Positions 1-56,129 of a stretch of DNA of 56,129 bases are shown here, piece after piece (positions within the stretch are counted from its first letter, which is position 1; each line of letters begins with the position of its first letter). The DNA is from an uncultured Opitutaceae bacterium (lineage in GTDB: Bacteria; Verrucomicrobiota; Verrucomicrobiia; Opitutales; Opitutaceae): NCBI GenBank assembly GCA_903919205.1, contig CAIXHE010000041.1, positions 1-56,129 of the forward strand. The letters run 5' to 3'. Made by a program: the position numbers and the translations under genes. The notes below the pieces were generated by a model that was not told the origin of the DNA, did not search any database, and saw only the letters and a program-made list of their open reading frames with translations.

Positions 1-225
1 GGCCAATCGCCCACGCGGCCTTCGAGGCCGTGCGATTGGGCGCGCCGAAGGGACGACGGGCCGCATGGAGCCGACCGAAGGTTCGGTGGGCGATGGTCGC
101 GCCTGTGCAAGATCGGGCGCCTCTCCTTGGGGCTCCCGGCGACCGCGGGCCGTGCACTTTCTTGGCATGCAACCGGCACGGATCCCGGTCCAGACGCCTC
201 GTGCCGAGGCCCCGTCCTTCGGAAA
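1..225. other. Hairpin-rich non-coding stretch beside tRNA-Tyr
   Basis: No convincing protein gene lies here on either strand. Three clear inverted repeats are visible. Bases 3-39 form a long hairpin (7 bp outer stem 3-9/33-39, then 12-14/30-32, then 17-21/25-29, with two small internal bulges). A short one lies near 72-88, and 174-180 pairs with 200-206. No T-tract follows them, so they are not standard terminators. I compared the region by eye with RNase P RNA, tmRNA, SRP RNA and 6S RNA and found none of the conserved cores. It may be the end of an RNA gene cut by the window edge, a repeat element, or merely a structured spacer. Confidence 0.35.
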
Positions 226-309
226 TGGTGGTGGAGGTTGGATTCGAACCAACGGTGTCGTAAGACGGGAGATTTACAGTCTCCGGAGCGGCCACTGCTC
301 AACTCCACC
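226..309 (-). tRNA. tRNA-Tyr (GTA)
   Basis: Read on the minus strand this is a class II tRNA with a long variable arm. The 7-bp acceptor stem pairs GGTGGAG with CTCCACC, followed by discriminator A and a genomically encoded CCA at 228-226. The T-arm is GTTGG-TTCGAAT-CCAAC. The anticodon loop CTGTAAA carries GTA, so it reads tyrosine codons. The variable-arm class agrees with bacterial tRNA-Tyr. It is divergent from the downstream cls gene; 310-544 between them holds no other gene I can support. Confidence 0.96.
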
Positions 310-544
310 CAGTGAACCGTCGAAAGAGCCATGCGCCTCGCTCGCCGTCAAGGCTCATCTTGGAGCTCTTGGTCCCGGGAAAAACGCCCCCGTGATTGCC
401 GTTACGGAACCTTGCAAGAATCTTTGGGTCATGGCATTACGTGACTGGCTTCTTCACGTGGGCGTGTCGTGGGAAATCACCGTCCCGGCGGGATCCGAAA
501 TTCTGTGCTCGCACCCAGGCCCCTCCCACCCTTCCTAGCCCGAG

Positions 545-1981
545 GTGAGCACCTTTAGCCTGTACATCGACCGTTTCGTGCCCGGCGGCCTGCTGGCCCA
601 CGTGGCCGCCATCGCCGGCTTCCTTCTGGCCTTCTTCCTCGTGGCCCGGCTGATGAGCGAGCGACGCGCCCCGGCGAACACCTTCGCCTGGCTGCTGGTC
701 ATCGTCTTCATCCCCTGGCTCGGGGTGCCGCTTTACCTGCTGCTCGGCGGCCGCAAGCTGCGCCAGCTCGCCCGCAACAAGGGGGTCCTCCCGGCGGCCG
801 TCCCCGCGATGTGCGTGATCGACACCGGTTCCCTCTGCCAGCCCGTGGCCAACACCGTGCTCGGCGCCGGTGGATTTGCCCCGGTGGGCGGCAACCGGGT
901 GCGCTTCCTGCCCACCGGCGAGGAGGACTTTGCCGAGCTGGAGCGCCAGATCCTCGCCGCCAAGCACTCGATCCACCTCACCACCTTCATCCTGAGCCGG
1001 GACGCGACCGGGCGCCGGATCGTGGAGCTCTTGACCCAGCGCGCCCGCGAAGGCGTCAAGGTGAGGCTGCTCCTGGACGCCCTCGGCTCGTTCATGTCCT
1101 CGCGCGGCTTCGTCGAGCCGTTGCGCAAGGCCGGCGGCGAGGTCGGGCGCTTCATGCCGGTGTTGCCCTTCACCTCCAGGGGCTCCGCCAACCTCCGAAG
1201 CCACCGCAAGATCGCGATCTTCGACGGCACGACCGCGATGATCGGCGGCCGCAACATCGCCGTCGAATACATGGGGCCGACGCCCTTCGCGAAGCGCTGG
1301 CGCGACTTTGGCGCCGTGATCGAGGGGCCCGCGGCCGTCGTGCTGGGCGAGGTGTTCGTGGCGGACTGGAGCTTCGCCACCCGCCAGCCCCAGGGGGGCG
1401 CGCGCGCCGACGCCCAGGCCGAGGGCGCGCCGATCCGGGGCGCCTGCGACCTGCAGGTCGTCGCCAGCGGGCCGGACGTGCCCGGCGACCCGCTTTACGA
1501 GGGCGTGATCGCCATGATCCAGGCCGCCGAGCGCGACATCTGGATCGTCACCCCCTACTTCATTCCCGATGAGGTGATCCAGCGCTCGCTGATCGTGAAG
1601 GCCCGGGCCGGCTGCCGCGTGACCTTGATCGTCCCGGCCCGGTCGAACCACCCGGTGACCGACTACGCGCGCAGGGCCTACACCCGGGAGCTGCTGCGGG
1701 CGGGCTGCCGGGTGCTGCTCTACCAGGGTACCATGCTGCACGCCAAGGCGATCGCGATCGACGACCGCGTGGCGCTGGTCGGCTCGCCCAACTGCGACCT
1801 GCGCAGCCTGTTCGTGAACTTTGAGATCGGGGTGCTGCTCTACAGCCGCCAGGAGGTCCAGGCGGTCACCGCGTGGATCGCCGACCTGGAGAAGGCCACG
1901 ACCCTGCCGCCGAACCAGCGCCGCAGCGTCGTTCACTCGATCATGGAGGACGTCTGCAGGCTTCTGGCGCCGCTCCTCTAG
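545..1981 (+). CDS. cls: Cardiolipin synthase (phospholipase D family)
   Basis: A 478-residue inner-membrane enzyme that joins phosphatidylglycerol units to make cardiolipin. Two N-terminal membrane helices (about residues 15-35 and 42-62) precede two phospholipase D domains. Each domain has an HxK(x)4D motif: SHRKIAIFD near residue 219 and LHAKAIAID near 398, with the expected following GGRN and GSPN. Length and layout match bacterial ClsA/ClsB-type enzymes. The start is a GTG giving the usual first helix; an ATG at 653 would remove that helix, so the GTG is preferred. Its TAG stop overlaps the stop of the convergent cimA gene within the four bases 1978-1981. Confidence 0.93.
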   Translation: MSTFSLYIDRFVPGGLLAHVAAIAGFLLAFFLVARLMSERRAPANTFAWLLVIVFIPWLGVPLYLLLGGRKLRQLARNKGVLPAAVPAMCVIDTGSLCQPVANTVLGAGGFAPVGGNRVRFLPTGEEDFAELERQILAAKHSIHLTTFILSRDATGRRIVELLTQRAREGVKVRLLLDALGSFMSSRGFVEPLRKAGGEVGRFMPVLPFTSRGSANLRSHRKIAIFDGTTAMIGGRNIAVEYMGPTPFAKRWRDFGAVIEGPAAVVLGEVFVADWSFATRQPQGGARADAQAEGAPIRGACDLQVVASGPDVPGDPLYEGVIAMIQAAERDIWIVTPYFIPDEVIQRSLIVKARAGCRVTLIVPARSNHPVTDYARRAYTRELLRAGCRVLLYQGTMLHAKAIAIDDRVALVGSPNCDLRSLFVNFEIGVLLYSRQEVQAVTAWIADLEKATTLPPNQRRSVVHSIMEDVCRLLAPLL

Positions 1982-3564
1982 GAGGTGGCGGCCGCGCGCT
2001 CGGGGATCGAGAGGCGGTACTCGACCGCGTCGCGCAGGGCCTCCCAGGAGGCGTCGATGATGTTGTCGGAGACGCCCACCGTGCCCCAGATCGAGTGGCC
2101 GTCGCCGCTCTCTACCAGCACGCGCGTCTTTGAGCTCGATCCCTCGTCTCCCTCGAGGATGCGCACCTTGTAGTCACGCAGCTTCATGTCCCGCAGCTGG
2201 GGGAAGGTCTTCTCGAGCGCGAGGCGCAGGGCCTTGTCGAGGGCCCCGATGGGGCCCGAGGCCTCGGCGACCGTGTGCACCGACTCCCCGCCCACCTTGA
2301 CGCGCACGGTCGCCTCCGACCAGATCTCTCCGCGGTGCCTCTCGATGATGACGCGGTAGCCCTCGACCTCGAAGAACTCCTTGCGGTGTCCGAGCGCCCG
2401 CGACACGAGGAGCTTGAACGACGCGTCGGCGGCCTCGTACTCGTAGCCCCTGAACTCGCGCTCCTTCAGCTCCTCGATCAGTCCCTTCAACTCCGGGCTC
2501 TTCTCGTCCAGGTCCAGCCCGAACTCCTTCGCCTTGAGCGCCAGGCTGCTGCGGCCCGCCATGTCGGAGACGAGCACGCGGGTGCGGTTGCCGACGAGGG
2601 CGGGGTCGATGTGCTCGTAGCTGCGGGCCACCTTCTGGGCGGCGTTCGCATGCAGGCCCCCCTTGTGCGCGAAGGCCGACTGCCCGACGAACGGGGCCTT
2701 CGGGTCGGGGCGCAGGTTCGCCAGCTCGTCGAAGAAGAGCGAGAGGTCCCTCAGCTGCCCGAGGTTGCCCGCGCAGGCCAGGCTCCTGCCCATCTTGAGG
2801 GCGAGGTTGGGCAGGATGGACACCAGGTTCGCGTTCCCGACGCGCTCGCCGTACCCGTTGATCGTACCCTGCACGAGGGTGGCCCCCGCTCCGATCCCGG
2901 CGAGCGACACGGCGACACCAAGACCGCTGTCGTTGTGGCAGTGTACGCCCACGCGCTCGCCGCCGAAGCGCTCGACGACGGCCGCCACGATGTCGGTCAC
3001 CTGGGGCACGAGCTTGCCCCCGATCGTCTCGCAGAGCGTCAGGTTGGAGGCTCCGCCCCGGGCGGCGGCCTCCAGGGTGCGCAGGGCGTAGTCCGGGTTG
3101 TCGAGGTACCCGTCGAAGAAATGCTCGGCGTCGTAGACCACCTCGCGCCCCTGCGCCGTCAGGTAGCGCACCGAGTCCTCGATCATGGCCAGGTTCTCTT
3201 CGGGCGTCGTGCGCAGGATCTCGTTCACGTGCAACAGCCAGGTCTTTCCGACCAGGGTCAGGACCGGCATGCCGCTGTCGAGAAGGGTCCTTAGCTGAGG
3301 GTCGGCGTCGGCCCGGTTCCCCGCCCTTCGGGTGGAGCCGAACGCCGCCATGCGGGCGTGCTTCAGGCGAAGGCCCTTCGCCTCGGCAAAGAACGCGATG
3401 TCGCGCGGGTTCGAGCCGGGGAAGCCGCCCTCGATGTAGTCCACTCCGAACTGGTCGAGCCTCTCGGCGATCATCAGCTTGTCGGTCACGGAAAAGCTGA
3501 TGCCCTCGCCCTGGGTTCCGTCCCGCAGGGTCGTGTCGTAGATGCGTACGTGGTTCGTGGACAT
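1978..3564 (-). CDS. cimA: (R)-citramalate synthase
   Basis: 528 residues. It condenses pyruvate and acetyl-CoA to citramalate, the threonine-independent entry to isoleucine (and 2-oxobutanoate). It belongs to the DRE-TIM metallolyase family: RIYDTTLRDGTQGEG at the N-terminus, the HCHNDSGLGVA metal-binding motif mid-protein, and a C-terminal LeuA-type regulatory domain. The YIEGGFPGSNPRD stretch and total length fit CimA rather than 2-isopropylmalate or homocitrate synthase. I chose the ATG at 3564 (protein begins MSTNHVRIYD); the frame stays open upstream to 3630, but that extension runs into thrC. It is the last gene of the serA-to-cimA run, 13 bases after thrC. Confidence 0.9.
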   Translation of the reverse strand: MSTNHVRIYDTTLRDGTQGEGISFSVTDKLMIAERLDQFGVDYIEGGFPGSNPRDIAFFAEAKGLRLKHARMAAFGSTRRAGNRADADPQLRTLLDSGMPVLTLVGKTWLLHVNEILRTTPEENLAMIEDSVRYLTAQGREVVYDAEHFFDGYLDNPDYALRTLEAAARGGASNLTLCETIGGKLVPQVTDIVAAVVERFGGERVGVHCHNDSGLGVAVSLAGIGAGATLVQGTINGYGERVGNANLVSILPNLALKMGRSLACAGNLGQLRDLSLFFDELANLRPDPKAPFVGQSAFAHKGGLHANAAQKVARSYEHIDPALVGNRTRVLVSDMAGRSSLALKAKEFGLDLDEKSPELKGLIEELKEREFRGYEYEAADASFKLLVSRALGHRKEFFEVEGYRVIIERHRGEIWSEATVRVKVGGESVHTVAEASGPIGALDKALRLALEKTFPQLRDMKLRDYKVRILEGDEGSSSKTRVLVESGDGHSIWGTVGVSDNIIDASWEALRDAVEYRLSIPERAAATS

Positions 3565-3577
3565 GGGTCCTGTGCCG

Positions 3578-4936
3578 TCAGACAGCGCGAGGCTCGATGA
3601 AGCCACGAATCGCCGCCGCGTCAGCCACAATCTTGTGGCTCTTCAGGGACCTGCGCTTGAGCGCCTCGAGGGAAGGATGGGTCGGGTGCAGTCCGATGGC
3701 GGCCTCGATCGTGTCCGGGAACTTGGCCGGGCTCGCCGTCGCCAGGACGACGCTCGGCTGGTTCGGGTCGAGGTCCTTGAAGGCGCAGGCGGTGTGGGGG
3801 TCGACGACGTAGCCGTGGCTCCGGTGCACGTCGGCAATGATGCTGCGGATCTCCGAGTCCTCGCAGCGCGAGGACGTGAACGTGTCCCGCTCGAAGTCCT
3901 TGAAGCGGTGCACCCCCGTTGTGCGCAGCTCGGCCATCACGTGGCGCACCTGGGACCCGTCAGAGCCGCAGCTGTAGTAGAGGAAGCGCTCGAAGTTGGA
4001 GGCGACCTGGATGTCCATCGACGGGGCCAGGCTCGGCCGCACCTCGCCCACCCGGTACTCCCCGGTCGTGAAGAGCCGGTGCAGGAGGTCGTTCTGGTTC
4101 GTGGCCACCCGGAAGCCACGGATAGGGACGCCCATCTTCTGGAGCATCCAGCCGGCGAGCACGTTCCCGAAGTTGCCGGTGGGCACGACGAAGATGGCCT
4201 CGGCCTGCTGGTCGGCGGGCAGGCGCAGCCAGGCGTGGAGGTAGTAGACGCACTGGGCCAGCACGCGGGCGATGTTGATCGAGTTGACGGCCGAGAGGCG
4301 GTGGCGCACCCGGAAGGCCCCGTCGCCAAAGATCTCCTTCAGCACCCGCTGGGCGTCGTCGAAGGAGCCGTCTACCGCCAGGGCGTAGACGTTGGCCTCG
4401 CCGGTGCAGGCCATCTGGCGCTCCTGCAGGGGCGACACCCGCCCGTCCGGATAGAGGATGAAGATGGCGACGCCCGGGCGCCCCATCAGGCCGTGGATCG
4501 CCGCCGCCCCCGTGTCCCCGGAGGTGGCCCCGAGCACGTTGAGCGTCTCACCCCGAAGCGCGCACTGGCGCTGGTATAGGTTGCCGAGCAGCTGGAGCGC
4601 GATGTCCTTGAAGGCAAGGGTCGGACCGTGGAAGAGCTCGAGGACGTGCAGGTGGGACGCCAGCTGCCGCAGGGGCGCCACCTCGGGACGGTCAAAGTGG
4701 GCATAGGAGCGGGCGACCAGCTCGCGCAGCTCGGCCTCCGGGATGTCGGTGGCAAACCGGCGCAGGAAGCGGAAGCTGAGCTCCGCGTACGGGAGGTCAC
4801 GAAGGTCCGCGAGCTCGCCGCCGAAGTCCGGGAGCCGTTCGGGGACAAACAGGCCCCCGTCGGGCGCCAGGCCGGCTGCCACCGCGTCGGAGAACCCGAG
4901 CGGAGGGGTTTCTCCCCTCGTGGAGACGTAGCGCAT
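3578..4936 (-). CDS. thrC: Threonine synthase
   Basis: 452 residues; converts O-phosphohomoserine to threonine using pyridoxal phosphate. The N-terminus MRYVSTRGETPPLGFSDA is diagnostic of the ThrC class with the long N-terminal domain. The PLP lysine is in FHGPTLAFKDIALQ (near residue 113), and the phosphate-binding GATSGDTGAAA follows. It lies 16 bases after lysC and 13 before cimA, so the threonine branch is continued here. Homoserine kinase, which makes its substrate, is not in the window. Confidence 0.95.
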   Translation of the reverse strand: MRYVSTRGETPPLGFSDAVAAGLAPDGGLFVPERLPDFGGELADLRDLPYAELSFRFLRRFATDIPEAELRELVARSYAHFDRPEVAPLRQLASHLHVLELFHGPTLAFKDIALQLLGNLYQRQCALRGETLNVLGATSGDTGAAAIHGLMGRPGVAIFILYPDGRVSPLQERQMACTGEANVYALAVDGSFDDAQRVLKEIFGDGAFRVRHRLSAVNSINIARVLAQCVYYLHAWLRLPADQQAEAIFVVPTGNFGNVLAGWMLQKMGVPIRGFRVATNQNDLLHRLFTTGEYRVGEVRPSLAPSMDIQVASNFERFLYYSCGSDGSQVRHVMAELRTTGVHRFKDFERDTFTSSRCEDSEIRSIIADVHRSHGYVVDPHTACAFKDLDPNQPSVVLATASPAKFPDTIEAAIGLHPTHPSLEALKRRSLKSHKIVADAAAIRGFIEPRAV

Positions 4937-4952
4937 GGCCCGGGGGCCCCGG

Positions 4953-6170
4953 CTAGACCGTGTCGAGCTTGAAGGCGGCGTGGGCCACCCGAACGGCCTC
5001 GTCGGCGCGGTCCAGGTCCACGACGACGGAGATCTTGATCTCGGACGTGCTGATCAGGTCGATGTTGATCCCGACGTCGGCCAGGGCCTGGAACAGGGTC
5101 GCGGCGACGCCGCTGTGGGTCTTCATGCCGACCCCGACCACCGAGAGCTTGGCGATGTGCTCGTGGACGGCCACCTGGCCGCCGCCGATCGCGTCCAGCA
5201 CGGGCTCCAAGGCCTTGACGGCGCGCACGGTGTCGGCCTGGGGCACGGTGAACGTCAGGTTCGCGATCCCGTGGCGCCCCACGTTCTGCACGATCATGTC
5301 CACGATGACGTTGGCGTCCGCGAGGCCACGGAACACTTTCGCCGCGGAGCCTGGCTTGTCCAGGATGTTGCTGACAATGACCTTTGCCTGATCCTTGTCG
5401 GCAGCGATGCCGCGAACGACGACCTGTTCCATATAGGCGACTTCTTCTTTCACGAGGGTTCCTGTGTTGTGGTTGAACGACGAGCGGACTTCGAAAATGA
5501 CCCCGTACTTCTTGGCGAACTCCACCGAGCGCGATTGCATGACCTTCGAGCCGGAGGAGGCGAGCTCAAGCATCTCATCATACGAGATCTCAGGCAGCTT
5601 CCGTGCCGTTTTCACGACTCTCGGGTCGGACGTGTAGACGCCGTCCACGTCGGTGTAGATTTCGCAGCGGTCGGCCTTGAGCGCGGCCGCGAGCGCGATG
5701 GCGGTCAGGTCCGAGCCCCCGCGCCCGAGGGTCGTGATCTGGCCCTCCTCGTCGATGCCCTGGAAGCCCGCGACGATCACGACCTTGCCCTCGCTCAGGT
5801 CGCGGGTGATCGGCTTCGGGTTGACCATCTTTATCTTGGCCTTCGTGTGCACCTTGTCGGTGAAGATCCCGGCCTGGGCGCCCGTGTAGCTGACCGCCTT
5901 CACGGACTTGCCGTGGAGCGCCATGGCCATGAGGGCGATCGACTCCTGCTCGCCGATCGCGAGCAGCTGGTCTAGCTCGCGCTCGCTCGGCTCCGGGCAA
6001 AGAGATTTCGCGCGGGCGATGAGCTCATTGGTCACCCCGGCGCGCGCCGAGAGCACGACCACGACCTGGTTACCCTCGTCGCGGACCGCCTTGATTCGGT
6101 CCGCCACGTTCCTGATGCGATCGACGTCACCGACCGAGGTGCCGCCATATTTCTGTACGATTAGGGCCAT
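4953..6170 (-). CDS. lysC: Aspartate kinase
   Basis: 405 residues; phosphorylates aspartate, the first step to lysine, methionine and threonine. The amino-acid kinase domain opens with KYGGTSVGD (residues 7-15) and has GRGGSDLTA and YTDVDGVYTSDPR. Two ACT domains follow (from about 255 and 340), the usual site of feedback control. The second carries a KTHSGVAATLF stretch like that of lysine/threonine-controlled enzymes. The frame is open far upstream, but ATG 6170 gives the canonical MALIVQKYGG start, 23 bases after hom. Confidence 0.95.
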   Translation of the reverse strand: MALIVQKYGGTSVGDVDRIRNVADRIKAVRDEGNQVVVVLSARAGVTNELIARAKSLCPEPSERELDQLLAIGEQESIALMAMALHGKSVKAVSYTGAQAGIFTDKVHTKAKIKMVNPKPITRDLSEGKVVIVAGFQGIDEEGQITTLGRGGSDLTAIALAAALKADRCEIYTDVDGVYTSDPRVVKTARKLPEISYDEMLELASSGSKVMQSRSVEFAKKYGVIFEVRSSFNHNTGTLVKEEVAYMEQVVVRGIAADKDQAKVIVSNILDKPGSAAKVFRGLADANVIVDMIVQNVGRHGIANLTFTVPQADTVRAVKALEPVLDAIGGGQVAVHEHIAKLSVVGVGMKTHSGVAATLFQALADVGINIDLISTSEIKISVVVDLDRADEAVRVAHAAFKLDTV

Positions 6171-6193
6171 GTGGGAAAGGGTCCGCCCTGCGC

Positions 6194-7510
6194 CTAGTCG
6201 CCCAGGTCGCCGATGCGCAGCAGCAGCGGCGCCTCGCGCACGCTCTCGAGGCGCGCCAGCGCCCGCAGCGCGACGCGCATCGCGCGCTCGTCGCTGTCGT
6301 GGGTGGTGAGGACGAGCGACGCGAGGTCGGGGGTTTCGGAGGGGGATTGGATCACGCTGGCGATGCTCATGTGGTTGCGCGCCATGATGGTGGCAACCCG
6401 TGCCAGCACACCCGGTCTGTCGGCCACGGTCAACCGGACATAAAAGCGGCCCCGGATGCGCTCCAGGGGCGCGAGCCGCGCGCCCTTGGCCGCGGGGAGG
6501 TCGGGGGAGCCCTGGGGGGCGCCCTTGCCGTGGGTCAGGAGCGAGACGGCGTCCGCCAGGTCGCTGATGACGGCACTCGCCGTCGCGTCCTGGCCGGCGC
6601 CCCGGCCGATGTAGACCGTCGTGCCGACGACGTCGCCGGTGACCGAGATCGCGTTGAAGACGCCGCTGACCCGCGCGAGCACCGTCTCCTGGGGCAGGAG
6701 CGTCGGGTGCACCCGCACGCTGATCTCGTCGGTCTTGAAGTCCCGCGTGATGATGGCGAGCAGCTTGATGCCGAAGCCGAGGGCGGCCGCGTTCTTGAAG
6801 TCCGCCGGCGTGATGCGGTTGATTCCCTCGACGATCATCTTGTCCGGGCGCACCCACACGCCGTGGGCGAGCCACGCCAGGATCGACGCCTTGTGGGCCG
6901 TGTCCCAGCCCTCGACGTCGAGCGACTCGTCGGACTCGGCGTAGCCGAGGCGCTTGGCCTCCCCGAGCACGCTCGCGTAGGGGGCGTCGAGCTCCTCCAT
7001 CTTGGTCAGGATGTAGTTGCAGGTGCCGTTCAGGATGCCGTAGATGCGCGGGAAGCGGTTCGCCACGAGGCCCTCCCTCACCGCCTTGATGATCGGGATG
7101 CCGCCGGCGACGCTCGCCTCGAAGAGGAAGGCGCCGCCGCCGCGGCGGGCGGCCGCGAAGATCTCGGCGCCGTGGGCGCAGATGAGGGCCTTGTTGGCCG
7201 AGACCACGATCTTTCCACGCTTGAGCGCGGCGAGGGTCACCTCGCGCGCCACGCCGGTGCCCCCCATCAGCTCGCAGACGATGTGGATGTCGGGGTCGGT
7301 CGCGATCGACAGCGGGTCGGTGGTCAGCTTCGAGCTGGGCACCTTGACGTCCCGGGCCTTGGAGAGGTCCCTCACCGAGGCCCGGCTGAGCTCGATGCGG
7401 GCCCCGAGCCTCGCCTCGAGGTCGGTGCGCAGGCGCCCGAAGTGCTTCCAGACGCCCTGCCCGACCGTCCCCAGGCCGCACAGCCCGATGTTGTAGGTGG
7501 GCGCGCTCAA
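6194..7510 (-). CDS. hom: Homoserine dehydrogenase
   Basis: 438 residues; reduces aspartate semialdehyde to homoserine. The NAD(P)-binding GLCGLGTVGQGV lies at residues 10-21, the catalytic region has ILNGTCNYILTKM and GYAESDESLDVEG, and a C-terminal ACT domain begins near RFYVRLTVADRPG. I place the start at a TTG (7508-7510): it gives the family N-terminus, has GGAGG 7 bases upstream, and overlaps the plsY stop as TTGA, a typical translational-coupling junction. The frame remains open much further upstream, but that part is antisense shadow through plsY and serA. Confidence 0.92.
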   Translation of the reverse strand: MSAPTYNIGLCGLGTVGQGVWKHFGRLRTDLEARLGARIELSRASVRDLSKARDVKVPSSKLTTDPLSIATDPDIHIVCELMGGTGVAREVTLAALKRGKIVVSANKALICAHGAEIFAAARRGGGAFLFEASVAGGIPIIKAVREGLVANRFPRIYGILNGTCNYILTKMEELDAPYASVLGEAKRLGYAESDESLDVEGWDTAHKASILAWLAHGVWVRPDKMIVEGINRITPADFKNAAALGFGIKLLAIITRDFKTDEISVRVHPTLLPQETVLARVSGVFNAISVTGDVVGTTVYIGRGAGQDATASAVISDLADAVSLLTHGKGAPQGSPDLPAAKGARLAPLERIRGRFYVRLTVADRPGVLARVATIMARNHMSIASVIQSPSETPDLASLVLTTHDSDERAMRVALRALARLESVREAPLLLRIGDLGD

Positions 7511-8178
7511 GAGGATCCCTCCCCGCCGCCCGGGACCTTCCGCTCGAACTTCTTCTCGGTGCCGTTTAGCAGCCGCTGGACATTGGTGCGGTGGCGCACC
7601 GCGACGAATACGGCGACGACACCGGTGACCCCGAGCGCGAGGCGGCCGCGACCCAGGAGATACGTGGAGACGGGCAGGCTGAGCGCCGCCAGGATCGAGG
7701 CCAGGGAGACGTACCGGGTCAGGTAGAAGCAGGAGGACCAGATCAGGGCCGCGATCACCGTGACGAGCGGCAGCAGGACCACGAGCCCTCCCGCGGCCGT
7801 AGCCACGCCCTTTCCGCCCCGGAACCGAGTGAAGCAGGAGAAGGAGTGCCCGACCAGGGCGGACGCGAGGCCGCAGTAGCCGAGCAGCTGCGTGCGCCCC
7901 TCGGGCAGCCGGTAGACGTAGAAGGCGAGCAGGAGCGGCCAGCCCGCGGCCACCGCTCCCTTCAGGGCGTCGAGGACGAACACGGTGTTGCCGGGGCCCG
8001 CCCCGAGCACCCGGCGCACGTTGGTGGCCCCGGGGCTCTTGCTGCCGACCTCGAAGATGTCGACCCCGTGCGAGCGCGCCACCAGGAACCCGAACGGCAG
8101 GGCGCCGAGCACGTACCCGGAGGCGGCCGCTATGAGAAGCGGCACCAGAAGCTCGGGGGTTGCGGGGGGCACGGCCAT
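7507..8178 (-). CDS. plsY: Acyl-phosphate:glycerol-3-phosphate acyltransferase
   Basis: 223 residues, integral membrane protein. PlsY transfers an acyl chain from acyl-phosphate to glycerol-3-phosphate, the first step of phospholipid synthesis. Visible family motifs are LPFGFLVARSHGVDIFEVGSKSPGATN split over the first loop (GSKSPGATNVRR), HSFSCFTRFRGGKGVAT (a conserved glycine-rich loop) and RHRTNVQRLLNGTEKK at the end. About five hydrophobic helices are present. It sits between serA (6 bases apart) and hom (4-base overlap), so a lipid gene is embedded in an amino-acid operon. Confidence 0.94.
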   Translation of the reverse strand: MAVPPATPELLVPLLIAAASGYVLGALPFGFLVARSHGVDIFEVGSKSPGATNVRRVLGAGPGNTVFVLDALKGAVAAGWPLLLAFYVYRLPEGRTQLLGYCGLASALVGHSFSCFTRFRGGKGVATAAGGLVVLLPLVTVIAALIWSSCFYLTRYVSLASILAALSLPVSTYLLGRGRLALGVTGVVAVFVAVRHRTNVQRLLNGTEKKFERKVPGGGEGSS

Positions 8179-8184
8179 CGCGTC

Positions 8185-9774
8185 CTAGAGGTGAACGAAC
8201 TTGGCCAGGCGGATTGCGGCGTGGCCCTTGAGCTCGCGGCGCGCGGCGTCGCTCGGCTCGCTGTCCAGGTTGATCACCATGAGGGCGGTCTGTCCGGGCT
8301 CCTGGCGGCTGAGCGACATGTTGGCGATGTTGACGCGGTCCTTGCCGAGAAGCGTACCGACGTAGCCGATCATGCCGGGCTCGTCGCTGTTCTCGATGAT
8401 GAGCAGCTTGCCGGTCGCCACCACCTCGACCGCGCGGCCGTTGATCGACACGATGCGGGGGCTGTGGGCCTTGCCGATCAGGGTGCCGGCCGCGCTGCGC
8501 ACGCCTCCGTCCGTACCCACCGCCTCGACCTGCACCAGTTCGGTGTAGTCCGACTCCCCCGTCGACTTGACCACCTCGCATCGCACGCCGAGGCGCTCGA
8601 GCAGGAACGGGGCGTTCACGAAATTGACCGTGTCGCCGCTGATGCGCTTGAGCCAGCCGCGCAGGACCGAGCGGGTGATGGCGTTCACGTCGAGGTCCAC
8701 GACCCGGCCCCAGTACGTGATGCGCAGCGAAGCCACCTGCTCGGGCGAGATCTGCTGCACGAGGGTGCCCAGCTTGGCGCCGAGGTCCAGGTAGGGCCCG
8801 AGGGCGCTCAGGGTCGCCGCGTCGAGGGTCGGCATGTTGACGGCGTTGCGGATCACGCCGCCGTTCAGCACGTCCGCGATCTGCTCGGCGACCTCGACGC
8901 CGACGGCGTCCTGGGCCTCCGCGGTCGAGGCGCCCAGATGGGGGGTGAGCGTCACGTTCGGGAGCTTCCGGAGCTCGCTGTCGGCCGCCAGGGGCTCCTC
9001 CTCGTAGACGTCGAGGCCGGCCGCCGCCACGTGGCCGGACTTCAGGGCCTCGATCAGCGCCGCCTCCTTGATGATGCCTCCGCGCGCGCAGTTGAAGAGC
9101 CGCACGCCCCTCTTGCACTTGGCCAGGGCGGCCTCGTCGATCATGTAGTGGGTGTCGTCGGTCAGCGGCATGTGCACCGTGATGTAGTCGGCCTGGGCGA
9201 GGAGCTCGTCCAGCGTCACCGAGTCTATCTGCATGGTCTTCGCGCGGCTGGGCGCCAGGTACGGGTCGAAGGCGACGACGCGCATCCCGAAGGCCTGCGC
9301 GCGGCGGGCGACCTCGCCGCCGATGCGCCCGAGCCCGACGATGCCGAGCGTCTTCTTGAAGAGCTCTATGCCCGAGAAGGTCTTGCGGTCCCACTGACCC
9401 GCGCGCATCGAGGCCGCCGCCTGCGGCACGGGCCGCGCCCCGCACAGCATGTGCGTGAAGGTGAGCTCGGCCGTCGCGATCGTGTTGCCCGAAGGCGTGT
9501 TCATCACGATCACGCCGCGCTCGGTGGCCGCGTCCACGTCCACGTTGTCGATGCCGACGCCGGCGCGGCCGACCACCTTGAGGAGGGGTGCCGCGGCGAT
9601 CACCTCGGCGGTGATCTTCGACTCCGAGCGGACAGCGATCGCATGTACGTCCTTCACGAGCTCGAGGAGCTTGGCCGGCGAAGACCCGTAGGCCTCAACG
9701 ACGTCAAGGCCGGGCTGCTTGCGCAGCCAGGCTACACCCTTCGCTGAGATCTTATCGGCAACGAGTACTTTCAT
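8185..9774 (-). CDS. serA: D-3-phosphoglycerate dehydrogenase
   Basis: 529 residues; first committed step of serine synthesis, oxidising 3-phosphoglycerate with NAD. It is the long form: substrate/NAD domains ([18 protein letters not shown] near 145-162, the LFNCARGGI motif, and HLGAST with the catalytic His), then an intervening allosteric domain and a C-terminal ACT domain ([21 protein letters not shown]). The start [10 protein letters not shown] is canonical. It is the first gene of the six-gene minus-strand run. The upstream interval to 9949 is where its promoter must lie, but I could not pick a convincing -35/-10 pair. Confidence 0.96.
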
Positions 9775-9972
9775 GGGGACAAAATGCTCGTAATGGAAAT
9801 CTCCCGCTCCCCGCCTAGCAAGTAAAAGCCGCAGCGGGCGCGCATATGACGCCCTTTGGCGTGGGGCGGGGCCCGCGGGGGCGATGCGCGCCAGGCATCG
9901 GTAGGGCCCAAAAGAGATATTGGAGGATTCGATTGATTCGGGGCATCATTGCCGTTTCCGTCCCAGCCGAAT

Positions 9973-12900
9973 ATGTGGATCGTACGCCTAGCCCTCCGCC
10001 GCCCCTACACCTTCACGGTGATGGCTATGCTGATCGTGATCCTGGGCGTCCTCTCGGCGGTGAAGATGGCTAAGGACATCTTCCCGTCGATAGACATCCC
10101 GGTCGTGGTCGTCATCTGGCAGTACGGCGGGCTGACGCCCGACGAGATGGCGAAGCGCATCGTCACGATCAGCGAGCGCGCCATGACGACCACCGTGAAC
10201 GACATCGAGCACATGGAGTCGCAGTCCTTCACCGGCGTCGGCGTGATCAAGGTGTACTTCCAGCCGGGTACGAGCATCGACGCCGCGGTCGCCCAGGTGA
10301 CGGCGATCAACCAAACCATCATCCGGGTACTTCCGCCCGGGGGCACCCCACCCCTCATCATCCGCTTCAACGCCTCCAACGTCCCGATCCTGCAGCTCGG
10401 GCTCGGGAGCAAGACGCTCTCCGAGCAGTCGCTCTACGACATCGGCCTCAACTTCCTGCGCGTGCAGCTGGCCGTCGTGCAGGGCGCCTCCGTCCCGCTG
10501 CCGATGGGAGGCAAGGTGCGCCAGGTGATGGTCGACTTGGACATGAAGGCGCTGCAGTCGAAGGGACTGACGCCGAGCGACGTCAACGCCGCCCTCTCGA
10601 CCCAGAACCTCACGCTGCCCTCGGGCACGGTCAAGATAGGCGACCGGGAGTACGGCGTCCTCCTCAACAGCAGCCCCGCCCTCCTCTCCGAAATCGGCAA
10701 CCTGCCCGTCAAGCAGGTGAACGGGGCCACCGTCTACATCCGAGACGTGGCGCAGGTGCGCGACGGTTTCATACCCCAGACGAACATTGTACGCCAGGAC
10801 GGCACCCGCGGCGCCCTTAACACGATCCTGAAGAGCGGCTCCGCCTCGACCCTCGACATCATCGACCGGGTGAAGGCGATCCTTCCTCAGGTGAAGGCTA
10901 CCCTCCCCCCCGAGCTCACGATGAAGGCGGAGTTCGACCAGTCGGTGTTCGTGCGGGCGGCCCTCTGGGGAGTCATCAAGGAGGCCGTGCTCGCCGCCGC
11001 GCTGACGGCGCTCATGATACTCATCTTCCTCGGCACCTGGAGGAACACCCTCGTGGTCGTGATCTCGATCCCGTTGTCGATCTTTGTCTCGATCCTCTGC
11101 CTTTACGCCCTCGGCCAGACGATCAACGCCATGACGCTCGGCGGCCTTGCGCTCGCCGTCGGCATCCTGGTCGACGACGCGACGGTGGAGATCGAGAACA
11201 TCGACCGCAACCTCCACCAGCGGAAGCCGCTCGTGAAGGCGATCCTGGACGGCGCCCAGCAGATCGCCGTCCCGGCGTTCGTCTCCACGCTGTGCATCTG
11301 CATCGTCTTCGTCCCGATCTTCTTCCTGCAGGGTACCGCCAAGTTCCTCTTTGGCCCCCTCGCGATGGCGGTCATCTTCGCGATGCTCGCCTCCTACTTC
11401 CTCTCGCGCACCGTCGTTCCGACGTTCGTCCACTTCCTCCTGCTGGGCAAGCCGGTGCACTTTGACGACGGCCAGGGTCACGGCGACGAGGGGGACATCT
11501 TCTGGAGGGCGCACGTGCGCTTCAACCGCCACTTCGAGCGGTTCCGCTCGGCCTACACCGACCTCCTAGCGCTCTGCCTGCGGCACCGGGGTCGCGTGGT
11601 CATCGCCATGGTCAGCGTGGTGGCGGTGACCGCCGTGCCCTTCTATTTCCTGGGAAGCGACTTTTTCCCGCTCGTGGACGCGGGGCAGTTCCGGCTGCAC
11701 GTGCGCGCCCCCGACGGCACCCGCATCGAGGAGACGGAGCGCTACTTCACGAGGGTCGAGGACGTAATCCGCAGCGTGATCCCCGCGGGCGAGCTGGACA
11801 CGATCATCGACAACATCGGTCTGCCGAACGGCGCGACCGGCCTCGCGTTCGGAGACTCGGCGACCGTGGGCAGCGCCGATGGGGAGATCCTGGTGGCGCT
11901 CAACGAGAAGCACGGGAAGACGTGGGACTACGTGCGCCAGATCCGGGCGCGCCTGATCCGCGAGCTGCCTGATTGCACCTTCTTCACGCAGCCCTCCGAC
12001 ATCGTGGGCCAGATCCTCAATTTCGGCCTGCCGGCGCCGATCGACCTCCAGATCTCCGGGCAGCGAACCGCCGAGAACTACGCGCTGATCAACGAGCTTG
12101 CCTCGCGGATTGCCAAGATACCCGGGGCCGTCGACGTGCATGTCCACCAGGTCGTGAACGCCCCGGCGCTCAGCGTGGCGGTCGACCGCACCCGCGCCGA
12201 GCAGCTCGGCCTGAGCCAGTCCGCCGTGGCTGGCAACGTGCTCGTCTCCCTGACCGGCACCGCTCAGGTCGCCCCGAGCTACTGGCTGAGCCCCCAGGGC
12301 GTGCAGTATGCGGTCGTAGCCCAGACCCCCCAGCGAGACATCGCCTCCATCGAGGCGATCAAGGATCTGCCCGTGGGCGTCGTGGGTCCGGGCAGCACCC
12401 CCGAGATCCTGGGGAACATGGCGACCGTGGCGCGCTCGGTGATGCCCCAGGTGATCGGCCACTACAACGTCCAGCCGGTGTTCGACGTGTACGCCAATGT
12501 CGACGGGCGGGACCTGGGGTCGGTCGGCGACGCCGTCAACAAGCTGATCCCCGAGTTCCAGAAGCGCCTCCCGCGCGGCAGCGCGATCCAGCTGCGCGGC
12601 CAGTACAAGAGCATGCGCAGCTCCTTCCTGGGGCTCGGCATAGGCGTCGTATTCGCGGTGCTGCTGGTCTACCTGCTGATGGTCGTGAACTTCCAGTCGT
12701 GGCTCGACCCCTTCATCATCATCATGGCCCTGCCGGGCACCCTGTGCGGGGTCATCTGGATGCTCTTCCTGACGGGGACCACCCTCAGCGTGCCCTCCCT
12801 CATGGGAGCCATCATGAGCGTCGGCGTCGCGACGGCCAACTCCATCCTGCTGATCACGTTCGCCAACGACGTTCGGCACGAGGGCAAGGACTCGGCGGAG

Positions 12901-13164
12901 GCCGCGTACGCGGCCGGCTACACCCGCCTCAGGCCCGTCCTCATGACCGCCCTCGCCATGATCATCGGCATGCTGCCCATGTCCCTCGGGCTCGGCGAGG
13001 GCGGCGAGCAGAACGCGCCCCTCGGGCGGGCGGTGATCGGGGGCTTGATCGTCGCCACCACGGCCACGCTGCTCTTCGTCCCGATCGTCTACGCCAGCCT
13101 TCGCAAGAAGGCCGCCCACCGGCCCGACGAGGAGATCGACGAGGAGCTTCGAGATTCCGTTTGA
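9973..13164 (+). CDS. RND efflux pump inner-membrane subunit (cluster 1)
   Basis: 1063 residues, AcrB/HAE-type proton-driven exporter. Twelve membrane helices and two large periplasmic loops are evident. Helix 4 has the paired aspartates D401-D402 in GILVDDATVEIEN. Helix 10 reads SVGVATANSILLIT, with Ala at the position (955) where AcrB has the proton-relay lysine, whereas the helix-11 arginine (RLRPVLMT) is present. It therefore belongs to a subgroup with an altered relay. ATG 9973 gives the standard MWIVRLALRRP start; a TTG at 9949 is an alternative. It is the first gene of a pump-adaptor-channel set; the substrate is unknown. Confidence 0.92.
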   Translation: MWIVRLALRRPYTFTVMAMLIVILGVLSAVKMAKDIFPSIDIPVVVVIWQYGGLTPDEMAKRIVTISERAMTTTVNDIEHMESQSFTGVGVIKVYFQPGTSIDAAVAQVTAINQTIIRVLPPGGTPPLIIRFNASNVPILQLGLGSKTLSEQSLYDIGLNFLRVQLAVVQGASVPLPMGGKVRQVMVDLDMKALQSKGLTPSDVNAALSTQNLTLPSGTVKIGDREYGVLLNSSPALLSEIGNLPVKQVNGATVYIRDVAQVRDGFIPQTNIVRQDGTRGALNTILKSGSASTLDIIDRVKAILPQVKATLPPELTMKAEFDQSVFVRAALWGVIKEAVLAAALTALMILIFLGTWRNTLVVVISIPLSIFVSILCLYALGQTINAMTLGGLALAVGILVDDATVEIENIDRNLHQRKPLVKAILDGAQQIAVPAFVSTLCICIVFVPIFFLQGTAKFLFGPLAMAVIFAMLASYFLSRTVVPTFVHFLLLGKPVHFDDGQGHGDEGDIFWRAHVRFNRHFERFRSAYTDLLALCLRHRGRVVIAMVSVVAVTAVPFYFLGSDFFPLVDAGQFRLHVRAPDGTRIEETERYFTRVEDVIRSVIPAGELDTIIDNIGLPNGATGLAFGDSATVGSADGEILVALNEKHGKTWDYVRQIRARLIRELPDCTFFTQPSDIVGQILNFGLPAPIDLQISGQRTAENYALINELASRIAKIPGAVDVHVHQVVNAPALSVAVDRTRAEQLGLSQSAVAGNVLVSLTGTAQVAPSYWLSPQGVQYAVVAQTPQRDIASIEAIKDLPVGVVGPGSTPEILGNMATVARSVMPQVIGHYNVQPVFDVYANVDGRDLGSVGDAVNKLIPEFQKRLPRGSAIQLRGQYKSMRSSFLGLGIGVVFAVLLVYLLMVVNFQSWLDPFIIIMALPGTLCGVIWMLFLTGTTLSVPSLMGAIMSVGVATANSILLITFANDVRHEGKDSAEAAYAAGYTRLRPVLMTALAMIIGMLPMSLGLGEGGEQNAPLGRAVIGGLIVATTATLLFVPIVYASLRKKAAHRPDEEIDEELRDSV

Positions 13165-13199
13165 TCCATGCCACGTCCCACCTGTAGCTCACCCTCCCC

Positions 13200-14330
13200 A
13201 TGAAACCCGCCCGCCTGATCCTCACCCTGCTCTCCCTGGGTTTCATGGCCCTGATCGGCTTCGGGGTCCTGACCCGCGTCCATGCGGCCCGAGCCCTCGA
13301 CGAGCGCACGGCCGCGGCCTCGAGCCCCGTGGTCAACGTGATCGTCGCGCAGGCGAAGAACACCCCCTCCAGCGTGACGCTGCCCGCGGCGATCATGGCC
13401 CTCCAGGACACCCCCATCTACGCGCGCACCACCGGCTACATCGCCAAGTGGAACGCCGACATCGGCGACCCCGTGAAGGCCGGGCAGGTCTTGGCGGTCA
13501 TCGACGGGCCCGACCTCGACCAGGAGCTCAACCAGGCCAAGGCCGCGCTCGAGCAGGCCAAGGCGAGCCTCGAGATCGCGCGCATCAGCGCCGAGCGCTG
13601 GAAGGAGCTCGGGGCCCAGAACGCCGTGGCCCAGCAGGACGTCGACCAGAAGTCGGCCGACTTCGCGGCGGGCAAGGCGAGCGTCATCGCCGCCAAGGCC
13701 AATGTGGACCGGCTCGCGCAGCTCAAGGACTTCCAGCAGGTGACCGCGCCCTACGACGGCGTCGTGACCGCCCGCAACGCCCAGGTCGGGGCGCTCATCA
13801 ACGCGGGCGCCGGGACCGAGATCTACCACGTGGCGCAAACCGACGTGCTGCGGGTGCTGGTGGACATCCCCCAGAGCTACGTGCGCTCGGTGCACGTCGG
13901 CCTGGGCGTCGACGTGCTCGTGCCGGAGTTCCCCGGCCGCGCCTTCCACGGGGAGGTCACCCGCTTTGCGGGGGCCCTGGACAGCGCCTCGCGCACCTTG
14001 ATGACGGAGGTGCGCCTGCCCAACCCCAGGGGCGAGCTCCTGCCCGGGATGTTCGGGGAGGTGCGCTTCAATTTCAAGCCGGCCCAGCCCGCCATCCTGC
14101 TGCCCTCCAACGCGGCGGTGATCAACGCGGGCGGCACGCAGGTGGCCACGGTGGACGCGGCGCACCGCATCCACCTCGTGCCGGTCGTCTTCGGGCGTGA
14201 TTTCGGCACCCAGATCGAGGTGCTCTCCGGGCTGCAGGCGGGCACCCGCGTGGTGGCGGCGCCCCGGGACTCGCTGACCGAGGGCATGGAGGTGACGCCG
14301 GTCGAGCCCGACGAGGCCAAGAAGCCGTGA
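13200..14330 (+). CDS. RND efflux periplasmic adaptor subunit (cluster 1)
   Basis: 376 residues, HlyD/membrane-fusion family, linking the pump at 9973-13164 to the outer-membrane channel. It has an N-terminal membrane anchor (about residues 5-25), a lipoyl-like half near PIYARTTGYIAKWNADIGD, an alanine-rich coiled-coil hairpin (roughly 95-155), then beta-barrel and membrane-proximal domains. There is no lipobox cysteine, so it is anchored by a helix. It is 35 bases after the pump, and its TGA overlaps the GTG of the next gene (14327-14330). Confidence 0.92.
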   Translation: MKPARLILTLLSLGFMALIGFGVLTRVHAARALDERTAAASSPVVNVIVAQAKNTPSSVTLPAAIMALQDTPIYARTTGYIAKWNADIGDPVKAGQVLAVIDGPDLDQELNQAKAALEQAKASLEIARISAERWKELGAQNAVAQQDVDQKSADFAAGKASVIAAKANVDRLAQLKDFQQVTAPYDGVVTARNAQVGALINAGAGTEIYHVAQTDVLRVLVDIPQSYVRSVHVGLGVDVLVPEFPGRAFHGEVTRFAGALDSASRTLMTEVRLPNPRGELLPGMFGEVRFNFKPAQPAILLPSNAAVINAGGTQVATVDAAHRIHLVPVVFGRDFGTQIEVLSGLQAGTRVVAAPRDSLTEGMEVTPVEPDEAKKP

Positions 14331-15760
14331 CCTTGTCACCCTCCCGCTTCCCGTGGGCGCCCTGGGCGACCGCGCTCGTCCTTGTCGCCGGCTGCGCCGT
14401 CGGCCCCGACTACAAGCGACCCGACGTCGAGACCCCCGCGGCCTTTTCGGAGTCCGCGGGCTGGAAGGTCGCGCAGCCGAAGGACGCCCTGCCCAAGGAG
14501 GGCTGGTGGAAGGTCTTCCATGACCCCGCCCTGGACGCACTGGAGGACCAGGCGATGGCGGCAAGCCCGACCCTGCAGGCGGCCCTGGCCCGCTTCGACC
14601 AGGCGCTAGCCGCCGCCCGGGTGTCGCGCGCGGCCCTGGTGCCCTCGCTTTCCGCGAACGCCAACGCCTACCGGGAGCGCTATTCGGCGCACCGCCAGGC
14701 CGAGTACCCGGCCACCACGTTCTCCTACACCACCAACTCCTTCGACCTGCCGCTCGCGCTCAGCTACGAGGTCGACCTGTTCGGCGCGGTGCGGCGCGCA
14801 GCGCAGGGCGCCCAGGCGCTCGCCGAGGCGCAGGGAGCCGCCTACGAGAACGTCCGCCTCACCCTGCAGGCCGGCGTCGCCCAGAACTACTTCACGCTGC
14901 GCTCCCTCGTCTCGCAGCGCGACCTCCTCGCGCGCAACGCCACCCTCCTCGGGCAGGCCCTCGACCTCGTGCGCAAGCTTCGCGCCGGAGGCGCCAACAG
15001 CGACCTGGACCTGTTCCAGGCCGAGTCCGAGCTGGCCACGGTGCAGGCGAGCGAGATCGCGGAGGAGCGCGCGATCGCCCAGCAGCTGCATGCGCTCGCG
15101 GTCCTCGTCGGACGCAACCCGGAGGGCTTCAGGGTGGACGCCCCGCCCATCGACGGCGTCGTGCCCGAGGTGCCGCTTGGCCTGCCGAGCGACCTGCTCG
15201 AGCGCCGGCCGGACGTGGCGAGCGCGGAGCGCACGCTGGCCGCAGCCAACGCCCAGATCGGCGTCGCCAAGGCGGCCTTCTTTCCCTCGATCGGACTCAC
15301 CGGATTCGCCGGGGTGAACAGCAGAGATCTGAGCAACCTGCTCACCTGGGGCAGTCGGGAGTGGGCGGTGGCGCCCTCGGTGAACCTGCCCCTCTTCAAC
15401 GGGGGTGCCTCGCTCGCCAACTACCGCGGCGCACAGGCCGCCTACCAGCAAGCGATCGCCAACTACCGCCAGCAGGTGCTCGTGGCGTTCCAGGACGTGG
15501 AGGACAGCCTCTCGGACCTGCGCCTGCTCTCGGGCGAGGCGGAGGCCCTGGGACGGGCGGCCGACACCGCACGCAACGCAGCGCGCCTCTCGCTGGCGCG
15601 CTACAAGGCGGGCCTGGTCAGCTACCTCGAGGTGATCGACAGCCAGCGCACCCAGCTTCAGGCGGAGATCTCGCTCACCCAGGCCCAGAGCGAACGCATG
15701 GTCGGCACCGTGCTGCTCGTGCGCGCGCTCGGGGGTGGCTGGCCGGCGGGCGCCCCGTAA
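14327..15760 (+). CDS. NodT-type outer-membrane efflux lipoprotein (cluster 1)
   Basis: 477 residues, TolC-like channel of the NodT family. The signal peptide ends in a lipobox (LVAGC, Cys23) followed by AVGPDYKRPDVETP, the hallmark N-terminus. Two repeated OEP domains follow; the second has LLERRPDVASAERTLAAANAQIGVAKAAFFPSI-type sequence (seen around residues 290-325). The start is the GTG within the GTGA overlap with the adaptor gene, so the two are probably translationally coupled. With the two preceding genes it forms a complete tripartite pump. Confidence 0.93.
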   Translation: MTLSPSRFPWAPWATALVLVAGCAVGPDYKRPDVETPAAFSESAGWKVAQPKDALPKEGWWKVFHDPALDALEDQAMAASPTLQAALARFDQALAAARVSRAALVPSLSANANAYRERYSAHRQAEYPATTFSYTTNSFDLPLALSYEVDLFGAVRRAAQGAQALAEAQGAAYENVRLTLQAGVAQNYFTLRSLVSQRDLLARNATLLGQALDLVRKLRAGGANSDLDLFQAESELATVQASEIAEERAIAQQLHALAVLVGRNPEGFRVDAPPIDGVVPEVPLGLPSDLLERRPDVASAERTLAAANAQIGVAKAAFFPSIGLTGFAGVNSRDLSNLLTWGSREWAVAPSVNLPLFNGGASLANYRGAQAAYQQAIANYRQQVLVAFQDVEDSLSDLRLLSGEAEALGRAADTARNAARLSLARYKAGLVSYLEVIDSQRTQLQAEISLTQAQSERMVGTVLLVRALGGGWPAGAP

Positions 15761-15900
15761 CCGCCCCACCCCGCGGCGCGTCTTGCGGGCGTGGGCACCG
15801 GGGGAGCCGCGCCTTCAAAGAAAATGTAACAATGGGCCTACGGCTCGCAAAATATTCTGGACTGGAACGATTCATGGTAAGCACGGTCGGCATCTAATCG

Positions 15901-17043
15901 GTGACGACGAAGCTCGAGCTTCCTGAAATGGGCCGCGACCTCAGGTTTGACACCCTGCGGGGGCTCTTCCTCGTCTGCATGACCGTCAATCACTTGCCGA
16001 CCGAGATCCGGGCCGTGACGGACGGCTCGCTCGGGGTCTTCTCGGCCGCCGAGGCCTTTGTGTTCCTCTCGGGGCTCATGGCGGGAATGGTCTACGTCCG
16101 GCGCCTGAGGATCGACGGCCCCCGCGGCCTCATGCAGGCGTGCGGCGCGCGCGCGCGCACGATCTACGGCTGGCACATCGTGTCCTTCCTGGCCGCCTTC
16201 GTGGTGTGCCAGGCGACCGAGCACTTGCTCGGTTTCTGCTCCACGGCGGTCCCGAGGCTCTTCTTCCAGCACCCCGCCCTGTCCCTGGGCCTCGGAGCCT
16301 GCCTGCTCTACCAGCCAGGCCTCCTCGACCTGCTGCCCATGTACTGCGGCTTCGTGCTGCTCGTGCCCTTTGTCCTGGTTGAGCTCGAGCGCGGGCACCG
16401 CGCCCGGGTGCTCGCAGCGAGCGGGGCCCTGTGGCTGGCGAGCCAGTGGGCGCCCCCGGTCGATGGGGCGCCGCTCTACCCCATCAACACCGGCTCGTTC
16501 AACCTGTTTGCCTGGCAGCTCATCTTTGTCCTCGGCATCGTGGTCGGGCACGCCCATCGCACCGGGCAGGACCTGGTGCGAAGGCCCAGCCGCTGGGTGG
16601 TCGCCCTCGGCCTCGCCGTGGTGGTCTACGGCATCGGGCTGCGGCACCCGGGCTGGCCGAGGCTCTGGCCGGACTCGGTCCTGGGGGCCCTCCTTAACAA
16701 GCCCGCCCTCGGCCTCCTGAGGCTGGCGGACTTCGGGTGCGTGGCCTACCTCGTGGCGATCCTGGGCGCCCGCTTCCCCTGGCTCATCCGCTGCCGACCG
16801 CTCGAGTTCCTGGGCCGCCACTCGCTGGTCGCCGTGGCCACGCAGAGCGTCGTCATCACGCTCTTCCTGCAGTTCCCTCCCCTCTTCGAGACCGCCGCGG
16901 ACCGCACGCTAGCGGTGGCCGGCGTCGTCGCGCTCATATTCTTCGCGGCGTCCATTCGCCAGGCATGCCTCTGCGCTCCCGACGACCCGGCCGCCACTCG
17001 GGCCTCGCCACTGCCCGATCGCAGCCTTAGCTCGACGGCATGA
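15901..17043 (+). CDS. OpgC-like polytopic membrane protein
   Basis: 380 residues with about ten hydrophobic helices. The N-terminus (RDLRFDTLRGLFLVCMTVNHL, then VFLSGLMAGMVY) matches the OpgC/acyltransferase-3-like family, whose founding member succinylates osmoregulated periplasmic glucans. Here the acyl donor and target are unknown. GTG 15901 follows a stop two codons upstream; ATG 15928 is an alternative start, and neither has a clear ribosome site. The TGA overlaps the next gene as ATGA at 17040. The 140 bases before it contain no gene. Confidence 0.75.
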   Translation: MTTKLELPEMGRDLRFDTLRGLFLVCMTVNHLPTEIRAVTDGSLGVFSAAEAFVFLSGLMAGMVYVRRLRIDGPRGLMQACGARARTIYGWHIVSFLAAFVVCQATEHLLGFCSTAVPRLFFQHPALSLGLGACLLYQPGLLDLLPMYCGFVLLVPFVLVELERGHRARVLAASGALWLASQWAPPVDGAPLYPINTGSFNLFAWQLIFVLGIVVGHAHRTGQDLVRRPSRWVVALGLAVVVYGIGLRHPGWPRLWPDSVLGALLNKPALGLLRLADFGCVAYLVAILGARFPWLIRCRPLEFLGRHSLVAVATQSVVITLFLQFPPLFETAADRTLAVAGVVALIFFAASIRQACLCAPDDPAATRASPLPDRSLSSTA

Positions 17044-17642
17044 ACCCCGAGAGGCTGCGCGGCCAGATCCGCTTCATCCTGGAGGTCGACCGATTGAAGG
17101 AGGTGTTCCGCCAGACGGTCTGCACCCAGAGCCGGCGCCCCGAGAACGACGCCGAGCACTCGTGGCACCTGTGCCTAGCGGTCATCGTGCTCGCCGAGCA
17201 CGCCAACGCCCCCTCGCTCGACGTCCTGCGGGTGCTCAAGATGGTGATCCTGCATGACCTCGTGGAGATCGACGCCGGCGACACGTTCGCCTACGACACG
17301 GCTCGCATGAAGGACCAGCACGCCCGGGAGGCCCTGGCGGCCGACCGCATCTTCGGGCTCCTCCCCGCGGACCAGGCCGCCGAGTTCCGGGCCCTCTGGG
17401 ACGAGTTCGAGGCCAAGGCGACCCCCGAGGCACGGTTCGCTTCCGCGATCGACCGCTTCCAGCCGGTGCTGCTCAACTGCAGCACCGAGGGCGCCGCATG
17501 GCGCCGCCACGGCGTGTCCGCCGACCGGGTGCTCGCCAGAAACCACGAGATCGTGAACGGCTCGCCGGACCTCTGGGCGGAGGTGGAGGCGATGATCGCG
17601 CGGGCGGTCGGGGCCGGCCACCTGGCGCCGCCTCCGGCCTGA
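17040..17642 (+). CDS. HD-domain hydrolase (YfbR/HDDC2-like)
   Basis: 200 residues. The metal-binding pattern fits the HD superfamily subgroup of 5'-deoxynucleotidases: [11 protein letters not shown] (first His), [15 protein letters not shown] (the HD pair with the acidic follow-up), and a later Asp in [13 protein letters not shown]. Members dephosphorylate deoxyribonucleoside monophosphates; that substrate is assumed from family, not shown. It is coupled to the preceding membrane protein by a 4-base overlap, with no obvious functional link. Confidence 0.85.
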
Positions 17643-17731
17643 GCGCCCGGCAGGCCGCGGGCGGCGCGGGCCTTAAGACTCGCTTCGTGGTTGTTTCGCG
17701 CGGGCTTCGGGTCAAAGGTGCCGTTCCCACC

Positions 17732-18772
17732 ATGAGCGCCCGTACGATGCGAGCCCTAGCCAAGCTGAGACCGGGACCCGGACTCTCGATCACCGAGGTG
17801 CCCGTGCCCGTGCCCGGGCCGAACGACGTGCTGATCAAGATCAAGAAGACGTCGATCTGCGGCACCGACGTGCACATCTACAACTGGGACGACTGGGCGA
17901 GCCGCACCATCCAGACCCCCATGGTGATCGGCCACGAGTTTGTGGGCGTGATCGAGGAGGTGGGCTCCTCGGTGCAGCGCTTCCAGAAGGGCGACCTGGT
18001 CGACGGCGAGGGCCACATCGTCTGCGGCGTCTGCCGCAACTGCCTCGCCGGCCGCCGGCACCTCTGCAAGGACACGAAGGGCGTGGGGGTCAACCGGGCC
18101 GGAGCCTTCGCCGAGTACCTGTGCATTCCGGCGACGAACGCGGTCCCGGTCGACCCGGCAATCCCGCTCGACGTGCTCTCCTGCTTCGACCCGCTCGGCA
18201 ACGCCACGCACACCGCCCTGCAGTTCGACCTGGTGGGCGAGGACGTGTTGATCACCGGGGCCGGCCCCATCGGGTGCATGGCGGCCGCGATCGCCCGCCA
18301 CTGCGGGGCGCGCAAGGTGGTCGTCACCGACGTGAACCCTGACCGCCTGAAGCTCGCGGTCAAGATGGGCGCCACCCGCGGCGTGGACGTCTCCCGCGAG
18401 TCCCTGCCGGACGTCCAGAGCGAGCTTGGCATGAAGGAGGGCTTCGACGTCGGACTCGAGATGTCGGGCAATCCCAAGGCGCTCAACGACATGATCGACA
18501 ACATGGCCCACGGCGGGCGGATCGCGCTCCTCGGGATCATGCCGGCCGCCGCCGCCGTCGACTGGAACAAGGTGGTCTTCAACATGCTGACGATCCGCGG
18601 CATCTACGGGCGCGAGATGTACGAGACCTGGTACAAGATGACGGCGATGATCCAGAGCGGCCTCGACATCTCCCCGGTGATCACGCACCGGATGGACTAC
18701 ACGGACTTCCAGGAGGGATTCGACCTCATGCGCTCGGGCCGCAGCGGCAAGATCGTGCTCAGCTGGGACTAG
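17732..18772 (+). CDS. tdh: L-threonine 3-dehydrogenase
   Basis: 346 residues, zinc-dependent medium-chain dehydrogenase; oxidises threonine to 2-amino-3-oxobutyrate. Almost the whole Tdh signature is visible: [18 protein letters not shown] (catalytic zinc Cys), MVIGHEFVG, the structural-zinc cysteines in [15 protein letters not shown], and the NAD fold [13 protein letters not shown] take the ATG at 17732, which has AAAGG upstream; ATG 17747 would match the E. coli N-terminus more closely. The next gene is kbl, 13 bases on, so the pair makes glycine and acetyl-CoA from threonine. Confidence 0.95.
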
Positions 18773-18785
18773 CGACGAGGCGACC

Positions 18786-19976
<1,191 letters not shown>

Positions 19977-20001
19977 CCCGACAGCAGCCCCACTCTAGCC
20001 C

Positions 20002-20412
20002 ATGCCAAAGATCACCGAGTCCGGCCTTCGGCGCCTCGAGAAGGCCGCCCGCGAGGCCGCCAGCCGTTCCTACTCTCCCTATTCGCACTTCCCCGTGGGT
20101 GCGGCCGTCCTAGCCGCATCCGGCAAGGTGTACTCGGGCAGCAACATCGAGAACGCCTCGTTCGGGCTGTGCAACTGCGCGGAGAGGACCGCGATCTTCA
20201 CGGCGGTGGCCGCCGGGGAGAAGGCCGTATCCGCCGTCGCCATCTACACGCCGACGCCGCTGCCGACCGCTCCCTGCGGGGCCTGCCGGCAGGTGATCAA
20301 CGAGTTCGGGCCGGAGGCCCGGGTGATCAGCGTCTGCGACAGCAAGAGCCGGATCGAGACCAAGCTCTCGGCGCTCCTGCCGGCGGCGTTCGGACCCGGC
20401 GACCTCGCCTAG
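20002..20412 (+). CDS. cdd: Cytidine deaminase
   Basis: 136 residues, the usual length of a tetrameric cytidine deaminase. Zinc site: NIENASFGLCNCAERTA (catalytic Glu in CAE) and PCGACRQV. The N-terminal SRSYSPYSHFPVGAAV binds the ribose. It converts cytidine and deoxycytidine to (deoxy)uridine in pyrimidine salvage. It lies 25 bases after kbl and is convergent with hisS. Confidence 0.95.
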   Translation: MPKITESGLRRLEKAAREAASRSYSPYSHFPVGAAVLAASGKVYSGSNIENASFGLCNCAERTAIFTAVAAGEKAVSAVAIYTPTPLPTAPCGACRQVINEFGPEARVISVCDSKSRIETKLSALLPAAFGPGDLA

Positions 20413-20439
20413 GAGCGCGGTCGCGGCGATCGCACGCGG

Positions 20440-21756
20440 TCAGGGGCCCTCGAAGAATCCCCGCACCGAGGCCTCGATGTCCGCGGCGGGCACCTCGCGT
20501 TCCGTTCGGTCCGCGAGGTCTCGCAGCTTGACGACGCCCCGGGCGAGCTCGTCGCTCCCGTAGATCAGCGCCACCTTGGCGCCCGAGTCGGCGGCGGCCT
20601 TGAACTGCTTGCCGAACGCGACCTCGCGCAGAGGGTACTCGACCTTGAAGCCCGCCGTCCTCAGCCGCTGGATGTCGCCGAAGGCGGCCCTGCGCTCGGC
20701 CTCGCCTCCGATGACGCAGTAGACGTCGGGCGCGTGGGAGATCTGCGGGGCGAGGCCGCGCTCCTGCAATAGGAGCGAGAAGGTCATGTCGCCGATCGCG
20801 AAGCCGACGGCCGGCAGGTCGGGTCCCCCGAGCTTGGCCACGAGGTCGTCGTACCTGCCTCCGCCCGCCAGGGCCCGCAGCTCGCCCTTGCGGTCGAAGG
20901 CCTCGAACACGAACCCGGTGTAGTACGCGAGGCCGCGGACGACGCCCAGGTCGACCTGCACGAAGCGGGAGAGCCCCATGGACTCCAGCCCGCCGAGAAG
21001 CTTGCGCCAGTCCGCGAGGCGGGCGGCGATGGCCGGGGTCGCCGCCGTTCCGCCGAGCGCCGCCTCGAGGGCCTCGAACGAGCGGATCCCGAGGAAGGCG
21101 AGCAGCTTCGCCTTGAGCTCGGCCGGCAGCTCGCCGTGCGCGCTCACGTAGGGCGCGAAGGCATCGTCGCCCTGCTTCTCGAAGCGGTCCACGGCGGTCA
21201 AGAGCATGCGGATGCGGCCCTCGTCGAGCCCGAGCGACCCCAGGTAGTGTAGCCAGAGCGTCCGGTCGCTCAGCCGCACGTAGAAGTCCGCCTCGGTCAG
21301 GCCGAAGGCGCGGTGGCACTGGACGAGGAGCGCCACCAGCTCGATCTCGGCCTCGCTGCCCGCTTCGCCGAACACGTCGGCGTTCAGCTGGAAGAAGCAG
21401 CGGCCGCGGCCGCGCTGCATCCGCTCGTAGCGGTAGAATTCCGCGATGCTGAACCACTTGATGGGCCGCTTGAGCGAGCCCGCCCGCTCGCCCACCAGCC
21501 GGCAGACGCTCGGGGTCATCTCCGGGCGAAGCGCCACCTGGCGGTCGCCCTTGTCCGTGAAGCTGAACAGCTGTCCCTCGATCTCGTCACCCGACTTTGC
21601 GCGGTAGAGATCAAGGGGTTCCAGAACGGGCGTGTCGTACTCGACGAATCCAAACGCCGCTGCCGTCTGCCGCCATACGCGGAATATGTGGGTTCGTTTC
21701 GCGAGATCCTCGGGATAGAAGTCGCGAAACCCTGGAAGGGTCTGGAACGAGGCCAT
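20440..21756 (-). CDS. hisS: Histidyl-tRNA synthetase
   Basis: 438 residues, class II synthetase charging tRNA-His. Motif 2 region FYRYERMQRGRGRCFFQLNAD, motif 3 near VGFAIGDMTFSLL, and a C-terminal anticodon-binding domain (ALIYGSDELARGVVKLRDL). The histidine-binding stretch reads RGLAYYTGFVFEA, where most bacterial enzymes have RGLDYYT. This variant and the motif-2 wording resemble the divergent form found in some alpha-proteobacteria and other lineages. The anticodon domain argues against the regulatory paralogue HisZ. Confidence 0.9.
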   Translation of the reverse strand: MASFQTLPGFRDFYPEDLAKRTHIFRVWRQTAAAFGFVEYDTPVLEPLDLYRAKSGDEIEGQLFSFTDKGDRQVALRPEMTPSVCRLVGERAGSLKRPIKWFSIAEFYRYERMQRGRGRCFFQLNADVFGEAGSEAEIELVALLVQCHRAFGLTEADFYVRLSDRTLWLHYLGSLGLDEGRIRMLLTAVDRFEKQGDDAFAPYVSAHGELPAELKAKLLAFLGIRSFEALEAALGGTAATPAIAARLADWRKLLGGLESMGLSRFVQVDLGVVRGLAYYTGFVFEAFDRKGELRALAGGGRYDDLVAKLGGPDLPAVGFAIGDMTFSLLLQERGLAPQISHAPDVYCVIGGEAERRAAFGDIQRLRTAGFKVEYPLREVAFGKQFKAAADSGAKVALIYGSDELARGVVKLRDLADRTEREVPAADIEASVRGFFEGP

Positions 21757-21802
21757 GAATGACGGACACGCTGCGCGGCGTCCGTCCGAGCGCGAACCTA
21801 AT

Positions 21803-21825
21803 CTGAGCCGAGCCCCGAGGCTCAG
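21803..21825 (-). terminator. Possible hairpin terminator after the HU-like gene
   Basis: Inverted repeat CTGAGCC/GGCTCAG (7 bp, 9-base loop) spanning the stop codon of the HU-like gene. No U-tract follows on the minus strand, so it is a weak candidate; it could instead be simple 3'-end protection. Confidence 0.35.
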
Positions 21826-22133
21826 CCCAGCGTGTTGAGGTCGAGCTTCTTAAGCTGCTGCTTGAGGATCTTGCCGGCCTTGAACTTAACAACGGCCCTC
21901 TGGGGGATAATGACTTCCGCCTCGGGCTTGTTGGGGTTCCGGCCGACGCGCTGCTTCCGCACCTGGACCTCGAGCACACCAAAGTTGCGCAACTCTACGT
22001 TGCGTCCCTCTGAGAGCGCCTTCTGGACGATGTCGAGGGTCTGCTGGACCGTGTCGACAATCTGTTTCTGGGGGAAACCGGCTTTGCGGTAGATCTCCAA
22101 CACGATCTCGCGTTTGGTGAGGTTCGTGGACAT
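21822..22133 (-). CDS. HU/IHF-family DNA-binding protein
   Basis: 103 residues, a nucleoid-associated DNA-bending protein. It starts with NLTKREIVLEIYRKAG, has the core ELRNFGVLEVQVRK and the arm motif GRNPNKPEAEVIIP, followed by the basic VKFKAGKILKQQLKKL. The arm has NKPEAEV where HU/IHF have KTGE, and the chain is about ten residues longer than HU. A strong ribosome site (AAAGGA, 8 bases before ATG) and a recognisable promoter precede it, so it is likely well expressed. HU versus IHF cannot be settled from sequence alone. Confidence 0.92.
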   Translation of the reverse strand: MSTNLTKREIVLEIYRKAGFPQKQIVDTVQQTLDIVQKALSEGRNVELRNFGVLEVQVRKQRVGRNPNKPEAEVIIPQRAVVKFKAGKILKQQLKKLDLNTLG

Positions 22134-22172
22134 AAATGATTCCTTTGGGTGAAGACTTTACTGAACTGTGTT

Positions 22173-22202
22173 AAATTACTCGTCTGAGATGAATTGCGTC
22201 AA
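22173..22202 (-). promoter_or_regulatory. Promoter of the HU-like gene
   Basis: On the minus strand TTGACG (22202-22197) is followed after 18 bases by TAATTT (22178-22173), about 40 bases before the start codon; AGTAAT with a 16-base spacer is an alternative -10. The local AT-richness stands out from the GC-rich surroundings. Confidence 0.5.
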
Positions 22203-22221
22203 CAGCAATCACCGCTGATCC

Positions 22222-22917
22222 ATGCCCGATCCCAAGGCCGTAAATTCCATGTTTGGGCGCATCGCCAAGCGCTACGATCTGGCGAACCGCGTCCTGAGCG
22301 GGGGAATCGACATTTACTGGCGATTTCGCCTCGTGCAGGCCGTGCGCCGCCAGGCACCGGCCGACATTCTCGACCTGGCCACCGGCAGCGGCGATGTCGC
22401 TTTTGCGTTACACCGGCATCTGCCCCAGGCGAAGCGGATCGTCGGCATGGACTTCTGCGCCCCGATGCTGGATGAGGCCCGCGCGAAGCAGGCCGCGGCC
22501 GGCACCTACCCCCGTGCCGAGTTCGCGCTCGGCGACGCCCTGGACCTGCCGCTCGCCGACGCGAGCTTCGACGCGGTCACGATATCCTTCGGGGTGCGCA
22601 ACACGGCCGACCGCGCGCGCTGCCTTGCCGAGATGCGCCGGGTCCTGCGGCCCGGCGGCCGTCTCTACATCCTCGAGTTCTCGCAGCCCTGGGCCTGGGT
22701 GCAGCCGTTCTACCAGCTGCATCTGCGCTACGTGGCGCCCTGGGCAGCCGGACTCCTGACGGGCGACCGCGGCGCGTACGTCTACCTGGGCGACTCGATC
22801 AACAGCTTCCCCGCCCGCCCGGCCCTCTCGGCCGAGATCCGCGCCGCAGGCTTCTCCCAGGTCGAGGCCCGCGCGATGACGATGGGGGTCGTGGCGCTGC
22901 ACATCGCGCGGCGCTGA
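22222..22917 (+). CDS. ubiE: Demethylmenaquinone methyltransferase
   Basis: 231 residues, UbiE/MenG family; methylates demethylmenaquinone to menaquinone (and in some species the ubiquinone precursor). The N-terminus FGRIAKRYDLANRVLSGGID is the family signature. The SAM motif is DLATGSGDVAFAL, followed by TISFGVRNTADR and RVLRPGGRLYILEFS. No other quinone gene is in the window, but the ACIII operon at the right end needs menaquinol, so the menaquinone role (MenG) is favoured. It is divergent from the HU-like gene. Confidence 0.92.
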   Translation: MPDPKAVNSMFGRIAKRYDLANRVLSGGIDIYWRFRLVQAVRRQAPADILDLATGSGDVAFALHRHLPQAKRIVGMDFCAPMLDEARAKQAAAGTYPRAEFALGDALDLPLADASFDAVTISFGVRNTADRARCLAEMRRVLRPGGRLYILEFSQPWAWVQPFYQLHLRYVAPWAAGLLTGDRGAYVYLGDSINSFPARPALSAEIRAAGFSQVEARAMTMGVVALHIARR

Positions 22918-22930
22918 CCCGGGCCGCCCA

Positions 22931-23248
22931 TTAATTAAACGATTTTCCGCACCCGCACGTGGAATGGGCGTTCGGGTTGCGGATCTCGAAGCCCTTGCCC
23001 TGGAGCCCGTCGTCGAAGTCGACGGTCGTCCCCCGCAGGTGCTCGAGGCTCTTCGGGTCCACGACGATCGGGACGCCCTCGCTCTCAAAGGCCGCGTCCT
23101 CCTGCTTCGCCGTGTCGAAGGACATTCCATACTGAAGTCCCGAGCAGCCACCGGTTTCGATGAAGAGCCGCAGGCTTCGGTCGGCCGCGCCGGCCTCGAC
23201 GCGCATCGTGCGCACCTGATTCGCCGCCCGCGGAGTGAGTTGGATCAT
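22931..23248 (-). CDS. A-type iron-sulfur carrier (ErpA/IscA-like)
   Basis: 105 residues; accepts and delivers Fe-S clusters during maturation of Fe-S proteins. The three conserved cysteines are present: GGCSGLQYG mid-protein and CGCGKSF at the C-terminus. ErpA, IscA and SufA cannot be told apart here because no isc or suf gene is adjacent. Convergent with ubiE (13 bases). Its promoter appears to place the transcription start at or next to the ATG (see the promoter entry). Confidence 0.9.
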   Translation of the reverse strand: MIQLTPRAANQVRTMRVEAGAADRSLRLFIETGGCSGLQYGMSFDTAKQEDAAFESEGVPIVVDPKSLEHLRGTTVDFDDGLQGKGFEIRNPNAHSTCGCGKSFN

Positions 23249-23254
23249 GCAGCC

Positions 23255-23282
23255 AACCTAGGGTAGCCCGCGGCTCTGTCAA
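23255..23282 (-). promoter_or_regulatory. Promoter of the A-type Fe-S carrier gene
   Basis: Consensus -35 TTGACA (23282-23277), 16-base spacer, then TAGGTT (23260-23255), a TANNNT-type -10. Only 6 bases separate the -10 from the ATG at 23248, so a start site 6-8 bases downstream would give a leaderless or almost leaderless mRNA. Confidence 0.5.
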
Positions 23283-23385
23283 ATTCACCCGGCGCGCACA
23301 CGAATGTCACTCTGTAGCAGATTTCGGGCCGGATCGCGGAAAGATCACTTGCCAGCGCGGAAAGACGCCGTTTCGATCATCCCCC

Positions 23386-24375
23386 GTGGCGGCGATTCAG
23401 CAAATCCTCAGCGAGATCCATTATGAGATGGTTCGCCAGCTGGCCGAAGGCGGGATGGGGGTTGTCTACGAGGCCCGCCAGCTTGGGGCGGGCCAGTTCA
23501 GCAAGACCGTAGCCGTGAAGCTGATTCGCGAGGAGTACTCGGCGATCCCCGAGTTCCAGAAGAATTTCATCGGCGAGGCGCGCCTCGTGGCCGACCTGAT
23601 CCACACGAACATCGTGCAGACCTACCACCTCGGCCACACGGGCGGCCAATACTTCATGGTGATGGAGTACGTGGGTGGCCACAACATCGAGCAGTTCCTC
23701 GACAAGCACCGCCAGCTGGGACGCCTCGTGCCGGTCGACCTGGCCGCCTTCATGGTCTCGCGCATCGCCCGGGGGCTCGCCTACGCGCACCAGAAGAGGG
23801 ACCGCGAGGGCAACCACCTGAACATCGTGCACCGGGACATCGGCCCGAAGAACGTGCTGATCGGCTTCGAGGGCGACGTTAAACTGACCGACTTCGGGAT
23901 CGCGAAGGCGCTCAACCTGATGTACAACGAGGAGGGCAAGGTGATCGCCGGAAAGGACGAGTACCTCTCGCCCGAGCAGGCGAGCTACGCCGTCACCGAC
24001 GCGCGCGCGGACCTCTTCCCTTTGGGCATCGTCCTGACGGAGATCCTGCTGGGCAAGAACATCTTCCGTAGTTTGGAACGCAGCCAGTCCCGCCGCAACA
24101 TCCTCACGATGCAGATCCCGCAGTTCTCGAGCCTGCGACCGGAGATCGACCCCAGGCTCGAGGCCATCATCCAGAAGTGCCTGCGGCGCGATCGCGACCA
24201 GCGCTACCAGTCCGCCGCGGAGGTCCTCCACGACCTTGAGGTCTACCTGTACAGTGGCGGCTACGGTCCCACGAACGAGAAGCTCGGCACCTACATGCGC
24301 GAGCTGTTCGCAACCGAAAACCCCAAGCCTGCCCCGGGCCCCCGCCTCACCTTCCGCCGCCAGGATCAGCCCTAA
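23386..24375 (+). CDS. Hanks-type serine/threonine protein kinase
   Basis: 329 residues, essentially only a kinase domain. The glycine loop is AEGGMGVVYEA (20-30), ATP lysine K45 in VAVKLI, helix-C E64, catalytic loop IVHRDIGPKNVL (D151, N156), DFG at 169-171, and an SPEQASYA activation-segment end. All catalytic residues are intact. No transmembrane helix or PASTA/sensor domain is seen, so it is probably cytosolic. GTG 23386 has no clear ribosome site. It lies 21 bases upstream of rpoN in the same direction; a regulatory link to sigma-54 is speculation. Confidence 0.9.
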   Translation: MAAIQQILSEIHYEMVRQLAEGGMGVVYEARQLGAGQFSKTVAVKLIREEYSAIPEFQKNFIGEARLVADLIHTNIVQTYHLGHTGGQYFMVMEYVGGHNIEQFLDKHRQLGRLVPVDLAAFMVSRIARGLAYAHQKRDREGNHLNIVHRDIGPKNVLIGFEGDVKLTDFGIAKALNLMYNEEGKVIAGKDEYLSPEQASYAVTDARADLFPLGIVLTEILLGKNIFRSLERSQSRRNILTMQIPQFSSLRPEIDPRLEAIIQKCLRRDRDQRYQSAAEVLHDLEVYLYSGGYGPTNEKLGTYMRELFATENPKPAPGPRLTFRRQDQP

Positions 24376-24396
24376 GCCGCCCGCGCCCTTACCTCG

Positions 24397-25899
24397 ATGA
24401 GCACGGGAAGCTTCAGCCAGGACCTGCGCCAGCGCCAGAACCAGTCCCTGGTCCTCGCGCCGCAGCTGCGGCAGTCGCTGAAGATCCTGCAGGTGGCCGC
24501 TCTCGACCTGCGCTCGGTGATCCAGGAGGAGCTCCAGTCAAACCCGACTCTGGAGGAACTGCCGATGGAGGGGATGAGCTCGGAGAAGCCCGAGCCGGAC
24601 AACGGGGAGTCGGACGCGGCGGGCGACAGCGCGGCCGAGGGCGCCGAGGGCACACCGGACCCGGTCTCCGAGACGAAGGGCGACGAGATGGACTTCTCCA
24701 AGGAGTTCGAGATCCTGGGCAAGATCGACGACGACTGGCGCGACTACATGTCGAGCGCCGGCGGAGCCCAGAGCTACACCTCCGAGGACGCCGAGAGGCG
24801 CCAGCACTTCTTTGACTCGGTCGCGAGCGAGACCTCGCTCCAGGAGCACCTGATGCGGCAGGCCGAGATGAACGACCTGTCCTCGGGCGCCGCGAAGGCC
24901 ATGGCCCACCTCGTGGGCAGCCTGGACGACCGCGGCTTCCTGACCGTGAAGGCGGCCGACGTCGCCCTGCAGACGGGCCTGGCGCTCGAGGCCGTGCAGG
25001 AGGCGATGATCGCCCTCAAGTCCTTCGAGCCCGCGGGCATCGGGGCCGAGAACCTTGCGGAGTGCCTGCTGGCCCAGCTGGCCTCCAAGGGCCGCCGGGA
25101 CTCGCTGGCCGCCCGCATCATCCGCGACCACTTCGAGCTCCTGACCCGCCGGCGCATCCCCGAGCTCTCCCGGAAGCTGGGCGCCGCCTCGGACGACGTC
25201 CAGGCGGCGATCGAGGAGATCGGCAAGCTCGACCCGGCCCCCGGCCGGCAGTTCGCGGACGACCAGAACCGCGTGGTCGTGCCCGACGTCGTGGTCGAGC
25301 ACGACGGCAACGAGTGGAAGATCCACCTCAACAACGACTACATCCCTCGCCTGCGCATCTCGAGCACCTACCGAGACATGATCGCCAAGGGCGTCCTCTC
25401 CAAGGGAGAACGCGACTACCTGAAGGACCGGATGCGCTCCGGCAAGTTCCTGATCGACTCGATCGAGCAGCGCCAGAGGACGATCGAGCGGATCACGCGC
25501 GAGATCCTGCAGGCGCAGATGCCGTTCTTCGAGCACGGCATCTCCCACCTGAAGCCGCTCACGATGACCCAGATTGCGGACGTGGTGCGCGTGCACGAGA
25601 CGACCGTGAGCCGGGCGATCGCCAACAAGTATGTGCGCACGCCCCACGGCGTGTTCGAGTTCAAGTACTTCTTCACCCCGGGATACCAGAACGACAACGG
25701 GGCCTCGGTCTCCAACACGAGCGTCAAGGAGATGATCGCGGATTTGATCGCGGCCGAGGACAAGTCCGGGCCCCTCAGCGACCAGGAGCTCGTCAGCAAG
25801 CTCCAGGAGAAGGGCATCAACATCGCCCGCCGCACGGTGGCCAAGTACCGCGAGGAGCTCGGGATACTCCCGAGCAACCTGCGCCGGGACTACAAGTAG
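24397..25899 (+). CDS. rpoN: RNA polymerase sigma-54 factor
   Basis: 500 residues. Region I is glutamine/leucine-rich (QNQSLVLAPQLRQSLKILQ), region II acidic (about 50-120), and region III holds the core-binding and DNA-binding parts. The RpoN box reads ARRTVAKYREELGI near residues 477-490, and the HTH region DVVRVHETTVSRAIANKYV precedes it. It directs transcription that needs AAA+ activators. It is the second gene after the kinase. Its stop lies inside the 3' end of the convergent tsaD gene (10-base overlap). Confidence 0.96.
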   Translation: MSTGSFSQDLRQRQNQSLVLAPQLRQSLKILQVAALDLRSVIQEELQSNPTLEELPMEGMSSEKPEPDNGESDAAGDSAAEGAEGTPDPVSETKGDEMDFSKEFEILGKIDDDWRDYMSSAGGAQSYTSEDAERRQHFFDSVASETSLQEHLMRQAEMNDLSSGAAKAMAHLVGSLDDRGFLTVKAADVALQTGLALEAVQEAMIALKSFEPAGIGAENLAECLLAQLASKGRRDSLAARIIRDHFELLTRRRIPELSRKLGAASDDVQAAIEEIGKLDPAPGRQFADDQNRVVVPDVVVEHDGNEWKIHLNNDYIPRLRISSTYRDMIAKGVLSKGERDYLKDRMRSGKFLIDSIEQRQRTIERITREILQAQMPFFEHGISHLKPLTMTQIADVVRVHETTVSRAIANKYVRTPHGVFEFKYFFTPGYQNDNGASVSNTSVKEMIADLIAAEDKSGPLSDQELVSKLQEKGINIARRTVAKYREELGILPSNLRRDYK

Positions 25900-26918
25900 G
25901 CCGAGGGGTCGACTGCGATCGAGCTGCCGGAATGCCGCTCGGCGTCCGATGGGTCCGCCCACGCGGCGAACCCGATCATGCCTGCGTTGTCCCCGGTGTG
26001 CCTGGGCTCCGCGGCCAGGAAGGCGGCGCCGCCGCGCGTCGCCACCGCGGCGATGGCCTCGCGCAGCGCGCGGTTGTTGGCGACGCCCCCGGAGAGTCCC
26101 ACGCTGCGGTAGCCCCCGCGGCCGAGCGCCGCAGCCGCCTTCTGGGAGAGCGCGTCGACGACCGCCGCCTGGTAGCTCGCGCAGAGATCCGGGATCGCCG
26201 CCCGCACGGCCTCCTCGTCCATCGCCTGGACCCGGTAGCGCAGGCTGGTCTTGAGCCCCGAGAAGCTGAAGTCCAGGTCGCCGCGCCTGCCGAGCCCCCT
26301 CGGGAAGTCGTAGGCGTCGGGGCGGCCGCCCGAGGCAAGGCGCTCGACCTGGGGGCCTCCGGGGTAGCCCAGGCCGAGGAGCTTGGCCCCTTTGTCCAGC
26401 GCCTCGCCCGCGGCGTCGTCGCGGGTGCTCGAGAGGCCCTCCACGCGGCGCCCCTCGTCGATCCTGAAGAGCAGCGTGTTTCCGCCCGAGACGAGGAGGC
26501 CCAGGTGGGGAAGAAGGCCCGAGAGGCGCGCCTCAAACTCGGCGGGAGCCTCGGCATGCACGGGCATGAAGGGCGACCAGGCGTGGGCGCGCAGGTGGTT
26601 CACCCCGCGGACGGGCACCCGAAGCGCCAGCGCCAGCGCCTTCGCGGTGGCGACTCCGATCGCGAGGCAGGCGGCGAGCCCGGGGCCGCGGGTGACCGCC
26701 ACCTCGCTCACCGAGGCCCATCCGGGATGGGCCTTCGCGAGCCCGATCATCGGGCCGAATTGCCGGAGGTGCTCGCGGGTCGCGATGTCCGGAACCACGC
26801 CCCCATGGCGGGCGTGAAGCGCCACCTGGGTGTTCACCCACTCGCCCGAGACGCCCGAGGTTGGGTCGAAGAGCGCGACCGCCGTCTCGTCGCACGAGCT
26901 CTCGAGGGCGAGGATCAC
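25890..26918 (-). CDS. tsaD: tRNA N6-threonylcarbamoyltransferase subunit TsaD
   Basis: 342 residues; with TsaB and TsaE makes the t6A37 modification of ANN-reading tRNAs. Starts ILALESSCDETAVALFD; the metal-binding HLRAH motif lies in GVNHLRAHAWS; VSGGNTLLF and GLSGGVANNRALRE form the ASKHA nucleotide site. The GTG start (26918) overlaps the stop of the upstream protease gene as GTGA, so the two are probably coupled. Length is normal. Confidence 0.95.
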   Translation of the reverse strand: MILALESSCDETAVALFDPTSGVSGEWVNTQVALHARHGGVVPDIATREHLRQFGPMIGLAKAHPGWASVSEVAVTRGPGLAACLAIGVATAKALALALRVPVRGVNHLRAHAWSPFMPVHAEAPAEFEARLSGLLPHLGLLVSGGNTLLFRIDEGRRVEGLSSTRDDAAGEALDKGAKLLGLGYPGGPQVERLASGGRPDAYDFPRGLGRRGDLDFSFSGLKTSLRYRVQAMDEEAVRAAIPDLCASYQAAVVDALSQKAAAALGRGGYRSVGLSGGVANNRALREAIAAVATRGGAAFLAAEPRHTGDNAGMIGFAAWADPSDAERHSGSSIAVDPSAYL

Positions 26919-28195
26919 TGGCTGAACGAGCGCGCGGCCCGCAGCACGTCGAGCGCTGCGTCAAGCTGGCGGTCCTCGATCGGGAGGAAGTCGAAGTGGT
27001 CCTTGAAGACCTGCGGGTCCGTGATCTCGGGGCGCGCGGTCTGGCGTTCGATCTTGCGGTCCTCCTCGGGGGTCATGACGACCTCCACGTGGGGCGAGAT
27101 GCCTTTCGCGTGGATCATGGCGCCGCTGGGCGTGAAATAGTGCGCGGTGGTGAGCCGCAGGCCCTCGCCGTTCTTCAGCTTGAAGATCGATTGCACCGAG
27201 CCCTTCCCGTACGAGCGCTCGCCGACCACGACGGCGCGCCCGGTGTCCTTCAGCGCCCCCGTCACGATCTCGGCCGCGCTGGCGGTGTCGCCGTTGATCA
27301 GCACCGCCACCGGGATGCGAAGCGGATCGGCGGTGTTCTCCGAGAGGTAGTCGTCCCGGTCGCTCGGCTTGCGGCCCTGCGTGTAGACGATCAATTCGCC
27401 CTTCTTGAAGAAGGGCTCGACGACATCGACGGCCGAGTCGAGGAGGCCGCCGGGGTTGTTGCGCAGGTCGATCACGAGCGAGTCGATCCCCTTTCGCAGG
27501 AGGAGGTTCATGGCGTCGATGAACTGCTCGCCGGTGTGCTCCGAGAACTCGCGGATCTGGATGTAGCCGACCGACCCGTCGAGGACCCGCACGCCGCGCA
27601 CGCTCTCGACCTTCACCACCTCGCGCACGAGGTCGAGTTCCAGGTGGGCCGCCGTCGCGGGCCGCACGAGCCCCACCCGGACCCGGGTGTGGGCCTTGCC
27701 GCGCAGCCGGTCGACGACGGACTCCATCCCGAGTCCCCGCTCGAGCGGCTTCCCGTCTATCGAGACGATCTGGTCGCCCTCCTTGATGCCCGCCCGCTCT
27801 CCGGGCGAGCCCGGGATCGGGTCCACGACCAGGAACGCCCCCTTGCGCATCTCGACCTCGATCCCGATGCCCCCGTACTCGCCGTCCAGGTCCTCCTCCA
27901 ACTCGCGGTTGTCCTTGGACTCGAGGTATTCCGAGTGCGGGTCCAGCGACTCGACCATGCCGTGGAGGGCCAGGTGGGTGAGCGAGGTGTAGCTCGAGAG
28001 CTTCGGGTCCACGTAGTTCTCGTTCACGATCTTGAGCACGTCTCTCACGTAGTCCGACGAGTGGTTCAGGTCCCGGTTGGGCAGCAGGCTCCAGGCACCC
28101 GAGACGCGCAGGGCGCCCAGGCATGCACCGAATCCCAGGAGCGCGGCCCCGGTCAGGATCAGAATCCGTTTGAACATCCCTGCAAGTGTGTGCAT
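26915..28195 (-). CDS. S41 carboxy-terminal processing protease
   Basis: 426 residues, exported or anchored protease (CtpA/Prc family). Signal/anchor helix near residues 7-28, then a Ctp N-domain (NENYVDPKLS), a PDZ domain (YGGIGIEVEMRKGAFLV...GERAGIKEGDQIVSIDG) and the peptidase core with the Ser in GDTASAAEIV and the Lys in RSYGKGSVQ. The frame is open further upstream, but ATG 28195 has AAAGG 8 bases before it. A second ATG at 28177 also fits the signal peptide. It is divergent from the MidA-like gene, with their 5' ends only 16 bases apart, so the promoters must overlap the coding starts. Confidence 0.92.
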   Translation of the reverse strand: MHTLAGMFKRILILTGAALLGFGACLGALRVSGAWSLLPNRDLNHSSDYVRDVLKIVNENYVDPKLSSYTSLTHLALHGMVESLDPHSEYLESKDNRELEEDLDGEYGGIGIEVEMRKGAFLVVDPIPGSPGERAGIKEGDQIVSIDGKPLERGLGMESVVDRLRGKAHTRVRVGLVRPATAAHLELDLVREVVKVESVRGVRVLDGSVGYIQIREFSEHTGEQFIDAMNLLLRKGIDSLVIDLRNNPGGLLDSAVDVVEPFFKKGELIVYTQGRKPSDRDDYLSENTADPLRIPVAVLINGDTASAAEIVTGALKDTGRAVVVGERSYGKGSVQSIFKLKNGEGLRLTTAHYFTPSGAMIHAKGISPHVEVVMTPEEDRKIERQTARPEITDPQVFKDHFDFLPIEDRQLDAALDVLRAARSFSQ

Positions 28196-28211
28196 CGGCT
28201 TGCCTTTGTAA

Positions 28212-29198
28212 ATGAAGCCTTCGACCGCCGACGCCCGCCCCGAGATCCTCGCGGCGCTGCGCGCCCGGGCGGGCGGGACGGACCGGGTGGGCTTCGACAC
28301 CTTCATGGAGGTGGCGCTCTACCACCCGGACCTGGGCTACTACCGCGCGGACCGCCCCCGGGTGGGCACCGAGGCCGGGACGGATTTCTTCACGTCCGCG
28401 CTGTCGGCCCCGCTCTTCGGGCGCCTCGTGGCGGCGGCCTGCCAGGACCTGCTCGGGCACCGTCCGGCCGCGCAGCACGAGTTCGTCGAGATCGGGGCCG
28501 AGCCCGGGGACTCGGTGCTTGCGGGCGTCGACCACCCGTTCGCTTGCGTTCGGCAGGTGCGGGTCGGCGAGCCCCTACGGATCACCCGCCCCTCAGTGGT
28601 GTTCTCGAACGAACTCTTCGACGCGCAGCCTTTCCGGCGTTTCCGGCACCGCGAGGGCGTCTGGCGCGAACTTGGGGTGCGCCTTGGCGACGGCGTGCTG
28701 GAGGAGGCTGAGATCGATCCGACGGCTCCCATGCCCGATCTTCCGAAGGATCCGCTCGAGGGCTACGTGGTCGATGCACCGCTGCGTGCGGCCGCGCTCG
28801 CCGGAAGCCTCGCGGCCGAACCCTGGACGGGCCTGTTCCTGGCCTTTGACTACGGCAAGAGCTGGGAGCAGCTGGCGCATGCCGCGCCGGAGGGCACCGC
28901 CCGCAGCTACCGCCGCCACCAGCAGGGCAGCGACCTGCTGGCCCACGCCGGCGACCAGGACCTCACCTGCCATGTCTGCTGGGACTGGATCGGTGGGGCG
29001 CTCTCCTCGGGGGGCTTCTGCGGGCCCCGCCTCGAGTCCCAGGAGGCCTTCTTCATGCGCCACAGCGCGCCGCTGATCGAGGCCATCACCACCTCGTCGC
29101 CGGCGGGCATGAGCCCCGAGAAGCGCTCGCTCCTGCAGCTCCTGCACCCCGCACACATGGGCCAGAAGTTCCAGGCGCTCTGGGCCCTCCGGGACTAG
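28212..29198 (+). CDS. MidA/NDUFAF7-like methyltransferase-fold protein with shortened SAM core
   Basis: 328 residues. Family landmarks are clear: FMEVALYHPDLGYY (31-44), DFFTSALSAPLFG, SNELFDAQPFRRF (132-144) and a C-terminal LLHPAHMGQKFQAL. Family members methylate an arginine in mitochondrial complex I. Two things are odd. The glycine-rich SAM loop reads EIGAEPGDS, with Glu for the central Gly. And only about 40 residues separate it from NELFDA, roughly 20 fewer than I expect, removing the strand that normally carries the ribose-binding acid. It may be a non-methylating relative. Confidence 0.72.
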   Translation: MKPSTADARPEILAALRARAGGTDRVGFDTFMEVALYHPDLGYYRADRPRVGTEAGTDFFTSALSAPLFGRLVAAACQDLLGHRPAAQHEFVEIGAEPGDSVLAGVDHPFACVRQVRVGEPLRITRPSVVFSNELFDAQPFRRFRHREGVWRELGVRLGDGVLEEAEIDPTAPMPDLPKDPLEGYVVDAPLRAAALAGSLAAEPWTGLFLAFDYGKSWEQLAHAAPEGTARSYRRHQQGSDLLAHAGDQDLTCHVCWDWIGGALSSGGFCGPRLESQEAFFMRHSAPLIEAITTSSPAGMSPEKRSLLQLLHPAHMGQKFQALWALRD

Positions 29199-29282
29199 GA
29201 TGGCCTCGGATCTGTTGAACCGTTGACACAACCGATGTGTGGCTCATTGCGTGGTCGAGGCCCCCGATCTTTAAATCGACGA

Positions 29283-29315
29283 CCGCCTGCTTATTCGAGC
29301 TAAGAAAGCGGGCGG
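29283..29315 (-). terminator. Inverted repeat between the MidA-like gene and the BNR-repeat gene
   Basis: A 10-bp stem (29283-29292 with 29306-29315, one G-T pair) with a 13-base loop lies between two convergent gene ends. T-tracts are poor on both strands (a short TTT follows further on in the minus direction), so terminator function is only likely. Confidence 0.4.
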
Positions 29316-29362
29316 GTTAGGGAAACTGTGGCTAGCCCCTCCAATATTGTGAGAAGCTTGAG

Positions 29363-30865
29363 CTAATTGGTATACGCTTCGAACAGAGCGATACCTGAAT
29401 TGCCCTTTGCCGAGGTGATTTGCACCGTATACGCCCCAGGCTGTAGCGTGAGTAACAACGCAGAGTCCTGCCCCGAGTTCGGCAGTGCGAACGCTCCGGT
29501 CTCCAGTGCGGCCGTGGCGATGGCTGTTGAGTTGGTGTTCGTCGTCCAGCCGGTGTTCGTTGATACCACGGTACCGCTGCTGTCGTACACAGTGAGTACC
29601 GGGTCAGGTAGAGGACTCGACACTCCGAACGCGCTGAGAACAGGACCATCTCCGCGGATCAGGACGGTTCGCGGCGCTGTGCCCTCAATTACGAAGCCGC
29701 CAATATAGGTCTGCGTGCTGCTGACGTAACCCCGGGTGGACACGTTGACGAATACCGTTGGAGGTGGGTTGGAAACGAGGATAGTGCCTCCCGTTCCGGT
29801 GACGACGAAACGCTGCAGCTGCGCCGAGTAGGCGGCGCTAAGAAGGGTGGCCGTGCTGACCGTCGACGGACTGTCGCCGGAGAAACGCTGCGTCCAATTC
29901 ATGCCATCTTTTGAGCTGAGAATAGAACCTTGTTCCCCCGCCGCTACCCAATTTCCGTTGCCATTAGCAAGACCACGGTAGTCAACGTTTGGAATTACCG
30001 AAGTCGTTGGGGACAAACCCGAGATAATAAACCCGTGACCCGCTCCTGTGGTGGCCTGAATTCCCCCAACAGCAACAAAGTTAGACTCATCGCCAAGAAT
30101 CGATTCTACCGGAGAATCCAAGGGGACACTACCGTTCCATATGTTAAGAGTAAGTTGGCTTGAGATCAGTCCACCGTTCGAGGTAAAAGTATCATTTACT
30201 GATAGTCGGAGTATTACTCCGCCGCCGCCCGAATCGGCCGGTACTGTTGCCGAGGCCTCGCCCGTGATAAGGAAAGCGGAATTTACCTGATCCCAAGTTA
30301 TGCCGTGCAAGAACCCGGTGACGGGAAAAGGAAATGCCGCATCGCCAGGTGACGAATAGGGTATCGGCTGCACCGTCCACGTTTGGGCGTCAGGCGACGT
30401 TATGATTGTCGCGGCTTCTCCCACAGCGCACCACAGGCTTCCGTTGCTGGTGAGTGGACCGCCTGGAGTCAACGGGCCAGCAGTGTGGTTGCTTGGTCCG
30501 AAAACGACCCCGTTCAATCTATTGTTGGTCACCGCTGTGCAGCGCACCCACGTTTTGAGATCCGGCGATGTCAGAATTGTGCCCTTGTCCCCTACCACCA
30601 CCCAAGTGCCATTGCCGTAGGCGATCGATGTGAGCCACACGCCGACATCCACTGCCACGCTGCTCCAGTTCAACCCGTTGCTCGAAGTGAGCAAGTTCCC
30701 CTGGGAGGTGACTGCCGCGAACGTCCCATTGGCGTAGGTCACACACCAGATGTCGTCAGTGACTCCTGAGGGGCTGTAGTTGCTCCAGAAGACCTGCGCT
30801 GAACCCGGCGCGACCCAGGTAGCGGCAGCAATGACAAAAAATGCGATGCTTCTTCCAATTTTCAT
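29363..30865 (-). CDS. Secreted BNR-repeat protein with Opitutaceae-type C-terminal domain
   Basis: 500 residues. A Sec signal peptide (1-24, ending GSAQ) is followed by a beta-propeller-like part with recurring Asp-box-like units such as LTSSNGLNWSS, LTSPDLKTWVR, ITSPDAQTWTV and LSSKDGMNWTQ, each about 45 residues after a stretch of the YGNGTWVVVG kind. Residues about 385-500 form a separate beta-rich domain (GFVIEGTAPRTVLIRGDGP ... LQPGAYTVQITS). I know this tail from many exported proteins of Opitutaceae. Function is unknown; a glycan or surface-binding role is a guess. Codon use is much more AT-rich than in neighbours. Confidence 0.82.
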   Translation of the reverse strand: MKIGRSIAFFVIAAATWVAPGSAQVFWSNYSPSGVTDDIWCVTYANGTFAAVTSQGNLLTSSNGLNWSSVAVDVGVWLTSIAYGNGTWVVVGDKGTILTSPDLKTWVRCTAVTNNRLNGVVFGPSNHTAGPLTPGGPLTSNGSLWCAVGEAATIITSPDAQTWTVQPIPYSSPGDAAFPFPVTGFLHGITWDQVNSAFLITGEASATVPADSGGGGVILRLSVNDTFTSNGGLISSQLTLNIWNGSVPLDSPVESILGDESNFVAVGGIQATTGAGHGFIISGLSPTTSVIPNVDYRGLANGNGNWVAAGEQGSILSSKDGMNWTQRFSGDSPSTVSTATLLSAAYSAQLQRFVVTGTGGTILVSNPPPTVFVNVSTRGYVSSTQTYIGGFVIEGTAPRTVLIRGDGPVLSAFGVSSPLPDPVLTVYDSSGTVVSTNTGWTTNTNSTAIATAALETGAFALPNSGQDSALLLTLQPGAYTVQITSAKGNSGIALFEAYTN

Positions 30866-30892
30866 AATGGGTCTGGCTTGGAAATGAGCCGT

Positions 30893-30921
30893 CTACAGAG
30901 AGAGACTCAAATGTATGACAA
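30893..30921 (-). promoter_or_regulatory. Possible promoter of the BNR-repeat gene
   Basis: TTGTCA (30921-30916), 17-base spacer, TGTAGA (30898-30893), 28 bases before the start codon. The -35 is 5 of 6; the -10 is poor. Confidence 0.35.
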
Positions 30922-31198
30922 TCGTTTGCGGCAAACCCACTATCACCGGCATTATTGGCTTGGGATGTCAGAGATCATTCGTGGCAGAGCCATCGCGGAT
31001 TGCCGAGGTAAGAGCTGATAGGTCCGACAAAGCGCTTAGGTCATCTCCGAGGTGGAACTCGGCACAACTATGGCGAAGACCCGGGGGTCGATGAATAACC
31101 ATTCCTCAATTAGCCTCCGCGAACGCCCGCCCCCGCTACCAGGGGGGGTGGACGAGAGACCTTAGACTCTTGAAGGGGCGGTCAATTCAATTGCCCGT
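30922..31198. other. Gene-free, low-GC spacer
   Basis: No open frame with coding character, RNA gene, att-like repeat or transposase remnant was recognised on either strand. I looked for a VapB antitoxin gene upstream of the vapC remnant and found none. A C-rich/G-rich pair near 31130-31147 could fold into a small hairpin. Confidence 0.5.
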
Positions 31199-31613
31199 TT
31201 GTTGACAGATACAGCATGGTATTTCTGCGCAACTTTGAGCCTCCATTCGCGTCTCTTGCTCTGTTAGGTTCTAATTTCGAAGAGGTTACTTGGCTCTTGT
31301 ACCAAGAGGGAGACCGTGTACGAGGCGCTGTGGAGATGATCGGTCCGATACGGCAGGAGCTGCTGTCCGGAATTCGAGAGCCATCCAAGTTCGCGTGTGT
31401 ACGCGACCGGTTGCGTTGCTTTCCGGATCTCGAGATCGGAACAGCTGATTCCGAAGAAGCCGCCGTCCTTTCAACCGATGCCGATCCTCCGGCATTCAGG
31501 GATCGTTTACCGATTTCCTCATCTGTGCCGTAGGCGTGAAGCACCCGCTTTCAATCCTCACAGACGACAAAGATTTTCTTGGGTGCATGAAGGTGGTCGC
31601 CATCCAACCCCAT
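31199..31613 (+). pseudogene. Broken VapC-type PIN-domain toxin gene
   Basis: Three frame segments together spell a VapC. The segment from TTG 31199/31202 gives LTDTAWYF, like the VapC start (L)VDTSxW. The segment from about 31226 in a second frame gives LRNFEPP and then MIGPIRQELLSGIREPSKF and CFPDLEIGTADSEEAAVL. From about 31470 a third frame continues FNRCRSSGIQGSFTDFLICA, VGVKHPLSILTDDKDF and VVAIQPH. The second shift is explained by one base missing from the T-run at 31469-31471. The first is near 31223. No stop codon ends the last segment before rpmB. The PIN acidic residues are split between frames, so no active toxin is expected unless the shifts are sequence errors. Confidence 0.8.
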
Positions 31614-31705
31614 CGGCATCAAACGCACTCCAGATATTCCACGCAGACAGCCCTCAATGGGAGCGGTTCGTTTCGGGGGTTGCCACCGAGGCCCCAAGAA
31701 TCCCC

Positions 31706-31735
31706 TTGCCACGGTCCCGCCCGGGTCGCTAACGT
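31706..31735 (+). promoter_or_regulatory. Possible rpmB promoter
   Basis: TTGCCA (31706-31711), 18-base spacer, TAACGT (31730-31735), 22 bases before the rpmB start. Both boxes are partial matches. Confidence 0.35.
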
Positions 31736-31757
31736 CTTCCCTTTAACTGATCACACC

Positions 31758-31988
31758 ATGGGCAAAATTTGCGTAATCACAGGTCGCCGTCCCGTCAAAG
31801 GGAGCATCATCAACCGTAAGGGCCAGACCAAGAAGAGCGGCGGAATCGGCACGCACGTGACCAGCATCACGAAGCGCAAGTTCCGGCCGAATCTCCAGCG
31901 GGTGCGCATCCGCATGGCCAATGGCGGCACCAAGCGCGTCTGGGTGTCGGTCAAGGCCCTGAAGGCCGGGCTCGTCCAGAAGGCCTAA
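31758..31988 (+). CDS. rpmB: 50S ribosomal protein bL28
   Basis: 76 residues. MGKICVITGRRPVKGSIINR is a clear bL28 start, followed by basic KRKFRPNLQRVRIRMANGG and the closing WVSVKALKAGLVQ. The KICVITG opening has one Cys (C5) rather than a full zinc-ribbon pair. The frame is open upstream into the vapC remnant, but the family start is unmistakable. It stands alone, without rpmG, and is followed at once by a strong terminator. Confidence 0.96.
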   Translation: MGKICVITGRRPVKGSIINRKGQTKKSGGIGTHVTSITKRKFRPNLQRVRIRMANGGTKRVWVSVKALKAGLVQKA

Positions 31989-32009
31989 GGCCCCTCTTTT
32001 CAATTTAAG

Positions 32010-32040
32010 ACCCGCAAGCCCATGGGTTTGCGGGTTTTTT
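32010..32040 (+). terminator. Rho-independent terminator of rpmB
   Basis: Stem ACCCGCAAGCCC with GGGTTTGCGGGT (one G-T pair, tiny loop) directly followed by six T (32035-32040). It starts 21 bases after the rpmB stop and is the best intrinsic terminator in the window. Confidence 0.92.
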
Positions 32041-32068
32041 GTGTCCATATGGGACGCGCCAGGCCTTC

Positions 32069-32602
32069 CTAGGGTCGCGGCTCCTCCTCGGGCGGCGCGA
32101 CGGGATGGGGATCGCCCGCGAGCAGCCGAAGGGCCACCGGGTCCGACGGCCGGGGAATGCGCCCGAGTTCAAAATGGTGCTGCTCGACGTACTCGAGGCC
32201 GTAGTGGTGGGCGGCCCAGAGGAGCCCGTAGGAGAAGACCCCGCGCCTCTCGAGCTCGGACTTGAGCGACGCGAGGCTCTCCACGCCGACCGACAGGTTG
32301 GTCCGCCAGTCCCACACGGCGGGCTCGTAGGGGAGCGGGCTCGCGGCCTTCCACGCTCGGGGCTTTATCTGGAGAAGCCCGCGGGCCTCTCCCCGGCGCG
32401 CGTGCGGGTCGAAGCCCGACTCCATCTTCGCGAGCGCGTAGACGAAGCCCGGGTCGATGCCCCGGCTCTGCGCGAGGGGCTTAAGGCCGGCCCAGAGCTG
32501 CCGGTGCCAAGCCCGCGAGGCCGCGTCGTCCGGTCGCTCGCCCCCGGCCCGCGGGTGACAGGCGGACAGGAGCAGCAGGAGCGCGAACGCAACGAGCCTC
32601 AA
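32069..32602 (-). CDS. Lytic transglycosylase lipoprotein (SLT domain)
   Basis: 177 residues. The TTG start at 32602 overlaps the fabF stop (TTGA) and gives a perfect lipoprotein signal: LLLLLSAC with Cys15. The SLT fold follows: the catalytic Glu is E61 in ALAKMESGFDPHARRG, then RGLLQIKP and NLSVGVESL, and a late HHYGLEYVEQHHF. Such enzymes cleave peptidoglycan to 1,6-anhydro-muropeptides; the lipid anchor puts it in the outer membrane. It is small, close to EmtA/MltE size. Its coupling to fabF is unusual. Confidence 0.85.
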   Translation of the reverse strand: MRLVAFALLLLLSACHPRAGGERPDDAASRAWHRQLWAGLKPLAQSRGIDPGFVYALAKMESGFDPHARRGEARGLLQIKPRAWKAASPLPYEPAVWDWRTNLSVGVESLASLKSELERRGVFSYGLLWAAHHYGLEYVEQHHFELGRIPRPSDPVALRLLAGDPHPVAPPEEEPRP

Positions 32603-33849
32603 AGCGCCCGGAATACGATCGATGCGTTCTGGCCGCCGAAGCCCAGGTTGTTGCTGAGGACCGTGCGCACCTTCACCGCGCGGGCCACGTTCGGCACATA
32701 GTCCAGGTCGCACTCGGGGTCGGGCTCGTCCAGGTTCATGGTCGGCGCGACGACGCCCTCCTGGATCGTCTTCACGCTGATCACCGACTCGATCCCGCCG
32801 GCGGCCCCGAGCAGGTGGCCGGTCATGGACTTCGTGGAGCTGATCGGCACCGTGCGGGCGTGCTCGCCGAACACGTTCTTGATGGCGAGCGTCTCGAACT
32901 TGTCGTTGTAGGGCGTGGAGGTGCCGTGGGCGTTGATGTAGTCCACCGACCCGGGCTCGGCGCCCGCGCTGCGCAGCGCCCGGCGCATCGCCATGGAGAG
33001 GCCCTTGCCCTCGGGATCGGGCTGCGTGATGTGGTAGGCGTCGCAGGTGGCGGCGTAGCCGGCCAGTTCGCAGTAGACGCGCGCCCCGCGCGCCCGCGCG
33101 TGGTCGAGCGACTCGAGCACCAGGATGCCGGCGCCCTCCCCCATGATGAAGCCGTCGCGCCCCTTGTCGAAGGGGCGGCTGGCGCCCTTCGGGTTGTCGT
33201 TGCGGGTGCTCATGGCCTTCATCGAGCAGAAGGAGGCGTAGGCGAAGGGCGTGATCGCGGCCTCGCTGCCGCCGGCCACCATGACGTCGACGTCGCCGCG
33301 GCGGATGGCATGCGCCGCCTCGCCGAGCGCGTGCGTGCCCGTGGCGCAGGCCGAGACGAGGCCGAAGTTCGGCCCCCGGGCCCCGAGCTCGATCGCCACC
33401 AATCCCGAGCACATGTTGCCGATCAGCGAGGGGATCGTGAAGGGCGAGACCTTGCGAGGCCCGCGCTCGGCCATCACGACCAGCTGCGTCTCGTAGGTGT
33501 GCATGCCGCCGATGCCCGAGCCGATCATGACGCCGACGCGGTCGCCGTCCTCCTTGGCCATATCCAGCCCGGAGTCGGCGACGGCCTGCTTGGCGGCCAC
33601 GAAGCCGAAGTGCGTGTAGCGGTCGTTTCGCCGAGCCTCCTTGGGGTCCATGAGGGCCGCAGCGTCCCAGTTGCGCACCTCGGCGCCGATCTGGCACGCG
33701 AAGGCCGAGGGATCGAAGAGCGTGACGCGGTCGACCCCGATCGTGCCCGCGGTGAGAGCGGACCAGAAGGAGCCCACGTCGTGGCCCAGCGAGGTCACGA
33801 CCCCGAGTCCGGTCACGACCACGCGTCGATCCGGGAGCGGCTGCGTCAT
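32599..33849 (-). CDS. fabF: 3-oxoacyl-[acyl-carrier-protein] synthase II
   Basis: 416 residues; condenses malonyl-ACP with a growing acyl chain. Starts RRVVVTGLGVVTSLGHDV. The Cys-His-His triad is visible: SACATGTHALGEA, INAHGTSTPYND and KSMTGHLLGAAGG. Standard length. It sits 77 bases after acpP, in the usual fabG-acpP-fabF order, and its stop is shared with the start of the lytic transglycosylase. Confidence 0.96.
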   Translation of the reverse strand: MTQPLPDRRVVVTGLGVVTSLGHDVGSFWSALTAGTIGVDRVTLFDPSAFACQIGAEVRNWDAAALMDPKEARRNDRYTHFGFVAAKQAVADSGLDMAKEDGDRVGVMIGSGIGGMHTYETQLVVMAERGPRKVSPFTIPSLIGNMCSGLVAIELGARGPNFGLVSACATGTHALGEAAHAIRRGDVDVMVAGGSEAAITPFAYASFCSMKAMSTRNDNPKGASRPFDKGRDGFIMGEGAGILVLESLDHARARGARVYCELAGYAATCDAYHITQPDPEGKGLSMAMRRALRSAGAEPGSVDYINAHGTSTPYNDKFETLAIKNVFGEHARTVPISSTKSMTGHLLGAAGGIESVISVKTIQEGVVAPTMNLDEPDPECDLDYVPNVARAVKVRTVLSNNLGFGGQNASIVFRAL

Positions 33850-33926
33850 GGTCGCTGAAGGCGGGCCCGTGGCCGATCCGGATGGAGCGGGCGGCCCGTT
33901 GAGAAAGGGGTCGAGTCGGGTGACGA

Positions 33927-34190
33927 CTACGACTGGCCGGCCTTGGCCTTGATGTAGTCGATCACCTGGCCGACAGTCTGGAGCTTCTCGGCGTCGGACT
34001 CGGGGATCTCGCCCTTGATCTCGTCCTTGAACTCCTCCTCAAAGGCCATGATCAGCTCGACGGTGTCGAGGGAATCGGCGCCCAGGTCGTCGAGAAAGGA
34101 GGCGGTCGGGGTGATCTGCTCCTCGTTCACGTTGAGCTGATTCACGATGATCTCTTTAACGCGCTGGTCTATTGTTTTTTGGTCAGCCAT
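33927..34190 (-). CDS. acpP: Acyl carrier protein
   Basis: 87 residues, acidic. The 4'-phosphopantetheine serine lies in [17 protein letters not shown]. The frame is open further upstream, but ATG 34190 gives the natural start [11 protein letters not shown]. It carries acyl intermediates for FabG and FabF, whose genes flank it (28 bases after fabG). Confidence 0.97.
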
Positions 34191-34218
34191 TTGGGGAAGT
34201 TCCGAGTAAGTGCAGGCT

Positions 34219-34968
34219 TCACATTGCCATGCCGCCGTCAACGGTAAAAACCTGCCCGGTGACGTATCCGGCCTCCTCAGAGCACAGGTAGGCGCACATA
34301 TTTGCAATGTCGGCCGCCTCCCCAAAGCGCTTGAGGGGAACCGCCTCGAGAATCTTGGCGGCGAGCTCGGGCTTGCTCACGAACTCGGTGGTCATGTCGG
34401 TCTTGATGAAGCCCGGGGCGACCGCGTTCACGGTGATGCTGCGCGACGCGAACTCTCGGGCCAGGGCCTTGGTGAGGCCGATCATGCCCGCCTTGGCCGC
34501 CGAGTAGTTGGCCTGGCCGGCGTTGCCCATGATCCCGCTGACCGACGTGATGTTGACGATGCGCCCCCAGCGGGCGCGCGTCATCGGGCGCGCCAGGTGC
34601 TTGGTCCAGTGGAAGCAGCTCGTCAGGTTGGTCGTGATCACGTCGTTCCAGTCCGCGTCGCTCATGCGGAAGAGGAGCCCGTCGCGCGTGATCCCGGCGT
34701 TGTTGACCAGGATGTCGACGACCGGGATCTCCGCCAGGAGCGCCTCGGCGGCCTTGGCCACCGCGGCGCCGTCCGCCACGTCCACCGCGAGCGCCCTCGC
34801 CTTGCCCCCGGCCTGGGTGATCGCCGCCGCGGCCGCCCCGCAGGACTCAGCGGACTTGGACACGCAGATGACCGTCACCCCGTTGCGGGCGAGCGTCTCG
34901 GCGATGGCGCGGCCGATTCCGCGGCCGGCGCCCGTTACCAGGGCTGTTCGGTTTTGAAACGTCATCAT
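34219..34968 (-). CDS. fabG: 3-oxoacyl-[acyl-carrier-protein] reductase
   Basis: 249 residues, short-chain dehydrogenase. NADPH loop [13 protein letters not shown] (13-25), [11 protein letters not shown], catalytic Ser in [10 protein letters not shown] and YSAAK with the active-site Tyr/Lys, then PGFIKTDMT. It reduces 3-oxoacyl-ACP in chain elongation. Two adjacent ATGs (34968 and 34965) could start it; neither has a good ribosome site, and coupling to the gene 6 bases upstream is likely. Confidence 0.95.
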
Positions 34969-34974
34969 GGAAGT

Positions 34975-36138
34975 TCAGTACACGTCGCGCTGGTAGCGCT
35001 TCTCCTTCTTCATCAGCTTCACGTAGTCGGCCGCCTCGGCGGGGCTCATGCCCCCCTGCGAGGCGATCACCTCGTGCAGCGCGAGGTCCACGTCCTTGGC
35101 CATGCGCTTGGCATCGCCGCAGACGTAGAAAAAGGCGCCGGCCTTGATCCAGGCCCAGAGCTCCGCCGCCTGCTCGCGCATGCGGTCCTGCACGTACACC
35201 TTGGCCGCCTGGTCGCGCGAAAAGGCGGTGTCGATGCGGGTCAGCGTTCCCTGCTGCTGCCACTTCGCCCATTCCTCCTCATAGAGGAAGTCGGTGGAGC
35301 GCCGCTGGTCCCCGAAGAAGATCCAGTTGCGGCCCGCGGCCCCCGAGGCGCCGCGATCCTGCAGGAAGGCGCGGAAGGGCGCGATGCCCGTTCCGGGCCC
35401 GACCATGATGGCGTCCTTCGAGGGGTCCTCGGGCGGTCCGAAGTGCGAATGCGAGACAAACACCGGCGTCGGCGTCGAGCCGAGGGCCACGCGGTCGGCG
35501 AGGAACGTCGTGCAGACCCCCACCCTTGCCCGGTGGTTCGTCTCGTACCGCACGATCGCGACCGTCAGGTGGATCTCCTGGGGATGCGCCTTCGGCGACG
35601 AGGCGATCGAGTAGAGCCTCGGCATCAGCTTGCGCATGTGGTCCACCAGCTCCTGTGGAGAGAGCCGGGCGCTCGGGAACTCCGCCAGGAGGTCCACAAA
35701 CTCGCGCTCGTCGAGCCACGCGGTGAGCGCGTCCTTGGCCTCGGGAACGAGCAGTGCCTGGAGCGCCGCCTTCTCGGCGGCGTCCGTGGCCTTGTTGGCC
35801 AGGGTGTCGACGATGCGCCGTGTGGGGCCCGCGAGGGCGAGCGAGGACGTGAGCGCCGAGCGCAGCGGCAAGGGGGCCGCGGCCTTGGGAAGGAGCACCG
35901 GCTCCTCGCCGGTGGCGCCGAGCAGGCGGAGGATCTCGTCCACCTCCTCGGGGCGGTTGGAGGGGTACACCCCGAGCGAGTCGCCGGCCTTGTAGGTGAG
36001 GCCGCTGCCCCTGAGGTCCACCACGAAGTGTCGGGTCTCCTTCGCGGAGCCGGGGCCGTTCAGCATCCGGTTTTCGGTCACGCGGGCGGGAAACGGGTTG
36101 TCCTTGGAATACGCCGAGGTGGCAACGGTGTCAGACAT
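34975..36138 (-). CDS. CysJ-like NADPH-flavin reductase lacking the flavodoxin domain
   Basis: 387 residues. It matches the C-terminal part of sulfite reductase flavoprotein / cytochrome P450 reductase: connecting FAD domain (TYKAGDSLGVYPSN, RLYSIASSPKA) and NADP domain (VGPGTGIAPFRAFLQDR, FFGDQRRSTDFLYEEE, FYVCGDAKRMAKDVD, ending in the aromatic DVY). The FMN-binding flavodoxin domain of CysJ (about 200 residues) is absent, so it must pass electrons to a separate FMN protein, ferredoxin or sulfite reductase subunit not seen here. It heads the fab operon, only 6 bases before fabG. Start MSDTVATSAY at ATG 36138. Confidence 0.85.
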   Translation of the reverse strand: MSDTVATSAYSKDNPFPARVTENRMLNGPGSAKETRHFVVDLRGSGLTYKAGDSLGVYPSNRPEEVDEILRLLGATGEEPVLLPKAAAPLPLRSALTSSLALAGPTRRIVDTLANKATDAAEKAALQALLVPEAKDALTAWLDEREFVDLLAEFPSARLSPQELVDHMRKLMPRLYSIASSPKAHPQEIHLTVAIVRYETNHRARVGVCTTFLADRVALGSTPTPVFVSHSHFGPPEDPSKDAIMVGPGTGIAPFRAFLQDRGASGAAGRNWIFFGDQRRSTDFLYEEEWAKWQQQGTLTRIDTAFSRDQAAKVYVQDRMREQAAELWAWIKAGAFFYVCGDAKRMAKDVDLALHEVIASQGGMSPAEAADYVKLMKKEKRYQRDVY

Positions 36139-36207
36139 GAGTGGGGGCCGAATAAAACGGCCGGCGTGGGGGGCTTGCAAGCCGGTTCAACACGGTCATG
36201 GTGCAGC

Positions 36208-37191
36208 ATGGCCCACGAAGGACTTACTCTCACCGGCTTTCACCACTTGACAGCCGTCACGGCTCGAGCCTCGGACAACGTCGACTTCTACACGGGCGTC
36301 CTCGGCCTGAGGCTTGTGAAGAAGACCGTGAACCAGGACGACGTATCGGCGTACCACCTCTACTACGCCGACGCGCTCGGCAACCCCGGCACCGACATCA
36401 CGTTCTTCGACTGGCCGGTCGGCCCCGAGCGCAGGGGCACCCGCAGCGCCGTGCGCACGGGCCTGCGGGTCGAGAGCCAGTCGGTCCTGAACGCCTGGCA
36501 GGAGCGCTTCCACGAGCGGGGCGTGCGCCAGTCGAGCATCGTCGAGCGCGACGGCCGCTGGACGCTCGACTTCGAGGACCGCGAGGGCCAGCGCCTCGCG
36601 CTCGTCGTCGACCCCACCCCGGGCAACGCCCGGGCCTGGGACCGCAGCCCCGTGCCGGCCGACCAGCAGCTTCGGGGGCTGGGACCGATCACGATCAGCG
36701 TGCCCGACCTCCGCCAGACGCACCGCCAGCTGACGGAGGTGCTCAACATGAAGGAGGTGCGCACCTACGAGGTGACCGCCGAGCGACGGGTGACCGTGCA
36801 CGTCTACCAGATGGGCGGCGGCGGGGCGGCCGCGGAGCTCCACGTGGCGGTCGAGCCGGGCGCTCCCGCCGTCCGGCAGGGCGCAGGCGGCGTCCACCAC
36901 ATCGCGCTGCGCACCCCGAACGACGAGCAGTACGAGGCCTGGGAGGAGCGCCTGGACGCGCTCGGCGTCTCCTCGAGCGGGCCGGTGGACCGCTACTACT
37001 TCAAGAGCCTGTATTTCAGCGACCCGAGCGGCATCCTCTTCGAGATCGCCACCGACGGTCCGGGTTTTGCCGCAGACGAGAGCCCCGAGACGCTCGGCGA
37101 GAGCCTGGCGCTGCCGCCCTTCCTCGAGCCGCGACGCCGTGAGATCGAGGCGGGGCTAAAGCCGATCGGCCCCGCGGCCGGCCGAGCCTAG
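36208..37191 (+). CDS. VOC-family ring-cleaving dioxygenase-like protein
   Basis: 327 residues with two vicinal-oxygen-chelate (glyoxalase-fold) halves. The first opens GFHHLTAVTARASDNVDFYTGVLG, the second has GAGGVHHIALRTPNDEQY, and the end has YFSDPSGILFEIATDGPGF. His and Glu metal ligands are therefore present. It resembles the MhqO/LinE-like group, extradiol dioxygenases implicated in quinone or aromatic detoxification; the true substrate is unknown. ATG 36208 gives the family start; an ATG ten bases earlier is out of frame. Divergent from the CysJ-like gene. Confidence 0.82.
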   Translation: MAHEGLTLTGFHHLTAVTARASDNVDFYTGVLGLRLVKKTVNQDDVSAYHLYYADALGNPGTDITFFDWPVGPERRGTRSAVRTGLRVESQSVLNAWQERFHERGVRQSSIVERDGRWTLDFEDREGQRLALVVDPTPGNARAWDRSPVPADQQLRGLGPITISVPDLRQTHRQLTEVLNMKEVRTYEVTAERRVTVHVYQMGGGGAAAELHVAVEPGAPAVRQGAGGVHHIALRTPNDEQYEAWEERLDALGVSSSGPVDRYYFKSLYFSDPSGILFEIATDGPGFAADESPETLGESLALPPFLEPRRREIEAGLKPIGPAAGRA

Positions 37192-37259
37192 GGTCCGCGC
37201 CCCAGGGAGGGCTTTGCGTTTGCTATGGGGCCCGGCCGCCTCAACCCTCTCGGGTCCAA

Positions 37260-38084
37260 TTGAATGCCCACACGAAAGAGTCGGAGCCCGAGGACGGCAC
37301 CCTGCGCCTGCAGAAGTTCATCGCCGAGGCGGGTTTGTGCTCCCGGCGCGCGGCCGAGGCGCTGATCTACCAGGGCGAGGTCTGGGTGAATGGCAAGCAG
37401 GCCGGCCCGGGCACCAAGATCACCCCGGGCGTGGACAAGGTGACCGTCTCCGGGAAGCTCGTGCGCACGGTGCCGCAGCCGAAGATCACGCTGGCCGTGA
37501 ACAAGCCGAGGGGCCTCATCTGCTCGAACGACGACCCGCACAACCCCGACACCGTCTTCACGCTCCTGCCCCGCGAGTACTCGAAGTTCCGGTTCTTCTG
37601 CGCCGGACGCCTCGACAAGGACAGCGAGGGGCTGCTGATCCTGACGACCGACGGGGAGCTCGCGAACCGCCTCATGCACCCCTCCAACGAGGTCGTGAAG
37701 CGCTACCACGTGACGCTGAAGAACCCCTTCCCCTCCTCGCGCCTGCCGAGGCTCGTGAAGGGCCTCACCTTCGAGGGCGAGCGGCTGAAGGTGGAGCGCG
37801 CGGCCCTCATCAACCCGCTTAAGGACGGTACCGCCACCGACCTCGACATCCACATGCACCACGGCAAGAAGCGCGAGATCCGGCTGCTCTTCTCGGCCCT
37901 GGGCTACGTGGTCAACCGCCTGCGGCGCTACCAGATCGGCGCCGTCCGACTGAAGGGAATCCCGTTGCGCGGGGCCAAACAACTTGCTTCAAGGGAGATC
38001 GCTCAACTCTTCGTGTCGCCGCGCACGCCGAACGCCGAGCTGCAGGCGACCCGCTCGACGCCCTCCACTCTCCATGAAGATTAA
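37260..38084 (+). CDS. Pseudouridine synthase, RsuA/RluB family
   Basis: 274 residues; isomerises uridine in rRNA. An N-terminal S4 RNA-binding domain (LRLQKFIAEAGLCSRRAAEALIYQG) precedes the catalytic domain with the Asp in CAGRLDKDSEGLLILTTDG and the family endings HHGKKREIRLLFSALGY and RRYQIGAVRL. RluB, RluE/F and RsuA cannot be separated reliably. The only in-frame start upstream of the S4 domain is a TTG at 37260 with a weak ribosome site, so the start is uncertain. The last 11 bases overlap the next gene. Confidence 0.88.
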   Translation: MNAHTKESEPEDGTLRLQKFIAEAGLCSRRAAEALIYQGEVWVNGKQAGPGTKITPGVDKVTVSGKLVRTVPQPKITLAVNKPRGLICSNDDPHNPDTVFTLLPREYSKFRFFCAGRLDKDSEGLLILTTDGELANRLMHPSNEVVKRYHVTLKNPFPSSRLPRLVKGLTFEGERLKVERAALINPLKDGTATDLDIHMHHGKKREIRLLFSALGYVVNRLRRYQIGAVRLKGIPLRGAKQLASREIAQLFVSPRTPNAELQATRSTPSTLHED

Positions 38085-38850
38085 CCACCTCCTTATTGTT
38101 GCAGGCCTCGCCTCGGCCGCCGCCCTGCGCGCGGCCACGCTGAACTCCGCCACGGCCGTGCAGGTGCGCCCCGACCCCGCTGCGCCGGTCCTCGCGGTGC
38201 TTAAGGCGGGCTCACCCGAGCCCGCGCTCTCGACCTCGGTGCCGCCCGCCCCGGACGGCTGGACGGCGGTCGACGTCCCCGGGCCCTTCGTGGGGTTCGT
38301 GAAGAACAAGGACCTGAACAAGGCGCTCGACATCGAGCCCGGCGCCTCGGTCTACTTCGAGCCCAGCGACACGGCCGGCGTCATCGAGGTCTACGCCAAG
38401 GGCGACAAGGCCGAGATCATCGGCCTCCACGGAAAGTGGACCCAGGTGCGCCTGGACAAGACCCTGGTGGGCTACCTCCATGCGGGCGCTCCCCTCGCGG
38501 CCCCCGCACCCGCCGCACCCGCCGCAGCGCCGGCCCCGGCGGCCGCCCCGGCGCGCCCCGCGGCCCCGGCTCCCTCCGAGGCCCTGCCGGCGGCCGACGT
38601 GTCGCTCTCGCGCCTTTTCGAGGGCACGCTTGCCAGCTCGCGCGGCCTGCTGACCCCGCGCCGTCCCTATGACTGGCAGCTAAACGACAGCTCCGGCAAG
38701 CGCATCGCCTACGTCGACCTCGCGAAGCTCCTCCTCACCGACCAGATCGAGAACTACGTCGGCCGCCCGGTGGTCGTGCTCGGCTCTCTCAACTCGGTGC
38801 CGGGCACCTCCGACCTCGTCATCATGGTCGAGGGCTTTCGTCTCAAGTAG
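38074..38850 (+). CDS. Exported SH3-like protein of unknown function
   Basis: 258 residues. A signal peptide (1-21, MKINHLLIVAGLASAAALRA) is followed by two short beta-rich segments reminiscent of bacterial SH3 domains (VQVRPDPAAPVLAVLKAG and YAKGDKAEIIGLHGKWTQV). Then comes an Ala/Pro-rich linker of about 35 residues (145-175), and a C-terminal domain that looks like an OB-type fold (RIAYVDLAKLL, NYVGRPVVVLGSLNSVPGT). The layout suggests an envelope protein that binds wall material, but this is inference. It starts within the end of the pseudouridine synthase gene and its stop directly abuts the folD ATG. Confidence 0.75.
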   Translation: MKINHLLIVAGLASAAALRAATLNSATAVQVRPDPAAPVLAVLKAGSPEPALSTSVPPAPDGWTAVDVPGPFVGFVKNKDLNKALDIEPGASVYFEPSDTAGVIEVYAKGDKAEIIGLHGKWTQVRLDKTLVGYLHAGAPLAAPAPAAPAAAPAPAAAPARPAAPAPSEALPAADVSLSRLFEGTLASSRGLLTPRRPYDWQLNDSSGKRIAYVDLAKLLLTDQIENYVGRPVVVLGSLNSVPGTSDLVIMVEGFRLK

Positions 38851-39726
38851 ATGGAGGTCATCGACGGAAACCGGATCGCCGCGGACCTGATCGCCGAGCT
38901 GAAGGCAGAGGTGGCGCGCATTCCGGGGCGCCGTCCCTGCCTTGCCCTGGTGCGCGTCGGCGACGACCCGGCCTCGGTGTCCTACGTGCGCAAGAAGGGC
39001 CTGACGGCGGCCGAGATCGGAATCGAGAGCCGCAACCTCCTGCCTCCGGTCTCGATCACGCAGGCCGAGCTCGAGTCCCTGGTCGACGGCCTGAACGCGG
39101 ACCCCGCGGTCGACGGCATCCTGGTCCAGTCGCCGCTGCCCGCGCACCTGGACGAGCGCGCCGTCTTCGCCCGCATCTCGCCTGAAAAGGACGTGGACGG
39201 CTTCCACCCGGTCAATGTCGGCAAGCTGGCCCAGGAGGACGCTTCGGGCTTCGCTTCCTGCACCCCCGCCGGGATCATGGAGCTCCTGGCCCGCAGCGGC
39301 GTCGACCTGGCGGGCAAGCACATGGTCGTGATCGGGCGCTCGCTGATCGTGGGGAAGCCCCTCGCCCTCCTCGCCCTTCAGAAGAGGCCCGGCGCCAACG
39401 CCACGGTCACGGTCTGCCACTCCCGCACGGCCGGCCTGGCCGCCCTCGTGCGCACCGCCGACGTGGTGGTCGCCGCCATCGGCAGGCCCGAGTTCGTCAC
39501 GGCCGACATGGTCAAGCCGGGGGCCGTCGTCATCGACGTGGGCATCAACCGGGTGGCCGACCCCGCGAAGAAGTCGGGCTACCGGCTCGTGGGCGACGTG
39601 GCCTACGCCGCGGTGGCCCCCCTCGCCTCCAGGATCACCCCGGTCCCCGGGGGGGTGGGTCCCATGACCGTCGCCATGCTTATGAAGAACACGGTCAAGG
39701 CCTTCCATCTTCGAAAGGGCGGCTGA
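38851..39726 (+). CDS. folD: Methylenetetrahydrofolate dehydrogenase/cyclohydrolase
   Basis: 291 residues, bifunctional enzyme of one-carbon metabolism. Motifs: [16 protein letters not shown] (catalytic Lys), [28 protein letters not shown] (NADP loop), and [15 protein letters not shown] at the C-terminus. The ATG follows the previous stop with no gap. It could interconvert the methylene-THF that glycine-producing Kbl/Tdh flux feeds, but no operon link exists. Confidence 0.96.
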
Positions 39727-39776
39727 CGGTGCTTGCTCCCAGCGGCCCCGACTGCATTCTTCACGCAAACGTCTCC

Positions 39777-40916
39777 ATGTGCAGCGCCCGAATATTGGTA
39801 GTCGATGACCAGCCGATCAACGTCCAGCTGCTGAGGCGCAAGCTGGAGCGTGGGGGCCTGGAGGTGACGACCGCCACAAACGGCCTGGAGGCGCTCGAGT
39901 CGGTCAAGGCCCACAAGCCCGACCTGATCCTGCTCGACCTCATGATGCCCGACATGGACGGGCTCGAGGTCTGCCAGCGCCTTCAGGCGAGCAGCGAGAC
40001 CCGCTCCATCCCCGTCATCTTCGTCACGGCGCGCACGACCAAGGAGAGCAAGCTGGAGGGCCTGGCGGTCGGCGCCGTCGACTACATCACGAAGCCGATC
40101 GACCTCGACGAGACCGTGGCCCGCGTGCAGACGCAGCTGCGCTTCGCCGCCATCAACCGCGAGAACCTGGAGCTTCAGCGCCGCCTCGAGGAGTCGCGCC
40201 GGGCGGCCACGATCGGCGCCGTCGCCCAGGGCATCGCCCACAACCTCAACAACCTGCTCGGCGTCGTGATCGGGTACCTGGACCTCGTGAAGAGCGGCTA
40301 CGACAAGCCGGCGAGCGTCAAGAAGAACGCCCAGCACGTCGACGACGCGATCCAGAGGATCGTCGGCATCGTGCGCCAGCTGAGCACGCTGGTCGTCAAG
40401 TCCCGCCCGGAGCTGACGCGCGTCTCGCTCAACCGCCTGATCGAGGGGGGCATCCGCCGGTTCCACTCCGACTACAAGCTGACGGCGCCGGTCAGCATCG
40501 ACAGCCCCGAGCAGGAGCTCGAGATCGACACGAACATCGAGACCTTCGAGGAGGCCCTCTCGAAGCTCCTCATCAACGCCTGGGAGTCCTACGGCGAGAA
40601 GCCGCCGGCCGAGCGCCTGATCTGGATCCACACGCGCCTGTTCGACAAGCCCGGCGAGAAGGTGCTCGAGCTTCGCGTCGACGACCAGGGCCGCGGCATC
40701 GCCGAGGACGTGCGCGACCGCATGTTCGAGCCCTTCGTCAGCACCAAGCGCACCGTGGGTGTCGGCATGGGCCTGACGATCGCGCGCCACTCGATGCGCA
40801 GCCTCGGCGGCGAGGTCACCATGGCCTCGAGGCCCGAGGGCGGCGCCAGCGCCACCCTGATCCAGCCCGTGCGCGACCGGCGGCTGAGGGACAAGTCGAA
40901 GGACGAAATCGACTAG
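39777..40916 (+). CDS. Receiver-histidine kinase hybrid (receiver first)
   Basis: 379 residues. An N-terminal receiver domain (ILVVDDQPINVQLL, phosphoacceptor D54 in LLDLMMPDMDG, K106 in YITKPID) is joined by a coiled-coil linker (about 125-145) to a kinase with H155 in GIAHNLNNLLGVV. The ATPase domain has LLINAWESY, DDQGRGI and VGMGLTIAR. No membrane helix or sensor is present, so the receiver probably controls the kinase in the cytoplasm. ATG 39777 gives the ideal receiver start; a GTG at 39729 has a better ribosome site (AAAGGG) and would add 16 residues. No cognate output regulator is adjacent. Confidence 0.88.
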   Translation: MCSARILVVDDQPINVQLLRRKLERGGLEVTTATNGLEALESVKAHKPDLILLDLMMPDMDGLEVCQRLQASSETRSIPVIFVTARTTKESKLEGLAVGAVDYITKPIDLDETVARVQTQLRFAAINRENLELQRRLEESRRAATIGAVAQGIAHNLNNLLGVVIGYLDLVKSGYDKPASVKKNAQHVDDAIQRIVGIVRQLSTLVVKSRPELTRVSLNRLIEGGIRRFHSDYKLTAPVSIDSPEQELEIDTNIETFEEALSKLLINAWESYGEKPPAERLIWIHTRLFDKPGEKVLELRVDDQGRGIAEDVRDRMFEPFVSTKRTVGVGMGLTIARHSMRSLGGEVTMASRPEGGASATLIQPVRDRRLRDKSKDEID

Positions 40917-40936
40917 GGCCCCTTTCCAAGAAGGAC

Positions 40937-41737
40937 ATGGAATCGATTGCGTTCCTCGGGGCCGGAAACATGGCCGCCGCGATGGTGGAGGGGCTGATCG
41001 CCAACGGGGCGTACGCGCCCGGGCGGATACTTTGCCTGGGCGGCGGCGGATCGACGGCGCAGGCGCTCAGCGTGCGCACCGGCATCCGCCTCGCCTCCTC
41101 CCTGGACGACCTCCTCGCCGACGCCGGCACCCTCGTCGTCGCCTTCAAGCCCCAGCACCTGGCCAAGGCCGACCCGCGGCTCGCCGAACTGACCGCCGGC
41201 CGCCTCGTCCTCTCGGTCCTCGCCGGCAAGACCCTCGCCTCGCTCGAGGCCGCCTTTCCCCGCGCCCGCAACCGCGTGCGCAGCATGCCGAACACCCCGG
41301 GCCAGATCGGCGCGGGGCTGACCGGCTGGTGCGCCGCCTCCCCCCTTTCCGAGGCCGACCGCGCGCTCCTGGGGCAGCTCTTCGGGGCCCTCGGCGGCTC
41401 GCTCGAGCTTCCGGAGTCCCAGATCGACGGCTTCACGGCCATCTGCGGCTCGGGGCCGGCCTACGTCTTTGAATTCGCGGCCGCGCTGCGCGACGGGGCC
41501 GTGGGGCTCGGGTTCGACCCGGCCACGGCCCGCCACCTGGCCGTGGAGACGCTGCTCGGGGCCTCGCGCCTCCTGGCCCGCAGGGACGTCGACCCGGAGG
41601 TGCTGCGCAACCAGGTGACCTCGCCGAACGGCGTCACGGCCGCGGGCCTCGCCCGCATGGCCTCCCGGGACTTCCGGGGCATGGTGAGGGAGACCGTGGA
41701 GGCCGCACGCTCGCGCGCCCGCGAGCTGTCCGCATGA
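40937..41737 (+). CDS. proC: Pyrroline-5-carboxylate reductase
   Basis: 266 residues; last step of proline synthesis. SIAFLGAGNMAAAMVEGLI is the NAD(P) site, SMPNTPGQIGAG and CGSGPAYVFEF are conserved, and the C-terminal QVTSPNGVTAAGL signature is complete. AAGG lies just before the ATG. The stop overlaps the next start (ATGA). Confidence 0.96.
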   Translation: MESIAFLGAGNMAAAMVEGLIANGAYAPGRILCLGGGGSTAQALSVRTGIRLASSLDDLLADAGTLVVAFKPQHLAKADPRLAELTAGRLVLSVLAGKTLASLEAAFPRARNRVRSMPNTPGQIGAGLTGWCAASPLSEADRALLGQLFGALGGSLELPESQIDGFTAICGSGPAYVFEFAAALRDGAVGLGFDPATARHLAVETLLGASRLLARRDVDPEVLRNQVTSPNGVTAAGLARMASRDFRGMVRETVEAARSRARELSA

Positions 41738-42750
41738 ACGCCCTCGGCGGACGCATCCTGGTCACCGGCGGCGCCGGGTTCATCGGCAGCGCGCTTGTCT
41801 GGGCGCTCAACGCCCGCGGCATCGAGGACATCGTCGTCTGCGACATCCTGGGATCCGACGAGAAGTGGCGCAACCTGGTGCCGCTGCGCTACGGCGACTA
41901 CATCGAGGGCCCCGCCCTGCGCGCCAAGCTGGCACAGAGCCAGACCGCGCTCGGAAAGTTCTCGGCGGTGTTCCACCTGGGGGCGTGCAGCTCGACCACC
42001 GAGCGCAACGCCTCCTACCTGATCGACAACAACACGGCGTTCACCCGGGAGCTCGCGGGCTGGGCGCTCGGCATGGGGGCGCGCTTCGTGTATGCGTCCT
42101 CGGCGGCCACCTACGGGGACGGATCGTCGGGCATGGACGACAAGGACCCCGCGATCGAGCGGCTGCGGCCCCTCAACATGTACGGGTACTCGAAGCACCT
42201 CTTCGACCTGCAGGCGCGCCACCTGGGTTGGCTCAGCCGGATCGTGGGGGTCAAGTACTTCAACGTCTTCGGGCCCAACGAGGAGCACAAGGCCGACATG
42301 CGCTCGGTCGTCTCGAAGGCCCACCAGCAGATCCTCTCGAGCGGGAAACTCGGGCTCTTCAAGAGCTACGATCCCCGCTACGCGGACGGCTGCCAGAAGC
42401 GCGACTTCCTCTACGTGAAGGACGCGGTCGAGATGACGCTGCACTTCGCCGAGAAGGGCTCCTCGGCCGGCGGCCTCTTCAACCTGGGCTCCGGCGAGGC
42501 CCACACCTGGCTCGACCTCTCCGACGCCATCTTCGCGGCGCTCGGGCGCACTCCGCAGGTCGAGTTCATCGACATGCCGGAGACGCTGCGCGCCAAGTAC
42601 CAGTACTTCACCCAGGCCGACATCTCGAAGCTGCGCTCGAGCGGATACACGCGGCCGCTGACGCCGCTCTCCGAGGCCGTTGCGGACTACGTGAAGCACT
42701 ACCTGGCGTCCGAGCGCCGTCTCGGCGACGAGCCCGCGCGCGCTTCCTAG
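41734..42750 (+). CDS. hldD: ADP-L-glycero-D-manno-heptose 6-epimerase
   Basis: 338 residues, extended short-chain dehydrogenase fold; makes the heptose donor for the lipopolysaccharide inner core. TGGAGFIGSALVWALN (9-24), SSAATYGDGS, and the YxxxK pair in MYGYSKHLFD. The KYFNVFGPNEEHKADMRSV block is specific to HldD (RfaD) against other epimerases. This implies a heptose-containing LPS and thus an outer membrane. Coupled to proC by a 4-base overlap. Confidence 0.94.
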   Translation: MNALGGRILVTGGAGFIGSALVWALNARGIEDIVVCDILGSDEKWRNLVPLRYGDYIEGPALRAKLAQSQTALGKFSAVFHLGACSSTTERNASYLIDNNTAFTRELAGWALGMGARFVYASSAATYGDGSSGMDDKDPAIERLRPLNMYGYSKHLFDLQARHLGWLSRIVGVKYFNVFGPNEEHKADMRSVVSKAHQQILSSGKLGLFKSYDPRYADGCQKRDFLYVKDAVEMTLHFAEKGSSAGGLFNLGSGEAHTWLDLSDAIFAALGRTPQVEFIDMPETLRAKYQYFTQADISKLRSSGYTRPLTPLSEAVADYVKHYLASERRLGDEPARAS

Positions 42751-42791
42751 CGCCCGATGCGAGCCGCAAAGGCCGGCTGCACCGCGGCCGC

Positions 42792-43355
42792 TCAGGCGGC
42801 GAGGTGAGGCCACACGGTCGCCACGACCTTTTCCGGCATCGCTGCCGGGACCGAGCCGTGGAGCAGCCGGTGGTGCATCAGGGGGCCCGCGAGCAGGTCT
42901 ACGGCCAGGGTGAGATCGAGGTCCCCGCGCAGTTGCCCCGCCTTTATGGCGGCCCGAATGATCGAGATCAGGGAGCAGTTCGGCGCATGGTCGAACAGGG
43001 CCTTGGTGACCGCCCGGCAGAACTTCGGGTGCATGCTCGAGTAGCTGAAGATGTTGGGCCAGATCCGGCCGAACATCTTGCGCGAATCCCTGACAAAGAT
43101 GTCGCTGAGCACCTGGGTCGTGTCCTTGCGGAAGTCGCCGGAATCGGCCACCGGTTGGGTGGCCAGCATTTGCCCCACGACCTCGAGCAACAGGGCCTCC
43201 TTGTCCGCCCAGTGCGTGTAGAGGGTCCCCTTGCTGGAGCCCGCGGCGCGGGCGATCGCGTCCGTCGTGATCTTCTCGATGGGCTGCCGGGTCATCAACG
43301 TGACGAAGGCGTTGATGATGGACTGGTGCGCTGCCTTGCTGAGGGTTCGGGCCAT
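42792..43355 (-). CDS. TetR-family repressor of the efflux operon
   Basis: 187 residues. N-terminal HTH: KITTDAIARAAGSSKGTLYTHWADKEALL. The C-terminal ligand domain is all-helical and unassigned. It lies 53 bases after the outer-membrane factor gene on the same strand, as the fourth gene of the efflux set. No operator-like palindrome precedes it, so it is probably transcribed from the operon promoter near 49261-49289, whose palindrome is a likely binding site (autoregulation). The ligand is unknown. Confidence 0.88.
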   Translation of the reverse strand: MARTLSKAAHQSIINAFVTLMTRQPIEKITTDAIARAAGSSKGTLYTHWADKEALLLEVVGQMLATQPVADSGDFRKDTTQVLSDIFVRDSRKMFGRIWPNIFSYSSMHPKFCRAVTKALFDHAPNCSLISIIRAAIKAGQLRGDLDLTLAVDLLAGPLMHHRLLHGSVPAAMPEKVVATVWPHLAA

Positions 43356-43408
43356 GGAGGGATCGACGCGTGGGGACCGGGGTCGGGGCGAGGGATCGAG
43401 CGAAGCGC

Positions 43409-44848
43409 CTAGGGGGTCGCCGCGGCGTCGCTTGTGTGCTCGTTCCAGCCTCCTCCAAGGTCCTCGTAGAGGGCAACCAGGTTCGTCAGGCGGGCGAGCC
43501 TCGCCTGCACCAGGCCCTGCTGCGCGGCGTAGAGGGTGCGCTGGGCGTCGAGCGCGGACAGGTAGCTGTCCACCCCGTGGCGGTAGCGCGCCTCGGCAAG
43601 GGCGTAGGCGCTCTGGTCGGCCTCGACCAGCGAGCGCTGGGCCGACACCTGCGTCTCGTAGAGCGTGCGGGCCGTCAGGGCGTCGGACACCTCCTGGAAC
43701 GCCGTCTGGACCGCCTTCTCGTATTGCGCCGCGGCCTTGAGCTTCTCGATCTTCGCGATGTCCAGGTTGGCCAGGTTCGTCCCCGCGTCGAAGATCGGCA
43801 GCACCACCGCGGGATTGACCGACCAGGCGGTCGAGCCGCCCTTGAAGAGGCCCGAGAAGCTAAGGCTTTCCGTGCCCCCCGAGGCCGTGAGCGTGATCTT
43901 GGGAAAGAAGGCGGCCCGGGCGGCGCCTATGTTGGCGTTGTAGGCCTTGAGCATGTGCTCGGCCTCCAGGATGTCGGGACGACGGTTGAGGAGGCTCGAG
44001 GGCAGCCCCGCCGGCAGGTCGGCGAGCAGGCCGTCGTCGGCGAGGTAGCCGGGCCTGCCGGCCGCGTCGGGAAGCGGCTGGCCAACCAGCACCGCCAGCT
44101 GCGTCAGGGTTGCGGCATGCTGGCGCTCGAGCGACGCCACGTCGGCCCTGGCCGTGAACACCTGCCCCTGGGCGGTGCGGAAATCGAGCTCGGAGGAGCT
44201 GCCTACCTCGTAGCTTCTCTGGGTCAGGCGCAGGGAGCTCTCCTGGGCCTCGAGGGTCTTGCGCGCCACCGCGACCTCCTCCGCGAGCGCCCGCTCGGTC
44301 AGGTATTCGGTCGCCACCTGCGCCACGAGGCCCAGTTGGACGTCGCGCTGGTTCTCCTTCTGAGCGAGAAAGGTCTCGAGCGCCTGGTCCTTCAGGCTGC
44401 GGATGCGGCCGAAGAAATCCAGCTCCCAGGAGCTGACGCCGGCGCTGACGCTGTAGACCGAGTACGGATTGGCTTCGCCCGGATAGAGCAGCGATACCGG
44501 GGTCTTCGTGCGATCGAGGCTGCCCGTGGCGTCGACGGCCGGGAAGAGCGCCGCCCGCTGGATGCGGTACTGCGCCGCCACCGCCTCGACGTTGAGCGCC
44601 GCAACGCGAAGGTCCCGGTTTTGCTTGAGCGACAGCTCGATCAGGTTCTGCAGGACGGGGTCTCGGAAGAACTCCCTCCAGCCAAGGTCGGAGGCCGGCT
44701 GCGTCGCGGCCGGCGCGCCTCCCGGGGCGGCCGGGGCGGTCCAGGTCGTCGGCACCGGCGAGGCCGGCCGGGCGTATCTCGGTGCCATCGTGCAGGACGA
44801 GAGCAGCAGGCTGGCGGCAGTGGAGGCTATCAGGATGCGCGGTGTCAT
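43409..44848 (-). CDS. NodT-type outer-membrane efflux lipoprotein (cluster 2)
   Basis: 479 residues. Lipobox LLLSSC (Cys19) followed by TMAPRYARPASPVPTTW, the NodT/OprM opening. Second-half motifs LLNRRPDILEAEHMLKAYNA and GAARAAFFPKITLTAS are visible. I chose ATG 44848 because AAGG sits 8 bases before it; ATG 44854 is too close to that site. It follows the pump gene by 10 bases. Confidence 0.92.
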   Translation of the reverse strand: MTPRILIASTAASLLLSSCTMAPRYARPASPVPTTWTAPAAPGGAPAATQPASDLGWREFFRDPVLQNLIELSLKQNRDLRVAALNVEAVAAQYRIQRAALFPAVDATGSLDRTKTPVSLLYPGEANPYSVYSVSAGVSSWELDFFGRIRSLKDQALETFLAQKENQRDVQLGLVAQVATEYLTERALAEEVAVARKTLEAQESSLRLTQRSYEVGSSSELDFRTAQGQVFTARADVASLERQHAATLTQLAVLVGQPLPDAAGRPGYLADDGLLADLPAGLPSSLLNRRPDILEAEHMLKAYNANIGAARAAFFPKITLTASGGTESLSFSGLFKGGSTAWSVNPAVVLPIFDAGTNLANLDIAKIEKLKAAAQYEKAVQTAFQEVSDALTARTLYETQVSAQRSLVEADQSAYALAEARYRHGVDSYLSALDAQRTLYAAQQGLVQARLARLTNLVALYEDLGGGWNEHTSDAAATP

Positions 44849-44858
44849 GGTCATCACC

Positions 44859-47800
44859 TTAGGGGTGGCTGCCCTCGCTCGGGGTGGGTTCGGCGGGCGC
44901 AGCCGCCGCCGGGGTGGCATGCGCGGGTGCCTTGTAGGGAAAGATCCTGCGCACGAACACGAAGAAGATGGGGATGAAGAAGATCCCGAGGAAGGTGGAC
45001 GCCAGCATGCCCCCGATGACGCCGGTGCCGATCGCGTGCTGCGAGGCCGAGCCCGCGCCGTTGCTGAGCGCAAGCGGCATCACGCCCAGGATGAACGCGA
45101 ACGAGGTCATGAGGATCGGGCGCAGACGGAGGTGAACCGCCTCGAGCGTGGCCTCCACCAGGCCCATGCCCTTCTCCATCAGGTCCTTCGCATACTCGAT
45201 GATCAGGATCGCGTTCTTGGTGGCGAGGCCGACCGTCGTCAGCAGGCCGACCTTGAAATAGACGTCGTTGGGCAGCCCGCGCAGGTTGACAGCGAGGACG
45301 GCGCCGAGGATGCCGAGCGGGACCACGAGGATGACCGAGAGCGGGACGGCCCAGCTCTCGTAGAGGGCGGCGAGGCAAAGGAACACGACCAGCAGCGAGA
45401 TGCCGTAGAGGGCCGGAGCCTGCGTGCCCGACAGGCGCTCCTGGTAGGACTGGCCGGTCCACTCGAGGCCGATGCCCCTGGGAAGCTTGGACACCAGCTT
45501 CTCGACCGCGTCCATGGCGTCGCCCGAGCTGCGGCCCGGCGCCACGTTGGCCACCATGTCGAGCGAAGGCAGGCCGTTGTAGTGCTCGAGGCGCGGGGAG
45601 GCGTAGATCCACGAGAGCGTCGTGAAGGCCGAGAAGGGCACCATGGTGCCCGTCTTGTTGCGCACGTAGAGCTTGCCGATGTCCTCCGGGGACATGCGGA
45701 AGGGAGCGTCCAGCTGGAGCGTGACCTGCTGGATGCGGATGCCGTTCACGTAGTTGTTCACGTAGTAGGACCCGAAATCGGCCTGCAGGGTCGTGTTCAC
45801 GTCGCCGAGCGAAACCCCGAGCGCGGACACCTTGTCCTGATCTATGTTCACCTTGAGCTGCGGGGTGTCCTCCATTCCCTGGGGCCGCATGCCGGCCATG
45901 AGCGGGCTCTTGGCGGCCATGCCCATCAGCTGGTTACGGGCGGCCATCAGCGCCTCGTGGCCGAGGTTGGCCTGGTCCTCGAGCTCGAACTCGATTCCGG
46001 ACGCGTTGCCCAGCTCGGCGATCGGCGGCGGGTTGATCGGGAAGATGATGGCGTCCTTGATCGACGAGAGCGCCACGAAGGCCCGCCCGACGATCGCCTC
46101 GACGCGGTCGCTCGCCTTGGTGCGCTTGCCCCAGTCCGTCAGCTTGGCGAAGGCCAGCGCGGAGTTCTGGCCGCGGCCGTTGAAGCTGAAGCCCGCGAGC
46201 GAGATCAGGTTGTCGATCTGCGGCTGCTTCAGGTAGTAGGTCTCCATCTTCTCGAGCACCCCGACGGTGCGCTCCTGGGTGGCGCCGACCGGCAGGATGA
46301 CCGCCGTCACGAAGTACCCCTGGTCCTCGTCCGGGAGGAACGAGGTGGGCAGCTTGACGAACAGGAAGGCCATCAGGGCCACGATGGCGGCGAAGGCGAT
46401 CATGAGGACCCCCACCCGCTTCAGGAGGCGCCCCACGCCCGACTGGTAGTGGAGGCTGCTGGAGGTGAAGGCCCGGTTGAACCAGCCGAAGAAGCCGCCC
46501 CGCTCGTTCTTGTGGCCCTTCTCGACCGGCTTCAGCAGCGAGGCGCAGAGGGCCGGAGTGAGGGTGAGGGCGAGCGTGACGGAGAACACCATCGAGGAGA
46601 CGAGCGCCAGCGAGAACTGCCGGTAGATCGCGCCGACCGAGCCGCCGAAGAAGGCCATGGGGATGAAGACCGCGGTCAGGACGAGGGTGATCCCGATCAG
46701 GGCGCTCGTGATCTGCTCCATCGCCTTGCGGGTGGCGTCGCGCGGCGAGAGGCCCTCCTCGCTCATGATGCGCTCCACGTTCTCGATGACCACGATGGCG
46801 TCGTCAACGAGGAGCCCGATCGCGAGCACCATGCCGAACATGGTGAGCACGTTGATCGAGTACCCGAACAGGTTCATGGTCACGCAGGTGCCGAGGAGCG
46901 CGACCGGGACGACGATGGTCGGGATGAAGGTCGCCCTCAGGTTCTGCAGGAAGAGGTACATGACCAGGAAGACGAGGACGATCGCCTCCACCAGCGTCTT
47001 GATCACCTCCTCGATCGAGATGCGCACGAATTCCGACGTGTCGTAGGGATAGTCGACCTGGACCCCCTTGGGGAAGAAGCGCTTGAGCGACTCCACCTTG
47101 GCCTTGACCAGCTCGGCCGTCTCGAGCGCGTTTCCGCTCGGCGTCAGCTTGATTCCCACCGCTGCGGCCGGGTTGCCTCGGACCCGCGCCTGCAGGGTGT
47201 AGTCCTGCGCCCCGAAGGCGACGCTGGCGACGTCCCGAATGCGCACCCGGGAGCCGTCCTGGTTCACCTTCAGCAGGATCCGCCCGAACTCCTCCGGGTT
47301 CGTGAGCGTGGTCTGCCCCTGGAGGCTCACGTTCAACTCCTGGCCCTTGGTCGCGGGCCGGTTGCCCACCTGGCCCACGGCCACCTGCAGGTTCTGGGCC
47401 TGGATCGCGGAGATCAGGTCGCCCGGCGTCAGGCCGTAGCTGTTCAGCTTGTTCGGATCCATCCAGATGCGCATGGCGTACTGGGAGCCGAAGAGGTCGG
47501 CCTCGCCGACGCCCGCCACGCGGCGCACGGGGTCGAGCAGGTTGGAGTTGATGTAGTTGCCGAGCGCGGTCTCGTCGAGCGAGCCGTCGGTCGAGGACAG
47601 GGTGAAGAAGAGCAGGTAGTTGTTCGTCGCCTTCTGCACCGCGATGCCCTGCTGCTGCACGATGGCGGGCAGGCTGGGCGTCGCCAGCTGGAGCTTGTTC
47701 TGCACCTGGACCTGCGCGATGTCCGGGTTGGTCCCGGGCCGGAACGAGATCGTGATGGTCGCCTGCCCCGACGACTCGCTGGTCGACGACATGTAGAGCA

Positions 47801-48023
47801 GCCCGTCGATGCCGTTCATCTGCTGCTCGATGACGGACGTGACGGCGTCCTGCAGGGTCTTCGCCGAGGCCCCCGGGTAGGTGGCCGTGATCGAGACGGC
47901 CGGGGGGGCGATGCTCGGGTACTGGGCGATCGGCAGCTGGCGGATCGACAGCAGGCCGCCGAGCGAGATGAGGAGCGCGAGCACCCACGCGAAAACGGGG
48001 CGGTCTATGAAGAAGCGTGCCAT
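44859..48023 (-). CDS. RND efflux pump inner-membrane subunit (cluster 2, AcrB-like)
   Basis: 1054 residues, HAE1 family. [19 protein letters not shown] is the standard start. Proton-relay residues are all present: paired Asp in [13 protein letters not shown] (helix 4), Lys in [16 protein letters not shown] (helix 10) and Arg in [18 protein letters not shown] (helix 11). Porter-domain sequence such as [19 protein letters not shown] is typical of multidrug pumps of the AcrB/MexB type. Middle gene of the adaptor-pump-channel operon, 24 bases after the adaptor. Confidence 0.95.
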
Positions 48024-48047
48024 GGGATGCGGGGGTCGTGTGGGGGG

Positions 48048-49250
48048 TTACTTGGCGGCGGGTGCCGCCTGGGGCGCGTAGGGCACCGCGGTCACGGGCG
48101 CCCCCGGGCCGATCTTCTGGAGTCCCTCGACGATCACGCGGTCGCCCGGCTTCAGGCCCCCGAGCACGATCCAGGAGTCGCCCTGCAGGGATCCCAGCTG
48201 CACCGGGCGCACCTCGACCTTCCCCTGTGGGTCGACCAGCATGACGGTGGCGGAGCCGTCCGCCTGGTGCTCGACGCCGATCACCGGCACGGTGAGCGCG
48301 TTCTGGTCCTCGGCCTGCTCGAGGCGGGCGCGGGCGAACATGCCGGGAAGCAGCAGGTGCTCCGGGTTGGGGATCTCCGCGCGCAGCGTGACCATGCCCG
48401 TCGTCTGGTCGACCGTGACATCCGAGAACAGGAGCCGGCCGGAGTGGGAGTAGACCGAGCCGTCCTCGAGGACGAGCGTCACCTTCGTCTGCCCCGGGGC
48501 GATGCTCTTGAGCTCCCCCTTCTCCACCTGCCGGCGCAGCCGCAGGAGGTCGGCGCTTGACTCGGTGAAGTCGAAATAGATCGGGTCCAGCTGGGTTACG
48601 GAGGTGATCTCGGTCGCCTCGGTCTGGCCCACGAGGGCCCCCTCGGTGACGAGGGCCCGCCCGATGCGCCCCGCGATCGGCGACACCAGGGTCGCGTAAC
48701 CCAGGTTCAGACGGGCGGTGGCCACGTTCGCCCTCGCCGTCGCCACGTCGGCCTTGCCGCCGTCCACCGCCGCCACCGCGTTGTCGTAGTCCTGCTGGCT
48801 GACCGCGTGGATGGGGGCGAGCTCGCCGTAGCGGCTGGCCTGGGCCTGGTATTGGCGGAGGTTGGCCTCGGCCTTGGCCAGCGAGGCTAGGGCGCTGTCG
48901 AGGGTGGCCTGGTAGGGGGCGGGATCTATCAGGGCCAGCACCTGGTTCTCGGAGACCTCGCTGCCCTCGGTGAACACCCTCTTGGTCAGGATACCCGCGA
49001 CCCGCGCACGCACCTCGGCGACCCGGAAGGGGTTGAGCCTGCCCGGCAGTTCGGTGACGAGCGCCACCGGCTTCGCCGTGACGGTGATCACGCCCACTTC
49101 CGCGGGCGGAGGAGCCGCGGGGGCCGGCGCCTTGGAGCAGCCGGCCAAGGCGGCGAGGGCCAGTGAGGCCGCGCCGACGGCGAGGCAAACGCGCCGAAAT
49201 GCGGGTCGGGGGGATTCAGCGGCCGGTCGGGATGCGAGTGGAGCTCTCAT
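48048..49250 (-). CDS. RND efflux periplasmic adaptor lipoprotein (cluster 2)
   Basis: 400 residues, AcrA/MexA family. The signal ends in a lipobox (ALAALAGC, Cys38), followed by a Pro/Ala spacer, GRLNPFRVAEVRARVAGIL (lipoyl half), a coiled-coil hairpin, and the second lipoyl half PIAGRIGRALVTEGALVGQ. First gene of the second efflux operon. ATG 49250 lacks a ribosome site, and the predicted transcript start lies only a few bases before it. Confidence 0.93.
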   Translation of the reverse strand: MRAPLASRPAAESPRPAFRRVCLAVGAASLALAALAGCSKAPAPAAPPPAEVGVITVTAKPVALVTELPGRLNPFRVAEVRARVAGILTKRVFTEGSEVSENQVLALIDPAPYQATLDSALASLAKAEANLRQYQAQASRYGELAPIHAVSQQDYDNAVAAVDGGKADVATARANVATARLNLGYATLVSPIAGRIGRALVTEGALVGQTEATEITSVTQLDPIYFDFTESSADLLRLRRQVEKGELKSIAPGQTKVTLVLEDGSVYSHSGRLLFSDVTVDQTTGMVTLRAEIPNPEHLLLPGMFARARLEQAEDQNALTVPVIGVEHQADGSATVMLVDPQGKVEVRPVQLGSLQGDSWIVLGGLKPGDRVIVEGLQKIGPGAPVTAVPYAPQAAPAAK

Positions 49251-49260
49251 TTTAAGCAAA

Positions 49261-49289
49261 TACCGAACGGTACAGTACGGTAATGTCAA
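49261..49289 (-). promoter_or_regulatory. Efflux operon promoter with embedded palindromic operator
   Basis: Consensus -35 TTGACA (49289-49284), 17-base spacer, weak -10 TCGGTA (49266-49261). The 22 bases 49261-49282 form an imperfect palindrome (18 of 22 positions symmetric, ends TACCG/CGGTA) occupying the spacer and the -10. This is how TetR-family operators block polymerase. The likely repressor is the TetR gene at the end of the operon. Confidence 0.65.
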
Positions 49290-49477
49290 ACGGGAGGTCT
49301 CCTTTTTCCCAAAAAAGATTCCTCCCTAGGCGCCGCCCGCGCACCACGCCCTGGTAATCGAGGCGGGCAAGGACCGGCGCACCGGATGCCCCAAGCGACC
49401 CCTCACGCCAAAGTCGTTGCCGCTTCCCGCAGGGGCGGCCCTGATCGAACCCCCTCCGAGGGTGGCCCTACGGAGCG

Positions 49478-49491
49478 AGGCCCGCGGGCCT
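49478..49491 (-). terminator. GC palindrome at the end of the ACIII operon
   Basis: Perfect 14-base palindrome AGGCCCGCGGGCCT touching the last stop codon of the operon. There is no T-tract, so termination is uncertain. The rest of 49290-49477 holds no gene I can support. Confidence 0.25.
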
Positions 49492-50153
49492 CACTTGGAG
49501 GCCATCAGCACGTCCTCGGACATCTCCTTGTGGTCGCCCATCGACTTGCGGACCGCCGACACCTCGTCGGCGCTGATCGGGCCCGACTTGTTGCCCCACT
49601 CCTGGCGCACGTAGGTGAGGACGGCCGCGATGCGGTCGTCGTTCCAATTGTAGGCGGATCCGGCCACCTGGCCGAAGACGGGCATGGCGGCGGCGCTGTA
49701 GACGTGGCTCTCGACGTGCACCTCGCCCTTGAGGCCGTAGAGCACGATCTCGATCAGGCGCTTCGAGGGTCCGTTGACCCACTCAGAGCCCGCGAGCGGG
49801 GGGTAGATGCCGGCGACACCCATGCCCGTCGCCTGGTGGCAGGTGATGCACACGGCCTCGAACTGCTTCTTGCCGAGCGCCACCGGGTCGATCTTGACGA
49901 CGACCTCGCCCGTCGAGGGCTTGCCGTTCTCGTTGAACACGAGCGGGCTGTAGTGGGCCGCATAGCGGTTCAGGTAGGTGCCCGCGAAGAGGATCAGGCC
50001 CGAGAGCGTGAAGAGGATGAAGATCGGCAGGAGCCGGTAGCGCGCGCCGTTGTCGGGGTGCTCGCCGATCGCCTTCTCGTGGAGGGCGAGCACGGCGTCA
50101 TCGCTGGCCGCAGCCTGGTCCAGGCGCGGGTCGTTGTCGGGTTTCTGGCTCAT
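49491..50153 (-). CDS. Membrane-anchored monoheme cytochrome c (CcoP-like position)
   Basis: 220 residues. An N-terminal cytoplasmic tail, one membrane helix (about 41-60), then a periplasmic cytochrome c domain with CITCH (C102, C105, H106) and a probable Met ligand in AAAMPVFG. Cbb3 CcoP normally has two hemes; this has one. It starts inside the stop of the preceding gene (ATGA) and is the last gene of the ACIII operon. Likely role: shuttle electrons from the ACIII hemes to a soluble carrier or an oxidase encoded elsewhere. Confidence 0.85.
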   Translation of the reverse strand: MSQKPDNDPRLDQAAASDDAVLALHEKAIGEHPDNGARYRLLPIFILFTLSGLILFAGTYLNRYAAHYSPLVFNENGKPSTGEVVVKIDPVALGKKQFEAVCITCHQATGMGVAGIYPPLAGSEWVNGPSKRLIEIVLYGLKGEVHVESHVYSAAAMPVFGQVAGSAYNWNDDRIAAVLTYVRQEWGNKSGPISADEVSAVRKSMGDHKEMSEDVLMASK

Positions 50154-50794
50154 TTTTCACCCTCCTTGGGGGCGGCCGCGAGCGGCACCGCCTCCGGATA
50201 GTCGTAGGTCGTCTTCAGCGTCACGAGGTAGGAGGCCAGCTCGAGGGCCCGGCGCGAGGGGACGACCTCGGTGCCCGCCGGCGGGCTCAGGGCGCCCTTC
50301 AGGCTGAGGGCGTGGTCGGAGGCCTGAGCCCCGACGCCGAGCTGGCGGGTGTGAAAGAGGAAGCGGTAGGAGGGCATCCCGGGGGCACCCACGTAGAGCA
50401 GGTGCAGGAGGTCGTCCACATCCGGCGCGCTCGGCTTGCGGTCGCCCAGGTTCGTCAGGTCCGGCCCGATCCGGTAGCTCCCGAGCTGCGGGGCGGGCTG
50501 GTAGATGTAGTCGCGCGCGACGCTCTGGCGCTCTCCCCATCCGCGCGCCTGGTCCGAGCCGAAGCCGGGGCGGCGCACCTGCTGGGTGTGGCACGAGGCG
50601 CAGCCCAGGTCCCGGTAGACCAGCTGGCCCTGCGCGGCGACGCCGGGAAGCCACTGGGGATAGGACGTGCTGTCGTTGTCGTCGTAGTACGGGGCGAGCT
50701 TGCCCAGCTGGGCGTTCGAGCCGAGGACGATCCCCGCCCACGAGATCAGAAGCGCGGTGAACAGGCCCAGGAAAAAGATGACGTTGTTCTTCAC
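50150..50794 (-). CDS. CcoO-like monoheme cytochrome c
   Basis: 214 residues. One N-terminal anchor helix (about 5-25), then GCASCHTQQVRRPGFG (C65, C68, H69) and the Met ligand in GAPGMPSYRF. The stretch SVARDYIYQPAPQLGSYRIGPDL follows the pattern of cbb3 subunit CcoO (GDFVYD...GSKRTGPDL), which supports homology. The GTG start lies in a GTGA overlap with the CcoN-like gene. Its natural partner CcoN has lost its metal ligands here, so the electron acceptor must be something else. Confidence 0.85.
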   Translation of the reverse strand: MKNNVIFFLGLFTALLISWAGIVLGSNAQLGKLAPYYDDNDSTSYPQWLPGVAAQGQLVYRDLGCASCHTQQVRRPGFGSDQARGWGERQSVARDYIYQPAPQLGSYRIGPDLTNLGDRKPSAPDVDDLLHLLYVGAPGMPSYRFLFHTRQLGVGAQASDHALSLKGALSPPAGTEVVPSRRALELASYLVTLKTTYDYPEAVPLAAAPKEGEK

Positions 50795-52188
50795 GTGGCT
50801 GAGGTCTCCAGGGCCGGGGCCGGGTTGAACGTGGCGGGCGCCGAGAAGTCCGTGATCCAGCAGGCGCTGGCAAGCAGGTTGACCAGGAGGGCGATGTTGC
50901 CGACGAGGAGGATCGCCTGGGCGTAGAAGGCGCCGAGGAGCCACGGGCGGGTCTGGGCCGTGATCGTGGCAAACGACACCTTGGCGTCGAGGAGCCCCTG
51001 GCTCTGGACGTAGTAGGCCCCGCCGAGCGAGATGAGCAGGAGGAGCAGGCCGACGACGGTCGCCCCCACGTGCGCGCGCACGAGGCCCGCGCTCGTCCAG
51101 AGGTTGCCGGTGATGCGCGGCAGCGCGAAGTAGATGCCGCCGAAGAGGACCGTAGAGGCCCCGGCGTAGAGCGCCAGCTGCTGCTGGAGCGTGTCGAAGT
51201 ACGTGAACTGGGTGTGCTCGGCCACGCTGTGGAACGAGGTCACCGCGTCGACGAGCGCGCCGAGGATGTAGGCCGCCAGCCCGATCGAGATCAGCCTGGA
51301 GGCGACCCCCCGGGCGAACACCGCCCCGCGCAGGTTCAGGAACACGATGAAGGTGTGGAAGAGCAGGAGCGCGCAGGAGACGACCGCCAGGGCCGGGATC
51401 CAGGCCGGGACCGGTCCGCCGATCAGGTGGCGGCCGCCCGTCAGGCCGCCCACGAAGATCAGCGTCCAGAAGCCGAGCGACGCGAACTCGTACGAGGGAA
51501 GCACCTTGCCGGTCTCCTTCGGCACCACGAAGTAGGCCACCGAGAGGACGAGGGGTGCGATCCAGAGCGTCCATGCGCACTGGGCGTACCAGCCGGCGAT
51601 GATGGGCTGGAGGACGCCGCGCGCGGGCCACGCGAAGAGGGTCACGTGCACGACCGACAGGATCCAGGGGAAGAGGAAGAGGGCCGCGACCGCGTACCAC
51701 TGGGAGGCGTACGAGATCTTCCGCTGGCGGCCGGACCAGGCGAGGATTCCGGGCACCGCGAGGGCGGCATACGAGAAGAGGAGCACGAGGTGCACGTAGC
51801 GCGGCAGGCCGAGGAGCGTGAAGCCCGTCGAGTCGCCGTGGACGATGCCCACCAGGGCCGCGAGGACCCCGAGGTTCCAGAAGAGCCAGCCGCCGAGGGC
51901 CCAGCCCTGGCCGCGCAGGGGCTCGCCCGAGAGGCGGCCGAGCGACCAGAGGGCGAGCGCCACGCCCGCGTTGGCGAGCCAGCCGTACACAAACGAGGTC
52001 TCCGCGAGCGCGGTCACGCGCCCGTAGGTCGTGAAGGACCAGCTGTCCAGGAAATGGGGCGAGATCAGCTGGGCCGCGGCCACGAGGCCGAGGACGCCGC
52101 TCAAGGCAAGCCAGGCGACCCCGCTGCGCAGCAGGAGGATGAGCGGCACGCTCGAGGCCCGGTCGATGGGTGAGTATTCGGCCTTCAT
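50791..52188 (-). CDS. CcoN-like membrane protein lacking heme and copper ligands
   Basis: 465 residues, about 12 membrane helices, homologous to cbb3 oxidase subunit I. WYAQCAWTLWIAPLVLSVAY + FVVPK aligns without gaps to CcoN WWYGHN...YYFVPK, but the Cu-B His is Gln203. The HH pair in GPHHLHY is R253-H254 (GGRHLIGG). The cross-linked Tyr is Gly (247). The low-spin heme His of GRLRPLHTN is Ala62 (GRVTALAETS). The GHVHAG segment of high-spin heme ligands falls in FDTLQQQLALYAG (331-343), which has no His. Structural histidines of the family elsewhere (VVHVTL, VRAHVG) remain. It cannot be an oxygen or NO reductase of the known type. It is placed between act genes and two cytochromes c, with 4-base overlaps on both sides. 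Confidence 0.85.
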   Translation of the reverse strand: MKAEYSPIDRASSVPLILLLRSGVAWLALSGVLGLVAAAQLISPHFLDSWSFTTYGRVTALAETSFVYGWLANAGVALALWSLGRLSGEPLRGQGWALGGWLFWNLGVLAALVGIVHGDSTGFTLLGLPRYVHLVLLFSYAALAVPGILAWSGRQRKISYASQWYAVAALFLFPWILSVVHVTLFAWPARGVLQPIIAGWYAQCAWTLWIAPLVLSVAYFVVPKETGKVLPSYEFASLGFWTLIFVGGLTGGRHLIGGPVPAWIPALAVVSCALLLFHTFIVFLNLRGAVFARGVASRLISIGLAAYILGALVDAVTSFHSVAEHTQFTYFDTLQQQLALYAGASTVLFGGIYFALPRITGNLWTSAGLVRAHVGATVVGLLLLLISLGGAYYVQSQGLLDAKVSFATITAQTRPWLLGAFYAQAILLVGNIALLVNLLASACWITDFSAPATFNPAPALETSAT

Positions 52189-52526
52189 GGGGTGGGCTTC
52201 GGCGCGTTCTCCTGGATCACCAGGTCCATCGCGCGGTCGAGGGGCAGCTGCACGACGCCGTTCGCCTTGTCGACCCAGCCATAGGCCGCGGCCTGGTCCG
52301 CCTGCTTCTGGCGGAGCGAGAGCAGGTAGGCCCGGCGGCTGTCGTGGGTCGCCCTCCAGGCGAGGTCCTTGGGCAGGTGGTCCGGGGCCTCGTTCTGGGG
52401 CTCGGCCGGCAGGGTCGGCAGGTAGTAGGAGCGCGCCAGGACGCCGAAGATCGCGAGGAGCACGAAGATGCCCGCGACCGCGAGGGTCGAGACCGGGCGT
52501 GGGCTGGGTGAAGGCGTATCACTCAT
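52185..52526 (-). CDS. Small one-helix protein of the ACIII operon
   Basis: 113 residues. A cytoplasmic Ser/Pro-rich start, one membrane helix (about 14-33), then a periplasmic part with a charged middle and the conserved-looking YGWVDKANGVVQLPLDRAM. The YGWVDK...VVQLPLDRAM pattern resembles the short protein or domain that often accompanies ACIII and caa3 genes; I give it no symbol. It overlaps actF by 8 bases and the CcoN-like gene by 4. No heme motif is present. Confidence 0.75.
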   Translation of the reverse strand: MSDTPSPSPRPVSTLAVAGIFVLLAIFGVLARSYYLPTLPAEPQNEAPDHLPKDLAWRATHDSRRAYLLSLRQKQADQAAAYGWVDKANGVVQLPLDRAMDLVIQENAPKPTP

Positions 52527-53727
52527 CGTGGTTCAGGCATTCGCCGATGCGGGGGTCGCGGATGGGGATCAGCTTGGTCGTCGGCAGGTCGCGCAGGTAG
52601 GCCCAGATCGAGATGCCCCCGATGCCGATCACCGAGGTTGCGGCCCAGAGCAGGTTGAGCGAGAAGAACGGCAGCGGGTGGCCCGTCGGGTCCTTCAGGG
52701 CCGGCAGGATGTTGTACGTGATGTCGACGAAGACGACCGTGAGGACGAAGTACGCGATCCGGCGAATGATGCGGTGCGTGACCTTGAAGCGGTACGAGAG
52801 CAGCAGGAGGAACGGCAGCAGGAAGTTGCCGAACACGAGGAAGAGGCTCACGTACCACCAGTCCTTGTACTCGCGGATGTTGTACCAGAAGGTCTCCTCG
52901 GGGACGTTGGCGTTCCAGATGAGGAAGTACTGCGAGAAGGAGATGTAGGCCCAGAACACCGTGAAGGTGAGCATCAGTTGGCCGATCGCCCAGAGGTGGT
53001 CGGTCTTCAGGATCCCCTTCAGGTCGCCGCGCGCGTAGAGCCAGAGCTGGATCAGCACGCCGCAGGAGAGGGCGCCGCGCATGCAGTCCGAGAAGTACCA
53101 CACGCCGTACATGGTCGAGAACCAGTGGTACTCGAGGCTCTTGTACCAGTAGATGGCCGCGAAGGTGAGGGTGAGCGCCACGATCGGGATGCCGAAGCCG
53201 GCCGTGCGGCCGTTCATGCGTGTCCACTTGACGTCGCCGTCCTGGTCCTGGCTGAAGGACGCCTTGCGCAGGCGCGAGCTGATCCAGATCCAGAGGGCGA
53301 AGAAGCCGAGCGAGGCGATGACGAAGAACGGCAGGTTGAGGAAGTCGGACTTCTTCTCGTAGAGGATGTCCGTTCGCACGGTGTGAACCGCGTTCACCTG
53401 GTGGGCCGGGTTCATCCAGGGCCAGATCGTGTCCTTGGCCCCGAGGAACGACACCGCAATGAGAGGCAGGAAGAGCAGCAGGAGCCACGGGAAGGCGGCC
53501 ACCCCGTGCTCGAACTGCCGGCGCAGCACCACCGACCAGGAGGCGTCGAAGATGTGGTGGATGAGGATCAGCATCAGCATCCCGATGGCGATCGCCGTCC
53601 AGAAGCCTATCCCGACCAGCCAGGCGGTCGCGACCACGTGGGCTCCCGAGACGAGGAGGCCCGCGGCCGTCACCGCGATGCCGGCCAGGCCGATTCCCAG
53701 GGCCTTTGAAGTGGAGGGAGGGGTCAT
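52519..53727 (-). CDS. actF: Alternative Complex III subunit ActF
   Basis: 402 residues, integral membrane protein with about ten helices and no cofactor motif. GVLxxHHIFDASWSVVLRRQFEH-type sequence after the second helix (IHHIFDASWSVVLRRQFEH) and the PAHQVN stretch are typical of ActF, a relative of ActC/NrfD. It helps bind menaquinol or form a proton path; the exact role is unsettled in the literature I know. ATG overlaps the actE stop by 4 bases. Confidence 0.88.
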   Translation of the reverse strand: MTPPSTSKALGIGLAGIAVTAAGLLVSGAHVVATAWLVGIGFWTAIAIGMLMLILIHHIFDASWSVVLRRQFEHGVAAFPWLLLLFLPLIAVSFLGAKDTIWPWMNPAHQVNAVHTVRTDILYEKKSDFLNLPFFVIASLGFFALWIWISSRLRKASFSQDQDGDVKWTRMNGRTAGFGIPIVALTLTFAAIYWYKSLEYHWFSTMYGVWYFSDCMRGALSCGVLIQLWLYARGDLKGILKTDHLWAIGQLMLTFTVFWAYISFSQYFLIWNANVPEETFWYNIREYKDWWYVSLFLVFGNFLLPFLLLLSYRFKVTHRIIRRIAYFVLTVVFVDITYNILPALKDPTGHPLPFFSLNLLWAATSVIGIGGISIWAYLRDLPTTKLIPIRDPRIGECLNHDE

Positions 53728-54377
53728 TGTAGTCCGATCTCCGCCTTGTGGTCAGCCGGCACGTCCGAGACGCTCCCGGTCTGCGCCCTCTGCAGCGCGC
53801 GGACGTAGGCCACGACGGCCCAGCGGTCGTCGGGGGCGATCTTGTCCGCGTACGGGAGCATGTTGCCCTTGCCGTAGGTGATCGTGTTGAAGATCTCGCC
53901 CTCGGCCATCTTGCGCAGGCGGTCGTCGTGGTAGGTCGGCACGGCGCCCATGCCGTACTTCTTCGTGATGCCGTTGCCGTCGCCCACGCTGCCGTGGCAG
54001 GGCGAGCAGTAGATCGTGAAGCGGTCGCGGCCCCGCTCGAGCATGCGGCGGTCGACCTTGAGGACCGGCGGGAAGCCGCGGGCGAAGGTGCCGTCGGCCG
54101 CCTTGCCGCGGTAGAGGAAGTCGTCGTTGCGCAGGGGCTGCCCCGCCGGGCCGAAGCTCGAGGCGACCGTGCCCTCCGGGGCGACGCGGTCCGAGCGGCC
54201 GTCGGCGAAGAAGGCGCTCTCGGTCTGCTGCACGTGGTGGGGCTGGTACTTCATGCCCGGGAAGAGCCACTCCGGGAACACGTCCATCGGGGGATGGGTG
54301 AAGGTCCTGCCGCGGAAGCCCAGGATCGAGACGGTGAGCACGCAGACGAAGGCGGTGAAGAGGTAGACGTAGCGCAT
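53724..54377 (-). CDS. actE: Alternative Complex III monoheme cytochrome c ActE
   Basis: 217 residues. An N-terminal signal or anchor helix (3-20), then a periplasmic cytochrome c domain with IYCSPCHGSVGDG (C124, C127, H128) and a Met ligand probably in GNMLPYADKI. It takes electrons from the pentaheme ActA (outside the window) and passes them out of ACIII. A DxMFPEW-like stretch near the N-terminus (MDVFPEWLFPGMKYQ) is a known ActE feature. It starts 3 bases after actD. Confidence 0.9.
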   Translation of the reverse strand: MRYVYLFTAFVCVLTVSILGFRGRTFTHPPMDVFPEWLFPGMKYQPHHVQQTESAFFADGRSDRVAPEGTVASSFGPAGQPLRNDDFLYRGKAADGTFARGFPPVLKVDRRMLERGRDRFTIYCSPCHGSVGDGNGITKKYGMGAVPTYHDDRLRKMAEGEIFNTITYGKGNMLPYADKIAPDDRWAVVAYVRALQRAQTGSVSDVPADHKAEIGLQ

Positions 54378-54380
54378 GGC

Positions 54381-54914
54381 TCAGTTCTCGATCTCCACGA
54401 TCTGCTTGCCGCCCGCCTTCTCGAGGAGGGCGCGGGTGTTGGCGGCGTTGAACCGCGGGTCGGTCTTCTCGATCACGAGGAAGAACTGGTCGTCGGTGCC
54501 CCGCCGGATGTGCTCGTAGTTGAGCACCGGGTGGTAGTGCATCGGCAGGCCGTTCAGGACGAACATGCCCCCGATGGTCGCGAAGGCGGTGAAGAGGATC
54601 GTGAGCTCGTAGGATACCGGGAAGGCGAAGAGGGGGCTGAAGAGCGGCTTGCCGCCGACCGTGATCGGGTAGTCGAACTTGTCCATGAACCAGATCATCG
54701 ACATGCCCGTGCAGAAGCCCGTGATGCCGCCGCAGAGGGAGATCCTCGGCACCCGCGAGCGGCCGATGCCCATCGCCTTGTCGAGGCCGTGGATCGGGAA
54801 CGGGCTGATGCAGTCCCAGCGGCGGTAGCCCGCGTCGCGCACCAGTTCGGCGGCGTGGTAGAGATCCCCGGGGGTCTCGAAGGTGGCGATCAGTCCGTAG
54901 GTGGATTCAGGCAT
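54381..54914 (-). CDS. actD: Alternative Complex III subunit ActD
   Basis: 177 residues, DUF3341 family. The cytoplasmic N-terminal domain has YGLIATFETPGDLYHAAELV and the hallmark CISPFPIHGLDKAMG; two membrane helices follow (about 60-80 and 95-120), then a soluble tail. It is a structural subunit of ACIII with no cofactor. Nine bases separate it from actC. Confidence 0.93.
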   Translation of the reverse strand: MPESTYGLIATFETPGDLYHAAELVRDAGYRRWDCISPFPIHGLDKAMGIGRSRVPRISLCGGITGFCTGMSMIWFMDKFDYPITVGGKPLFSPLFAFPVSYELTILFTAFATIGGMFVLNGLPMHYHPVLNYEHIRRGTDDQFFLVIEKTDPRFNAANTRALLEKAGGKQIVEIEN

Positions 54915-54923
54915 GGCCGGGGC

Positions 54924-56129
<1,206 letters not shown>

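Follow-up and report, generated by a model that had tools for sequence, protein, structure and literature searches.

What does a CcoN-like oxidase subunit do in an ACIII operon once nearly all of its metal-binding residues are gone? The question is raised by a gene, here called N, from an uncultured Opitutaceae bacterium (assembly GCA_903919205.1, contig CAIXHE010000041.1). The window, by which we mean the whole stretch of DNA that was analysed, is 56,129 nucleotides long and is the entire contig (C41) of a 3.26 Mb genome that is 87.7% complete and is spread over 174 contigs. Besides N, this genome encodes two A-type COX1 proteins and one complete CcoN.

Metal-site residues and predicted fold of N

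To place the ligand columns, N was aligned with solved CcoN chains (phmmer, 3mk7 E 6e-7) and with the CcoN-CcoO fusion of the same genome (L003), in which every ligand is present. The positions obtained were as follows.

50791..52188, minus strand: N, predicted CcoN-fold pseudo-oxidase subunit of 465 aa, ATG start, six of seven metal-site residues replaced
52003..52005, minus strand: codon of A62, at a low-spin heme b histidine column by alignment
51580..51582, minus strand: codon of Q203, at a CuB histidine column by alignment
51427..51450, minus strand: codons 247-254, with G247 at the active-site tyrosine column and R253 and H254 at the CuB His-His columns by alignment
51178..51186, minus strand: codons 335-337, with Q335 at the heme b3 histidine column and Q337 at the second low-spin histidine column by alignment

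Where an intact protein reads HHYHHHH, N of the window reads AQGRHQQ. The initial annotation had traced the low-spin histidine to A62, the CuB histidine to Q203, the tyrosine to G247 and the His-His pair to R253-H254, and had seen no histidine in residues 331-343; the alignments reproduced each of these assignments, the HxH of the last stretch being Q335/Q337. That annotation had also named histidines at the ligand positions as the observation that would overturn it, and on realignment six of the seven residues were still absent. H254, at one CuB ligand position, is the sole metal-site residue left, and most near relatives keep it too. Pairwise and multiple alignments concur and Foldseek confirms the fold, which ruled out alignment error as the source of the ligand loss.

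Pfam COX1 matched N at 2.3e-25, and the NCBIfam ccoN equivalog model gave 58 bits, below its cut-off of 583. An AlphaFold2 model built on an alignment of 42 sequences reached a pLDDT of 90.6 and a pTM of 0.91 (prediction without an alignment gave a pLDDT of 50), and in a Foldseek search of the PDB its top seven matches were CcoN chains, with TM-scores of 0.86-0.89, followed by nitric oxide reductases. As modelled, N has the CcoN fold. Below, N proteins with all seven residues are called intact and the others lost.

The ACIII operon and the cytochromes beside N

The genes around N in the window are these.

49491..50153, minus strand: P, CcoP-like mono-heme cytochrome c, heme site CITCH
50150..50794, minus strand: O, CcoO/FixO-like mono-heme cytochrome c, heme site CASCH, starting with GTG, with what looks by eye like an N-terminal TM helix
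52185..52526, minus strand: small protein encoded between the ActF and N genes, with one apparent TM helix by eye
52519..53727, minus strand: ActF, named by position and length
53724..54377, minus strand: ActE, mono-heme cytochrome c, by profile match and position
54381..54914, minus strand: ActD, Pfam ActD 1.1e-64
54924..56060, minus strand: ActC (NrfD family), 378 aa, the open frames of relatives being mostly 460-530 aa

The order is thus ActC-D-E-F-small-N-O-P on one strand, with ActC through the 113-aa small protein upstream of N and the two cytochromes downstream, and together with the fold it bears out the claim of the initial annotation that a CcoN-like subunit sits inside an ACIII operon. 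ActC has probably lost its 5' end to the contig end, beyond which ActA and ActB would be expected. Pfam assigned the partners of N to the CcoO/CcoP type (FixO 9.9e-12; cytochrome c 3.9e-10), and neither ActF nor the small protein matched a family in Pfam or NCBIfam. By analogy, the position of the small protein may be likened to that of ActG of Rhodothermus. Further downstream on the same strand (42792-49289) lies an RND-type efflux set of outer membrane factor, pump and adaptor with a TetR-like regulator, all named by their translations.

When the loci of 122 relatives were examined, a script read ActC-D-E-F-(small or P)-N-O-P as full and ordered in 105, and an act gene lay on the strand of N in 120, the remaining two (L081, L137) stopping at contig ends; in genus g75, ActD is on a different contig from N. 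The heme c motif CxxCH is kept in O in all 123 operons counted and in P in 117 of 118, the remaining P being truncated by a contig end. In L174 (6942-7937) and other f23 operons, an extra P-like cytochrome c stands where the small protein otherwise separates ActF from N. One genome (G002) has two copies of the operon (L037, L038), both with lost N, the second without an ActD or ActF match.

Intact and lost N among relatives

The ligands were tallied over 127 N-bearing operons from 126 genomes of the window's class. Kept out of the tally were four loci without act genes (L061, L079, L080, L188), six from other classes of the phylum (L187, L191, L193-L196) and an N fragment (G045). All seven residues are present in 34 of the 127 N proteins and N is lost in the other 93, which supplies the count of ligand-free forms among act operons that the initial annotation had proposed. 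That annotation rested on one protein; the lost state recurs, and complete-ligand relatives occupy the equivalent operon position. Since most of these residues are absent in 93 of 127 homologous operons, the ligand loss in N is not due to chance. In the window's own family (f1), the ligands are gone from N in 50 of 62 operons.

Lost N proteins keep none of the six histidines in 23 operons, one in 61, two in 6 and three in 3; no N among the 127 operons keeps four or five, and the active-site tyrosine survives in one of the 93. The lost signatures differ by lineage, being A/QQGRHQQ near the window and AHSSRRW, ANTSRRW, FEAADVQ, HSAQKFI or SESSHFV elsewhere. Two operons of family f25 (L139 and L141, HNSQRYH) have lost the b3/CuB residues but retain the two low-spin heme b histidines, and from their sequences they look like an intermediate state.

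A sample of 387 genomes drawn evenly across the phylum held 94 of the window's class with an ActD match below 1e-40, the weak matches of genus g65 (E 1e-9 to 1e-19) being excluded. N was read in 92 of these 94, 65 lost and 27 intact; no N was obtained from G063 and G409 despite a strong ActD match. With O as bait, the best 80 of 574 confirmed matches included N at 79 loci, 78 lost and one intact (L266), and the 80th locus starts 61 bases ahead of O. These best 80 are labelled Opitutaceae, Opitutae, Opitutus or Verrucomicrobia and are mostly metagenome genomes; many are assemblies already among the 127, and they were not added to the tally. Two of the 80 come from cultured strains, Cephaloticoccus primus CAG34 and C. 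capnophilus CV41, and each carries lost N.

N-like genes also occur away from act genes. In three genomes of the window's family (L079, L080, L188) a second N-O pair has the full set of seven residues, and the stretch read around it contains no act gene; this pair belongs to a distinct family with YMHQG and GTHHF motifs. Genome G025 has an additional intact N near coxB-coxA (L061), with no act genes in the stretch read, as well as an intact ACIII operon (L051).

Selection and residue conservation in lost N

The initial annotation had taken the clean reading frame of N as a sign of selection, and the substitution pattern agrees: over 22 pairs of lost N, some sharing rows, NG86 dN/dS had a median of 0.092 (0.041-0.25). 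O and P of those operons gave the same median, 0.092, over 22 and 19 pairs, and intact N gave 0.062 over the five of 11 pairs with usable dS, of which L193/L194 come from a more distant family of the same phylum. Given these low values, lost N is constrained rather than decaying, and neutral decay is ruled out, none of the 22 lost pairs exceeding a dN/dS of 0.25. Branches to lost N are long in the N trees, as they would be for a decaying relic carried along in the operon; against that reading, besides the dN/dS values, of the 79 N found with the O bait (best 80 of 574 matches) 78 are at least 442 aa long, the exception (L274) being split across two frames, and N, intact or lost, was found in nearly all of the strong-ActD genomes of the class. 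We regard a relic as barely credible. Catalytic residues gone while purifying selection persists is the pattern of a pseudoenzyme, and by sequence lost N would be one.

Among 169 columns that are nearly invariant in intact N, 57 are kept in at least 80% of 52 lost genera. Another 50, all seven ligand columns among them, are kept in at most 35%. R59, E124, W199, H327 and R420 vanish together with the ligands, R59 and E124 being heme-propionate and calcium-site neighbours in CcoN. The only histidine among the intact-conserved columns that 80% of lost genera keep is H373. This bears on whether lost N might still hold one heme b, through old or other ligands, and relay electrons by it. The f25 pair, with both low-spin histidines, is what such a relay would look like, but those two operons are the only ones of the 93 to keep both, and the joint disappearance of R59 and E124 with the ligands, together with H373 as the sole such histidine, speaks against it. 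A one-heme relay is very improbable, and lost N would generally be expected to lack heme.

The residues that took the place of the ligands are themselves conserved in the main Opitutaceae group (GWxxQ, GGRHLxG, TQFT..AQxQLA). This conservation and the low dN/dS would suit an emptied heme-copper site put to new use, with N binding quinone, lipid or another cofactor, or conducting protons, in a manner coupled to ACIII. Replacements nevertheless differ by lineage, as the signatures AQGRHQQ, AHSSRRW, FEAADVQ, HSAQKFI and SESSHFV illustrate, and since they vary in this way no common chemistry suits all lost N. The quinone or cofactor site offered in the initial annotation thus finds no support, the old metal-site residues being variable; a use within a single lineage is conceivable, and as a general account we judge reuse of the site to be rather unlikely.

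Synteny and constraint would also fit a role for N in assembling or regulating ACIII, or in maturing O and P, rather than as a stoichiometric subunit of the working complex. The residues kept in lost N, however, resemble retention of a whole fold, and relatives at the equivalent operon position have full oxidase residues; such a role seems to us quite improbable.

Number of losses

On a tree of Act proteins from 99 operons (quick LG+G4, SH-aLRT support only), the intact/lost state needs 14 changes, 12 of them forced by starred branches, against a shuffled mean of 26; ligand loss is therefore recurrent. If regain is disallowed the same tree requires 19 losses, and a constraint that unites all 69 of its lost rows is worse by 2467 log-likelihood units (p-AU 9e-53). 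The 28 of the 127 operons left out of it were 15 selected near-copies, L067 (split frames) and those without Act genes or added later. An earlier Act tree of 46 operons had given 11 changes, 8 forced, with 349 of 500 shuffles as low, so that the label was no more clustered there than when shuffled; a tree of O and P from 44 operons gave 6 changes, 2 forced.

The N tree conflicts with this picture. It gathers 36 lost N proteins in one clade (92/98), and with the ligand columns removed there is still one clade, of 32 rows, with support of 96; judged from sequence, such a clade would contradict many separate losses, unless it is an artefact of long branches. When the N tree was limited to 34 intact and 8 chosen lost N, four separate losses appeared, the eight having been hand-picked, mostly for a close intact match, which leaves the p-value of this result not unbiased. 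A single loss, as the full N tree would have it, is ruled out by the Act proteins and by the N tree with 8 lost rows.

BLAST comparisons were made for 40 lost N proteins. Twelve matched an intact N best, four more did so once their own sister or genus was excluded, and 24 were closest to another lost N outside the closest sister or from another genus, often of their own genus or family. The clearest case is L138 (f11), which is 62% identical to an intact N of its own family and 48% to its best lost match. We conclude that the ligands appear to have been lost independently at least four times, and perhaps many more. Long-branch attraction seems the best explanation of the tree conflict, and transfer of the N-O-P module could lie behind part of it.

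Other oxidases in the genomes

Intact N is the sole COX1-family gene in three of 34 genomes (G041, G046, G192) and lost N in none of 92 (Fisher p 0.018, kinship ignored). Searches of those three genomes for COX2 and cytochrome bd gave no match, G041 being 80% complete. Given that intact N is the only COX1-family gene there, it is probably a working oxidase. All 92 lost-N genomes hold another COX1-family gene, with a best match of E 1e-68 or better.

Within flanks of 4-5 kb, 27 of 93 lost operons and one of 34 intact ones (L135) are followed by A-type cox genes of the same strand. The lost operons concerned are 13 of 15 in f23, all six in f27, all five in f24, both in f31 and the one in f29, where only coxB was in reach; in the two loci inspected, L174 and L151, coxA is the very next frame past P. 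An A-type oxidase of f23 and f27 without a CuA subunit, with the cytochromes substituting, was considered and ruled out, COX2 lying about 3 kb past COX1 in 16 of 16 genomes searched. For f1, the flanks of every ACIII operon were read and held no cox gene, so synteny does not fix the receiving oxidase in the window's family. Four genomes have a second ActD within about 5 kb of another COX1, apart from the N operon (G072:C1:3970724, G180:C1:270315, G189:C45:123872, G289:C232:141342), probably marking a second, ordinary ACIII-oxidase cluster.

The f24 genomes may represent Methylacidiphilum, and pmoA-type genes were found in all six that were searched. N is lost in the five pmoA-bearing ones that have it (L192, ADAAHQT; L282-L285, SESSHFV), and in G063, of the same family, the search gave no N match. 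The other COX1 matches of these five genomes would be A-type-like and B-type-like, as assigned by score, together with a candidate for a second C-type oxidase (E about 1e-58, read in four of the five). That candidate was rejected, as it looks NorB-like in its stretch HLWVEATWE, a NorB-type motif.

The review PMC8498564 credits verrucomicrobial methanotrophs with cbb3, aa3 and ba3 oxidases, and names them and Opitutaceae as the only groups in which a C-type oxidase accompanies ACIII. On our reading of the sequences, the methanotroph cbb3 entry in that text would be the ligandless N gene, and some verrucomicrobial genes reported as "cbb3 oxidases" probably do not encode oxidases.

Proposed role of lost N

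We consider it fairly likely, from sequence evidence, that lost N is a pseudo-oxidase kept as a membrane scaffold for cytochromes that carry electrons from ACIII to another oxidase. The ancestor of N would be subunit I of a cbb3-like oxidase of the C family whose genes stood with those of ACIII in Verrucomicrobia; in the intact state ACIII and N-O-P presumably form a quinol-to-oxygen machine. In many lineages N has shed the active-site tyrosine and the residues for CuB and for both hemes, low-spin and b3, while the fold and the two cytochromes stayed. Lost N would most likely serve in the membrane to keep O and P beside ACIII, possibly in a physical complex with it, and electrons would pass from ActE through O and P to a separate oxidase, which in some members of the class may be the A-type enzyme encoded in the operon itself and in others an aa3 or cbb3 enzyme from elsewhere in the genome.

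We prefer the scaffold and relay model because the lost forms have no new site in common; their common features are the fold, the cytochromes and the operon position. The structural partner between ACIII and cytochromes c that the initial annotation had imagined is upheld as far as synteny goes, the heme sites being kept and A-type cox genes lying downstream in part of the operons. The broader statement, that between at least four times (from the sequence of N itself) and about 19 times (from operon evidence) subunit I became a metal-free scaffold linking ACIII to another oxidase via two cytochromes, and that the "cbb3 oxidase" of Methylacidiphilum-like and many Opitutaceae genomes is this scaffold, seems to us evenly balanced between right and wrong.

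If the model holds, a core respiratory enzyme has repeatedly shed its chemistry while its shell and cytochromes stayed, and supercomplex function would be separable from catalysis. Where gene counts list the ACIII locus of these bacteria as a cbb3 oxidase, the ligands need checking, and intact and lost N in related genera offer natural pairs for studying roles of oxidase subunits beyond oxygen reduction. In the accessible parts of the open-access literature we found no report of ligand loss in this N family.

Comparison with known systems

Like CcoN (PDB 3mk7, 8smr, 9g83), N combines a modelled CcoN fold and a Pfam COX1 match with CcoO/CcoP-like partner genes, but N of the window is only about 20% identical to it and lacks six of seven metal-site residues, and no oxidase chemistry would be expected of it. 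CcoP carries two heme sites, whereas P of the window has a single one.

In the available text on R. marinus ACIII, ActE hands electrons directly to the attached oxidase, and act genes are often followed by oxidase genes (PMC5928083; PMC8361435). In the supercomplexes that ACIII forms in Rhodothermus marinus (caa3) and Flavobacterium johnsoniae (aa3), the attached oxidase is a working A-type enzyme, whereas in the operon of the window its place is taken by a C-family homologue without ligands, together with two cytochromes. The ACIII-linked "cbb3-type" oxidase of Opitutaceae and methanotrophs would be the same locus as N by position and gene type; the accessible text of PMC8498564 describes it as C-type, whereas the N proteins found here are ligandless in 50 of 62 f1 operons and in five of five pmoA-bearing genomes. 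A further likeness lies within ACIII itself, where ActF, according to PMC8076601, is an NrfD-like relative of ActC without a quinone site and so, like lost N, a relative of an active membrane subunit retained minus its active site. ActF is a regular ACIII subunit, whereas the loss in N is recurrent and intact forms persist beside it.
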